Source: an uncultured Candidatus Berkelbacteria bacterium
Lineage (GTDB): Bacteria; Patescibacteriota; UBA1384; CAJBMM01
DNA length: 45,416 nucleotides
Direction: 5' to 3'
Assembly (NCBI GenBank): GCA_903954185.1
Contig: CAJBMM010000039.1
Span: 1 to 45,416, forward strand
Of this stretch, positions 1-45,416 are shown piece by piece. The notes under the pieces were generated by a model. It was not told the DNA's origin. It did not search any database and worked only from the letters and a program-made list of their open reading frames with translations. How positions within the stretch are numbered: position 1 is the first letter of the stretch; every line of letters starts with the position of its first letter. The position numbers were made by a program, and so were the translations under genes.

Positions 1-149
1 AGTTCGACCAGCTCACTATCTTCGCGCTACTCGTAACGCAACACTTCGATCCTTCGACAAGCTCAGGATTTCGGCTCACTCATATCTAAGAGCCTCAATA
101 GTTCGACCAGCTCACTATCTTCGCGCTACTCGTAACGCAACGCTTCGAT
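1..149. repeat. Tandem 99-bp duplication of the ABC permease 3' end
   Basis: Positions 1-50 and 100-149 are the same 50 bases with one mismatch, spaced by 99 bp. The right copy contains the real last codons and stop of the permease gene. Read on the minus strand, the left copy encodes IEVLRYE plus stop. A third, diverged version at 76-99 reads IEALRYE followed by TGA. So the conserved C-terminal heptapeptide of MacB-type permeases occurs three times in 150 bp, twice without a gene attached. The spacers contain the common bacterial intergenic motif ttcgacaagctcagg. Confidence 0.85.
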
Positions 150-1346
150 CGGGTCTTTTTTAGCGGCCCTAATTGCAGGCCATAGTCCAAAAATAATACC
201 AATTAATACCGATGAACCGACTGCAAACAAAATTGTTCCAGAAGAAATGTTTGGCACTAGCTCTGTTTTAGATTTGATAATTAAATCGGCAATAAATGCA
301 GCAATAAGCCCAATTATTGCGCCGGTTAAAGTGATAACAATCGCCTCTATTAAAAATTGGATTAAAATTGCGGCATTAGTAGCGCCAACAGCCTTGCGTA
401 GCCCAATCTCGCGAGTGCGTTCTGTAACTGTTACTAACATAATATTCATAATGCCAATTCCGCCCACAATTAATGATATTGCAGCGATGGCAGATAAAAA
501 TGTGGTAATTAATGTTATAAATGTGTTAAATAACCCAACTAAATCATCGGCAGTAAGTACCGAAAAATCTTCGGTATTATTATGATTAGACAACAGAGTT
601 TCGTGCATCTTTTGCTTAACAGTGGTCACGTTACCGGCATCATCTACTTTGGCAACCATTCGATAAATTTTAGCTTGATTCTTATTAAATGCAGTGGCCG
701 TATCGAATGGAATGACAGACATAGTGTTAAATTCAGAGCCAAAGGTAGATGCATTCTTGGCTTTTTGCAATGTGCCTACAACTGTTAACTCTCTACTATT
801 TAGCATAATTTTCTGACCAATTGGGTTTTCGGTACCAAACAAATCTTCTGTCGGCATACTACCTAATACAATTTCACCAGAATCTGCGCTAGAGGCAAAA
901 ACGCGGCCTTTATCAATTTTCAATACGTCTAAAGCATCTAGAATATTAGGAGTAGAACCGAAAATAGTAGTTGTGCTTGTTTTTTCGCCATTTTTTAATA
1001 TGCCAGAGACCAAGCTCATCGGCGCAACTGCGCTAATATGATCTAACTTTTCTAACGATTTGACATCATTTTGCGTTAAAATATCTCCTGTTACAAAGTT
1101 TGCAGGGTTAACTTGCCCAGAAGCGCCTCCTGGGTTTTTAGTATCAATTTTCCCCGATGTAACAAATACCACATTGGTGCCAAAACCTTGAATCATACCT
1201 GATATATTGTCTTTTAGCCCTTGACCCAATGAGACAAGTACGGTTACTGCAAAAACTCCAATCATAACACCTAGTAAATTTAATACTGCTCGAACTTTGT
1301 TACCCCACAATGAAATTAGTGCGGTTTTTAAGCTATTAATTATCAT
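126..1346 (-). CDS. MacB-type ABC transporter permease
   Basis: This is the membrane subunit of a MacB/LolC-type ABC exporter, 406 residues. The sequence shows an N-terminal membrane segment (about residues 18-45), a long soluble MacB_PCD-like extracytoplasmic domain (about 50-260), then three membrane helices (about 275-305, 325-355, 370-395). The C-terminal cytoplasmic part contains TERTREIGLRKAVGA and ends DPIEALRYE, both hallmarks of the FtsX-like permease family. Its ATG overlaps the stop codon of the upstream ATPase by one base (TAATG), so the two are translationally coupled. In this family the substrate can be peptide, drug or lipoprotein; nothing here decides which. The 3' end is duplicated downstream (1-149). 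Confidence 0.93.
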   Translation of the reverse strand: MIINSLKTALISLWGNKVRAVLNLLGVMIGVFAVTVLVSLGQGLKDNISGMIQGFGTNVVFVTSGKIDTKNPGGASGQVNPANFVTGDILTQNDVKSLEKLDHISAVAPMSLVSGILKNGEKTSTTTIFGSTPNILDALDVLKIDKGRVFASSADSGEIVLGSMPTEDLFGTENPIGQKIMLNSRELTVVGTLQKAKNASTFGSEFNTMSVIPFDTATAFNKNQAKIYRMVAKVDDAGNVTTVKQKMHETLLSNHNNTEDFSVLTADDLVGLFNTFITLITTFLSAIAAISLIVGGIGIMNIMLVTVTERTREIGLRKAVGATNAAILIQFLIEAIVITLTGAIIGLIAAFIADLIIKSKTELVPNISSGTILFAVGSSVLIGIIFGLWPAIRAAKKDPIEALRYE

Positions 1347-2026
1347 TATGCAAACTCCTTTTGCTCGCCATCAAATAAATGAATTGTTCTGGTGCAATGT
1401 TTGGCAATGTTTGCATCGTGAGTAATTATTATGATTGTTTTTCCGTTTTTGTTTAGCTCTTTTAGAATATTAATAATTTCTTGGCCACTTTTTGAATCTA
1501 GGTTACCGGTTGGCTCATCGGCTAAAATTACTTCTGGATCATTTATTAACGCTCGCGCAATTGCTACCCTTTGACGCTCTCCGCCAGATAGTTCACTAGG
1601 CTTATGATTTATTCGAGCACTTAAACCAACCTGATCGAGTAATTTTTTAGCGTGCTTTTTAAATTCTGCTTTATTGCCGCGTTGATATAATGTTGGCAAC
1701 AAAACATTATCGAGCGCCGAAAGCCTTGGAAGCAAATTAAAAGTTTGAAACACAAAACCAATTTTTTGACCGCGCAACTGGGCCAATTTGCCAGTTGGCA
1801 TATTTAAATTGATCGCTTTTTCATCGATTAAAAGTTCGCCACCGCTTGGCCTATCTAATAACCCAATTATATTCATAAGGGTAGATTTTCCGGAGCCCGA
1901 TGGCCCCATAATAGCTACCATTTCGGCGGCTTTAATTGCTACATTAATTCTTAATAGCGCAGGCACGCTTAGTTTTCCTGCCGTGTAAATTTTATCAACA
2001 TTTTTAAGTTCAATTATTGTATTCAT
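1346..2026 (-). CDS. ABC transporter ATP-binding protein (MacB/LolD type)
   Basis: This is the cytoplasmic ATPase partner of the adjacent permease, 226 residues, the usual length for LolD/MacB-type subunits. Visible motifs are Walker A GPSGSGKST (41-49), the Q-loop in FVFQTFNLLP, the signature LSGGERQR (146-153), Walker B VILADEPTGNLD (166-177) and the H-loop in IITHD (His203). It is the first gene of a two-gene operon and shares one base with the permease start. No dedicated periplasmic adaptor gene lies in the window. Assignment to the family is secure; the transported substrate is unknown. Confidence 0.95.
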   Translation of the reverse strand: MNTIIELKNVDKIYTAGKLSVPALLRINVAIKAAEMVAIMGPSGSGKSTLMNIIGLLDRPSGGELLIDEKAINLNMPTGKLAQLRGQKIGFVFQTFNLLPRLSALDNVLLPTLYQRGNKAEFKKHAKKLLDQVGLSARINHKPSELSGGERQRVAIARALINDPEVILADEPTGNLDSKSGQEIINILKELNKNGKTIIIITHDANIAKHCTRTIHLFDGEQKEFA

Positions 2027-2039
2027 ATCTAAATTATAT

Positions 2040-2300
2040 CTGCTTTTAAGATAAATTAACAGCCTTACTTACCAAATCTTGAATAATAACCGTGTATAAC
2101 ACACTTTAGTCTGGTTTGAAACCAAGCTAAAGCTTGTGCTACGGGGTAAACTCGTAGAACACACTTTAGTGTGGCCACGTTAAAACTTGTTCTCCGGTTT
2201 TGTTTGTAGAACACACTTCTTGACCACCCCCGACTCGTCCAAGGTTCGCCGAGGCGGGCGTAGCTTTGAGCGTAAGAGGTTAGTGTGGCTATAGACAAGT
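2040..2300. repeat. Dispersed palindromic repeat cluster
   Basis: This non-coding stretch is built of short palindromic units, among them aagctaaagctt, cacactttagtgtg and tagaacacact. They repeat within the stretch and recur in altered form at 7,680-7,812 (caagctgaagcttg, aacaggctttagtctgg, ctacggggtaaac). A second family at 2,225-2,275 (cgactcgtccaaggttcgcc) matches imperfectly at 11,311-11,362. This is typical of REP/MITE-like intergenic repeats. A short reading frame on the minus strand here is a by-product of the repeats. Confidence 0.7.
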
Positions 2301-2315
2301 TCCCCTTCTCCACTG

Positions 2316-2344
2316 TTGCGTTTTATTAGTAAATATTGTATAAT
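2316..2344 (+). promoter_or_regulatory. Sigma-70-type promoter of the small membrane protein gene
   Basis: TTGCGT (2316-2321) and a perfect TATAAT (2339-2344) are separated by 17 bp. They lie about 40 bp upstream of the Shine-Dalgarno sequence of the small gene at 2386. Confidence 0.7.
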
Positions 2345-2385
2345 CTTAGTTATTGCATCATATTATGCGCAAAAGGAGATCGCAA

Positions 2386-2514
2386 TTGCGCAAGTTTTGT
2401 ACCATGGTCAACCTTCTGGCAGTTGCATTGTGCTTTTGCACTTTGTGCTGGTTGGGTTGGCAGATTTACTTCACCCCCCGTGCCACAGATGTTATAGTGG
2501 CACAAGCTCGCTAA
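2386..2514 (+). CDS. Small single-pass membrane protein, TTG start
   Basis: A 42-residue protein starts at TTG 2386, seven bases after AAAAGGAGAT (2371-2380). It has a basic N-terminus (MRKFCTMVN), one hydrophobic segment rich in Cys, Leu and Trp (LLAVALCFCTLCWLGW), and a short polar tail ending VAQAR. I do not recognise the family. Support for it being real comes from the complete transcription unit: a consensus promoter upstream, a good ribosome binding site, and a G+C-rich terminator 37 bp after the stop. An internal ATG at 2404 is in frame, but the ribosome binding site favours the TTG. Base composition is less A+T-rich than in the neighbours, as in other small units at 10.7, 12.1 and 42.0-43.1 kb. 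Confidence 0.6.
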   Translation: MRKFCTMVNLLAVALCFCTLCWLGWQIYFTPRATDVIVAQAR

Positions 2515-2551
2515 ACGACGCGATCGATTACCGCGTCACTCCACGCAGATG

Positions 2552-2577
2552 GCGCGCGGGACACCCCGCGCGCTTTT
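2552..2577 (+). terminator. Rho-independent terminator
   Basis: Stem GCGCGCGGG / CCCGCGCGC (2552-2560, 2565-2573) with a four-base loop, followed by TTTT. It closes the small gene at 2386. Confidence 0.8.
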
Positions 2578-2740
2578 ACTTTATCCTTTTAAAGAATCAC
2601 CACCCCTTACCACCCCCCCCCTAAAAAGAGGGGATTTGGTTATAATATATAAAAAGCACTCTCTTCTTATTGCACTGGCGTTCCCGCTGCGACTAGATCT
2701 TAGGTTGGTGCAAGGCAGACTCTCTGAAGAATTCGCATAC

Positions 2741-2769
2741 TTTGCAAGGAGGGGTTAGGGGTGGTACAA
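2741..2769. repeat. Dispersed 29-bp repeat, copy 1
   Basis: These 29 bases, beginning tttgcaaggagg and ending ggtggtacaa, are identical to 11,937-11,965. A degenerate, inverted version (caccccttaccacccc) lies near 2,590-2,635. It is intergenic, between the small gene and the S51 peptidase. Confidence 0.8.
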
Positions 2770-2791
2770 TCATACTTTACCGCCTCATTTA

Positions 2792-3382
2792 TTAAACCAA
2801 AGAATATCCATCATCGTTAACCAAAATAGCTTGGTTATCGTTTAAAATTTTAACTTCATATTTACAGTTTTTAATTTTCGCTTTTAGTACACTTGCCATC
2901 TCTGGCACGTAATGCGCTTTAATTACAAAAGGCACTAAATTTAAGGCTAAGAGATCTGTTACGCCATGCCGATTTGTTTCGCGCCAAGTGGCTACTTCTA
3001 TTGTTGGGCAAGCAATATAAGAACCAGCGCTTACACCTATATACGCTTTACCTTTGGCAATCTCTTCTTTAATAATTTTATCAAACCCAGTGGTCTTAAT
3101 GGCTTTTAGCAAATAAAAAGTGTTACCGCCCCCAACCCAAATCACATTCTTATCAGATACAAATTGCCTTAATTCATCCTCACGCTTGCCCTCAATATCA
3201 TAGGATGTCGCATGATATTCTTTCATCTGATTGAGCCGCTTTTTATCTGGTATGTGGGGGTGTTCCGAACCTTTACCAGCAGTAGAAATATATGCCACAT
3301 TTAATTTTTCTTTAGGTATACCTAAAAGATCGGATCCCTTTTCATAAACAAAATCTGTATCCGATGCTAATAATAATTTCAT
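2792..3382 (-). CDS. Peptidase family S51 (dipeptidase E-like)
   Basis: A 196-residue cytoplasmic serine peptidase-like protein of the S51 family, which includes aspartyl dipeptidase PepE and cyanophycinase. Key features are GGGNT (84-88), the conserved substrate/oxyanion loop of the family, and the nucleophile elbow GVSAGS (116-121) with Ser118 as expected nucleophile. Length fits PepE-like members (about 200-230). The start ATG sits directly after the stop of the upstream Nudix gene (3383), so the two are probably co-transcribed. A role in peptide recycling is inferred from the family only. Confidence 0.85.
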   Translation of the reverse strand: MKLLLASDTDFVYEKGSDLLGIPKEKLNVAYISTAGKGSEHPHIPDKKRLNQMKEYHATSYDIEGKREDELRQFVSDKNVIWVGGGNTFYLLKAIKTTGFDKIIKEEIAKGKAYIGVSAGSYIACPTIEVATWRETNRHGVTDLLALNLVPFVIKAHYVPEMASVLKAKIKNCKYEVKILNDNQAILVNDDGYSLV

Positions 3383-3874
3383 TTATTTACTCACTAAAAG
3401 TTCGCCAGTTTGAGAGTTGTAAACACCATCGTAAAATTTACCATCTATGTCTTGTAATTTTGACATAAAGGGAATTGCCCCTTTTGCCGCATTAGTCATG
3501 CCATCTATAGGCAGATTATCAATGCTGTGCCACTCTAGCACACCATCTTCACAGCTCAAATCGGTTAGATTAACGCTTAATCTGCCAGTAAACCAAAATA
3601 TCACATAATGAGTGTTGTTTCGGCTTGAGCTTGTTACTAGCCGCGCTTTAAAATTTTCAATATCTTTAATGTGAATTTGCGGCACTTCTTCTGCTAATTC
3701 ACGAAGTAGTGACTTTTCAATATCCTCACCCTCACCAATCTCTAGCTCAACTTTACCACCTATGCCAGTAATTAAGTTTGGTAGCAACTTCTTAGTGGCA
3801 CTCCTACGCAATAATAATAGTTTTTGCCCTGTTTTATCACTTAGCACTACCGCTGTTCTTACGTCAATTTTCAT
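3383..3874 (-). CDS. Nudix hydrolase
   Basis: A nucleoside-diphosphate-X pyrophosphohydrolase family protein of 163 residues from the chosen ATG at 3874, which follows AAGGAA at good spacing. A longer frame opens upstream but has no ribosome binding site. The Nudix signature is visible as GGKVE followed by E-x7-RELAEE, with a few extra residues between the first Gly and the first Glu compared with the canonical spacing. The N-terminal LLLLRRSATKKLLPNLITGIGG resembles MutT/8-oxo-dGTP-type enzymes. The substrate cannot be told from sequence. It abuts the S51 peptidase gene. Confidence 0.85.
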   Translation of the reverse strand: MKIDVRTAVVLSDKTGQKLLLLRRSATKKLLPNLITGIGGKVELEIGEGEDIEKSLLRELAEEVPQIHIKDIENFKARLVTSSSRNNTHYVIFWFTGRLSVNLTDLSCEDGVLEWHSIDNLPIDGMTNAAKGAIPFMSKLQDIDGKFYDGVYNSQTGELLVSK

Positions 3875-3971
3875 ATCATTCCTTTTATTATTGCTAATTT
3901 GCAATTTGCATATTTTGCGCACTTAAAAACTCTGGCAGCAAACTACCAATCTTTTCTTAGATAAATGTTGA

Positions 3972-4565
3972 TTACTGGAGTTTTTTATAAACGTAAATGT
4001 TGGCCATCCAGACAACTGGCATTGCTACTAGTACGCCAAGCCCAAGTGCCAATACACCAAGTAAAATTACTCCAAATTCTGCAAAACCAAATGCTAATAA
4101 GCGCAATTTAACTTTATCTGTTAATTTAGAGCTGTAATCCATCGCCTCGGTAATGCTCATGTCTTTATCTACAATAGCAGCTAGAGTAAATTGATATCTA
4201 AGCGCCAAATAAATACCAGGAATAATGAAAAATAGTGTGCCAATTATTACTATAATTGCTAATAATAATGATGCACCTAGTATTCGCCAAAAATATTTAA
4301 ACTGGGTAAAAATTTCTGTCACCGCTAGCTTCTTTTCTTCATATAAACTAAGTGTAATTTTATAAAAACCAGCTGTAATCCATGCCGAAAGAATAAAGCC
4401 GATCAAAGATCTGGTTGTACTTTGATCATTTACATCACCGCTGCCAACAGATGAGACGATGGTCATAATCAAACCCGTGCCAACTAGATACCAAAAGTTA
4501 TTGGAAATTGCTTCCCAGCCATAGCTCAATGCTTTTTTTATTTCGACTGATTTTGTTTCAGGCAT
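3972..4565 (-). CDS. Multi-pass membrane protein of unknown function
   Basis: A 197-residue integral membrane protein with a short N-terminal cytoplasmic tail (MPETKSVEIKKALSYGWEAI) and about five hydrophobic segments, including NFWYLVGTGLIMTIVSS, ILGASLLLAIIVIIGTLFFI and AEFGVILLGVLALGLGVLVA. The pattern, with an amphipathic start and FxxxPGIYLALRYQF between helices, resembles DUF975/YciC-like or glycerophosphodiester-phosphodiesterase-type membrane domains. No catalytic motif is evident. A GGAG ribosome binding site precedes the ATG. It is a single gene between the Nudix and GyrI-like genes. Confidence 0.6.
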   Translation of the reverse strand: MPETKSVEIKKALSYGWEAISNNFWYLVGTGLIMTIVSSVGSGDVNDQSTTRSLIGFILSAWITAGFYKITLSLYEEKKLAVTEIFTQFKYFWRILGASLLLAIIVIIGTLFFIIPGIYLALRYQFTLAAIVDKDMSITEAMDYSSKLTDKVKLRLLAFGFAEFGVILLGVLALGLGVLVAMPVVWMANIYVYKKLQ

Positions 4566-4611
4566 TTAATTCTCCATTTTTGGTTGATATTAAACTTATT
4601 TTAAGAATTAT

Positions 4612-5118
4612 TCAAGCGACAAGATAGCGAATTATTGTTTTTTGGTTTTTTACCCCCGGCATGGTTAAATACTCTTCCTCGTGATCACCTGCAATTCTAT
4701 GACCAGATTCCTTAATAAAATCGTGTATTTTTTGCACCGTTGGGCCTTCCTCGGAGTATGGCCCTAGGTGCAAAATTTCCGCATATGTTCCACCCTTCCA
4801 CATATCAATTTTGGCAATAATTTTTGGATCTTTTTGTGTCAAATCTGCCTCTTTTACATAATCTGGTACCACAATACCCCAAACGCCAATCCACTGATCC
4901 CTTGGCTTTAAATGAGCATTGGGCCAGCGGGCAGAAAGTTTACCAAGTTCCATTTTAATGCCTTTTGGTTTATAAACCCCCATTTTGGCAGAGTACGCCG
5001 CACCATAAAGTGCTTTCATAAATGGCTCAGATACTTTGTTTGGGTCGCCAACCGAGGTTACGGTTAAAACCTTTCTATCTGGTAATTTGGTTAATACGGG
5101 CGTAAATGCCTTCATCAT
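4612..5118 (-). CDS. GyrI-like small-molecule-binding domain protein
   Basis: A 168-residue protein consisting of a stand-alone GyrI-like (SOUL/effector-binding) domain. Typical features are the repeated alpha-beta layout, the segment GGTYAEILHLGPYSEEGPTVQKIHDFIKE with its conserved LGPY..I...H.FI pattern, and HEEEYL plus KTIIRYLV near the end. Such domains bind amphipathic small molecules or act as stand-alone resistance or hydrolase proteins. The ATG ATG start follows AAGGAG. It is 15 bp downstream of another conserved small protein in the same orientation, probably one operon. Confidence 0.75.
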   Translation of the reverse strand: MMKAFTPVLTKLPDRKVLTVTSVGDPNKVSEPFMKALYGAAYSAKMGVYKPKGIKMELGKLSARWPNAHLKPRDQWIGVWGIVVPDYVKEADLTQKDPKIIAKIDMWKGGTYAEILHLGPYSEEGPTVQKIHDFIKESGHRIAGDHEEEYLTMPGVKNQKTIIRYLVA

Positions 5119-5133
5119 TCTCCTTAATTCAGA

Positions 5134-5604
5134 TTAAATTTCGGCAAATAAAACTACATAATTATGGCCATATTTTATAGCACATTTGGGACAAGTGGTA
5201 TACCACATGTATGTTTTTTTGCTTTTATAGCCCTTCTCTTTTACATACTTTTCAAAACTTTTCATCCAAATACCCGTATCTTTAAACTCACCTTCATAAA
5301 CTTTGGCGATATATTTACCACTCAAAGTTGTATTCTCAGCGCCTGCAACCTCTTTATCTACCGCTAAATACAAATCCATACTCCACATAGATTTAGAGTC
5401 CGATAAACAAAGCCCATCTTCAAATTTTGCGCCACCCTTATCTACCAACTTAGTTAATTTAGTCATAACCGAACCAAAATTCAAAGGCATAAACATAAAT
5501 GTTAATACCTTGCCCTTAATGAACTGTTTATCATTCCACTCGATAGTTTTCTCATCCCAAAGTTTGGGATCAAATTTTGGACAGCATTCTTTATTCTCAC
5601 TCAT
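5134..5604 (-). CDS. Conserved hypothetical protein (ECCPKFDP family, hydrolase-annotated)
   Basis: A 156-residue cytoplasmic protein with an N-terminal ECCPKFDPKLWDEKTIEW motif, a central FMFMPLNFGSVM, LSDSKSMWSMDLYLAV, and a C-terminal CPKC pair (TTCPKCAIKYGHN). This pattern is a widespread uncharacterised family often labelled 'hydrolase' and found beside GyrI-like proteins. The two cysteine pairs could bind metal; that is inference. It lies 15 bp upstream of the GyrI-like gene, and the same operon is likely. The leader upstream contains a copy of the 9-bp minisatellite described at 5,620. Confidence 0.6.
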   Translation of the reverse strand: MSENKECCPKFDPKLWDEKTIEWNDKQFIKGKVLTFMFMPLNFGSVMTKLTKLVDKGGAKFEDGLCLSDSKSMWSMDLYLAVDKEVAGAENTTLSGKYIAKVYEGEFKDTGIWMKSFEKYVKEKGYKSKKTYMWYTTCPKCAIKYGHNYVVLFAEI

Positions 5605-5619
5605 TTTTTCCTTTCGTTC

Positions 5620-6152
5620 ATTTAGGTTGCTTAAGTTTCTTAAGTCACTTAATATTTTCTATAATCTCGCCTTTTATTGTAAAGGTTTTCGTTATAACCA
5701 CCACTTTTTATAAACTTTTCTTCTGTGGCTTTTATCTGCTTACTTAATAAGTAGGTTTCTAAATGGCAAAGCGTTAGTAAATAGTTTGCATCATCTTGTG
5801 GATTCCCAAATAGTTTTGGTTTTTCTATAAACTCACCTAAGCTGCTTAAGTTACTTAAGTTACTTATTTTGTAGGCAATCCCCCTAAACTCAGCCGTTTG
5901 CTTTTCATCTTTTGAAAATATTTCCAATTTATTTTGACGCAAAAAGTCTTCATAATCGGTTAGCAGCTCTTCAAAAGAAGCGTTTGCAACACCTAATAAT
6001 TTAATCACACCCTTATCAGAAGTTAATCCTTGGCATATGCCCTCTACAATATTTTGTTTGCCACTACGTGCCGCTTGGTTCATTTGATCTGCCTGGCGAT
6101 AATCTGGCTTTCGGCCAATACCTAAGCTACTTAAGCTACTTAAGTCACCTAA
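5620..6152. repeat. Three copies of a cttaag-type 9-bp minisatellite
   Basis: Short tandem arrays of a 9-bp unit of the form cttaagt(t/c)a occur at about 5,625-5,650 (intergenic), 5,838-5,868 and 6,119-6,152 (both inside the four-helix-bundle gene). In the gene they encode NLSNLSSLG and DLSSLSSLG. The same DNA unit is therefore present in coding and non-coding positions. Confidence 0.75.
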
Positions 6153-6236
6153 GATATACTTTTTAGTAAACTCTACCGTTAAATCATGAATAATCTCTGC
6201 ATACCCATAAGTTAGTAAATATTTTACCTTGTTCAT
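5649..6236 (-). CDS. Four-helix-bundle protein (23S rRNA IVS-like family)
   Basis: A 195-residue protein of the four-helix-bundle family first seen in 23S rRNA intervening sequences. Recognisable features are the helix AEIIHDLTVEFTKKY, the AARSGKQNIVEG motif (compare the family's SxxxNIAEG), and long amphipathic helices to the end. Two low-complexity insertions, DLSSLSSLG and NLSNLSSLG, come from a DNA minisatellite that also sits just downstream of the gene. ATG 6236 is chosen because it follows GAGG; a longer frame would overlap the neighbouring gene. Members may bind nucleic acid or act as small scaffolds; function here is unknown. Confidence 0.75.
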   Translation of the reverse strand: MNKVKYLLTYGYAEIIHDLTVEFTKKYILGDLSSLSSLGIGRKPDYRQADQMNQAARSGKQNIVEGICQGLTSDKGVIKLLGVANASFEELLTDYEDFLRQNKLEIFSKDEKQTAEFRGIAYKISNLSNLSSLGEFIEKPKLFGNPQDDANYLLTLCHLETYLLSKQIKATEEKFIKSGGYNENLYNKRRDYRKY

Positions 6237-6250
6237 ATGACCTCTATCTA

Positions 6251-6610
6251 TTAAGGATTGTTTGCCAGGCATTCAGTAATTTCTGCACCACTTAACTCGG
6301 ACATTTTTTTGTCACAAAATGCCGGAATTGCTGGCCGCTCTGCAAAGGGGTTTTCTACATTCTTAAAATTGTTGTAGCTGTATAAATAATAATCATTGCA
6401 AAAATAAACATCAACGCCCGTTAGTTCGCCAGATGGTTTATTACAATAATTATCCATATAATTATTAAATTGCGACAATTTTGCATCAGTTAAACCCTTT
6501 GGCCTTGTTACTGTGAAAATTACCCTATTCCTAATCGGCGGATAACAAAGCAACGCTGCAATCGCCAATATTCCGATTAGTATTAATATATATTTAAGCC
6601 ATTTTTTCAT
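6251..6610 (-). CDS. Small membrane-anchored extracytoplasmic protein
   Basis: A 119-residue protein with a basic start and one strong hydrophobic helix (YILILIGILAIAALLCYPPI), followed by an exported domain of about 90 residues containing five cysteines. The Cys after LLALL-type residues is not in a clear lipobox, so a signal anchor is more likely than a lipoprotein. I do not recognise the family. It lies 14 bp upstream of the four-helix-bundle gene in the same orientation. Confidence 0.6.
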   Translation of the reverse strand: MKKWLKYILILIGILAIAALLCYPPIRNRVIFTVTRPKGLTDAKLSQFNNYMDNYCNKPSGELTGVDVYFCNDYYLYSYNNFKNVENPFAERPAIPAFCDKKMSELSGAEITECLANNP

Positions 6611-6622
6611 TTTGATCTTTTA

Positions 6623-7303
6623 TTAAAAAATAAGTTTATTTATTAATAGTATTTTTTCGGGGCCACATGTTTCCAGTTTCGACTTAACAATCTCCCAAAT
6701 ATCGAGCAAATGTTCGTTCAATTTCTCTGCAGCAATCGCTTTTCCGGCGCAAGAATCAGCATTATTACACCCATATATATAACCTTCATCAGCTTCATGA
6801 ATTGCATTAACTAATTTATTAAAATCCACCCCAACTATGTCTTGGGGGCGTAAAGCAGATGCAGAGAGTGCAGGGCTTGCAATATGAGTCAGTTTATTAC
6901 GATATGCCGTCCAAATCTTTTTTGCGTCTTGAGTAGTTGTGAAGCCCCAGGGTATTCTGCTTTTAGTATCCATAAACAGTTCTACGAAGCAGTCCGTTTC
7001 ATTTTTCTTTAAATTTCCAACTTTTGGTATGTGAAAATGTTTTTTGAATCCCTTTGCTAATTTTGATCCTTCCGTTTTAATTGCAACAATCTCTCTTTCA
7101 TCCCACGCTTTACCATCATTTAGAATATTGTTAACTTTTGAAAGTAAATTAATTAGCGAAAACCCACCGAGTATTGATAAAAAATTACCACCACCTATGC
7201 AGCAGTTGAACCTGCAAGTTTTCGCAGAATAGAATGTGCGGCAGTCATTTACCATAAAATTCACTCGAGTATCAAGCTCATTAATTACACCCTCTTTGTC
7301 CAT
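6623..7303 (-). CDS. Hypothetical cysteine-rich protein
   Basis: A 226-residue soluble protein of unknown function. The N-terminal third has a cluster of cysteines (NDCRTFYSAKTCRFNCCIGGG) and the C-terminal part another (YGCNNADSCAGK). The middle is helical and charged, with WTAYRNKLTHIASPA resembling HEPN/Cthe_2314-type helical segments (R-x-K-x-x-H); that similarity is weak. No membrane helix or signal peptide is seen. It is 12 bp upstream of the small exported protein gene, so the three minus-strand genes 7303-5649 are probably one operon. Confidence 0.55.
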   Translation of the reverse strand: MDKEGVINELDTRVNFMVNDCRTFYSAKTCRFNCCIGGGNFLSILGGFSLINLLSKVNNILNDGKAWDEREIVAIKTEGSKLAKGFKKHFHIPKVGNLKKNETDCFVELFMDTKSRIPWGFTTTQDAKKIWTAYRNKLTHIASPALSASALRPQDIVGVDFNKLVNAIHEADEGYIYGCNNADSCAGKAIAAEKLNEHLLDIWEIVKSKLETCGPEKILLINKLIF

Positions 7304-7412
7304 TTTAGATCGCCTACTCTCTGAGCCTTAAAGTCTGTGTTGGTTAAAAACTATAAGGTACTTGGTTGTTGCGTGTTTGGTTGAGAATGCTCTGGATGAT
7401 ACTACGCTCATC

Positions 7413-7608
7413 TTAAAAAGCTGTAGGTGGTTTTGATGGTTTCGGAGGTGGTGCAGGTGCCAGATTGATAAGCGGCTTTTTAGTGTGCTATCTGCGATTA
7501 TTTTTTACCAGATTTAGAAAGCATGTAAATCATACCACCGAGACATAATAAAAAGATTCCAATACCAATTGGCGATCCCCAACCTAAAACTAAGTTCAAT
7601 TCATCCAT
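7413..7608 (-). pseudogene. Small membrane protein gene, frame interrupted at an A6 run
   Basis: From ATG 7608, preceded by AAAGGTG, a 36-residue protein is encoded to TAA 7498: MDELNLVLGWGSP, a hydrophobic helix (IGIGIFLLCLGGMIYML), then SKSGKK. The stop lies right after six A (7501-7506, T on the plus strand). In the -1 frame translation would continue IIADSTLKKPLINLAPAPPPKP and on to a stop at 7413, giving a 65-residue protein with a proline-rich tail. So this is either a complete 36-residue protein, a frameshifted gene, or a slippage site. It is transcribed alone in the stretch 7304-7918. Confidence 0.5.
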
Positions 7609-7679
7609 ATACACCTTTCATTTATATATTATCACCGAGCCCAAACCCTCGCAACTATACATCTGGCGAAGATAAAAAA

Positions 7680-7812
7680 ATCGTAGAACAGACTTTCTTT
7701 CCCTCCGTAGCTTTACGCGTAGGATGGGAGTCAGGCTAGAACCAAGCTGAAGCTTGTACTACGGGGTAAACCCGGAGAACAGGCTTTAGTCTGGCTTGAA
7801 TAACTAGTTAAA
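7680..7812. repeat. Dispersed palindromic repeats, second cluster
   Basis: This contains the same units as 2,040-2,300 (agaacagactt, caagctgaagcttg, tactacggggtaaac, ttaaaacttgtgctc), diverged. No coding potential is seen. It separates the small membrane gene from the beta-propeller gene. Confidence 0.6.
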
Positions 7813-7863
7813 ACTTGTGCTCAAAAAAAGCTATCTAATTGTCGTTAAAAGGGCGCTACAAAC

Positions 7864-7891
7864 CAATCGCCTCAGGGGTATGAGGCGATTG
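7864..7891. terminator. Perfect 11-bp stem-loop downstream of the beta-propeller gene
   Basis: CAATCGCCTCA and its reverse complement flank a six-base loop. On the minus strand it follows the propeller gene stop (7919) by 28 bp. There is no clean T-tract, so it may be a terminator or an mRNA-stabilising hairpin. Confidence 0.5.
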
Positions 7892-7918
7892 CCCACCATT
7901 CATATATTTGTTATTTCA

Positions 7919-8902
7919 CTATTGTTTTTGTGGCATTACATCACTTGTTTTGTAAACCATAATATATTTATCATCGGTGAATTTTGCTACCCCTGGGTCT
8001 GCGGTTAATGCCCCTGAATCAAATCGATTGCCTGTTCTTGTAAAATTTTTGCCATCGGCAGAAGATGATATTTCTATGCCGCCGGTAAATAAATAATACA
8101 GATCATTTTCATAAACCACGTTAGGGATGGCCCCACCCGTAAAAGCAACACCCTCATAAGTAAAATTTAAACCATCTATAGATGTTGCCGAAAGTACTTT
8201 TTGATCGTCTGTTCCAACATACATGCGCCAATCATCATTTACATTAATGACATCTGGATCAAAAATACCTCGATATTTAAACCTTACACCATCTTCTTCT
8301 GTAAAATTTAATCCATCATCAGAAATAGCAGAATAGATAGCATTATTGCTTAAACTGCCGCTGCGGGTTGCGTTAATATCTAAATAATATAATCTAGTTC
8401 TTCCATCTGGCAATACAAACGGGCAAGGATCTACCGCCACCTTTTCGCCCAACCCTTTAATAGCAACAATAGATCTCTCGCCCCATGTTGCCCCACCGTC
8501 AGCCGATTGAATGTGACCAATTTGTTCTGGTTTATCATCTACCGTTACATCTACAAAATATACATGTAACACGCCATTGTTATTGATAACATCGGGCACG
8601 CTTGCATGCTCTGCAATAATCTTTTTTGAATCTACCCAACTTGTTAGCGTTGTGCCCGTAGCATACGAAACCTTATCTTTATACGGCCCCTGATCCATTG
8701 TTGACCATTTATATTCGTTAGGATCTTTGCCCTTATCTGCAGATTTTGTCGGCTGATCTGTTGTATTTAATGCAGATGAAGATTTATCTTGTTTTGTAGC
8801 ACCCAGCAAAAAGTAAATCCCGCCAAATACAATAATTATGGCCAAAATTGACAAAATTATCCACGGCAACACCGTGTGTTTTACTTGATTATTTTCGTCC
8901 AT
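7919..8902 (-). CDS. Membrane-anchored beta-propeller with Asp-boxes
   Basis: A 327-residue protein starting at ATG 8902 behind TTGGAGGG. It has one N-terminal membrane helix (WIILSILAIIIVFGGIYFLL), a Ser/Thr/Lys linker, then an extracellular domain with at least four Asp-box-like repeats (SADGGATWG, SDDGLNF, SIDGLNF, SADGKNF) and the segments FDPDVINVNDDWRMY and ADPGVAKF. This pattern is that of sialidase/GH43-like five- or six-bladed propellers. A complete sialidase triad with its Arg residues is not evident, so enzymatic activity is uncertain; carbohydrate binding on the cell surface is a reasonable inference. Confidence 0.75.
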   Translation of the reverse strand: MDENNQVKHTVLPWIILSILAIIIVFGGIYFLLGATKQDKSSSALNTTDQPTKSADKGKDPNEYKWSTMDQGPYKDKVSYATGTTLTSWVDSKKIIAEHASVPDVINNNGVLHVYFVDVTVDDKPEQIGHIQSADGGATWGERSIVAIKGLGEKVAVDPCPFVLPDGRTRLYYLDINATRSGSLSNNAIYSAISDDGLNFTEEDGVRFKYRGIFDPDVINVNDDWRMYVGTDDQKVLSATSIDGLNFTYEGVAFTGGAIPNVVYENDLYYLFTGGIEISSSADGKNFTRTGNRFDSGALTADPGVAKFTDDKYIMVYKTSDVMPQKQ

Positions 8903-9021
8903 TTTCCCTCCAAATTTCATATTAACACTGGGGCAATGCGCGCGCAACTTAAATTGGGCCGAGACGGCGCATACTGCGCGTTCGAAAAGATATGAATACT
9001 GGCTATTACGCCTTGGACACA

Positions 9022-9045
9022 AAAAAGCCACAAATGTGGCTTTTT
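9022..9045. terminator. Bidirectional Rho-independent terminator
   Basis: AAAAAGCCAC and GTGGCTTTTT form a perfect 10-bp stem with loop AAAT. It lies downstream of the DEAD-box helicase gene on the minus strand and upstream of the propeller gene. Confidence 0.85.
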
Positions 9046-9106
9046 AGTTCTTATATTCAACGATGTCCTAATATAGATTCAGGATGACAAAATAAGATAT
9101 TTTCTA

Positions 9107-10324
9107 TTAAAATGAGCGGCTAGGTACAAAGGTGTAAGCTATGCCTTGTTTGCCAGCGCGGCCAGTACGGCCAATACGATGAATATAATCATCGTAATTA
9201 TTAGGCTGATCAAAGTTAATAACATGCGAAACATTAGGAATATCTAAACCTCTAGCGGCTACATCGGTTGCACAAAGCGCACGTACCATATTACTTTTAA
9301 AAGCATTTAAGGCACGTTGGCGTTGTGATTGTGTCTTATTACCATGAATTGCTTCGGCCGATATGCCAAATTGTGCAAGTTTTTCTGATAATCTTTGAAC
9401 ACCGTGCTTGGTTTCACCAAATATTAATACTTTTTCATACTCTTCTTTTGTTAACATTTGTAGTAGTATGCCTAACTTTTGTTCTGGAGTATCATAACGC
9501 ACCACGTCTTGTTCTATGTGCGTACTGGCAACAGGGGCGCAAACCGAAACAGTTTCGTATTCATGCATCATTTTAGATACCAACTGCTCCACAGTACTAG
9601 TCATAGTAGCGCTAAAGCACAAAGTTTGACGAGCAGCAGGCAAGGCATCTACTAAAAAGTTAATATCTTTAGAAAAACCCATATCTAACATTCTATCGGC
9701 TTCATCTAATACCAAAGTATCAGTATTTTCTAATTTTAGTTCTCCTCGCTCAAATAAATCTTTTAAGCGTCCGGGTGTACCAATAACAACATGCGGATTT
9801 TTACGCAGAGTAGAAATTTGGCGAAACATATTGGCGCCGCCAACTACCACCGCGGAATACAAACGCATGTCGCGCGTAAATGCTCTGTATTCGTCGTCAA
9901 TTTGAGTAGCAAGTTCTCTAGTAGGCACAATAATTAGTGCAGTAGATGTCGCAGGGTTTTTGTTGATTTTTTCGATAATTGGCAATAAAAATGCCGCGGT
10001 TTTGCCAGTACCAGTGTTAGCTAGCCCAAGCAAGTTTTTGCCATCCATAATAGATTGGATTGCCTGATCTTGAATTGGGGTTGGAGTAATGTAATTGTGA
10101 TTTTCTATATTGCGGGTTAAAAGCCCTACAAAATGAAAATCTCTAAATCTGTGAGTTGGCACATATTCGGCCTGCTCGGCAATTACGGTTGCACGATTAA
10201 TAAACTTATCAGGATTTATGTATGTCCCTTTAAATCTTGCTCTGCCGCCCATGCTTGGACGACGATTGTTTCCAGAGAACCTGGAATTTTGGGGTCTGGC
10301 CCCACGAAAATTTGAGTAACTCAA
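9107..10324 (-). CDS. DEAD-box ATP-dependent RNA helicase
   Basis: A 405-residue RNA helicase of the DEAD-box family (RhlE/CsdA-like core without a long C-terminal extension). An Arg/Gly/Asn-rich N-terminus precedes the core. Motifs seen: Q-motif region TPTPIQDQAI (80-89), motif I NTGTGKT (103-109), PTRELA, motif II VLDEAD (near 207), motif III SAT, ATDVAARGLDIP and motif VI HRIGRTGRAG close to the C-terminus. The start is TTG 10324, six bases after AAGAAAGG; no ATG is nearby. It is likely involved in RNA remodelling at low temperature or in ribosome assembly (family knowledge). A dyad at 10,514-10,534 lies in its promoter region. Confidence 0.93.
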   Translation of the reverse strand: MSYSNFRGARPQNSRFSGNNRRPSMGGRARFKGTYINPDKFINRATVIAEQAEYVPTHRFRDFHFVGLLTRNIENHNYITPTPIQDQAIQSIMDGKNLLGLANTGTGKTAAFLLPIIEKINKNPATSTALIIVPTRELATQIDDEYRAFTRDMRLYSAVVVGGANMFRQISTLRKNPHVVIGTPGRLKDLFERGELKLENTDTLVLDEADRMLDMGFSKDINFLVDALPAARQTLCFSATMTSTVEQLVSKMMHEYETVSVCAPVASTHIEQDVVRYDTPEQKLGILLQMLTKEEYEKVLIFGETKHGVQRLSEKLAQFGISAEAIHGNKTQSQRQRALNAFKSNMVRALCATDVAARGLDIPNVSHVINFDQPNNYDDYIHRIGRTGRAGKQGIAYTFVPSRSF

Positions 10325-10588
10325 CTAATACCTTTCTTTTGGCTTTCTAAGGCATCCGCTAACAATTGTCATTTCGAGTACGGCGAGAAATCCCGTCGCA
10401 TTTAAAAAAACGCCTGCGAATACCAATTTATTATCTCTTGCGTTCGAACAACGAGATAATCTTTTCCAAAAGCACTCGGTATTCATGAAGTTTTACATTT
10501 TTAGTTCAACTTCTTGTTCAAATTGCTTGAACAATAACACAATGTATTAATAATAGCATACTTTGATAATTATGTCAACTATTATTAA
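10325..10588. other. Divergent control region with dyads
   Basis: About 365 bp separate the divergent DEAD-box gene and the 10,692 gene. It holds a REP-like piece (gtcatttcgag, 10,368-10,378, related to 11,428 and 44,810), a hairpin ATTATCTC/GAGATAAT (about 10,430-10,457), and a perfect dyad TTGTTCAA-attgc-TTGAACAA (10,514-10,534) that looks like a repressor operator. No gene was found. Confidence 0.6.
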
Positions 10589-10617
10589 TTGACTATTTTG
10601 TTATTTTATTGTAATAT
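10589..10617 (+). promoter_or_regulatory. Promoter of the 10,692 gene
   Basis: TTGACT (10,589-10,594) and TAATAT (10,612-10,617) are spaced by exactly 17 bp, followed by a leader of about 70 nt. Confidence 0.7.
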
Positions 10618-10691
10618 ATGCCTTAACCGCACTTTTAAAAATCACCTTCGGTCTCGCTAGGTCTCACCGCGCTATGGAGGCGCAAAATATT

Positions 10692-11189
10692 ATGAAGCAT
10701 CTGACCTCTATCGCACCGCTCGTTATCGGCATCCTGTTGGGAGTAATATGGGGGACGTTAAATTCCGCCTCCCATACGAATCCGCTCACGGCAGAGCAAG
10801 CCGCATTGGCCAAGCAATACATGGCGCTCACTGAAAGCGCAAAGGAAGTGTTGATGGCAAAGAGCCTCGTTGACGAAACGATCGCTCTCGATGAAAGTGC
10901 CAATAAAAACAAAGTCGTTTCTGCGGTTGCCGACATGCTCATCCACGAGGGTGCCACTTGGGCGCCAGACCCAAAGCACCCTACCATCATTATCTCATCA
11001 GGAAAACCAGGCGGTGCGTGTCTGGAAATCAGGTGGCTAGGGATGCCATTCATCCTCAATGCCGAAGTTACAGATGCGCGCTTGACGCACTTTGTACATG
11101 CCACAACACGTAACATTGGCATGTACAAGAAAGAGCAAGCGATGCGAAACGCAGCTCAAGAACGCCTAGACAGAATCTTGCCTTTCTGA
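10692..11189 (+). CDS. Membrane-anchored protein of unknown function
   Basis: A 165-residue protein with an N-terminal signal anchor (MKHLTSIAPLVIGILLGVIWGTLNSA) and a soluble, probably extracytoplasmic, alpha/beta domain: a helical stretch around LTAEQAALAKQYMALTESAKEVLMAKSLV, then a domain containing GGACLEIRWLGMPFILNAEVTDARLTHF. I do not recognise the family. ATG 10,692 is preferred because GGAGG lies 11 bases upstream, inside a slightly longer frame from ATG 10,674. Base composition is clearly less A+T-rich than in the flanking host genes. The gene has its own promoter and a strong stem-loop after the stop, so it looks like an acquired single-gene unit. Confidence 0.7.
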   Translation: MKHLTSIAPLVIGILLGVIWGTLNSASHTNPLTAEQAALAKQYMALTESAKEVLMAKSLVDETIALDESANKNKVVSAVADMLIHEGATWAPDPKHPTIIISSGKPGGACLEIRWLGMPFILNAEVTDARLTHFVHATTRNIGMYKKEQAMRNAAQERLDRILPF

Positions 11190-11193
11190 TTCG

Positions 11194-11218
11194 GTGGCGG
11201 CCACACGGCCGCCGCCCC
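11194..11218 (+). terminator. G+C-rich stem-loop after the 10,692 gene
   Basis: GGTGGCGGCC and GGCCGCCGCC pair around the loop ACAC, six bases after the stop. No T-tract follows, so termination is likely but not certain. Confidence 0.6.
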
Positions 11219-11537
11219 ATCCCAGAGTTCATTTAACCTCACCCTAACCCTCTCCTTAAACGAGAGGGAATCCGTCAAATGAATTGTGGAGATGAATAAG
11301 GGTTGCGTGCCCCCGTCTCGCCGAAGGTTCGCAGAGGCAGACAAAGCTTTTGCATAGGAGGGTGGAGATCAAATAAAGACCAATAATTGGTCTTTTTTAG
11401 TATAAATACATGTAAACAATACCTTTATATGTCATTCCCGTGGAAACGGGAATCTATATAATTAATTATAGCTATAGATCCCTGCCTGCGCAGGGATGAC
11501 AAATAATAAATGGGATTACATATTATTTTGGTATGTT
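11219..11537. repeat. Repeat-filled intergenic region with a terminator
   Basis: No gene. It holds a cccgtctcgccgaaggttcg repeat (about 11,311-11,362, related to 2,225-2,275); a strong bidirectional terminator AAAGACCAA/TTGGTCTTTTTT (11,375-11,398) that serves both the 10,692 gene and the convergent DUF1801 gene; and a 75-bp MITE-like unit (11,428-11,502) made of two hairpins, starting tgtcattcccgtgg and ending cagggatgaca as inverted ends. Half-units of the last family recur at 9,064, 10,368 and 44,809. Confidence 0.75.
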
Positions 11538-11876
11538 CTAAATATCAGCTAAGCGGCTTTTTATTATCTCTTTTATCAATTCATCGGGAATTGGGTTATC
11601 AAGCGTGAATTGAATAGTACCTTTGGCTAATTTATATCCTTTTAACTTATCTTTTAGCTGGGCAATTGGCCCAGAAGTTGGAAACAAACTTAAATGGCCT
11701 TTAAATGCAGCAAAACCAAGCAAATACTTGCCGTTAAATTTAAAGCCAGGAATTCCATAGCTAATACATTCTTCTGCATTTGGCACTTCCTCGCGTACAA
11801 TTTGACGTATGTGCTCTAAGGCGTTTCGCTCTTGTTCGGTTAGATTATGCAAATATTCATCAATTTTGTTCATCAA
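11538..11876 (-). CDS. DUF1801 (YdhG-like) protein
   Basis: A 112-residue cytoplasmic protein of the DUF1801/YdhG family. Typical features are IDEYLHNLTEQERNALEHIRQIVREEVPNAEECISYGIPGF at the N-terminus, with the conserved E..SYG.P.F, then GKYLLGFAAFKGHLSLFP and a C-terminal KGTIQFTLDNPIPDELIKEII segment. Members have been linked to iron handling in Bacillus, but the general function is uncertain. Length is normal for the family. Either of the two adjacent ATG codons could start it. It is a single gene convergent with the acquired unit at 10,692. Confidence 0.85.
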   Translation of the reverse strand: MMNKIDEYLHNLTEQERNALEHIRQIVREEVPNAEECISYGIPGFKFNGKYLLGFAAFKGHLSLFPTSGPIAQLKDKLKGYKLAKGTIQFTLDNPIPDELIKEIIKSRLADI

Positions 11877-11936
11877 ATTATATTATCACAATACTTTTTA
11901 ATCGGATATACACATTTTCGTCAGATTATCCCCTCC

Positions 11937-11965
11937 TTTGCAAGGAGGGGTTAGGGGTGGTACAA
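11937..11965. repeat. Dispersed 29-bp repeat, copy 2
   Basis: Identical over 29 bases to 2,741-2,769. Here the left side extends the dyad (cccctcctttgcaaggagggg), so the full element is a hairpin. Confidence 0.8.
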
Positions 11966-11998
11966 CAATTTCAAATTAATAATTGAATCGATATGCGG

Positions 11999-12027
11999 TT
12001 GACTACGGCTTATCTATAAAGTATTAA
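11999..12027 (+). promoter_or_regulatory. Promoter of the frame-interrupted gene at 12,058
   Basis: TTGACT (11,999-12,004) and TATTAA (12,022-12,027) with 17-bp spacing, followed by AGGAGGTG (12,046-12,053). Confidence 0.65.
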
Positions 12028-12057
12028 TAAACTACGATGTGTCTCAGGAGGTGTTCC

Positions 12058-12391
12058 ATGATGGAGAGCCAAATGCCGTTCGCTGAATATCGCCGGTTGC
12101 CACGCACAGACGTTTGGGGCAATAGCTTCACAGTCCTAACCGCGGGCGGAGAAAAACGGTAGTTGGACGTTGCCAGAGGTGGTGTCGCTCGCAAGCGAAA
12201 CGGAGTACGACTGGTATAGCGGATGCTCTAGCCTGTCCATTGTGATAGGGGTTGGGCACATATCTGCCACAGAAATCACAAATGCTCTTGGCCACAGCGA
12301 TTTCACCGTTGCACACGTTACGCGTGCACAGCTGCCATTCCCTCTAACCTACAACAACTGCCGCATTCCGTGCGCACGACGCCCTATCTAG
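12058..12391 (+). pseudogene. Unknown small gene, frameshifted at an A5 run
   Basis: ATG 12,058 follows a perfect AGGAGGTG. The first frame encodes MMESQMPFAEYRRLPR and on to GGEKR, then stops at 12,160-12,162. The next frame is open from 12,140 to TAG 12,391 and encodes LPEVVSLASETEYDWYSG and so on. Dropping one A from the five at 12,152-12,156 joins them smoothly (GGENGSWTLPEVV) into one protein of about 110 residues. I do not recognise the family and see no membrane helix. The unit has its own promoter and terminator and a composition like the 10,692 unit. Either it is a recent pseudogene, a sequencing indel, or a slippage-controlled gene. Confidence 0.6.
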
Positions 12392-12417
12392 GGCGCAACA
12401 TTAGGCACATCGTCACT

Positions 12418-12455
12418 GGCCTCCGCGGCACCTGCTTCGGAGGTCAAACCTTTTT
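12418..12455 (+). terminator. Rho-independent terminator
   Basis: GGCCTCCG / CGGAGGTC (12,418-12,425, 12,438-12,445) followed by five T at 12,451-12,455. A smaller palindrome, CGCCCTATCTAGGGCG, lies at the stop codon just upstream. Confidence 0.8.
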
Positions 12456-12480
12456 AACATTGGCTGCTGCATCTCATAAA

Positions 12481-12509
12481 TGGCACATCAAATTTAAATA
12501 TGATATAAC
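12481..12509 (+). promoter_or_regulatory. Possible promoter of the retron-like unit
   Basis: A weak -35 (TGGCAC, 12,481-12,486) and a good -10 (TATAAC, 12,504-12,509) are spaced by 17 bp. Transcription would start near 12,516, giving a leader of about 190 nt before the reverse transcriptase. Confidence 0.45.
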
Positions 12510-12515
12510 AATAGT

Positions 12516-12705
12516 GATCTCGTCTAGTTATTCCAGCAAAGTTGGCTCATGTTAGCGCGTGAGTATGCTGGGCTTGCCAGTTTCTGGCGAGTAAGTTGGC
12601 GCAAGACTCAGGAGGCGAGTTACACCGGTTTCTTCGATCTGAGTAGTCGAGATCGGGGGCGGGGTTTATTTCAGACCTCGCCCCTTTACCTTAACAACAA
12701 GGGAG
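12516..12705 (+). ncRNA. Structured leader, candidate retron msr-msd RNA
   Basis: No reading frame. Several stem-loops are visible: CTTGCCAG/CTGGCGAG (about 12,574-12,592), GACTCAG...CTGAG (about 12,605-12,644), GATCT/AGATC, and a strong terminator- or attenuator-like hairpin GGGGCGGGGT/ACCTCGCCCC (12,656-12,665, 12,675-12,684) with TTT after it. It lies exactly where retrons carry their msr-msd RNA. I could not identify a convincing a1/a2 inverted repeat or the branching guanosine, so the retron RNA assignment is inference. Confidence 0.4.
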
Positions 12706-13680
12706 GTGATTGAGCTGTACGAGCGCACAATTCGGTTCCAAACGATCAAAGAGTTAGTAAGACTACTGGAGCTAGGCAGGCAGTATCGACTAGTTCTCTG
12801 GAACATGCTCCACAGCCGTGATGATGATTATTACAGTAACTGGCACATTCCCAAGAGGGATGGTGGTGAACGGACAATTCAATCGCCAACACAAGAGCTG
12901 CGCGTTGTTCAAAGGGAAATCCTTCGTCACATCCTAGATGTGCTACCGGTTTCCCCTTATGCGCACGGGTATGTTATGGGGCGTAACATCGCTACTAATG
13001 CCTCCCATCACACTCACTCGCGCTCAATGATAACCGCGGATATTCAAGATGCGTTTGGCACCACTAGCTTTGCCGCAACTTGCCATCGATGCAAACCGTG
13101 GGAGGGAGTTTCAACTTCTGCAGAACTAGGCATCAGCGATGAAATGCTGCAGGTTGTAATAGAGTTTGTAGATTATGTAGACCCAGATACAAACAGTAGG
13201 TGGCTCCCTCAGGGGGCACCTACCTCGCCTGCGGCGTTCAACTATGCCATGCGCGAGGTAGACAGACGTCTTGGGCAGCTTGCTACGAATGTCAGCGGTG
13301 CTTATTCTCGGTATGCCGACAATCTGGCATTCTCGATGCCAAGCAGGGCGATAGATCCAAAGATTGTGCGGGCTTTCTTGCGTGACATTCGAGAACCTGG
13401 GTTTATTGTAAACCCCCAGAAGACTCACATCACCTACGACGGTAACCGCCCCGAAAAGCCACTGCGCCTGCCAGGTGTCAACATCATTGAAGGTGATATA
13501 GTTCTTCCGCCGAGTACCGTTCGATTACTGCGAAGCAAGCTGTATCACGCGGGCCAATGTGGAAACTACGAGGTGCGGCACGGGATAGAGGGCTACGCCT
13601 TGCACATCTACGGCGAACTCCCATCTCAATTGCGTGGAATATTCAAGAAGGGCGCGTTACACGCGTCCCTATGCCCCTAA
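12706..13680 (+). CDS. Retron-like reverse transcriptase with YADN active site
   Basis: About 320 residues with a complete RT fold: IPKRDGGERTIQSP (48-61), LRVVQREIL, AHGYVMGRNIATNASHH with the retron-type NAxxH (Asn98-His102), DIQDAF with Asp112, LPQGAPTSP (167-175), YADN (203-206), and LPGVNI (255-260) where retron RTs have VTG. The fourth residue of the YxDD box is Asn in place of Asp, unusual and possibly impairing catalysis. The start is unclear: GGGAGG overlaps GTG 12,706, so ATT 12,709 or CTG 12,715 may be used. No effector gene is fused or clearly adjacent. Composition differs from the flanking host genes, and a stem-loop closes the unit. Confidence 0.85.
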   Translation: MIELYERTIRFQTIKELVRLLELGRQYRLVLWNMLHSRDDDYYSNWHIPKRDGGERTIQSPTQELRVVQREILRHILDVLPVSPYAHGYVMGRNIATNASHHTHSRSMITADIQDAFGTTSFAATCHRCKPWEGVSTSAELGISDEMLQVVIEFVDYVDPDTNSRWLPQGAPTSPAAFNYAMREVDRRLGQLATNVSGAYSRYADNLAFSMPSRAIDPKIVRAFLRDIREPGFIVNPQKTHITYDGNRPEKPLRLPGVNIIEGDIVLPPSTVRLLRSKLYHAGQCGNYEVRHGIEGYALHIYGELPSQLRGIFKKGALHASLCP

Positions 13681-13681
13681 A

Positions 13682-13708
13682 CCCCTGTACCCACCCGTGG
13701 TGCAGGGG
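13682..13708 (+). terminator. Stem-loop after the retron-like RT
   Basis: CCCCTG/CAGGGG with an inner CCAC/GTGG stem, starting two bases after the stop and followed by catttgttt. Confidence 0.65.
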
Positions 13709-13722
13709 CATTTGTTTATAAT

Positions 13723-14313
13723 TCACAAATTTTGGTAGTAAATTTCACGTTCTTTTATTAAACGGTTGGCTTCGGTTTTACCGTATTCGGTTAAGAATTT
13801 TGGCAAGCGAATATTTAATAAAGAATCCATAAATTTTACATTGGAGGCAGCATCAAATTTAGCCTTAGGTGAGTTTACATTTATGCCGCTTAACATATCT
13901 GCTTCCATTAGCACCCGCTCATCATCGTCTTTAATATCATATTTCTTATCATGCACGGCTACCAGGTGAATTACACGCTCTTTTTGGTCATGATTTAAAA
14001 AGTCGAATATATTATCTTTAAGCAATTCACCAATTTTTTGTGCACCTATTTCCATATGTGCTTTTTTAGCACTCCCGATTTTCTCTGCAGTCATCACTTC
14101 CCCATCGGCAAAAATACCAGCATAACCCCAATCGTGTGCATAAGTTGCAATTATAAGCACGTCTTTATCTAAATTAAGCTTTGGAGTGTGCTCAAATATC
14201 TTTTTTAGCCAATCTACAGCCTCTAGCGTATGAATAGCATCAAAACCACCGCGCGATTTTTCTAAATCTGGCAATATTTTTTCTTTTAAGAATGATTCAA
14301 CATTATTATTCAT
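13723..14313 (-). CDS. HD-domain phosphohydrolase
   Basis: A 196-residue cytoplasmic protein with an HD-type metal-dependent phosphohydrolase fold. The visible ligands are His in FDAIHTLEAVDWLKKIF, the HD dyad in IIATYAHDWGYAG, His in HMEIGAQ and the VAVHDKKYDIKDDDERVLMEADMLSG segment with its conserved Asp. The order H...HD...H...D fits the family. The substrate (nucleotide or phosphoester) is unknown. It is a single gene on the minus strand, divergent from the transglutaminase-like gene, with no clear Shine-Dalgarno sequence. Confidence 0.85.
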   Translation of the reverse strand: MNNNVESFLKEKILPDLEKSRGGFDAIHTLEAVDWLKKIFEHTPKLNLDKDVLIIATYAHDWGYAGIFADGEVMTAEKIGSAKKAHMEIGAQKIGELLKDNIFDFLNHDQKERVIHLVAVHDKKYDIKDDDERVLMEADMLSGINVNSPKAKFDAASNVKFMDSLLNIRLPKFLTEYGKTEANRLIKEREIYYQNL

Positions 14314-14404
14314 AAAGATACTGTAACAAAATTTCGTTCAATTGACACATTATATTATGTTATTACGCATTGACAGTGCATCTAAAGACTTTTAGTCTTA
14401 ATAT

Positions 14405-15268
14405 ATGGATGAACACAAATATGGCGAAGAAAATTTATCATTCGAAGAATCGCTGCAAAAATTAGATGAGATTTCTGATGCTGACACAGATCCTAAGGTA
14501 GCATCTGAATTTGTGACAGAAAGAGTAAAATCTTTAACCGAAAAATCGGTTCGTCATGATATATCGGCAATGACGGGCACTAGGCACGAGGGTTGGATAC
14601 ATCCAGACTCCGAAGTACGTCGGACTTTTATTGTTGACCCTGTAAATATTAATGATGATCAGGCATATACGGTTTTGATTGATGTGCTTAAGCAAATGAA
14701 AGCAGCTGGCTGGAAGGAGCGTGGTATGAGGGCCACATTAATGCCCGCAATTCAGCATGCTATTGGAACTTATTTTGGCAATCACTACGCCACGGAACAT
14801 ACGGAAATGCAAAACAGAGAATTTTATATTGACCATGTTAGTGTTGATTCTGCTAATGTATCGTTATCTGAGTTAAGAGGCAAAGGTTTTGCTGTTTGCG
14901 CGGAAAAAGCTGCGCTTGCCCAAAATATGTTAGCTTTTGCTGGAATGCAAACAGAACTTATTCTTTCTAACTGTCAGCTAATTCCCGGTAGCGAAAAAGA
15001 GCTACACACATATAACATTATCTCATCTGATGGTAGTAAGCACGCACTCTATGATCCAACTAACCCAATATTTTTGAATGATGAAAATGGAAAGTTGTTA
15101 AGCACGCAACCGTCTATTCACCCATTAACCGATGAACAATACCAATCCCTTATAAGAGGCGAATCGGTTACAGTTAAACATCAATCATATAAAAAATCTG
15201 GTGATAAATGGGAGTTAGAATCTGAGCATGATAGTATCTATGCCGGCCCAAGAAACACGGGCGCATGA
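14405..15268 (+). CDS. Transglutaminase-like cysteine protease-fold protein
   Basis: A 287-residue protein without membrane segments. The C-terminal half shows the Cys-His-Asp order of transglutaminase-like folds: GFAVCAEKAALAQNMLAFAGM (Cys near residue 169), HTYNII (His near 201) and ALYDPTNP (Asp near 217). The N-terminal half is helical and acidic (YGEENLSFEESLQKLDEISDADTDPK) and carries a GTRHEGWIHPDSEVRRTF segment. The resemblance is motif-level only; protein cross-linking or deamidation is possible. No good ribosome binding site precedes ATG 14,405. Single gene. Confidence 0.65.
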   Translation: MDEHKYGEENLSFEESLQKLDEISDADTDPKVASEFVTERVKSLTEKSVRHDISAMTGTRHEGWIHPDSEVRRTFIVDPVNINDDQAYTVLIDVLKQMKAAGWKERGMRATLMPAIQHAIGTYFGNHYATEHTEMQNREFYIDHVSVDSANVSLSELRGKGFAVCAEKAALAQNMLAFAGMQTELILSNCQLIPGSEKELHTYNIISSDGSKHALYDPTNPIFLNDENGKLLSTQPSIHPLTDEQYQSLIRGESVTVKHQSYKKSGDKWELESEHDSIYAGPRNTGA

Positions 15269-15381
15269 ATTTGCTGATTTTTGATTTTGTTAGAAATGCC
15301 CGCGACGAAACGCTTAGCGTTTCAACTGCGCCGCTTAGTGATACAAAACTTACAGCCAGCACCAGATTTTAGATGAGATAC
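15269..15381. other. Convergent intergenic region with a palindrome
   Basis: GAAACGCT-t-AGCGTTTC (15,307-15,323) lies between two convergent genes and may act in transcript end formation. Confidence 0.5.
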
Positions 15382-15660
15382 TTATTCGGCTAATTGGTCT
15401 AAAAATTCTCCCAACCCATCCCTAATCATTGCCCTAAGCGTAACCTTGCCCTTAGTAGTTTTAAAATATGTTTCTCTCCTTATGGCATCGGTTTTAGAAC
15501 GGTGCCCCTCAAAATATAATAGTTTAAACGGTGCCCGATTAGCTGTCGATTTATTTCCTTTATGATTATGTTGATATAACCGTGTTTTTAGATCGTTACT
15601 AGAGCCAATATAAAATTGTTTATCTTTTAAGCTAATTAAAACATATACAAACCAATACAT
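15382..15660 (-). CDS. GIY-YIG endonuclease domain protein
   Basis: A 92-residue single-domain GIY-YIG protein (UvrC N-terminal/UPF0213-like). Seen: FVYVLISLKDKQFYIGSSNDLKTRLYQHNHKG, with the YVL...YIG pair and the Arg that follows, then LLYFEGHRSKTDAIRRETYFKTTKGK with the catalytic Glu of the ExxxK/ETYFK segment. ATG 15,660 is chosen because the domain begins there; a longer frame from a TTG adds nine residues. Such proteins are common in CPR genomes and may act in DNA repair or be mobile; no partner gene is next to it. Confidence 0.9.
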   Translation of the reverse strand: MYWFVYVLISLKDKQFYIGSSNDLKTRLYQHNHKGNKSTANRAPFKLLYFEGHRSKTDAIRRETYFKTTKGKVTLRAMIRDGLGEFLDQLAE

Positions 15661-16016
15661 GGCTTTATTATACACAAAAAGCCCCAAAAGGGCTTATTCG
15701 TTTTGAAATCATCTGAGCGAAGCGAATGAAATGAAAAGCCTTGAACCACTCACAAAAGTTCGGGCGTTGCCCTAAACTGAACTCTGTTCTAGTTTAGGGT
15801 TCAGGGCACGCACCATCTTCCTAATACTAACATAGTGTTAGGTTAATTAAGTGTGGCGATGCCATGTACCTGAGCGAAGCGAATTCATATTTTTGACTTC
15901 CGCAGTACCACTCACTGCGTTCGGGTACACGGCATGAACCACTTTAACTAATTAACAAGATTTTCCTTGGTAATTTAGCGTGGCGTTGCCATGAATCTGA
16001 GCGAAGCGAATGGTTC
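15661..16016. repeat. Repeat-rich spacer abutting the element
   Basis: No gene. The unit tgagcgaagcgaat occurs three times (15,711-15,724, 15,872-15,885, 15,998-16,011). An imperfect inverted repeat with arms of about 40 bp (15,841-15,885 against 15,916-15,958) begins gttaatta on both arms and contains gccatgtacc/gggtacacggc. A perfect CCCTAAACT/AGTTTAGGG hairpin lies near 15,770-15,800. A hairpin AAGCCC/GGGCTT (15,679-15,695) is close to the GIY-YIG start. This looks like a cluster of REP/MITE-type palindromes on the chromosomal side of the integration point. Confidence 0.7.
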
Positions 16017-16024
16017 ATGGTGGA
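16017..16024 (+). other. Left attachment site core
   Basis: ATGGTGGA, identical to the octamer at 41,426-41,433. Left of it is repeat-rich chromosome; right of it is the element. A short core like this is typical for serine integrases. Confidence 0.65.
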
Positions 16025-16136
16025 CCAGACGCAAATATTTTGGAACACCTTTATTGAGTATGCCATCGATTGGCACCCGAAGCTGAAACTCATTTACGAT
16101 ATTGAATCAGAGAACACTATCAACGCATCCGATTAG
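16017..16136 (+). pseudogene. Displaced 3' end of the serine recombinase gene
   Basis: In the integrated state this is an orphan frame of 39 codons plus TAG: MVDQTQIFWNTF, then EYAIDWHPKLKLIYD, ending INASD. In the circular form the core at 41,426 would be joined here in the same frame (codons ATG GTG GA), so this stretch would encode the recombinase C-terminus in place of the ssrA-derived one. The stop lies just at the 3' end of the convergent HTH gene, as expected for a compact gene pair in the circle. Confidence 0.7.
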
Positions 16137-16351
16137 GATATGTTGAGAGATTTGATATTGAGAACCTTCATAATCCGATGCAGTTTCAGATAGGTCAGGT
16201 TGCTTTCCCCACGTTCAACTATTGCGTAGTAATTCGCATTAACCTTCGCTTTAGCCGCAACCTGCACCTGAGAAAGCCCAAGCTTTTCCCGCGCCGCTTT
16301 CAGGATAGCGCCAAGCTCACCAAGAGCAATTTGATCTTCTTTGCTATTCAT
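16133..16351 (-). CDS. HTH (XRE-type) transcriptional regulator
   Basis: A 72-residue, single-domain Cro/CI-like DNA-binding protein. The helix-turn-helix is in LGAILKAAREKLGLSQVQVAAKAKVNANYYAIVERGESNLTYLKLHRIMKVLNI. ATG 16,351 is chosen; an upstream TTG at 16,381 would add ten hydrophobic residues and lacks a ribosome binding site, though none is clear for the ATG either. It is the leftmost complete gene of the element, divergent from the PLD gene, and in the circular form lies beside the recombinase. It could regulate excision or the element's promoters, for example the repeated TATCAAGATA at 39,655. Confidence 0.8.
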   Translation of the reverse strand: MNSKEDQIALGELGAILKAAREKLGLSQVQVAAKAKVNANYYAIVERGESNLTYLKLHRIMKVLNIKSLNIS

Positions 16352-16423
16352 ATAACGATATATTACCAGAAAATAACCCAACTTTACAGCTTATAGAGCT
16401 AATTAACCAATATAAGGAGGAAT

Positions 16424-17146
16424 ATGTTTGCCAAAACCCATTTACATAGTGTCCAAGTTAGGGACAAGAATAATAATTGGGTTCCCCGCCAGGAACCAGC
16501 CATCGTTGATAACCTTTTTAATGAGCAGACTTTTTATCCGGCATTTACTAAGGATATACTGGCTGCCAAACGCGAGGTTATTATTTACAGCCCGTTTGTC
16601 TCCAAGTACCGAGCCGATACCTTTAACGGGATACTGTATAAGCTTAAAAGTAGCAATGTCGAAGTCTTTATCTTCACTCGCCCGATTCAAGAACAAGATG
16701 TAGGATTGCGCAAACAAGCCGAAGCGGTACTAAGTCATTATGAAGAGTTGGGCGCGAATATTTATTATTTGCAAGGTTCAATTCATGAGAAGGTAGCCAT
16801 TATCGACCGTGAGATTCTTTGGGAAGGGAGCCTGAATATTCTTTCGCAAAGAACTAGCCGAGAGATAATGCGGCGCACAGCCGATGAAAGCTTGGCATTG
16901 CAGATGGTACGGTATCTGGGTTTAAGCCGGATGCTGGCGGAAGGGTACCGGCAGAAGTACGAGAAATTATATAGAGAATTAATGGAAGGGGTGGGAAAAA
17001 GACGCCTGTTTAGTTTGAAGCCAAATATACTAGGAATAGTGGCTGTGGTAGCCATTTGGTGGATATTGGTCACCACATCGGGTATGATACCTTTTAGAAG
17101 TGCCGAAACGATTTTGAGTATGATAAGGCTATTCACCAATCACTAG
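16424..17146 (+). CDS. Membrane-anchored phospholipase D-like protein
   Basis: A 240-residue protein with one PLDc_2-type HKD motif (His121, Lys123, Asp128, Gly135-Ser136, Asn138 in IHEKVAIIDREILWEGSLNI). A PLD-type N-terminal half carries YSPFVSKYRADTFNGIL, and a C-terminal membrane helix (GIVAVVAIWWILVTTSGMI, about 204-222) anchors it. With only one HKD motif it should dimerise, as Nuc-type nucleases do. TAAGGAGG precedes the ATG. It is probably in an operon with the next gene (8-bp gap). A nuclease or lipid hydrolase held at the membrane, possibly defence cargo, is inference. Confidence 0.8.
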   Translation: MFAKTHLHSVQVRDKNNNWVPRQEPAIVDNLFNEQTFYPAFTKDILAAKREVIIYSPFVSKYRADTFNGILYKLKSSNVEVFIFTRPIQEQDVGLRKQAEAVLSHYEELGANIYYLQGSIHEKVAIIDREILWEGSLNILSQRTSREIMRRTADESLALQMVRYLGLSRMLAEGYRQKYEKLYRELMEGVGKRRLFSLKPNILGIVAVVAIWWILVTTSGMIPFRSAETILSMIRLFTNH

Positions 17147-17154
17147 GAGTTTTA

Positions 17155-17814
17155 ATGGATAATACACATAATCACAAGCCGGATCCGAAAAGTATAACAG
17201 CTTCTCAAGAAGAAATTGATCTTGTTCTAAAAGTTGTTGAGGATAAGTACGATACGGTTCTACCTAATGGGGAAGCTGCCAAACTAGTAAGCCTCATTAA
17301 AGAGTTTAGACAACGGCAATATGAGAGCAGTAAGGGAACGACCGCTCGGCGTTTTGTCGATGAAGCTGCCGCTGATTTAAAAGTGATTATTCAGCAAATT
17401 CCGGATCTTGATTCAGATGAGGGTACGTCACAAGAAGACGCTAGTGTTCCAATTGAAATTGAACCATTTCGCGAGATGCAGCGATTGGTAAATGAGATGC
17501 GTGGCTTAATTGTCGAATCTCGCCATGCTTCGCCTGAAAAGCAGGTTATGGAGAAACTAGCGCGACTACTCAAAGAGCATTATGGGATTGAGTCAGATGA
17601 AGCACAGCTGGAACAAGCCATCCAAGTTCTCTCCATGAAGCTCTGGTATGAAGAAGGTTTGGATAAATCACTCGATAAATGTCTTGATGATCTGCTGGTA
17701 ATTACAGATAAGCGAAAACGAGGGGAAAGTTTTTCGGGCGTAGATCTCCATGATAAAGTTGCCCAAGCGATTGAAGCAACGGCGCGGAGTATTAAAATAA
17801 AGCCGTCTGCTTAG
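17155..17814 (+). CDS. Hypothetical helical protein, partner of the PLD gene
   Basis: A 219-residue charged protein predicted almost wholly helical, without membrane segments. It has an N-terminal polar tail (MDNTHNHKPDPKSITASQEE), a middle acidic linker (DLDSDEGTSQEDASVPIEIEP) and a C-terminal helical part (LDKSLDKCLDDLLVITDKRKRG). I do not recognise the family. It starts 8 bp after the PLD gene and overlaps the 3' end of the convergent DUF2779 gene by 23 bp, so both convergent mRNAs would have complementary ends. Confidence 0.6.
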   Translation: MDNTHNHKPDPKSITASQEEIDLVLKVVEDKYDTVLPNGEAAKLVSLIKEFRQRQYESSKGTTARRFVDEAAADLKVIIQQIPDLDSDEGTSQEDASVPIEIEPFREMQRLVNEMRGLIVESRHASPEKQVMEKLARLLKEHYGIESDEAQLEQAIQVLSMKLWYEEGLDKSLDKCLDDLLVITDKRKRGESFSGVDLHDKVAQAIEATARSIKIKPSA

Positions 17815-19339
17815 TTTCAGCTTTATTTTTGGTCAATTCGCGTAGTTTTTCATAAATCCTTACCATCGCCAAAGTGTCGAGTTCGCAATAACGAAGTAAA
17901 TCTTGGAATAGTTTTTCCTTCTCGTCATCTGTGCCCATATCCGCAAGAACGGCTTGCATCCAAAGACGCTGGGCAGTTTGCCCTTCTTGGATAGTAAGTG
18001 TTTTATACGAAAGCTCTGGTACGACAACGGGTAATACTTTTTTAATTGAGGCACTACCCATAAACGCAGGGTCGACGAACATCCCTTCTGAAAATGGGGA
18101 CATTAGGTCAACTACACGATCGTTTAGATCAATAAAGAATTTCCTGTATTCCGGTAGTATCTCTGCCATTTCATTATTTCGGGTCGTCTCGAATTTTGCA
18201 TACCAAACTATTACGGAGCCTTTATTACCGATATCATTTTGAAGGGCAGAAGCAAGAGATTGGATTGGTAATTCGGGGGTTTTGTGAATATATTCGGTAT
18301 GTCGTAGATTTCCAGTTGGTGTGTCTAAAATATGTAAGGAGTACTGGCACGGTACTTGTTGGTAGGGGGTTGTTCTGTCGTAAGGCGGTACAACATCAGC
18401 ACATGTTTCATAATCTAGGAAATATAGTGGGTAGGTAAGTCCATCAAGAAATGTCTTAATGCCATCACGATCAATAATCTGATGCTGTTCTTTGACTGCG
18501 TGCACTTGGGCCAATTGTTTTTCAGTAAGTTTGACTGAATCTGGAATATCCTTCATCAATAAGATATTTTGGTCTTCAAGATCTCCGATGAGTTGGGCGC
18601 TCGGTATAGAAAGATCGTAAATGCTATATTCTGGAATTTCTTTTATGCAACGAAAAATTGGCAACCAGTCAGACATTGAGTTTAGATGGCAGTGGCGCGG
18701 CGAGATATCCGGCATTTCTTTGGAGCTAATAACTTCTAACGCACCTCTGATATTTTCATTGGTAACATCACATTTTTCTCTGACTGCTTCAGTTACATCC
18801 ACTATAACTAATAATTGTTTTGGATCGACATCACCAGAGCGAATATATGACTTATTAACATGAATAACCGATATCTTTTCAACCTCAAAACCAGAATTTT
18901 CAAGTACGTGTGCTTGAAAGGCTAAATCATATTCGTGTTCAGGTTTTACTTTTGTGCTAGATTTCACCTCATAGAGCCTCAACTTTTTTGGTGATGTAAA
19001 CTCAACTATGTCGGTAAGACAGGTTAAATTTCCTACGTCAAAACGTGCTTGAAAAAGCACCTTGTGACCATCCGATATCGCATTAACGGTACGTAATGAT
19101 AAAGTCAGGTATTCATCATATGAATTAAAGCCAATGCGAAAGCCCTCGGGGAATAACTTTTCAGCATAATCTTCAAGCCGATTGCCCGCGTCGAAAACTG
19201 CTTGGGTATTTGCATCAATTGGCGGAAGCGTTTCTTTAGCAAACTTTTTTAACCAGAGCCAAGCTCGGTGTTTAAGAAACAGTAAATATTCTGTTTTGGT
19301 TAAATTCATCGTAGAACTATTTTGAAAATTATTTTGCAT
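17792..19339 (-). CDS. DUF2779 protein: RecB/Cas4-like nuclease plus DnaQ-like domain
   Basis: Up to 515 residues; the domain begins at Met11 (MNLTKTEYLLFLKHRAWLWL). The N-terminal half has a PD-(D/E)XK core: Asp110 in LTDIVEF and Glu124-Val-Lys126 in LYEVKSS, as in Cas4/RecB nucleases. The C-terminal half is DEDD exonuclease-like: YFLDYETC (about 309-316), PYQQVPCQYSLHI, IVWYAKFE, and RYCELDTLAMVRIYEKL at the end. This combination defines DUF2779. The gene overlaps the upstream reverse transcriptase by 11 bp, so the nuclease is likely its translationally coupled partner. The C-terminus overlaps the convergent gene at 17,155-17,814. Confidence 0.8.
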   Translation of the reverse strand: MQNNFQNSSTMNLTKTEYLLFLKHRAWLWLKKFAKETLPPIDANTQAVFDAGNRLEDYAEKLFPEGFRIGFNSYDEYLTLSLRTVNAISDGHKVLFQARFDVGNLTCLTDIVEFTSPKKLRLYEVKSSTKVKPEHEYDLAFQAHVLENSGFEVEKISVIHVNKSYIRSGDVDPKQLLVIVDVTEAVREKCDVTNENIRGALEVISSKEMPDISPRHCHLNSMSDWLPIFRCIKEIPEYSIYDLSIPSAQLIGDLEDQNILLMKDIPDSVKLTEKQLAQVHAVKEQHQIIDRDGIKTFLDGLTYPLYFLDYETCADVVPPYDRTTPYQQVPCQYSLHILDTPTGNLRHTEYIHKTPELPIQSLASALQNDIGNKGSVIVWYAKFETTRNNEMAEILPEYRKFFIDLNDRVVDLMSPFSEGMFVDPAFMGSASIKKVLPVVVPELSYKTLTIQEGQTAQRLWMQAVLADMGTDDEKEKLFQDLLRYCELDTLAMVRIYEKLRELTKNKAETKQTALF

Positions 19340-20342
19340 GATTATCCAAGTTGCCCTGTTGACTAAATGGAGAAGTCAAAAATTGTTGTGAAGCAGCCTC
19401 TTCATATTTCTTCAACCGTTTTACATATCCCGGATGATATTGTCTGATATATTCGGTTTTGCCTTTAAGTCGCGAGAGTGAAACACTATGGTCGCCGCTT
19501 GCCGCACGCAACCATTGGCCTCTGACAAACTCTCTCTTGTTGATGTGTACCGTTGGTTGCAATCCAATCGTTAGCCCAACTACTTCACTGTTATTTCCGT
19601 TTTGATCTAATGCGCCGAACCCACCTCTTTTTTGTACCGTTGTTTTTTCATCGCTGACTCTCAAACCAGCTTTTATAAATAGTAGGCGTATTTTGGGGAT
19701 ACATGAATATACAGCACTTTTCGGTCCAGAGATAACAAAGTCATCTACCCAGGAACTAACGATAAGATCATGTGACTCACAATATTGATCTATTGAATTA
19801 AACGCCGGTAATAGGACGCAATTACAAATAGCGGTGCTACATGGTGCGCCTTGAGGTAATCTATTATCAATGGATAATAGATTACAGATATAATCTAGAT
19901 TAGAGCTAGAAACCTGAGTATTTAGAGCCTTGTATAACATTTTTCGAATCATATTCGGTGAAATAGAATCAAAACAACCCTTTATATCCATCTTTAAGAC
20001 TGCCTCTTTATTGCAATGAATCTTTGTCATCTTTTTCGTGGTAGATCCCGGTCTTCCACCCATCATGCGTATGGGTAATTGTGCCTGAAGTTCAGCGATT
20101 ACAGTTTTAGCTAACCTGTCGTGGACATAACGCATTCTACCCGTCGGGACCCAGCCTTTTCGTGGATTTTTTGGAGTTTCGTTCCAGCGTATATTTTGGA
20201 TGACCTTCTCTTTAAAATATTTATCCTTGTTAGAAATTAATTCTAAAAGCTGTTCTTCATTATCAAGCCCCAATAGTCCGAGTAGCTCATTTGTTGTATG
20301 AAGTTTATAGCGAGTATTTAACCTATAAGTCATTCTTTGCAC
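19329..20342 (-). CDS. Reverse transcriptase in an XRE-RT-DUF2779 operon
   Basis: A 337-residue RT. Core motifs: VLKMDIKGCFDSISP (Asp119), NRLPQGAPCSTAICN (162-165 LPQG), WVDDFVIS (Asp200 and Asp201, an intact catalytic pair), GLRVSDEKTTVQ and GLTIG. It has neither a group II maturase nor an endonuclease domain, and the NAxxH retron motif is replaced by KKMTKIH, so it is not a typical retron RT; it fits the broad unassigned or defence-associated RT class. The frame overlaps the XRE gene by 20 bp upstream and the nuclease gene by 11 bp downstream. MTYRLNT at Met4 may be the true start. Confidence 0.88.
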   Translation of the reverse strand: MQRMTYRLNTRYKLHTTNELLGLLGLDNEEQLLELISNKDKYFKEKVIQNIRWNETPKNPRKGWVPTGRMRYVHDRLAKTVIAELQAQLPIRMMGGRPGSTTKKMTKIHCNKEAVLKMDIKGCFDSISPNMIRKMLYKALNTQVSSSNLDYICNLLSIDNRLPQGAPCSTAICNCVLLPAFNSIDQYCESHDLIVSSWVDDFVISGPKSAVYSCIPKIRLLFIKAGLRVSDEKTTVQKRGGFGALDQNGNNSEVVGLTIGLQPTVHINKREFVRGQWLRAASGDHSVSLSRLKGKTEYIRQYHPGYVKRLKKYEEAASQQFLTSPFSQQGNLDNHAK

Positions 20343-20643
20343 TTTCTAATAGTTTGAGTAAGTTTAGGCTCAGTTCATCAACATTGTTTACGGGTAATCT
20401 CTTGAGGTCTTCCTCTTCACTTGCTAATAGCGCGATAAGATAAAATGGCACACTAAAGCTGCTTGAGATTTTCTCAAGAATTTGGGTAGAGGGGATTCTT
20501 CCAGCATCTTTTGCTGCATCCTTTTTATCAGATGCTTCAATTCGTGAGACATAAGAAGCGTCCACACCTAGCACCTCGGCTAGTTCCTTTTGGGTAATAC
20601 CCTTAGCCGATCGGATTGTACGAAATGCCTTGGCGTAATTCAT
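20323..20643 (-). CDS. XRE-family regulator of the RT operon
   Basis: A 106-residue protein with an N-terminal Cro/CI HTH (FRTIRSAKGITQKELAEVLGVDASYVSRIEAS) and a helical C-terminal tail (LPVNNVDELSLNLLKLLESAK). It is the first gene of an overlapping trio. Its start codon lies inside one arm of an inverted repeat, TTTTCTCGA (20,643-20,651) and TCGAGAAAA (20,679-20,687). The same TTTCTCG core occurs at 20,922-20,928 and, as a full palindrome, at 21,162-21,176. Autoregulation through these sites is likely; a hairpin covering the start codon is the alternative. Confidence 0.85.
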   Translation of the reverse strand: MNYAKAFRTIRSAKGITQKELAEVLGVDASYVSRIEASDKKDAAKDAGRIPSTQILEKISSSFSVPFYLIALLASEEEDLKRLPVNNVDELSLNLLKLLESAKNDL

Positions 20644-20687
20644 TTTCTCGAAGACATAACACTAAAAAGGTTCTGTGCTCGAGAAAA
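20643..20687 (-). promoter_or_regulatory. Inverted repeat at the XRE start (operator or mRNA hairpin)
   Basis: Perfect 9-bp arms TTTTCTCGA and TCGAGAAAA separated by 27 bp; the left arm covers the start codon and weak ribosome binding site. Confidence 0.6.
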
Positions 20688-20699
20688 AGGTCAAACAGG

Positions 20700-20909
20700 T
20701 TACTTTCGATCGTCTTTCTGATTTTCAGTCAGTGATCTGCACAACTCGTTGACGGACTCGAATAGCTTATCGTAGTCACCGTCCCAGGTTGCCATTTCGA
20801 TCTGCTGAAGCAGTCGGTTGATGTCCGGTTGAACCGAACCACAGGCAAGCATTAAGCGCCGAATTCGGCGTAGCAATGCTTTTTTAATAAGCAGAGATGG
20901 ATTATCCAT
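20700..20909 (-). CDS. Small helical protein upstream of the RT operon
   Basis: A 69-residue protein from ATG 20,909, which follows a good GGAGG (20,915-20,919); an upstream in-frame TTG is less likely. It is basic and helical (LLIKKALLRRIRRLMLACGS, then INRLLQQIEMATWDGDYDKLFESVNELC). Family unknown. It lies between the structured 20,920-21,171 region and the XRE gene, all in the same orientation, so it may be a component or regulator of the RT system. Confidence 0.6.
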   Translation of the reverse strand: MDNPSLLIKKALLRRIRRLMLACGSVQPDINRLLQQIEMATWDGDYDKLFESVNELCRSLTENQKDDRK

Positions 20910-21426
20910 CTTTACCTCCAATTTCTCGGCCGCCAGGCGATATGCCTGGTTTGATTAATAAAATTTGGGGCCGAGCGTGCAGCAACCCCTTGTATTGCCT
21001 GTGGCTATTTAACCTTTTCTCAGCGTGATTTTGTAGCAGAGAAAGAAACGCCTAGTCTACTTATGTAACCAAATTCGAAACTTACCTGTAATGATGTAAA
21101 TCATTTAGCTATTCAGCCTTTAGGTATTTAAACGCGAACCTGGCCCGGAATAAGTGGAAGACCGAGAAATTCTCGGCCAATTGTGGTTGCTTCCGCAACC
21201 TGCCGCGAATGCGGCTATGGGGTAGTGCTTGTTGGACTGCTTATTAAGGAACCCTCAAAACGAGGTACATAATAATGGTATATCAAAAATGACTGGCAGT
21301 CAAGTGCCAAGACGACGATCCAAATAGAAACCGCGTAGGCAATTTAATAAGTTACATAGCCTGGAATGTGCAGCTTATAGGGTTTAGCCAATTCATGACC
21401 AAAGATATTACTGCGCCGTGGATAAA
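20910..21426 (-). ncRNA. Structured 500-nt region, candidate non-coding RNA of the RT system
   Basis: No gene over about 500 bp. AATTTCTCGG (20,920-20,929) and CCGAGAAATT (21,162-21,171) are a perfect inverted pair about 230 nt apart, resembling retron a1/a2 ends, although the same core could be an XRE operator. Between them are hairpins CCAGGC/GCCTGG (20,933-20,949), CTCGGCC/GGCCGAG (20,925, 20,969), TTTCTC/GAGAAA (21,016-21,044) and nested TACCT/AGGTA with AATGA/TCATT (21,083-21,126). Beyond are CCGAGAAATTCTCGG (21,162-21,176), GGTTGC/GCAACC (21,185-21,200) and GCCGC/GCGGC (21,202-21,215). It lies upstream of the RT operon on the same strand. Confidence 0.45.
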
Positions 21427-22185
21427 TCATATTAATTCTCCCTCCCCCTTTAGGTAGGCCTCAATCTCGATTGCAGGCACAGTACCAACTTTCTGTAGCT
21501 CAGCGACAAGATTCATGAAGAAATTAACCAAGCTGTTATCGTCAGTTTTATTAACTATCTCATACGGCCTGGAGTTTTGATCCCAAGGATGTAATTTGGG
21601 GAGACTAAAGTAGGTTTTTCCCGCCAATGAACAGCCAAAGTTTAATACTCGCCCATCACCTGCATTTGCTAATTTTTCCTGCACCTCCAGAGAAAGAGTT
21701 CCGTCCACAGTTAAAATGCCTGCGAGTATGCGGGCTGGCTTTTTGGGGTCAAAGACACCTCCCGCGTGGGGGATGGGAGCGCTAGTTCTACTTAGCTTGC
21801 GGACAGATGCCGCCTTTTTCTGAGCATACTCAATATTGGCTTTATTCAGCTCCTGTTTAACCTCAATCACAGCATAAACGGATTCAGCTGGAATATAAGT
21901 AACGCCGTTTTGTCGTAGAATGAAAGGGGAATACTGTCGGTCAAAGATGACGATGTCAATTTGTTCGCTAATGTTACCGTTCGCATCCATTACAAAAGCA
22001 GAATCGGCACAATACCGCTTAGGTAAATAGGTAGATAACATCTCAGTCCATTCAAGCTCAGACGCCGTTCCCTTTGAGGTCGGGTGACTAATAATATTGC
22101 GATTAAAAGTAAGTTTCGCCTCCATTTGACTTTGTAGACCCCTAAAGATTTCCTTGGTATTAACTTTCTTCGACACTTTTACCAT
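21427..22185 (-). CDS. DUF6602 protein, nuclease-like
   Basis: A 252-residue soluble protein of the DUF6602 type. The conserved core is GTASELEWTEMLSTYLPKRY, GNISEQIDIVIFDRQYSPF (Asp77) and PAESVYAVIEVKQEL (Glu108-Val-Lys110), which has the D...ExK arrangement of PD-(D/E)XK nucleases; catalytic activity is inferred. ATG 22,185 is chosen for the GGAGG at 22,191-22,195; a GTG at 22,200 would start inside that site. It overlaps the end of the nucleotidyltransferase gene by 7 bp and is the last gene of the five-gene operon. Confidence 0.75.
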   Translation of the reverse strand: MVKVSKKVNTKEIFRGLQSQMEAKLTFNRNIISHPTSKGTASELEWTEMLSTYLPKRYCADSAFVMDANGNISEQIDIVIFDRQYSPFILRQNGVTYIPAESVYAVIEVKQELNKANIEYAQKKAASVRKLSRTSAPIPHAGGVFDPKKPARILAGILTVDGTLSLEVQEKLANAGDGRVLNFGCSLAGKTYFSLPKLHPWDQNSRPYEIVNKTDDNSLVNFFMNLVAELQKVGTVPAIEIEAYLKGEGELI

Positions 22186-22943
22186 ATGGCCTCCTCCCAA
22201 GTTCCTTGCAGGGTTTGCGTTGCAGTCGTTTTGATTACGAGCTTTTCTTGTTGGGTTAAATCATCAGATATATTGTTGGCGGAGTTTGAGGGATCTTTAA
22301 TAGTTCTGGTTATAAAGTCTGTGGAAAGATAATCCATAACCTTTTTGAAATTCCCTGAGGGATTGCTTGTTAGAGAATTACCCCTTAACGCCTCAATGAC
22401 CGAAAGCTCTAAGAAAAAGGAGGGAAAATCCATATTTCTTAACTTTCTCCAGATCTTGATTGCCCGAATGTCAGCAGTTCTTCCTGAAGTTGAGATGTGG
22501 CTAATATGCTCATCAATATTAGTTTTAGTCCAAGTTTGTGCTTTACGCTTCCAGAGGGAATGGTCGAACCCTAAAGCGTGATGTTTAACCCCTGGCACAA
22601 TATCCATCTTGAGCCCACAGTGATTAATGCCTAAAGAAACATTCTGTTCTCTGGTGGTATATCCGACACCGCTTAAACGATTTCGGAGGGTCGTATAAAC
22701 ATTTTCAAGAGTATTGCAGCTGCTGACTGAAGGATCTAGTGATATAAAAAGGTCCACATCTGTGGTGCCGGTAATGCCAGTTCCCTTTGCCAACGAGCCG
22801 GAGAGCTTCACTTCGTATTTATGACCATTTGCCCAAGCATAAACATGAGGAAGTAAACCTTGTATTTTTTGCGCCACATCACTAACAACAGGGGTGTGTT
22901 TGTTAACTATGTCCATTATGTATTTATCTGAGTCACTATTCAT
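22179..22943 (-). CDS. Nucleotidyltransferase (OAS/CD-NTase-like fold)
   Basis: A 254-residue class I nucleotidyltransferase. The active site is complete: GSLAKGT (49-55), DVD (Asp62, Asp64) and a third Asp in LKMDIVPG (Asp114). A helical C-terminal half follows, with IRAIKIWRKLRN and SFFLELSVIEAL typical of OAS/CCA-type enzymes. It could make a cyclic or linear nucleotide signal as in CBASS, or modify RNA or protein ends; no known CBASS effector is adjacent. It lies 6 bp downstream of the 125-residue gene and overlaps the DUF6602 gene. Confidence 0.8.
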   Translation of the reverse strand: MNSDSDKYIMDIVNKHTPVVSDVAQKIQGLLPHVYAWANGHKYEVKLSGSLAKGTGITGTTDVDLFISLDPSVSSCNTLENVYTTLRNRLSGVGYTTREQNVSLGINHCGLKMDIVPGVKHHALGFDHSLWKRKAQTWTKTNIDEHISHISTSGRTADIRAIKIWRKLRNMDFPSFFLELSVIEALRGNSLTSNPSGNFKKVMDYLSTDFITRTIKDPSNSANNISDDLTQQEKLVIKTTATQTLQGTWEEAIW

Positions 22944-22949
22944 ATCTTA

Positions 22950-23327
22950 TTATTTTGTCTCTTTATAACTTTCTATGTCCTCGGCTCTATAGTGTTTGTC
23001 AATCCGATATGTTTTCAAAACAGGATTATTGTTTATATATATCGAGATCTTTATTACTGGAATGTTACCTCTTTTATTTTTCCTATGTCTAACATACCAA
23101 TTGAATGCGGTATTTAGGATTGACACAATAAATGCAGATAATAAGTTGGCTTCAATACTGCCTTGATGAATGCTAAGCCATGCAATTATTTGTTCTGCCT
23201 GTATCCCACCACCAAATTCACCTTTAATATGTTCAAAACCTAAGTTTTGAAATTCTTTAGCTAATTCTGATTTAGCACCTTCCGAATAGCCGAATACGTC
23301 ATAAAAAGAATAGCTGTTAGGTTTCAT
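22950..23327 (-). CDS. Hypothetical protein with one hydrophobic helix
   Basis: A 125-residue protein of unknown function in the middle of the five-gene operon. The N-terminal part is mixed alpha/beta (FYDVFGYSEGAKSELAKEFQNLGFEHIKGEFGGG), the middle has a hydrophobic segment (ANLLSAFIVSILNTAFNWYV) followed by basic RHRKNKRG, and the end is a beta-rich tail (VIKISIYINNNPVLKTYRID). It may sit at the membrane. The start overlaps the methyltransferase stop by 4 bp (ATGA), so it is translationally coupled. Confidence 0.65.
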   Translation of the reverse strand: MKPNSYSFYDVFGYSEGAKSELAKEFQNLGFEHIKGEFGGGIQAEQIIAWLSIHQGSIEANLLSAFIVSILNTAFNWYVRHRKNKRGNIPVIKISIYINNNPVLKTYRIDKHYRAEDIESYKETK

Positions 23328-26300
23328 TTTGTTGACTTCTCAATTGTTTCAATTTCATCTGGAGACAAGTTATATAATTTGTAAATAATTTGATCGATTT
23401 GGCGCTCATAGTCACGCACTAGTTGTAACTTAGCCTCATTTGTTAAATAATCCTCAGATTTTGTGACCGCAAAAATATCATCTACAATTTCTATGATGTG
23501 TTGTTGCTCAGGTGATTCATCCAGTTTAATCGGTATCATTTTTAAGTTGACTATCTTAACCTCAGCAAATGCCCTGTCGTCTTCAGAGGTAAAGTTTTTA
23601 TGCCACCATGTGATTAATTTCGAATTCAGGATACCCAATATATATTTTAGATCAAATTTCGGATCAAATATTGAGTGTGTTGTATCCATGTGATAAATTC
23701 CTGAATTATCTAGGGTAGCAATGATTGAATCTCCTGTTTGTCTAACTAGGATTTTTGGGTGCTTACCTAGTAAAACTTCATTTGTGTTACTCCATAATTT
23801 AGACTTGTCAAACAATACGTATGTTTCAGTTATGATTGGGGCATATTTAATAATATCCCTTCCTCTTGCAACAGGTTTATAAGAGGAGCTCAGCGAGCAA
23901 TTCGATAAATATTTGTCGTTGTTGCCAGTTTTTATGCCGTTATACAACGACGCAATTTCATCTAAACTAGCTGATCCATCCGACAACTTTCTCATTAAAC
24001 TGTAAAGCACAGGGTCAAGATAAAATTTACTGTTCGGTGTTTTCTTGATTTCTGAGGTCAAAACTGCTTGATAATTAATTTCTGAAAACTGCGTATTATT
24101 TTTGATTACTGCCGTTTTTACCCCTTGCTCTTTGTTCGGATCACATCTTGATAATAAGAAGATACAATTCCCTCCGATAACAGCGGACTCAAATACGGCC
24201 CCCTTAATATCTAATAGTATATTCAGATCCGAATGATCCAGGATATATTTTCGTATTTTAGAGAAGTTTTTATTGTATAAAAATACATTCGGGACGATGA
24301 AGGTTAAATTTCCTTTTAAATCGAGAAGATCGAAAGAGCGCCTAATAAAAAAGGCAAATAAATTATTTTTGTATTCCTTAATTTCTGAATAAATGCCAGT
24401 CAAGATTGTTACCAATTCCTGCGATACAATTTGCCCCTTCCCTAAACTTAAGGTCAGATAAGGAGGGTTTGCAATAACAATGTCAAAACCTTCTTTGATA
24501 CCAAACATCCACTCCGGGTCAAACCAATCTGATGATTTATGACTAAATGGGTCCCAAGTTGTAAGCTTTGCGGTTAGATCGGCGTGACCTCGTAGATTAT
24601 CAGCAATAAGCTTCTGAAACATACGGTTTTGGGTCTGTACGAATTGAAGTTTCAAACTGTCCCGCTCTGCTCCGGATGCGTTGAAGAACATTTCCCTGAC
24701 TTCTCTTAACTCCTTAATACCCTCGTCATCCTCAAATAGTCCCATCTGGTTTACCGATTTACCGGTTGAAGGTAAACCAATCAATGTGTTTGCTGTGACA
24801 AATTTGAAGTCTAGGTTTGGCAGAGGCTCAATGCCACGGTTCTCGAGTGTTTCGTCAATTCGTTCATCTACAACAAGTGTTAAGAAGCATCTTAGGCGTG
24901 ATATCTCGGTAGCGATAGGTTGTATATCTACGCCGTAAATATTTTCACGGATTATGCCGAGCTTTCTAAGATAGTCGAAGTTCTTTTCCTGAAATTCGCG
25001 CTCTATCACCCTTCTTAATTCAATTGGGGTATTTTGAATCTGCTTTTTGAACCAAAGTTGGCCATGGGGATCAATTTGCTGGAGCATAAATACAATCTTT
25101 TGTAGCGCCCCAATTGGAAAGGCTCCGGATCCACAAGCAGGATCCAGGATTTTAACAGCACTTAGTGCATCTGCAATTTTGCCCCTATCATCATCAGAAA
25201 GTTGATTTAATCGGTCGTCTTCTAAGTCATAACTGATTAGAGGACGTAGTTTTTCCTCGTCAACGCTCGTTTTCTCTTTGAGGTAAAGGCACAAGCTCTC
25301 ATCAACCATATAGTCGACGATAACTCTGGGAGTGTAATAGCTTCCGGTGCTTTTTCTGGCTGACTCTCCAGTTTCGGGGTTAATCTCGGCAAGTAAGTTT
25401 TCAAATATACGCCCTAGCATCTCTGGGTCAATCGAAAGCTCTTCATCAAAGCTCGTATTCTCGTCGATTGTGAAATTGTAAGTTTCAAGTACTTCAAATA
25501 GGTCTTTGAACCACCGGTCGGGAATGATCAGAGTATTATGAAATCTTGATTGAAGGTCACCATTTAACAGCTTGTAATAGTCATCCTCTTGAGGGGAAAA
25601 TAAACCACCGTTTAGGTATGGAATTGTAGAGAATGGCTCAATAGCAAATTCGTCCCTTCTAGATTTAATGGGTTTATTTAAGATCTCAAAAAAGATTGGC
25701 TCAAGAATTTTGTGATAATAATCTTGGTGTTCATCAGTTGCTTTGTCCGAAAGTAACTCTTTTGGCATGAGTGCAAGGCCAAATTCACTTCGCTTCTCTC
25801 TCAGAAACCAGCAGAAAATAATTCTACCAATTAACCTAACCGCAAATTCAAGGCTTGTTTGGCTTGTGTCGACAACACTAGGAAGGTGAAGCAAAGCCTC
25901 GTGGGTTGTTTTAGTTTTACCTTTAGTTGTTGTCCCACCAACAAGTTTTGTAAATGCGCCAGATATCTCTTGATAAAACTCTTTATTAACAACCTCAACA
26001 GAGAACCGACTTTTTAAATCTGTAAAGTCAAAAACTCTGCCCTTAGCGATAATAAATTTTTGCGGGGTTTTAACCTTTGCTTTTTGTCCTAAAACATAAG
26101 ATTGTCGCTTTGGATTTGAAAGCTTAGTAATTATTTTCCCATCGTCCCAAGTCGGAGTACTAGTTAAAAGAGAAAGACGCCACTGAGGCGAGTTTGGAGA
26201 ATAATAGGCAATTATGGCGTTTGGCGTGCCATAGTTTTTTAAGAGGGAGAAGCTTTCATTAGCAAGGCCGACTTTTCTTTTGGCCGGATCCGAATCAATC

Positions 26301-26473
26301 GCTATTGCATATAACCTTACACCTAAGTTAGATTCACCAAGGGTTTGAATTGCGTTGACTCCAGAAAAGCTATTTGGTACATCAACTTTTCGGATGTCTC
26401 TTCTAAAATCTGGGAGAAACTCAGCTGCCCAATCTAGAAATGATTCTTGCTCAAAGTTTTCGGTGAGGTTCAT
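23324..26473 (-). CDS. Eco57I/TaqI-like DNA adenine methyltransferase
   Basis: A 1049-residue N6-adenine DNA methyltransferase. SAM motif I is DPACGSGAFPIGAL (about 441-454) and the catalytic motif IV is NPPY (about 666-669). An N-terminal region of about 350 residues contains GTPNAIIAYYSPNSPQWRLSLL. The C-terminal part, with YKPVARGRDI and THSIFDPKFDLKYILGILNSKL, is a TaqI/Eco57I-type target-recognition domain. The size matches Type IIG, PglX or DrmMI-type enzymes; I see no clear PD-(D/E)XK nuclease in it. It overlaps both neighbours by 4 bp. With the PLD-helicase it probably forms a restriction-modification-like defence unit. Confidence 0.88.
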   Translation of the reverse strand: MNLTENFEQESFLDWAAEFLPDFRRDIRKVDVPNSFSGVNAIQTLGESNLGVRLYAIAIDSDPAKRKVGLANESFSLLKNYGTPNAIIAYYSPNSPQWRLSLLTSTPTWDDGKIITKLSNPKRQSYVLGQKAKVKTPQKFIIAKGRVFDFTDLKSRFSVEVVNKEFYQEISGAFTKLVGGTTTKGKTKTTHEALLHLPSVVDTSQTSLEFAVRLIGRIIFCWFLREKRSEFGLALMPKELLSDKATDEHQDYYHKILEPIFFEILNKPIKSRRDEFAIEPFSTIPYLNGGLFSPQEDDYYKLLNGDLQSRFHNTLIIPDRWFKDLFEVLETYNFTIDENTSFDEELSIDPEMLGRIFENLLAEINPETGESARKSTGSYYTPRVIVDYMVDESLCLYLKEKTSVDEEKLRPLISYDLEDDRLNQLSDDDRGKIADALSAVKILDPACGSGAFPIGALQKIVFMLQQIDPHGQLWFKKQIQNTPIELRRVIEREFQEKNFDYLRKLGIIRENIYGVDIQPIATEISRLRCFLTLVVDERIDETLENRGIEPLPNLDFKFVTANTLIGLPSTGKSVNQMGLFEDDEGIKELREVREMFFNASGAERDSLKLQFVQTQNRMFQKLIADNLRGHADLTAKLTTWDPFSHKSSDWFDPEWMFGIKEGFDIVIANPPYLTLSLGKGQIVSQELVTILTGIYSEIKEYKNNLFAFFIRRSFDLLDLKGNLTFIVPNVFLYNKNFSKIRKYILDHSDLNILLDIKGAVFESAVIGGNCIFLLSRCDPNKEQGVKTAVIKNNTQFSEINYQAVLTSEIKKTPNSKFYLDPVLYSLMRKLSDGSASLDEIASLYNGIKTGNNDKYLSNCSLSSSYKPVARGRDIIKYAPIITETYVLFDKSKLWSNTNEVLLGKHPKILVRQTGDSIIATLDNSGIYHMDTTHSIFDPKFDLKYILGILNSKLITWWHKNFTSEDDRAFAEVKIVNLKMIPIKLDESPEQQHIIEIVDDIFAVTKSEDYLTNEAKLQLVRDYERQIDQIIYKLYNLSPDEIETIEKSTK

Positions 26474-29400
26474 ACATCAAGCTCCTCGGATAAGACAATT
26501 AGCTCAGACATACCCTCAAGTTGATCGACGCGCTTGAGACTCGTGGAAACAGACTGCTCAGAGGCAATCGCTTTCAGATCGTTGAAGGCTTGTTCTAGAT
26601 CGCCCAAATTAAGGCGGCTGATTTGCTTATATTGCCCTTCACTCAAGTCGTCGTATTCCTTAATAACCTTAGAAAGATCATTGGCGTAGTCTTTAGCGGG
26701 TGGATAGTTTTCAATCAAGATTTGCAGCGCTTCAAGTGCTTTGGCGCGGTTGCCGCCAACTTTTGGTAGTTTGTGTTTTTCAAAGAGTTTATCTCGGATT
26801 AATACAAACAGGTCATTGAAAGAGGGTTCAGGGTTTTGGCCTTCCTCACTTGGCTCGGCTCTAAATAACGGTAGTACCTGCTCAGCAGCAACAATCACTG
26901 GCTCAATCTCAATACTATCCTTTAAGGCAAAGATGGCATGATTACCCTTTTTACCAAAAGCAATTCCGCCTTGAATCGGTTGGTGCACACGCTTAACTCT
27001 GCTTCTTGGTCTGATCGCTAGAGCCTCTTTGATATCTTGATCGGAAGTTTGATCATATTTTTCTCGGTGATCTGCATCCCATGATTTATACTCTGCTTCG
27101 CTATTGGCTTTTTCATAATCATCCTTGAAGAAGCTACGAAGCTCTTCATCACTGGTTAGAGTCTTGGTATCGCTTCCTACTACCGCATTAATTAGGGTCA
27201 TTTTGAGCGTACTGATCTGTTGAATCTTTGTTTCAGCTTCTCCGATTGCGGTTGGGAAGAAGTTATTAACGTAAATCTTGTCGTAAACCTTTTTGTTAAT
27301 ACGGTTTATACGGCCAATACGCTGAATTACTCGAGTTGGGTTGAATGGAATATCGTAGTTGAATATCACACCGGCTCGATGCAGGTTATAACCTTCACTT
27401 AAAGCATCGGTAGCGATCAAAACGTCATAATCGTTTTTCTGGAACTGCTCTTTTAGTCCGGCGTCAAAGTTTAACCGCAATAGCTCTCGGTTAATTCGGC
27501 AGGCATCGCTTGAAGTATATTTAAATACTCGATTTAAGCCGGCCTTTTGTAAGGTGGATGCCAGGTATTCGACGGTGTCGGCATAGGCGGAGAACACGAC
27601 GATTTTACGATCCGGGTTTTCCTTTAGGAGCCGGTTAATATTATCGGCTAAACAGTTAAGCTTAGGATCAAATTGCGAAAACTGGGCGTTCGATTCAAAC
27701 CAACGATACTTTATAGTTTCTAATAGATTGGTATCTGCTTTTACATCTTCAACAAACTCTTCTTTTAGCCATTCTTTTTCAACAAACAACAACTTATATT
27801 TATTTTCATTTTCAATATTAAACTGTTCGTTGAATTCTCCTTCAACATTATCCCCGGCATCATCAATGAAGCTATCTGGATCGGGAATCTTACCTTTCTT
27901 AAGAATCGGAACTTTGCCTTGGCCTTCATACCAACTTAAGATTGACCGGTTTGAATCGATCATGTTTTGGAGTGTGATACGGAACGCCTCCTTTGAGCTC
28001 TCAAAACGCATAACCAATAACCGACGCATGAATGAGGCCAAGTTACTTTGGGCGGTCTGCAGATCCGTGTCATCAAGATAAGCGCTATATTTGGCCTGGA
28101 ATTCAGCGCGTTTTTCCTCCTTGATGTAGGTTGCTGGTTTGTACCGCGCTCCTTTAAGACCGTTTGTTTCGTTGGTAATTGTTTCTAAAGTGTCAAGGTA
28201 GAGTTCGAATAGATCACCCAATTCATATTCTAAGAGGTCTGGTCCGACTACTTCGGCAAAGGAAATTCCCTGTTTAACAAGATTGTTACGGTAGCGCGAA
28301 ATAGTTTGTAAATCAAGGCGTGAGCGACGAATAATCACTGGTTCAATCAAGCGTCTTAGCTCTTGGGCGATCTCTTTTGCTTCTTCGTTGACCTCTACAG
28401 TTGATAGTCTATTGCTACGTAATCCGGTTCGCAGCTTTTTATATCGGTCAATTAATTCGCGGAATCTCAGGGAGAGGTTATCTACCGAGCGAATTGTTGA
28501 CTGTCCAGGAGTCTGGAAAAGTTTAACCAAGGCAAACACATCCTTAGGATCATTATTAAACGGTGTGGCGGTTAAAATAACAATTTTGTTGTTTGGGTTA
28601 CTCCGTGCCATGGTGTGCAGCAAAGTATAATCATCCGTTAGTTCGTTACGATAGCGGTGCGCTTCGTCAATGACCAATAATACCGGTCCAGTTATCTGAT
28701 TAGTGCACCAGTTATGTGCATCTTCAATCTTACCGGAGCTAAATATTTGTGTGCCGGGCAGATGGAAGTGTGCCTGGTACTCTTGCCACTGGGGAATTAA
28801 ATGAGGAGGGCAAATGATCACAACATTCAAGCGTTCTGTTTGAGCGATATTGTAGGCAATCGCTGAGGCAATGATACTTTTCCCAAGTCCGACAACATCG
28901 GCGATGATAACTCCGCCATAACGATTGATCCGATCAATACCCATTCGGATAGCATCAAGCTGGTATTCGAGGTCAATAAACATGTCCTCGGTTATATCGC
29001 CAGGGGTTTTAATATCAGTGTCGTGATCTCTACCAAATAGCTCATGTAGCACCCGGATATATACTAGATAGGGACTAACTACACTGTTTATCCAAAGCTT
29101 TTTGATAACCTCTTTGAATTCCTGATTATTTTCTCCAGTAGCAACATCAATATTTTGTGAGTCATTCCACATTGACTCAAATTTGCTTACCGATTCATCA
29201 AAGGTAATTCTTTCGCGCGAGGATGTATTGAGTTCACCCTGATCGATCAGCCCATTGTAGGTGAAGTTGCTTGACCCAATAAATGTTACCCCAGGAGAAT
29301 CTCCACCTTGGTTTAGTTCAGATTTATTATGGACAATATACAGCTTTCCGTGTTGATCAGTGTTTGTGAGACGTATTTGAAGTGAGCCATCAAAGATTTT

Positions 29401-29775
29401 CTCTTCAAATATTTTATAGGCCTCTTGAGATTCCGGGCTATCAAATACCTGTGTTTCATTAAATAATTTGGAGAAGCCTTCGAGATATTTGTTCCGTTGC
29501 TCAGTTCTGGATGAATAATCTTCGCGTGGTTGGAAACGGTCAAGATCAACCGGTTTACCAGTCTTCTGTTGGAGAGCCACAATGCTCTGCACAGTATCAG
29601 GATCAATTTGTTTTCCGGCTAGTATTCTTACTTTTTTATCTTTGAGGTGGGTTGCTAATAATTCAAAACCAGAAAAATAGAAATATCCCACAGTTATATC
29701 GATACGATCAGCGGTGCTTAGCGCGTTTATGAGCGCTTGGAGCATTGTCTGGCTTTCGTTATCGATTAGGGGCAT
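26470..29775 (-). CDS. PLD-nuclease / SNF2-like SF2 helicase fusion
   Basis: 1101 residues. An N-terminal PLD domain carries HGK...GSSN (about His141 to Asn170) after DITVGYFYFSGFELL. The helicase follows: motif I DVVGLGKS (about 290-297), Q-rich IICPPHLIPQW, motif II DEAH (about 369-372), motif III TATPF, and motif VI QRIGRINR (about 820-827). The C-terminus is helical. This domain order occurs in restriction-type and DISARM/Mokosh-like defence proteins, where the helicase tracks DNA or RNA and the PLD domain cuts. First gene of the five-gene operon; the start ATG follows AAGGATA. Confidence 0.88.
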   Translation of the reverse strand: MPLIDNESQTMLQALINALSTADRIDITVGYFYFSGFELLATHLKDKKVRILAGKQIDPDTVQSIVALQQKTGKPVDLDRFQPREDYSSRTEQRNKYLEGFSKLFNETQVFDSPESQEAYKIFEEKIFDGSLQIRLTNTDQHGKLYIVHNKSELNQGGDSPGVTFIGSSNFTYNGLIDQGELNTSSRERITFDESVSKFESMWNDSQNIDVATGENNQEFKEVIKKLWINSVVSPYLVYIRVLHELFGRDHDTDIKTPGDITEDMFIDLEYQLDAIRMGIDRINRYGGVIIADVVGLGKSIIASAIAYNIAQTERLNVVIICPPHLIPQWQEYQAHFHLPGTQIFSSGKIEDAHNWCTNQITGPVLLVIDEAHRYRNELTDDYTLLHTMARSNPNNKIVILTATPFNNDPKDVFALVKLFQTPGQSTIRSVDNLSLRFRELIDRYKKLRTGLRSNRLSTVEVNEEAKEIAQELRRLIEPVIIRRSRLDLQTISRYRNNLVKQGISFAEVVGPDLLEYELGDLFELYLDTLETITNETNGLKGARYKPATYIKEEKRAEFQAKYSAYLDDTDLQTAQSNLASFMRRLLVMRFESSKEAFRITLQNMIDSNRSILSWYEGQGKVPILKKGKIPDPDSFIDDAGDNVEGEFNEQFNIENENKYKLLFVEKEWLKEEFVEDVKADTNLLETIKYRWFESNAQFSQFDPKLNCLADNINRLLKENPDRKIVVFSAYADTVEYLASTLQKAGLNRVFKYTSSDACRINRELLRLNFDAGLKEQFQKNDYDVLIATDALSEGYNLHRAGVIFNYDIPFNPTRVIQRIGRINRINKKVYDKIYVNNFFPTAIGEAETKIQQISTLKMTLINAVVGSDTKTLTSDEELRSFFKDDYEKANSEAEYKSWDADHREKYDQTSDQDIKEALAIRPRSRVKRVHQPIQGGIAFGKKGNHAIFALKDSIEIEPVIVAAEQVLPLFRAEPSEEGQNPEPSFNDLFVLIRDKLFEKHKLPKVGGNRAKALEALQILIENYPPAKDYANDLSKVIKEYDDLSEGQYKQISRLNLGDLEQAFNDLKAIASEQSVSTSLKRVDQLEGMSELIVLSEELDV

Positions 29776-29868
29776 GAATTATCCTTGATTAAAGTATCTT
29801 ACTTAAGCTCATATTACTCTTCTGTAAGTCAAAAAACCAGATAGGAACGGAGCTTTTTAGATGTGTAT

Positions 29869-30008
29869 GACCTCCGCCAATCTTCCCATTGTAAGGACAG
29901 GTCTGACGGCGTCAAGGTCGTTCCTTTTTGTCTTTGAAAGCTAAGGTAGGGCTCCACCTTGACACCGTCAGCGTGCTGTCCTTCCCTCTTTGTCAAAGGC
30001 GGGAGGTC
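29869..30008. other. Large inverted repeat: candidate oriT or structured RNA
   Basis: Nested arms: outer gacctccgcc (29,869-29,878) against ggcgggaggtc (29,998-30,008), inner aaggacag...ctgacggcgtcaaggt (29,893-29,918) against accttgacaccgtcag...ctgtcctt (29,956-29,983). The inner stem is about 26 bp with few mismatches around a 37-nt loop. It lies between the divergent cargo operon and the small-gene/transfer region. No reading frame fits. Confidence 0.6.
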
Positions 30009-30052
30009 GACCTGCCAGATCGATAGTTTAATTGATTAATTAGGAGGTAAAT

Positions 30053-30220
30053 ATGAAAACTCGGGGTGAAGCAGTCACTGATTTTCTAGAGGAGGATCGA
30101 AAGTATTCAGAGCTTGTAAAAGAGTATCGGGGTGACGATGAGGCTCTAGCTCAAGCAGACTTTCTGTATCAGGAGGGTGTGCGTGTAGATGAGATTGCTA
30201 TCGCGCTAAAAGAGAAGTAA
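30053..30220 (+). CDS. Small acidic protein of unknown function
   Basis: A 55-residue acidic, helical protein starting at ATG 30,053 behind TTAGGAGG. It begins MKTRGEAVTDFLEEDRKYSE and ends EIAIALKEK; the last part (YQEGVRVDEIAIALKEK) resembles a short HTH-like helix pair. Family unknown. It is followed closely by the DUF3768 gene and then a terminator, forming a two-gene unit just downstream of the large inverted repeat. Confidence 0.65.
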   Translation: MKTRGEAVTDFLEEDRKYSELVKEYRGDDEALAQADFLYQEGVRVDEIAIALKEK

Positions 30221-30273
30221 AGCATATGCGCAAAAAACACTTACAACTATTAGTTTTAATCTTAGGAGGACAT

Positions 30274-30600
30274 ATGACTATGATGAATATTGGAGTGCAG
30301 ACTAGTGAAGTGGCACTAAAGAATGATCATTACCGCAGAGCTGGTATTGGGTTTATGATGACGCCTGGGGCGATGGAGCTTCCAGATGTTTGTGGGCTTA
30401 TCTGTGCAGTACAGCGGTTCGATGACTTTAACGCAGATAATGACCCTTACGGCGAGCACGACTTTGGGAAGATTGAGTGGAACGGTAGAAACGTCTTCTG
30501 GAAGATAGACTACTATGACCAGCAGATGAGGTGCTTTATGGATCCGCTTTCCAAGGATTGCAACAGGTTGCTAACGCTGATGCGGGCTGATGAGTATTAG
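30274..30600 (+). CDS. DUF3768 family protein
   Basis: A 108-residue protein of the DUF3768 family, known mainly from plasmids and integrative elements. The hallmark is FDDFNADNDPYGEHDFGKIEWNGRNVFWKIDYYD, with the N-terminal NDHYRRAGIGFMMTPG and C-terminal LLTLMRADEY also typical. ATG 30,274 is chosen because AGGAGG lies just upstream; a longer frame from 30,226 lacks this. Function unknown; the restriction of the family to mobile elements fits its position here. Confidence 0.85.
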   Translation: MTMMNIGVQTSEVALKNDHYRRAGIGFMMTPGAMELPDVCGLICAVQRFDDFNADNDPYGEHDFGKIEWNGRNVFWKIDYYDQQMRCFMDPLSKDCNRLLTLMRADEY

Positions 30601-30606
30601 AAAAGA

Positions 30607-30644
30607 GGCTCGGGAGCAAACTTAAGGGCTCTCGGGCCTTTTTT
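30607..30644 (+). terminator. Rho-independent terminator
   Basis: GGCTCGGGAGC (30,607-30,617) pairs along its whole length with GCTCTCGGGCC (30,628-30,638), with two G-U pairs, followed by six T. Confidence 0.9.
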
Positions 30645-30673
30645 CATGCTCGTCATACAATTTCACACCCCCG

Positions 30674-31453
30674 CTATTCTTCCTCGGTAACTTTCTGGAG
30701 CACTTCTTTACAGATGCCTTTAGTTTTAACCTGATCTTTGGTTGAAAGGTAAAAGCTCATATCGGGCTGTTCTCTGAGTTGGTACTGGAGATAGTGATGG
30801 AGAAAGCCTTTCTGCTTCTTACTATGGCAAACTAGAATGATCTCGGGGAACTCTTTACCCGTATGATATTGCCAATCATCACTTTCAAAGTAATCAAAGT
30901 ACTGCTTTACGCGCCGGCGTAGAGCACCAGAGGGAAGATCGTCAAAAACTTCTAGAAAATATCGTTTCGTATTGCTGTCTTTGCCTTTAAGGGTGAAGTA
31001 GGCATCGGGTAGGGGCGTAATTAGGTTCTGAATGCTGTGCAGATCGGTTCTGGTACGAAAATTGAGGGTGGATTGACTAGCGGTTGCAAACTTTATCAGT
31101 GATAGATTAAGATCTGCTATAAGAAGGCAGTGTTCGCGAAACTCTGGTGAATAGTTATTCTCCCGCCAGATTCGGTTTAGTAATGCAAGATTGATGTTTT
31201 TGTCTTTAATACTCTTCAGATATTTTCGCCCATTGTTACCTAATGAATAGACTGTTGGACTTGCTGCAAACTGTTTATCTGGATATGACTTTAGATATTC
31301 ATTTTGAGTTAATGTATTTAGCCAAGCGATGATTCGACTGTGTTGTTTATGATCAAGTAAGGATTGAATTTGAGGACGATTTAAGAAGCGGAAACGGTAA
31401 AGTAACTGGAGGATTTCTTGTTGTTTAGTTGTAGGGTGGTTAGTGTCTGACAT
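30674..31453 (-). CDS. Replication-relaxation (Replic_Relax) family protein
   Basis: A 259-residue protein. The N-terminal winged-helix region (TTKQQEILQLLYRFRFLNRPQIQSLLDHKQHSRIIAWLNTL, then YSLGNNGRKYL) and the C-terminal nuclease-like half (PDAYFTLKGKDSNTKRYFLEVFDDLPS...RRRVKQYFDYF, then PEIILVCHSKKQ) match Replic_Relax proteins of Gram-positive ICEs and plasmids. In this family the protein is thought to take part in plasmid relaxation or initiation; it is the only relaxase-like candidate in the element. It lies downstream of the coupling-protein gene but is separated from it by a terminator. Confidence 0.75.
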   Translation of the reverse strand: MSDTNHPTTKQQEILQLLYRFRFLNRPQIQSLLDHKQHSRIIAWLNTLTQNEYLKSYPDKQFAASPTVYSLGNNGRKYLKSIKDKNINLALLNRIWRENNYSPEFREHCLLIADLNLSLIKFATASQSTLNFRTRTDLHSIQNLITPLPDAYFTLKGKDSNTKRYFLEVFDDLPSGALRRRVKQYFDYFESDDWQYHTGKEFPEIILVCHSKKQKGFLHHYLQYQLREQPDMSFYLSTKDQVKTKGICKEVLQKVTEEE

Positions 31454-31558
31454 GGTTTAGATTGTGGCCGGAAGTATGAGAGAGAAAAGCGTGTATATGT
31501 ATATATTAATAAAGAGGTAGTGATATTTAGGTAATTGATCTGGAATATGGCAAAATCT

Positions 31559-31578
31559 TGTGTCAGTAAGCTGACACA
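31559..31578 (-). terminator. Terminator of the coupling-protein gene
   Basis: TGTGTCAG-taag-CTGACACA, three bases after the coupling gene stop. On the minus strand it is followed by AGATTTTG. Confidence 0.7.
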
Positions 31579-31580
31579 GT

Positions 31581-34217
31581 TCAATCCTCGGTTAACATCT
31601 CAATGCTTCTCTCATCCGATGGCACTTTCTCCTTAATCTTTATGGGCTTCTGAACAAAGTTTGTCTTTGCAGGCTCCTTCTTTTGATAGAGAATTGCGTA
31701 ATTGGCGCGAGAAGCGCCAATTAACTGCTCAATCCGTTCTGGGTCTCTACTAACCACAATCGGCAAGGTAATGCCGGAGAAAGGTTCTTCCGGTTTAACC
31801 GCCGAGAGCTTGATGTAAAAGTGATAACGCGGAAGGTTGGTAATATCACCTGGGTGAACAGTGGGGGCAAATTGGGCAAGCATTAAGTCTTCATCAATGG
31901 GGCTGGCGGTTCTAAAGCAAACTACTGTTCCTGTATTAGCCAGAATGACATTTACGATATTGCGGTTTTCTTGCTGCGATGTTGATTGCTCGGCAATGGC
32001 AATTCTAAGGCCAAACTTGCGTCCACCTGAGAGTAGCTTGGTAAAGGAGCTAGTAGCAAAGTTTTGAAACTCATCAATAAAGAGATAAAACGGAGTACGG
32101 GTATGGGCAGACTTGCGGGCCCGGCGCATGGCGGCTTGGTGGATTTTGGCGATAACGGTAGTACCAAGGAGCTGTGAGGTGTCTTCACCAATCTTACCTT
32201 CGGCTAGGTTACAGATCAGAATCTTTTTCGAGTCTAAAATATCATCAAAGTTGATGGTGGATTTGGGTTGTTCCAGAATTCGTTTAGCAGTTGGGGAAAA
32301 GAGAAAACGACCGACCTTAGCAGTAACACCACCAACCATCTTTACGATCTGGTAGTTGCCGGCCTTGCCAAACTCATTTCTCCAAAAGTGCAGAAGGTTT
32401 TCATCTTTTAGATTGCGAACGGCCTGCTTTTGAATTGTGGGATCATTCAACAGATCATAAATGGTAAAGATGGTGCAGTCTGGCACGGTAAAAGCAGTAT
32501 AGATGGTGTTTCGCAGGATATATTCAATACGGTGAGCATCGGCGTTCTCGTCTTTAGAGAACACGCGTCTAAATATGGAAATCACACTTTCACAGACCAG
32601 CTCCTTTTCCAGCTCCAGCTCATCCTCATCCTGGCAATCTGAGAGCTCCAACAGATTGATACCAACAGGGTACTTAATATCAAAGGGATTAAAGTAGATC
32701 AGATCAGGTATGCGCTCATCTGGTACTTGGTTCAGTAGGTCTTCTGCTAAATCACCATGTGGGTCAACAACGGCCAGTCCTCGGCCTTTCTTAATATCAT
32801 CGCTTGCCATATGGTAGACAACCGTAGTTTTTCCTGATCCGGTTTGACCAATTAAATACATATGCCGAGAGCGATCATCATCGGTTAACCCAACAAGAGA
32901 AGTGGCGTTGCCATAGGTGCTTTTACCAAAAACAGTATCTAAATTGCGGTTATTCTTAAGTGCCAAGGGGGCTGGCAACTCTCGGCTTTTAACCCTCAAG
33001 AGATCTTCCGTATGGGTTGAGGCTGATTGAGGGAAGTGAAATAGTGCGCCAGCTTCTGAAGCCGATAAGACTAGAGGAATTCCACTAATTCGTCGCCCAT
33101 ACTTTCGCATTGAAAAACGCTCTAACATTTTCAAGGGAATAGTGGCCCTACCCGATAGAGTTTGCCCAAGGTTATGATTAAAGCTTAAGAATGATGCTCG
33201 TAGCCCCTTTTCGCGGGTTTGCAAGTTTTTAGGTTGCACAACAAGTAAAGCGCGAACAGTTCCCTCAAAGAGCGGCGACTCAAGTTTGTTACTGACAACC
33301 GCAGCGGTTTCTTTTTCTCTTTCAGTAACCGTGTGCACAGTTTTTGATCTACTCGGTAGATCCGCTGATTGACTGGTAATCATTTCGGCTAATAGCTGGA
33401 GTGGTAAAACAACAATTCGCACCAGTGATTCCAGAAGGCCGCAAAGAAACAACACAAACCGCAGGATGCCAGCAGAATCAACCTCTAAGTTTTGAGGATC
33501 TTTTGAGGACACAAAGCGTAAATGCCCAATCTCCTTAATCAACCCTGATTGATAAAGACCGTTAATTGGACGGAGTACTAACTGGAGTGCCATTATCTCT
33601 CCAGCCTCAAGCTGGGTCATGTTACCGGTTAAGTAAGCCAGTGGGTCGTGATCAGCGATATCCGGCTCTTTTAGAGGCAAACTAAAATGTTTGCTGAATC
33701 GGAAATCAAGTATTTTGGTGCGTAAGTTAGGATCAGCCGCAATGGGAAGGTAATCCTCGGTTTCTTTTACCTGCAAGCCCGGCAAATAGGCGCGCATAGT
33801 CTTTTCGAAAGTAGTAGCCAGGGATTTAGGGACACGCATCATAAAAACGATCCCTTTTTCTTTTTGGGAGATAATTTCACAGGTAACCGAGGGTTGGAAA
33901 AGCTTAATACGGTCAGCGAAAGTCCGCCCTTGAAGCAAGCCGGCTATTTGAGTAAATAGGCCGGTGATTGATTTAGAAGAATCCTCTGTAATCTGTGGAG
34001 GAGTAACTTCTAGACAGATATATTCACCTTTTATCTGGTGTAGGTGACGGAGAACTTTTTGAACTATTTTTGATAACAACCAGAGAATAAATAACGCTCC
34101 AACCGCATAAATAGCGTATCTAAGCGTGAGAGACCAAGAAAATGAGGCAAATTTTTCAACAAGCTGCGTATAGAGTTTAGTGTGAGTTGGGACGATGATG
34201 GGTTCAGGGGATGGCAT
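31581..34217 (-). CDS. T4SS coupling ATPase (VirD4/TraG-like)
   Basis: An 878-residue ATPase that would link DNA substrate to the secretion channel. One N-terminal membrane helix (YAIYAVGALFILWLLSKIV, about 35-53) precedes a long variable region, then the AAA+ core: Walker A IGQTGSGKTT (about 455-464), VVDPHGDLAEDLL, FNPFDIKYPVGINLLEL and Walker B FYLFIDEFQNFATSS (about 708-722), with IAEQSTSQQ after it. This is the CPR type of VirD4-like/HerA-like ATPase. The start follows GGAGGAAT. It is transcribed divergently from the T4SS channel operon. Confidence 0.85.
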   Translation of the reverse strand: MPSPEPIIVPTHTKLYTQLVEKFASFSWSLTLRYAIYAVGALFILWLLSKIVQKVLRHLHQIKGEYICLEVTPPQITEDSSKSITGLFTQIAGLLQGRTFADRIKLFQPSVTCEIISQKEKGIVFMMRVPKSLATTFEKTMRAYLPGLQVKETEDYLPIAADPNLRTKILDFRFSKHFSLPLKEPDIADHDPLAYLTGNMTQLEAGEIMALQLVLRPINGLYQSGLIKEIGHLRFVSSKDPQNLEVDSAGILRFVLFLCGLLESLVRIVVLPLQLLAEMITSQSADLPSRSKTVHTVTEREKETAAVVSNKLESPLFEGTVRALLVVQPKNLQTREKGLRASFLSFNHNLGQTLSGRATIPLKMLERFSMRKYGRRISGIPLVLSASEAGALFHFPQSASTHTEDLLRVKSRELPAPLALKNNRNLDTVFGKSTYGNATSLVGLTDDDRSRHMYLIGQTGSGKTTVVYHMASDDIKKGRGLAVVDPHGDLAEDLLNQVPDERIPDLIYFNPFDIKYPVGINLLELSDCQDEDELELEKELVCESVISIFRRVFSKDENADAHRIEYILRNTIYTAFTVPDCTIFTIYDLLNDPTIQKQAVRNLKDENLLHFWRNEFGKAGNYQIVKMVGGVTAKVGRFLFSPTAKRILEQPKSTINFDDILDSKKILICNLAEGKIGEDTSQLLGTTVIAKIHQAAMRRARKSAHTRTPFYLFIDEFQNFATSSFTKLLSGGRKFGLRIAIAEQSTSQQENRNIVNVILANTGTVVCFRTASPIDEDLMLAQFAPTVHPGDITNLPRYHFYIKLSAVKPEEPFSGITLPIVVSRDPERIEQLIGASRANYAILYQKKEPAKTNFVQKPIKIKEKVPSDERSIEMLTED

Positions 34218-34438
34218 ATTCCTCCATTCCTTATTCTGCCCCTCAATCCTTACTACTATAGGTCTAGCACAAACTATGCCACTTAGTAAATGGCTCTAGT
34301 AGCCACCAAACCCTTGACAACACCTTTGAGCTTATGGTAGACCAGAGGTAATCAGGTTTATCTCAGGATTGATCTGGGAATATATTAACTTAGCAGCAAG
34401 CGCTTGGAGAGCGTCTTTGTGGGGAGGGAGAAAGGTAT
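34218..34438. promoter_or_regulatory. Divergent promoter region between the T4SS operons
   Basis: A consensus -35 TTGACA (34,314-34,319) faces the pilin gene; the -10 is not consensus (GTAGAC at 17-bp spacing, or TATGGT at 13). No gene. A leader of about 90 nt precedes the pilin start. Confidence 0.45.
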
Positions 34439-34768
34439 GTGTTTATGTCTCGTCTCCGAACCATATTTGTTTCGCTTCTATTAGCGATGCTATGGGTTAC
34501 ACCAGCCCTTGCATCGTCAGGTGATGTCGCCAGAGTGCAAAACTTTGCGCAAAACGTCATCCAAGTCTTAGTCACCCTCGCCGGCCTCATTGCAGCCGGA
34601 TTTTTTGTAGTTGGGGGTATTGGCTACATTACCAGTTCCGGTAGTCCGGAGCATTTAGACAAGTCGAAAAAGACCATCGTTTGGTCAGGAGTTGGGCTTG
34701 CTATCTGCATTGGAGCTTTCGTTTTAAGCAACATTATCGGCGATATCGCCACTACCGCTTTCAAATAG
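34439..34768 (+). CDS. VirB2-like pilin protein
   Basis: A 109-residue protein with a signal peptide (cut expected after TPALAS) and two membrane helices (VLVTLAGLIAAGFFVVGGIGYI and IVWSGVGLAICIGAFVLSNII). This is the TrbC/VirB2 pilin layout of Gram-positive and CPR T4SS. The start is GTG 34,439 behind a GGGAGGGAG tract, or ATG 34,445 two codons later. It is the first gene of the channel operon. Its membrane part is clearly related to the N-terminus of the next gene product, suggesting duplication. Confidence 0.8.
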   Translation: MFMSRLRTIFVSLLLAMLWVTPALASSGDVARVQNFAQNVIQVLVTLAGLIAAGFFVVGGIGYITSSGSPEHLDKSKKTIVWSGVGLAICIGAFVLSNIIGDIATTAFK

Positions 34769-34778
34769 GCCATTCACA

Positions 34779-36062
34779 ATGATGAAGCGGATCACTGCCC
34801 TATTGCCACTCCTAGCAGGAGCGCTGTTCTTTGCTCCTGCCATTGCTCACGCCGCCGGAAACGGTGAGGTTGAGCAGTTTACTGGTGAGACAATCACCAG
34901 CCTTATTGGTGTGGCATCGTTAGTGGCGGTTTTCTTCTTGATCCGCGGTGGATATATCTATATCACTTCAACCGGAAAGCCTGAAGCACTTTCAGAGGCA
35001 AAGCGCACCATCCGCAGTGCTCTGATTGGTTTGGCCATAGTTATTGGCGCTGGGGTGATCTACTCCTTGTTTAATAACGCCTTCACTCAACCGGCAGTTA
35101 CAGGTGGGGGGACAAATCTAACCCTCAACCCGATCCAGCCAACCCAGCAAGATACTTCGCTTGCCACTATTCTTTTAGATGCGATTGCCGGATTTTTACA
35201 GAACATCATCCAATCGGCAGCCAAACCGATACTGGACGCGATCACAGGGTTTTTGACTAATACACCATCACTTGCCACCAACTCGGTAGTCTTTAACTTC
35301 TGGCTCATTATGGTTGGAATTACCGATTCCTTGTTTGCCCTGGTAATTGCGCTTCTCGGGTTTCAAGTGATGAGTGCCTCAACCTTCGGATTTGAGGAGA
35401 TTTCACTTAAGGAGCTGTTGCCACGCATTGGTCTGGCATTCTTGGTTGCCAACACCTCAATCTTCCTGATTGATTGGATCATTCTACTTTGCCAAACCTT
35501 GGTTCATGCGGTTCTAAACGGCACCGGAGGCTTGGGAAGTGCCTGGATCTTAAATGCCTTTGATCCTGCCGCTCTGGCAAGTGGCACAACCCTTTTGATT
35601 ACCCTGATCTTTATGATCATCTTTATGGTGCTCTCGGCTGTCCTTCTCCTGTTCTACATCGGACGCTTGATGCTACTCGCCCTTGGTGCAGTTTTATCAC
35701 CTCTGGTTTGCCTTCTTTGGCTCGTTCCAAAAACAGCCGACTTTGCCGAAAGTACAATCAAATCGTACCTAGTGACCATATTCTCAATCTTTATCCATGT
35801 GGTTATCATCCAACTGGCTTCTGCCTTCTTAACTATGCCCGGGCAGATGGGAGCAAACCCGCTAATTTCGGTAATGATCGGGATTGCCCTATTTTCGATA
35901 TTGCTTAAAAGTACCGCGCTGACGGTTCAACTGGCTCTAACCTCACAAACTACCGGAGCCTTAAAGAAGTTTGGTGGACAGCTCTTTAATGTTCTAAGCC
36001 CGGCAACTGTTGCTAGTTCCGCCAACTCACCGGTTGTTAAGGCTAGAAAGGCAGTGAGATGA
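34779..36062 (+). CDS. Pilin-like / VirB6 (TrbL)-like fusion membrane protein
   Basis: 427 residues. The N-terminal 105 residues repeat the pilin design of the previous gene (signal peptide, then ITSLIGVASLVAVFFLIRGGYIYITSTGKPEALSEAKRTI and a second helix). The rest is a polytopic VirB6/TrbL-like channel protein with five or more helices (for example LLITLIFMIIFMVLSAVLLLFYIGRLMLLALGAVLSPLVCLLWLVP). It is likely the inner-membrane channel base. It lies 10 bp after the pilin gene and overlaps the PrgI-like gene by ATGA. Confidence 0.8.
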   Translation: MMKRITALLPLLAGALFFAPAIAHAAGNGEVEQFTGETITSLIGVASLVAVFFLIRGGYIYITSTGKPEALSEAKRTIRSALIGLAIVIGAGVIYSLFNNAFTQPAVTGGGTNLTLNPIQPTQQDTSLATILLDAIAGFLQNIIQSAAKPILDAITGFLTNTPSLATNSVVFNFWLIMVGITDSLFALVIALLGFQVMSASTFGFEEISLKELLPRIGLAFLVANTSIFLIDWIILLCQTLVHAVLNGTGGLGSAWILNAFDPAALASGTTLLITLIFMIIFMVLSAVLLLFYIGRLMLLALGAVLSPLVCLLWLVPKTADFAESTIKSYLVTIFSIFIHVVIIQLASAFLTMPGQMGANPLISVMIGIALFSILLKSTALTVQLALTSQTTGALKKFGGQLFNVLSPATVASSANSPVVKARKAVR

Positions 36063-36574
36063 AAACGACTGTTGTACCGGCTCAAATCACCACCGTGGAA
36101 GACCGGATTATCGGAAACTTTACCTTTGCCCAGATCTTGATTCTTATCATCCCGCTCATTACTAGTACTGTGATCTATGTACTTCTGAGCCCCAGAATGC
36201 ACTTAAACTATGGCAAGAGCGTTTTGATGGTGGCGCAGTTCTTTATCTTTGGTCTTTTAGCGATGCGGGTTAACGGCAAGATCCTAGCCGAGTGGCTAGC
36301 AGTCTTTATTCGCTATACCAGAAGAAACCGCGTGTATGTGTTTACCAAGAACGATCTATTAACCCGCGAGGTTGAAATGCCGGTTGCAGCTGCCCGAGAA
36401 GTTAAACCCGCCTCCAAAAAGCAACCTGTAAGAGAAGCGGTTACTAATCAACCACTCACTTTATCTGAAAAAGAGAAAATCGATCAGCTGATGAGCAGCT
36501 CCAAACTTAGCGTTAAATTCGCATTTGCCAAGAAAGGTGGAATTGATGTTTCGCTCAAACCAATCAAAAACTAG
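36059..36574 (+). CDS. PrgI-like membrane protein
   Basis: A 171-residue protein with an N-terminal PVQITTVEDRIIGNFTFAQ-type segment (written PAQITTVEDRI here), two membrane helices (ILILIIPLITSTVIYVLLSP and SVLMVAQFFIFGLLAMRV) and a cytoplasmic basic tail with low-complexity sequence. PrgI-like proteins sit between VirB6 and VirB4 genes in Gram-positive and CPR T4SS and replace VirB3. It overlaps the VirB6-like gene by 4 bp and the next gene by about 29 bp. Confidence 0.82.
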   Translation: MKTTVVPAQITTVEDRIIGNFTFAQILILIIPLITSTVIYVLLSPRMHLNYGKSVLMVAQFFIFGLLAMRVNGKILAEWLAVFIRYTRRNRVYVFTKNDLLTREVEMPVAAAREVKPASKKQPVREAVTNQPLTLSEKEKIDQLMSSSKLSVKFAFAKKGGIDVSLKPIKN

Positions 36575-37163
36575 AGGCTCGGCTAGAACCCAGATCGGCA
36601 TCAAAGAGGTGCGCGACAATATCTTAGTGCTGCCCTGGGAGCGTTACCGCACTATTCTTACTACCTCATCGGTGAACTTTGAGCTCCAGAGTGGTGACGA
36701 ACAAGATGCGCTGGTTGACGCGTTTCAGTCTTTCTTGAACTCACTTACTACCCCAATACAAATCCTGATCAGAGTCCGCGAGCTAGATATTGACCGCTAC
36801 TTAGAGGATCTAGAAGCCTCTAGGGCTGCGGAGACCGAATCGGTCTATACCGTCCAGCTTTCTAACTACTGCGATTTTATCCGCGGGTTGGTCGCCGGAA
36901 ACAAGATCCTTTCGCGCCGGTTCTTCTTGGTTATTCCCTATGACAACAAGATTGGGGCGGACTTTTCCCTGATTCGCGAGCAACTGATGATGGAGCAAGA
37001 GATTGTGATAAAGGGGCTAGAAAAGATGGGAATCACTTCAAGACAGCTAACTGGCTTAGAGATTCTGGATCTCTTTTACAGCTTCTACAGACCCCAAGAG
37101 GCTAAGATTCAACCCTTAAACGAAGAATTAGTGAGGCAGACCAATGGGATTACATATTTCTAG
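36546..37163 (+). CDS. TraC/VirB4-N-like T4SS protein
   Basis: A 205-residue protein from ATG 36,546, chosen because AGGTGG precedes it. It resembles the N-terminal domain of TraC/VirB4 ATPases (IGIKEVRDNILVLPWERYRTILTTSSVNFELQS, PIQILIRVRELDIDRYLEDLE, RRFFLVIPYD, LTGLEILDLFYSFYRPQEAK) but has no ATPase core. The next gene, VirB4, starts within its last codons. This split arrangement is common in Gram-positive elements. It probably works with VirB4 at the channel base. Confidence 0.75.
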   Translation: MFRSNQSKTRGSARTQIGIKEVRDNILVLPWERYRTILTTSSVNFELQSGDEQDALVDAFQSFLNSLTTPIQILIRVRELDIDRYLEDLEASRAAETESVYTVQLSNYCDFIRGLVAGNKILSRRFFLVIPYDNKIGADFSLIREQLMMEQEIVIKGLEKMGITSRQLTGLEILDLFYSFYRPQEAKIQPLNEELVRQTNGITYF

Positions 37164-38934
37164 AATAAAGCGCGGCGTAAACAAGAAGGCTGCGGAAAAG
37201 CAGAAGCGTTTGAAGACGCTGGCTTTTCATGTAGGAGAGCAAGATCAGCTTGACCTCATTACTTATTCCGGACTTCAAGAGGAACGCAACTATCTCATTA
37301 TTGATGACCGTTATGTGCGCACGCTGTATATCTCCGGATATCCATATACCGCAACCAGTGGTTGGCTCAATCACCTGATTAACTTTAACCATAACGCTGA
37401 TATTAGCTACCATATTGAACCGATTGACGCACGGTTTGCCTTGCCTAAACTCAATCGCAAGATTACTGAGCTTACTTCAACCAAGCGCATGATGGAGCGA
37501 GCGGGTAAGATTATTGGATCTGAACTCTTGGATCCACTTGAGTCTGCCATAGAGCTTCGGGATAAGATTCAGCGCGGGCAAGAGAACCTGTTTCAGGTTT
37601 CAATCTATGTCACGATTTCCGCCGAATCCTTGGCGGAGTTGGATAAGATCACCAAACTGTTAGATACAGTACTTGCAACCAGACTATTCTATTCAAAGCC
37701 CGCAATTTACCAACAATTAGATGGGCTACAATCCGTATTACCCAGAGGCGATAATCAGTTAGCTCAAAAGCGCAATCTAGATAGCTCAAGTGCGGCTCTA
37801 ACCTTCCCGTTTATATCATCTGAATTAGTACAGGAATCAGGTATTCTTTATGGGATAAACCGCTCTAATAGCTCTCTGGTGATTGTGGACAGGTTTGCTC
37901 TACCCAATGCCAATAGCATCCTATTCGCCCAGTCAGGATCAGGCAAAAGCTACACTGCCAAAGTGGAGATCTTGCGCCACCTAATGCAGGGAACCAAAGT
38001 GATTGTGATTGATCCGGAGCGAGAATACAGACGGCTTGCTGAATCAGTAAACGGCACTTATATAAAATTATCAGTTCACTCTAGGGAGAAGATAAATCCA
38101 TTTGATTTGTCGGTGAACGCTTTTAACGATGCGGATAGCTTCGCCGATCATGTTCAATCTCTTACCGAAATCATCTCCCTAATGGCGGATGGATTATCTT
38201 CAGAGGAGAAGTCGGTGGTTGATCGAGCAATTATCAAGACCTATCAAAAAGCGGGCTGGTCATTTAGAAAAGGCAGCCAAAAGGCGGGTACTGAATACCC
38301 ACGCCTCTTTGACTTCTATGCCACCTTAAAGTCACTCAAACAGCCCGGGCTTTGCAAGAGGCTTGAGAAATATACCTCGGGGTCACTGGCAGAAGTATTT
38401 GACACCCAAACTAACCTAGAGCTCCAGAATCGCCTAGTAGTATTCGATACCAAGGATCTGCCAGAGTCTTTGCGCCAGATTATGAACCTAGTGGTTGCCC
38501 AGTTCGTGCAAAACCAGGTTAAATCCAGTCCTCAAAAGAGGCTTTTGGTAATTGATGAAGCATGGCTCCTCTTGGAGCACGAGGAAAGTGCTCGGTTTGT
38601 GGCAGGGTTAGTTAGAAGGGCACGCAAGTACTACCTAGGGGTGAGTATTATCTCCCAGCAAGCGAATGACTTTTTACAAAATGTTTACGGTAGAGCAATT
38701 GCATCTCAATCAGCTCTTCGAATCCTGATGCGCCAAGATACCACTACCATTAAAGGAGTGGCTAAGGAGTTTCATTTAAGCGAATACGAAGAGAAGTTTC
38801 TTTTGACCTGTGAGCGTGGGGAAGCCCTCATTATTGCCGATCAGCACCATGTAGTTGTGCGCGTAACTGCTTCTGAACAAGAACACCCGCTTATCACCAC
38901 CGATCCAGTTGAGATATTTGGGAAAGCAAAATGA
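37144..38934 (+). CDS. VirB4-like T4SS ATPase
   Basis: A 596-residue cytoplasmic ATPase that powers pilus assembly and transfer. N-terminal VirB4/TraC region (about 1-240), then Walker A FAQSGSGKSYT (261-271), IVIDPEREYRRLAE, KINPFDL, Walker B RLLVIDEAWLLLEHEE (near 475) and IISQQANDF with the expected arginine-finger region after it. It starts inside the previous gene (20-bp overlap) and overlaps the M23 gene by ATGA, so the four genes 36,059-39,557 are translationally coupled. Confidence 0.92.
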   Translation: MGLHISRIKRGVNKKAAEKQKRLKTLAFHVGEQDQLDLITYSGLQEERNYLIIDDRYVRTLYISGYPYTATSGWLNHLINFNHNADISYHIEPIDARFALPKLNRKITELTSTKRMMERAGKIIGSELLDPLESAIELRDKIQRGQENLFQVSIYVTISAESLAELDKITKLLDTVLATRLFYSKPAIYQQLDGLQSVLPRGDNQLAQKRNLDSSSAALTFPFISSELVQESGILYGINRSNSSLVIVDRFALPNANSILFAQSGSGKSYTAKVEILRHLMQGTKVIVIDPEREYRRLAESVNGTYIKLSVHSREKINPFDLSVNAFNDADSFADHVQSLTEIISLMADGLSSEEKSVVDRAIIKTYQKAGWSFRKGSQKAGTEYPRLFDFYATLKSLKQPGLCKRLEKYTSGSLAEVFDTQTNLELQNRLVVFDTKDLPESLRQIMNLVVAQFVQNQVKSSPQKRLLVIDEAWLLLEHEESARFVAGLVRRARKYYLGVSIISQQANDFLQNVYGRAIASQSALRILMRQDTTTIKGVAKEFHLSEYEEKFLLTCERGEALIIADQHHVVVRVTASEQEHPLITTDPVEIFGKAK

Positions 38935-39557
38935 ACCCGCAGGCGATAAAGATTATCGTCGGTGCGTTTTCAATGAAGAAAGAGCTTAAGATCCTCTTTT
39001 ACTCAATTGCAATTATCTTTATCCTCCCCGTATTTGCCGTTCTAATCCTTACCCAAGCAGGCATTGATATTATCTCGGGAGCCTTGGTTACCAACAACCA
39101 GCAAACGATGGAGGTGGATATCCACGATCCAGCAAACGGGCGGGTTGTAGATCATATTTCGGCAACTGGGGTCTGGCCGGTATCGGGGCCGGTAAGCCTG
39201 GAGTTTGGCCAAAATGACTTACCGTATCAGCCATTTCATACCGGTATTGATATCGCCAGTCCCGTTCATGCGGTTGGAGATCCGGTTGTGGCTTTTATGG
39301 CGGGCACAGTTACCTACGCTGATACCACTAGATACGGTTTTGGTAAGCATGTGGAGATTTATCACGGCCACCATGTAAGCTCAATCTACGGTCATCTAGA
39401 CACGATTGGGGTGGTAGAAGGACAAGAGGTCACAGTTGGTACAATATTGGGTACACGCGGCACTACCGGCTGGTCAACCGGCCCACATTTACACTTCCAA
39501 ATCAATGTCTTCAATATACCTGTAAATCCTAGGGTATTTTTATCTGGTAATCCATAG
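38931..39557 (+). CDS. M23 (LytM) peptidoglycan endopeptidase
   Basis: A 208-residue protein with a membrane helix (LFYSIAIIFILPVFAVLILTQAG) and an extracellular LytM domain: HTGIDIASP (zinc His and Asp), GTVTYAD, VEIYHGHHVSSIYGHL and GPHLHFQI (HLH). All metal ligands are present. It would open the cell wall for the conjugation channel, replacing VirB1-type lytic transglycosylases. The start overlaps the VirB4 stop; an internal ATG at 38,973 (MKKELK) is also possible. Last gene of the operon. Confidence 0.9.
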   Translation: MNPQAIKIIVGAFSMKKELKILFYSIAIIFILPVFAVLILTQAGIDIISGALVTNNQQTMEVDIHDPANGRVVDHISATGVWPVSGPVSLEFGQNDLPYQPFHTGIDIASPVHAVGDPVVAFMAGTVTYADTTRYGFGKHVEIYHGHHVSSIYGHLDTIGVVEGQEVTVGTILGTRGTTGWSTGPHLHFQINVFNIPVNPRVFLSGNP

Positions 39558-39647
39558 TTGAGTTACCTACACAGAGTACATTTTTGACCCTGATTAATAA
39601 TCAATATCAGAGCCACTTTTAGTCTTGTAAAATTGTTGCGTAACCTA

Positions 39648-39683
39648 TTGACACTATCAAGATACAGATATATTATCAAGATA
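39648..39683 (+). promoter_or_regulatory. Recombinase operon promoter with a repeated operator
   Basis: TTGACA (39,648-39,653), 17-bp spacer, TATTAT (39,671-39,676). The decamer TATCAAGATA occurs twice (39,655-39,664 and 39,674-39,683), one copy in the spacer and one overlapping the -10, an arrangement expected for repression. A perfect AAGGAGG follows. Confidence 0.8.
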
Positions 39684-39702
39684 ATGATAATTAAGGAGGC
39701 GT

Positions 39703-39915
39703 ATGGAACTCAATAATCCAAAGGTTAAGACTTCCAAAAAAGGCCGCACATCCCGTGCTCCAATAGTCAACGGTGACGGGATAATGTCGCTTGAGGAATG
39801 TAAAAAACTTCTTGGTGAATATAATCTAACCGATCAAAGAATCCTGGATATCCGCAATAATCTGATCGGCATTGTAGACAGCGTATTAAACACCTACTTA
39901 GAGGGCTTTAAATAA
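39703..39915 (+). CDS. Small protein preceding the recombinase
   Basis: A 70-residue protein with a basic N-terminal tail (NPKVKTSKKGRTSRAP) and two predicted helices (LEECKKLLGEYNLTDQRILDIRNNLIGIVDSVLNTYLEG). It begins behind AAGGAGG and ends one base before the recombinase ATG. Position and size suggest a recombination directionality factor or a regulator; similar short proteins stand before large serine recombinases in CPR elements. No direct motif proves this. Confidence 0.6.
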   Translation: MELNNPKVKTSKKGRTSRAPIVNGDGIMSLEECKKLLGEYNLTDQRILDIRNNLIGIVDSVLNTYLEGFK

Positions 39916-39916
39916 A

Positions 39917-41491
39917 ATGGAATCGGAATACACCAAAGCAATAATCTATTGTCGAGTCTCTTCCGAAAAACAGGTTAAGGAAGGGAATGGTTTAGACAGC
40001 CAAGAACACCGCTGTCGCGAGTATGCTGTTTCACTTGGTTTAGAGGTTGAAAGTGTCTTCAGAGACGAGGGAATATCCGGAGGATTGTTTGACAGGCCGG
40101 CTATTAAAGCTCTACTAAAATATTTAGATGGTAATTGGCAGAATAAATATATTGTTATCTTTGATGATCTAAAACGATTTGCCCGTGACGTAGAGGTTCA
40201 TATTAAACTCAAGACTGAATTACGAGCACGGGAAGCCAAGTTACGCTGCCCAAACTATAACTTTGATGATAGTGCAGAAGGTGAGTTTGTCGAGACAATA
40301 TTTGCAGCCCAAAATGAGCTAGAACGCAAACAGAACCGTCGGCAGGTTTGTCAGAAGATGAAGGCGCGGGTAGAGCGTGGTTATTGGTGTTTCTTTCCGC
40401 CAACCGGCTATGAGTACCGAAAAGATAAAGATCACGGAAAGTTAATATTCCCGATTCATCCGATCGCTGACATCATTGGAGAGGGGCTGACGGCATTTGC
40501 TGAAGATCGCTTAGTCGATCAAATCGACCTAATTAAGTTCCTGCGATCAAAGAATGTCCATAATATCTTGGGCAAGAGAGAGATCTACTTTCAATTTGTG
40601 AAAAGACTGCTAACCGAGCCGCTGTATGCCGGAATCGTTGAGTACCCTGAGTGGGGGGTAAGCCGACGAAAGGGACATCATCGGGCTATTATTTCTGAGG
40701 CAACCTATAACGGAATTCAGGCAAAACTAAGACGAAATGCTCGGAAAGTTTGGAAAGCCGATAACTGCGAGTTTCCACTGCGTCGGCTTGTGAGTTGCAT
40801 CTACTGTGGTAAGAAAATGACTGCAAGTGTCTGCCGGGGCAAAAACCCAAACAAGGGCTATCCACATTACACCTGTAATAACCGAGAGTGTCAGGCCAAT
40901 CCAAAGAATATCACCGCCAGTGTCGTAGAGAGTGACTTTTTAAAAATGCTGGAAACCATCGCAGTTGACCAGAAACTACTAGTGCTGGCCAAGGAGATTG
41001 CGACTAGAAAATGGGAAGAAAAGTTACAAGGCGCGGAATCAGAGCGTGCGTATGTTGAATCAGAGATCAAAAGCATTGAAAACCAGATCGACGAGTTCAT
41101 GAATCTGATTCCGACTGCTCATTCGGATACTATTAAGGCACGGTACGAATCAAAGATTGAAGGACTGGATCAGCGCATTAAAGACCTGCAAGTTAGTTTG
41201 CAAAACAAAAAATACCCCGAATTTACGGAGGCACTTAATTTACTGATAAAATTTCTTGGAACACCTGCGGAAGCATGGCAAAACGCAGGCAGGGAGCTCA
41301 AATCTATGGTTCACGGTCTCATTTTCACCGAGAATCCGAAATACTCATTGCAAACCGGTTTTGGAACACCTAGTTTGACGCTCCCGTTCCTCATAAAACC
41401 GGAATACTGTGACGAAAATTGCAAGATGGTGGAGCTGAGGGGAATCGCACCCCTGTCCAAACCGGACCATACATACTATCTACATGAATAG
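39917..41491 (+). CDS. Large serine recombinase (integrase), C-terminus encoded by host ssrA
   Basis: 524 residues. Resolvase domain with IIYCRVSSEKQ (catalytic Ser15), DSQEHRCREYA, DEGISG, FDDLKRFARD; then a recombinase domain (PPTGYEYRKD), a zinc ribbon (CIYCGKKM...YTCNNRECQ, about 296-327) and a coiled coil (SEIKSIENQIDEFMNLI). The last 21 codons, from Met-Val-Glu at 41,426, run across the right att core into the antisense strand of tmRNA. In the circular element the frame would instead continue into 39 codons stored at 16,017. The integrated enzyme therefore has a replaced tail. Confidence 0.92.
   Translation: MESEYTKAIIYCRVSSEKQVKEGNGLDSQEHRCREYAVSLGLEVESVFRDEGISGGLFDRPAIKALLKYLDGNWQNKYIVIFDDLKRFARDVEVHIKLKTELRAREAKLRCPNYNFDDSAEGEFVETIFAAQNELERKQNRRQVCQKMKARVERGYWCFFPPTGYEYRKDKDHGKLIFPIHPIADIIGEGLTAFAEDRLVDQIDLIKFLRSKNVHNILGKREIYFQFVKRLLTEPLYAGIVEYPEWGVSRRKGHHRAIISEATYNGIQAKLRRNARKVWKADNCEFPLRRLVSCIYCGKKMTASVCRGKNPNKGYPHYTCNNRECQANPKNITASVVESDFLKMLETIAVDQKLLVLAKEIATRKWEEKLQGAESERAYVESEIKSIENQIDEFMNLIPTAHSDTIKARYESKIEGLDQRIKDLQVSLQNKKYPEFTEALNLLIKFLGTPAEAWQNAGRELKSMVHGLIFTENPKYSLQTGFGTPSLTLPFLIKPEYCDENCKMVELRGIAPLSKPDHTYYLHE
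41426..41433 (+). other. Right attachment site core
   Basis: ATGGTGGA; TGGTGGA is the complement of the tmRNA 3' end (TCCACCA). It is identical to 16,017-16,024. Confidence 0.65.
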
Positions 41492-41837
41492 GTATTCGTT
41501 TTTTACTTTGCTAGTGCTTTATTGAATACTCCAAGTTGGCAATAGCGCAAGCTTTTATGGTCTTAAAGAAGATACTACGTAGCTTAAATCTCTCTTCTTC
41601 GTAGCTGACTAAATGACGCCCCATTTACTTTCATCAGCTAAAAAAGCAAAGGAACGGCGATCACCTAAAATTAATTAGGCAAAAGCTGGCGCAAAGGTTG
41701 GGATCGCAAAAGCGGTCTTTACTTTGCTAACAAAACTTTTGGCAGTTATGTTATTTGTACATAGTTTTACGAGTTTATGCACACCTCGTCATGCGGTATA
41801 TACAATGCAATCGGCCTGTCGAAGCTAATACAGCCCC
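41427..41837 (-). ncRNA. ssrA: tmRNA (transfer-messenger RNA)
   Basis: The 3' end reads GATTCCCCTCAGCTCCACCA with CCA encoded, and the 5' end GGGGCTG (41,831-41,837 complement) pairs with CAGCTCC to form the acceptor stem; TTAGCTTCGACAGG follows. The tag frame is 41,743-41,675: Ala-Lys-Ser-Phe at the resume site, 22 residues, ending APAFA then TAA. It tags stalled nascent peptides for proteolysis together with SmpB, encoded nearby at 43,197. The gene remains intact after integration because the element inserted at its very 3' end. Length is 411 nt. Confidence 0.92.
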
Positions 41838-41854
41838 ATTATCGTATAACGCGA

Positions 41855-41915
41855 ATCGTGTATCGCGCATCTTTGATTGTGAAAGAACATTGTAAAACGT
41901 TATGCGCTACACGAT
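41855..41915. repeat. Inverted repeat upstream of ssrA
   Basis: atcgtgtatcgcgcat (41,855-41,870) pairs with atgcgctacacgat (41,902-41,915), apart from a two-base bulge. It lies in the region where the ssrA promoter should be; on the plus strand it is followed by gcgcttttt and could terminate transcription. Confidence 0.55.
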
Positions 41916-41936
41916 GCGCTTTTTGCGTTTTCCCTG

Positions 41937-41965
41937 TTTACATTGTACCAAATTAGTGCTAATTT
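41937..41965 (+). promoter_or_regulatory. Promoter with palindrome for the 42,044 unit
   Basis: TTTACA (41,937-41,942), 17 bp, TAATTT (41,960-41,965). The -10 overlaps a perfect palindrome AAATTAG-TG-CTAATTT (41,950-41,965), a likely operator. Confidence 0.5.
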
Positions 41966-42043
41966 GTCAATATAGGATCGGGAAGCCTAATTGCTCGATT
42001 CCTTGCACCAATAACAGGCCGCGAGGTCGAACAGGAGATTAAA

Positions 42044-42283
42044 TTGCTCTATATCGCATGGTTTTTGGCTTTGGGGCTGTACAGCGTCGTTATCATCTCG
42101 TTATCTAACAGCCGCTGGTATGCAGCGATGTTAGCCATTTCAATTGCCTTTGCGGTCGTTACGCTTTGTCTAGCGTGCATTTTCGGTCCACGCTGGCTGG
42201 TATTTGCCTCTGGGCTTGAGGCCGCATGGCTACTGATTGGAGTTGGCACGCTATCGCTTAACCTCCCACAGAAGAGAGAGTGA
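42044..42283 (+). CDS. Small three-helix membrane protein, TTG start
   Basis: 79 residues from TTG 42,044, six bases after AGGAG. Almost all hydrophobic: three helices (YIAWFLALGLYSVVIISL, AAMLAISIAFAVVTLCLACIF, WLVFASGLEAAWLLIGVGTL) and a short polar tail (NLPQKRE). Family not recognised. It is followed within 3 bp by a second membrane protein gene in the same unit. TTG start and composition match the small gene at 2,386. Confidence 0.65.
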   Translation: MLYIAWFLALGLYSVVIISLSNSRWYAAMLAISIAFAVVTLCLACIFGPRWLVFASGLEAAWLLIGVGTLSLNLPQKRE

Positions 42284-42286
42284 TTG

Positions 42287-42658
42287 ATGAACATTGTATG
42301 CCGCGGATTGTTGAGCGTCAGCGCAGTGATCACCGCAGCATTACTGGTGATTCATCGTGATTGGCTGTTGAGGTTGAAGGGTAGCGTTCTGCTGGAAACA
42401 ATGCCCAACAAGCCAGACAACAGCGAATCGTGGAGGGAGAAATACCGAAAGACCCTGCGCCAAGGAGCGCTGACGACTAGCCGTCGATTTGTCTTTGCAG
42501 CTTGGGCTACATGTGCAATTTCACTCGTGGCAGTAGTCGCCGCTAACAATGCGGTACGCACATGGGCAACGATTGAGCTGCTTGCTGTAGAGGTGGTAAT
42601 TGTCATTCACCACCTGTCAATGCGTAGGCTAAAGGACACTGGACCATACAGCACCTGA
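42287..42658 (+). CDS. Small membrane protein, partner of the 42,044 gene
   Basis: 123 residues from ATG 42,287 (the preceding TTG is also in frame). One N-terminal helix (LLSVSAVITAALLVIHRDWLLRL), a cytoplasmic polar loop (PNKPDNSESWREKYRKTLRQGALTTSRR) and two further helices (FVFAAWATCAISLVAVVAAN, IELLAVEVVIVIHHL). Unknown family. It is co-transcribed with 42,044 and closed by a strong stem-loop. Confidence 0.65.
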   Translation: MNIVCRGLLSVSAVITAALLVIHRDWLLRLKGSVLLETMPNKPDNSESWREKYRKTLRQGALTTSRRFVFAAWATCAISLVAVVAANNAVRTWATIELLAVEVVIVIHHLSMRRLKDTGPYST

Positions 42659-42679
42659 GAGAGTCACACGCCATACGCC

Positions 42680-42715
42680 AAGGCGGTTCCACCCGGAGCC
42701 GCCTTTGAGCGTTTT
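42680..42715 (+). terminator. Terminator of the two-gene membrane unit
   Basis: AAGGCGGTTCC and GGAGCCGCCTT (42,680-42,690, 42,695-42,705) form an 11-bp stem with loop ACCC; TTTT follows after six bases. Confidence 0.8.
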
Positions 42716-42800
42716 AATGAATATTTTGCCAAACTCTTTACATTCGCAAACGCAAGTGATAGTTTGTCAATTAGATACCGTTTTCGCACGGAGGTGCTCT

Positions 42801-43142
42801 GTGATTCCGTACCAGCTCTTGTGGCTCACAACCCTAGTCATACTAGCGTTGTGCTTCAGCACGTTCCTATGGTGGGTGTTCGCCAACTATCACGACAAGA
42901 ATTCGGCAATGCCCATCTACTACGCCACGGTTGCAGATGTTCTACTTGCACTGTATTACGCCGCGAACATCGTGTCGTGGAGCAACGTCAATCGCTGGTC
43001 ACTGTTGTTATTGTGGATTGCGGCACTCGAAATCTTCCTGATGTACTGCGTAATACTCGCGCTTCGTTCATATTTCTGCCGCGAACTCAGTGGCGAGAAC
43101 GAATCGGAAGCAACGTGCCAAACAGGCACATCTCACGCATAA
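42801..43142 (+). CDS. Small three-helix membrane protein, GTG start
   Basis: 113 residues from GTG 42,801, preceded by GGAGGTG at proper spacing; a longer open frame upstream lacks a ribosome binding site. Three membrane helices (LLWLTTLVILALCFSTFLWWVFA, YYATVADVLLALYYAANIV, LLLLWIAALEIFLMYCVILAL) and a polar C-terminal tail with NESEATCQTG. Unknown family. It is a separate unit with its own terminator. Confidence 0.65.
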   Translation: MIPYQLLWLTTLVILALCFSTFLWWVFANYHDKNSAMPIYYATVADVLLALYYAANIVSWSNVNRWSLLLLWIAALEIFLMYCVILALRSYFCRELSGENESEATCQTGTSHA

Positions 43143-43161
43143 CCAGGTCATCGCGCATACC

Positions 43162-43198
43162 GGCGCCCAAAGCAAAGGCCTCGGGCGCCTTTTGCTTT
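43162..43198 (+). terminator. Rho-independent terminator
   Basis: GGCGCCC/GGGCGCC (43,162-43,168, 43,183-43,189) followed by TTTTGCTTT. It also lies just past the convergent smpB stop. Confidence 0.85.
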
Positions 43199-43634
43199 AT
43201 AAATCTACTTTTTGTTTTTGCTCGCGATTAATATCGCGTTTTTTTATTAGCTCGCGCTTATCGTGCAATTTACGCCCCTTGGCTACACCAATTTCTAATT
43301 TAGCTTTGCCATGATTAAAATACATTTTTAACGGTATTAAGGTTAAGCCCTTTTGCTCCGAAAGCCCAATCATGCGAGAAATCTCAAATCTATGAAGTAG
43401 CAGCTTTCTGGTTTGGCTGGCAACCTCGGCCGCAACACCATTTAGCACCATATTAATCAGCCACGCCTCATCGCCCTTAATTTTGACATAGCCAGAGGAT
43501 ATATCCACACGCTTTGCTCTCACGGCTTTGATCTCTGCACCTTTAAGCACAATACCTGCTTCAAAACGCTCTAATATTTCGTACTCAAAAAGCGCCTTTT
43601 TATTTTGGGCAATAGTATTATCAGGAGCATTCAT
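43197..43634 (-). CDS. smpB: SsrA-binding protein SmpB
   Basis: 145 residues, the normal length. Recognisable: NKKALFEYEILERFEAGIVLKGAEIKAVRAKRVDISSGYVKI, EAWLINM, LLLHRFEISRMIG, GLTLIPLKMYFNHGKAKLEIGVAKGRKLHDKRE and a basic C-terminal tail (IKKRDINREQKQK) that enters the ribosomal mRNA channel. It binds tmRNA and delivers it to stalled ribosomes. ATG 43,634 follows GAGGAG; the frame opens slightly earlier within the upstream permease gene. It lies 1.4 kb from its RNA partner ssrA, with two small membrane units between. Confidence 0.96.
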   Translation of the reverse strand: MNAPDNTIAQNKKALFEYEILERFEAGIVLKGAEIKAVRAKRVDISSGYVKIKGDEAWLINMVLNGVAAEVASQTRKLLLHRFEISRMIGLSEQKGLTLIPLKMYFNHGKAKLEIGVAKGRKLHDKRELIKKRDINREQKQKVDL

Positions 43635-43635
43635 T

Positions 43636-44709
43636 TTACTCCTCAATAACTTTGTCTATCTCGTTTCTGCTAGAATGATACGCCGCAATAATTGTTGGCC
43701 ATTCACTAATAATTACCGATAAGGCTGCCGCAACCGGTATAGAAAGCACCACACCCAACAAGCCAAATAATTTAGCGCCAATTAAAATTGCCACTATAAC
43801 GATAACCGGTGAGAGACCAACAGATTTTTGCATAACCTTTGGCACTATAAAATGACCCTCAGCCTGTTGAATTAATAAGTAACCGATAGACACTGCAATC
43901 ACCACAACTAATTTTGAGAATCCCCAGTTGGAATCTTGCGTCAAGGCTACAAATAACGCTGCTGCATAACCTAAGAATGGCCCCACATAAGGAATAAGCT
44001 CGGTTATCGCCCCAAACATAGCCAACGTTAGTGCGTAAGGAACTCCCAAAATGGTTAAAATTAACAAATCTAGAATTCCGATAATTAAACCTAGCGATAG
44101 TTGACCTCGCAACCATGCGCCAAGCTTTAAGCTAATTTTATGAAACGTATTAACTACTGAAACTCGGTGTTGAATAGGCATTATCGATAATATAAATTTT
44201 CTGATGCCATCCTCTTCGAGCAATAAGTATAAGCTAAGCACTATAATAGTTAATGCAGAGGCTATGCCACCAAAAACTGTGGAAAAGAACGCTATAAAGC
44301 TAGTACTATCTGTTGGCAATCCGGGTACTTTTGCGTATATAAATTGAACTTCATCTATTATAGAGTTTGAGTCAGACGAGCCGATTGCAGTTTTAACTTG
44401 CGGTAGATTGAGAAAATCTATTAATTGTCCAAAAATGAGTGGTACAATTAACCACATGGTTAAAGTTAAGATTAATGCAAGCGCGCCAAAAATTATTGTA
44501 ACCGCTATCCACCTTCGTATTTTGAATTTGGCTACAATGGAATCTACCATAGGAGATAACGCGGTTACCATTATTAGCACTACAAACAGCAATATTAGCA
44601 CATCACTTATGCGAGATAGAAAATATATGGCAAAAATAACCGATAATACTTTAATGATGGCAGACCAAGAGATATCGAATTTTACATGTTGTGTTTGCGG
44701 TTGTGACAT
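43636..44709 (-). CDS. AI-2E family transporter / permease
   Basis: A 357-residue polytopic protein of the AI-2E (UPF0118/PerM/YdiK) family: paired N-terminal helices (LSVIFAIYFLSRISDVLILLFVVLIMVTALSPMVDSIV), a soluble middle, and the conserved C-terminal core (GAWLRGQLSLGLIIGILDLLILTILGVPYALTLAMFGAITELIPYVGPFLG and VGLSPVIVIVAILIGAKLFGLLGVVLSIPVAA). Members export small molecules or act as Na+/H+ antiporters; the substrate is unknown here. GGAGG precedes the ATG. The stop lies 1 bp upstream of the smpB start, so smpB is co-transcribed. Confidence 0.92.
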   Translation of the reverse strand: MSQPQTQHVKFDISWSAIIKVLSVIFAIYFLSRISDVLILLFVVLIMVTALSPMVDSIVAKFKIRRWIAVTIIFGALALILTLTMWLIVPLIFGQLIDFLNLPQVKTAIGSSDSNSIIDEVQFIYAKVPGLPTDSTSFIAFFSTVFGGIASALTIIVLSLYLLLEEDGIRKFILSIMPIQHRVSVVNTFHKISLKLGAWLRGQLSLGLIIGILDLLILTILGVPYALTLAMFGAITELIPYVGPFLGYAAALFVALTQDSNWGFSKLVVVIAVSIGYLLIQQAEGHFIVPKVMQKSVGLSPVIVIVAILIGAKLFGLLGVVLSIPVAAALSVIISEWPTIIAAYHSSRNEIDKVIEE

Positions 44710-44733
44710 AGTTCCTCCACTTTGTACAACCTA

Positions 44734-44762
44734 ATCATAAATACTTTATGAGCATTTGGCAA
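44734..44762 (-). promoter_or_regulatory. Promoter of the permease-smpB operon
   Basis: On the minus strand TTGCCA (44,762-44,757) and TATGAT (44,739-44,734) with 17-bp spacing. A TCATAAA/TTTATGA dyad overlaps the -10. Confidence 0.7.
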
Positions 44763-44808
44763 GTTTGCACCAGATATTGTCCCAAATCTTCATTGTCCAT
44801 TGCCCCTA

Positions 44809-44837
44809 TTGTCATTCCTGCGTAGGCAGGAATCTAC
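44809..44837. repeat. Half-unit of the tgtcattcc MITE-like repeat
   Basis: gtcattcctgcgtaggcagg with its hairpin; related to one half of the 11,428-11,502 element. Confidence 0.65.
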
Positions 44838-44919
44838 TTAATACTTTGTTAAATATCGGAATTTGTTTTGCCATTTTATATCCAAAATTAGTCTTTCGTT
44901 TGTAAAGCCACTAAGACGC

Positions 44920-45240
44920 AAAACGGGGCGGTACCATGTACCGTCCCGGGTGAGTTCGCCCGATTGGGCGAGATAATTGTCGTATGTCCGTGGCGGACTA
45001 TACTTGCACCAATGCACACTGATGAGTTGTGCGCTTTTTCGGTGCCATGCGCGACATTTACCTCGCCCGTTCGGGGCATGGGTGGTCCGGCGGGGTCAAG
45101 AGAACACTCCTTTCGACGCCGGGATGAGGTTATGCGCCATAGAAGGCGCAAACGACACGCTGTGAATGCTCAGCGCAGGCCCTACGGGCCCTAAAGCGGT
45201 TCTTTAACAGCAAGGGACACAGCACCGCCTTCTTATTGAA
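44920..45240. other. G+C-richer structured patch with a possible small gene
   Basis: A hairpin-rich stretch: CGGTAC/GTACCG with GGG/CCC (about 44,924-44,947), TCGCCCGATTGGGCGA (44,956-44,971), TGCGCC/GGCGCA (about 45,133-45,151) and AGGGCC-type pairing near 45,178-45,193. Base composition differs from its neighbours. It may be an acquired unit or a structured RNA; I found no match to RNase P, SRP or 6S RNA signatures. Confidence 0.4.
44977..45165 (+). CDS. Possible small protein, TTG start
   Basis: A 62-codon frame from TTG 44,977, shortly after gcgag: LSYVRGGLYLHQ, then SCALFRCHARHLPRPFGAWVVRRG, ending GANDTL. Start codon and composition resemble the other small units, but the ribosome binding site is weak and no clear T-rich terminator follows. 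An antisense frame of similar length exists, so coding status is doubtful. Confidence 0.3.
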   Translation: MSYVRGGLYLHQCTLMSCALFRCHARHLPRPFGAWVVRRGQENTPFDAGMRLCAIEGANDTL

Positions 45241-45272
45241 TACATTATTCTTTTTTTGAACTTATGTCAAGA

Positions 45273-45416
45273 CTATGCACAGACTGGGTACATCGGTAAC
45301 AACTTGGCAGTTGTTGGTTGGTTGGATTGTAACAGGCACATGTCCATGTAAGCAAGGGGTGTTACGTAGTTTAGCCTCTCATGAGGTCGGACGTTGTTGT
45401 ACTCCACCAACCATTC
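45273..45416 (-). mobile_element. C-terminal fragment of an IS transposase (rve/IS3-IS481 type), cut by window end
   Basis: Reading the minus strand from the window edge gives 47 codons and TAG: EWLVEYNNVRPHERLNYVTP, then LAYMDMCLLQSNQPTT and a short tail. The pattern W-x3-YN-x2-RPH-x-x-L-x-Y-x-TP is the diagnostic C-terminus of rve-domain transposases of IS3 and IS481. The remaining gene lies beyond the window. The IS end is expected shortly after the stop, possibly near tgtcaag at 45,264. In-frame with no internal stop, so the element may be intact. Confidence 0.8.

Follow-up and report, generated by a model that had tools for sequence, protein, structure and literature searches.

The operon described here is, at a probability that we put at about one half, a diverged type VI-like retron that has gained a DUF2779 nuclease as its last gene, acting as an effector or as a processing enzyme. 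In favour of this reading, the regulator and the reverse transcriptase (RT) find their best models, HTH_VI and RT_VI, by wide margins, the gene layout is shared with type VI-like loci, and an unusually stable fold is predicted upstream, where 12 relatives have a structured RNA. Furthermore, the DUF2779 gene stands right behind an RT gene in two genomes, despite an identity of just 25% between their RTs, and its catalytic residues are intact. Against it, the pairing is rare (2 of ~38 type VI-like loci have it, and of the 30 best Patescibacteria loci with DUF2779 just 2 have an RT neighbour), the trees do not support a sister relation of either the two nucleases or the two RTs, the RT lacks the NAxxH motif and sits on a very long branch, and neither the small protein nor the non-coding RNA (ncRNA) has detected homologues.

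Organization and setting of the operon

The window analysed, 45,416 nt in length, is the whole of contig C39 in the draft genome (1.0 Mb, 96.6% complete) of an uncultured Candidatus Berkelbacteria bacterium. In the direction of transcription, on the minus strand, a non-coding region of ~0.5 kb is followed by a small gene, an HTH gene, the RT gene and the DUF2779 gene (Table 1). The three larger open reading frames of the preliminary description were confirmed on that strand, as were its regulator, which matches Pfam HTH_3 (4.9e-10), and its RT with an intact VDD active site (WVDDF; RVT_1 match 7e-16). The overlaps of 20 bp and 11 bp that it gave between these genes hinge on the choice of start codon. 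The better RT start, the ATG at 20333, leaves an HTH/RT overlap of 11 nt (11-20 nt depending on the RT start), and the 11-nt overlap of RT and nuclease gives way to a gap of ~22 nt, since the homologues of the nuclease start at the methionine of MNLTK, here the ATG at 19306. The small protein and structured region that had been placed upstream are probably real parts of the locus.

Table 1. Features of the operon and the region before it, in window coordinates.
Feature	Position	Strand	Basis
Candidate retron ncRNA region	20932..21426	-	Fold stability and position shared with relatives; would hold a1/msr/msd/a2
GC-rich hairpin CTCGGCC..GGCCGAG, directly 5' of the small gene's ribosome-binding site	20925..20975	-	Sequence and fold
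Small protein gene, 69 aa	20700..20909	-	ATG start; GGAGG at 20915-20919, 5 nt before the ATG
XRE-family HTH regulator	20323..20643	-	PADLOC HTH_VI, Pfam HTH_3
Reverse transcriptase	19329..20333 (ATG; alternative GTG 20342)	-	PADLOC RT_VI, Pfam RVT_1, VDD site
DUF2779 nuclease, PD-(D/E)XK + DEDD	17792..19306 (alternative start 19339)	-	Pfam PF11074, PF01930, catalytic residues, AF2 model

A conjugative-type element in the window is marked by a coupling protein, a TraG/VirB4-like ATPase and a serine recombinase, and the earlier view that the RT operon is of the defence type and belongs to the cargo side of such an element was supported. Upstream of the operon, the stretch 21427-23327 on the minus strand holds a CBASS-type pair, a NucC effector (21427-22200; 2.9e-88) and an oligonucleotide cyclase (22179-22943; 1.1e-77), together with a 125-aa gene directly upstream of this pair that has no match in Pfam or NCBIfam. 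A restriction-type module (23324-29775, minus strand) includes an Eco57I/TaqI-type methylase adjoining a PLD-domain-containing SNF2 helicase. On the plus strand, a PLD-like protein (16424-17146) has a C-terminal hydrophobic stretch and a match to PADLOC MkoC (2.4e-11), and a second retron-like RT (12706-13680), with a NAxxH motif (NASHH) and YADN, is best matched by the PADLOC model RT_XIII (172.9 bits). No obvious partner adjoins this second RT, the next gene being an HD-domain gene on the opposite strand. The same 1-Mb genome holds a third RT (G000:C13:15576-16079; RVT_1, 1.1e-13).

The reverse transcriptase and HTH protein resemble those of type VI retrons

The preliminary description had set the RT outside the known classes, a view that was not supported. 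Among the PADLOC models, RT_VI matches the RT best (137.3 bits, 1.5e-40; next RT_II-A, 94.8 bits) and HTH_VI the regulator (61.9 bits, 1.3e-17; next best 24.6 bits), and the layout is type VI-like. The PDB sequence matches of the RT are mostly retron RTs, and NCBIfam models of DRT and group II enzymes score far under their cut-offs (Drt2, 24.3 against 390; Drt3a, 20.9 against 200; group II, 39.3 against 300). In the RT tree, the window RT falls in the weakly supported half that contains the type VI RTs and joins one type VI clade (84/81), on a terminal branch of 2.91 that is the longest in the tree; its exact place is unsure. As a single query against the viral contigs, it found no relative.

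The absence of NAxxH, already remarked upon in the preliminary description, is literally true (MTKIH stands at the aligned place, and 33 of 37 relatives carry NAxxH) but is compatible with a retron origin. Because this hallmark motif is absent, the RT is diverged and on a long, uncertain branch, and the small protein is unmatched, we call the RT type VI-like and not a proven member of the class; we read it as a very diverged member of the type VI-like retrons and not as an RT without a class. The missing motif and the very long branch also suggest that this RT may have changed its function. In the extreme case it would have left the retron way of working and, like the defence RTs of DRT type, would make some other kind of DNA, and a VVG in place of VTG is consistent with such a departure. 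Nevertheless, we consider this improbable, since RT_VI leads the second-best retron model by 43 bits, the two NCBIfam DRT models reach just 24.3 and 20.9 bits, and the type VI layout is intact.

Our scans of viral and genome contigs yielded ~38 distinct HTH-RT pairs, which share a layout of a small ORF, an HTH gene and an overlapping RT gene. For example, on the Pseudomonas plasmid pBYT1-1 an ORF of 79 aa precedes an HTH gene of 101 aa, which the RT gene overlaps, and relatives in Agrobacterium, Leisingera and Aeromonas are laid out like pBYT1-1. In the classes to which G130 (the second genome with the pairing) and G210 belong, searches for further type VI RTs gave weak matches only, beyond those known, and the A5 profile had no match in the viral contigs. 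The type VI retron, a class reportedly defined by Mestre et al. in 2020 and represented in PADLOC by RT_VI and HTH_VI, resembles the window in its HTH gene overlapping the RT gene and its small ORF before the HTH gene, and probably in a structured region upstream. The window differs in the loss of NAxxH, the strong divergence of its RT, a small protein without a hydrophobic tail and the extra DUF2779 gene.

A candidate structured RNA and a small gene precede the regulator

The 522-nt region at 20905-21426 forms a stable fold (z = -3.09), with none of 100 shuffles equally stable; Rfam had no match for the ncRNA region of the window, and no homologous RNA family was found. In 12 type VI-like loci of an alphaproteobacterial group, a structured RNA lies before the small ORF and shows compensatory change at 18 of 46 pairs, and a hairpin at the same place as the GC-rich hairpin of the window covaries in the relatives (alignment columns 322-341). 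Similarly, the region before the small ORF of G130 has a stable fold (z = -3.56). Within the window region, a 12-nt stretch at 21160-21171 is complementary to 20920-20931, which adjoins the small gene's ribosome-binding site on its 5' side (duplex z = -2.8). This complement is a possible switch, or antisense control, of the small gene, but we keep it as a mere lead because nothing equivalent was found in most of the type VI-like loci examined and the best long-range helix of the window region was matched in 4 of 60 shuffles.

The comparison also draws attention to a part of these loci that is easily missed, the small ORF that precedes the HTH gene in nearly every one of them. It encodes 41-98 aa (for example L048:2315-2440, L052:2281-2520 and L135:3312-3566), ends in most cases in a hydrophobic stretch, and is a candidate toxin of the type VI class. 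The small protein of the window is equivalent to these by position alone, as its score against the profile of the others is not significant (0.7-1.7 bits) and its last 30 residues are without the hydrophobic stretch found in nearly all of them.

The DUF2779 protein is a predicted dual nuclease

A Cas4/RecB-like PD-(D/E)XK core combined with a DnaQ-like DEDD domain had been proposed for the last gene and was confirmed. The protein scores 124.8 bits against PF11074 (curated cut-off 23.3; E 3.1e-36) and matches Cas_Cas4 (PF01930) at 4.7e-5, and the catalytic columns of both the PD-(D/E)XK core (D110, E124, K126, Q142) and the DEDD domain (D309, E311, D411, Y484, D488) are invariant across its DUF2779 relatives. 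No solved structure matches it by sequence. An AlphaFold (AF2) model from a 9-sequence alignment reached a pLDDT of 90 (a model without an alignment reached 35 and was unusable), and in Foldseek comparisons with the PDB it came closest to Cas4 structures, with EXO5 and AdnAB lower. The window protein is thus like other DUF2779/UU173-family nucleases (PF11074) in its Cas4-like core, DEDD domain and full set of catalytic residues, whereas the others examined, G130 apart, do not adjoin an RT. Plasmid relatives keep cysteines, most of which are missing from the window and G130 nucleases in the alignment. PMC3985635 describes DUF2779 as a pairing of PD-(D/E)XK and DEDD domains, within RNase H-like family F.17, and predicts 3'-5' exonuclease activity for it.

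That prediction would suit another division of labour, in which the small protein is the toxin and a complex of HTH protein and msDNA its brake, presumably as at other type VI loci, and the nuclease is no effector but matures or recycles the RNA-DNA product by 3'-5' trimming. Small genes before the HTH gene in nearly all type VI-like loci point towards such a toxin, and a lone DEDD exonuclease that overlaps one HTH-RT pair (L120, see below) points towards such a processor. We regard this arrangement as unlikely, given that the small protein of the window does not end in the hydrophobic stretch typical of nearly all the others and that most type VI-like loci do without an encoded exonuclease.

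The pairing recurs in a second genome

In G130 (CAIMLA010000019.1, L101/L131), also of the Patescibacteria, the RT part of an HTH-RT fusion (L101:8403-9623) ends in TAA, a single nucleotide before the ATG of a DUF2779 gene. Both loci thus have a small ORF, HTH and RT, and then a same-strand DUF2779 gene; unlike the window, G130 has HTH and RT fused, keeps NAxxH (as NASLH) and has a small protein with a hydrophobic end. The nucleases are 49% identical and the RTs 25%. The RT tree places G130 among further loci from Patescibacteria (100/98) and apart from the window, and in the DUF2779 tree the two nucleases fall in one subclade but are not sisters, a joint clade not being rejected (AU p = 0.22). 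Among the closest DUF2779 relatives of the two, none stands beside an RT. The refuting test set in the preliminary description came out half against it: the RT belongs with a known class, but no account of DUF2779 as a partner of that class was found in the literature searched, and the linkage recurs in one other genome only.

Many Patescibacteria carry a DUF2779 gene (58 of 380 genomes), but it is rarely beside an RT, its usual neighbours being helicases, ATPases and other genes; none of eight DUF2779 loci in viral contigs has an RT either. Because the gene is so common and so rarely beside an RT, the pairing looks like the recruitment of a common nuclease and not like an ancient class. The simplest history would be two recruitments of this Patescibacteria nuclease, although a single ancient RT-DUF2779 pairing followed by fast change of the RT may also account for the two loci.

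The strongest rival to our reading is that a complete type VI-like retron lies beside an unrelated DUF2779 nuclease, the two being cargo of a defence island without a joint function. The frequency of DUF2779 genes beside other neighbours agrees with this, as does the window itself, where CBASS and restriction-type genes crowd into one island, and most type VI-like loci manage without DUF2779. It is a tenable account, but not the one that we would choose, since the nuclease gene follows on the same strand at a near-zero gap in two genomes with such dissimilar RTs. By our own rough estimate, from ~0.16 DUF2779 genes per genome of ~1000 genes and the four further HTH-RT loci of Patescibacteria in which the gene downstream can be seen, a second case would arise by chance with a probability below ~0.1%, or of 4-8% when defence-island genes alone are counted.

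Other nuclease genes near such RTs were also considered. An Acidobacteriaceae genome (L120:5649-7523) has an HTH_VI-like gene, an RT and an overlapping DEDD exonuclease (PF10108, 2.7e-18); its RT fits PADLOC RT_XIII better than RT_VI, and we treat it as a third, looser parallel to the RT-nuclease pairing. A PD-(D/E)XK gene behind the Patescibacteria RTs L102 and L135 was set aside as a partner, its family being present in 55 of 145 genomes including that of the window, and a nuclease fusion at L111 lies 1.5 kb upstream of the HTH gene, too far for a partner.

Proposed mode of action and significance

If the operon is a type VI-like retron with an added nuclease, the RT would copy part of the upstream ncRNA into msDNA, and the RT/msDNA complex, together with the HTH protein as a repressor or antitoxin-like partner, would silence a toxic output until a phage interfered with either the msDNA or the complex and so set it free. 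The proposal follows retron biology as exemplified by PMC12548924; the literature searched yielded no paper on how type VI retrons work. The genes, their class and layout, the intact catalytic residues and the second genome are observed. That msDNA is made, that the locus is toxic and acts in defence, and which part controls which are inferred by analogy. In most type VI-like loci, the sole candidate output would be the small protein with its hydrophobic tail. In the window, the nuclease would be the likeliest killer or nucleic-acid-degrading output, with msDNA processing as second choice, since its gene forms part of the operon and its catalytic sites are intact, whereas the small protein is without the usual tail. 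That DUF2779 replaced the small hydrophobic protein of type VI retrons as the killer, at least twice independently in Patescibacteria, is a more doubtful proposition, which we put forward tentatively.

Retrons with nuclease effectors resemble the window in coupling an RT gene to a nuclease or nuclease-like gene, as in a type I retron with HNH among our loci (L050). To our knowledge, the nuclease folds of type I/HNH retrons, Retron-Eco2 and Retron-Eco8 are unrelated to DUF2779, and we know of no XRE regulator of the window kind in them. Retron-Eco2 is a nuclease-effector retron with Toprim (PMC12405507) and Retron-Eco8 cleaves DNA (PMC12887533). As the preliminary description had supposed, no earlier description of DUF2779 as a retron partner was found in the literature that our search covered, where six papers name DUF2779 and, to judge from titles, abstracts and selected passages, none links it to retrons; the class-defining paper lay outside that search, so a prior mention is possible.

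In summary, the core of the locus is of a known kind, a type VI-like retron, and the new part is the DUF2779 pairing, with its one recurrence in Patescibacteria. The type VI class has no obvious enzyme effector, and a nuclease-bearing variant in genomes of ~1 Mb would offer it a concrete candidate.
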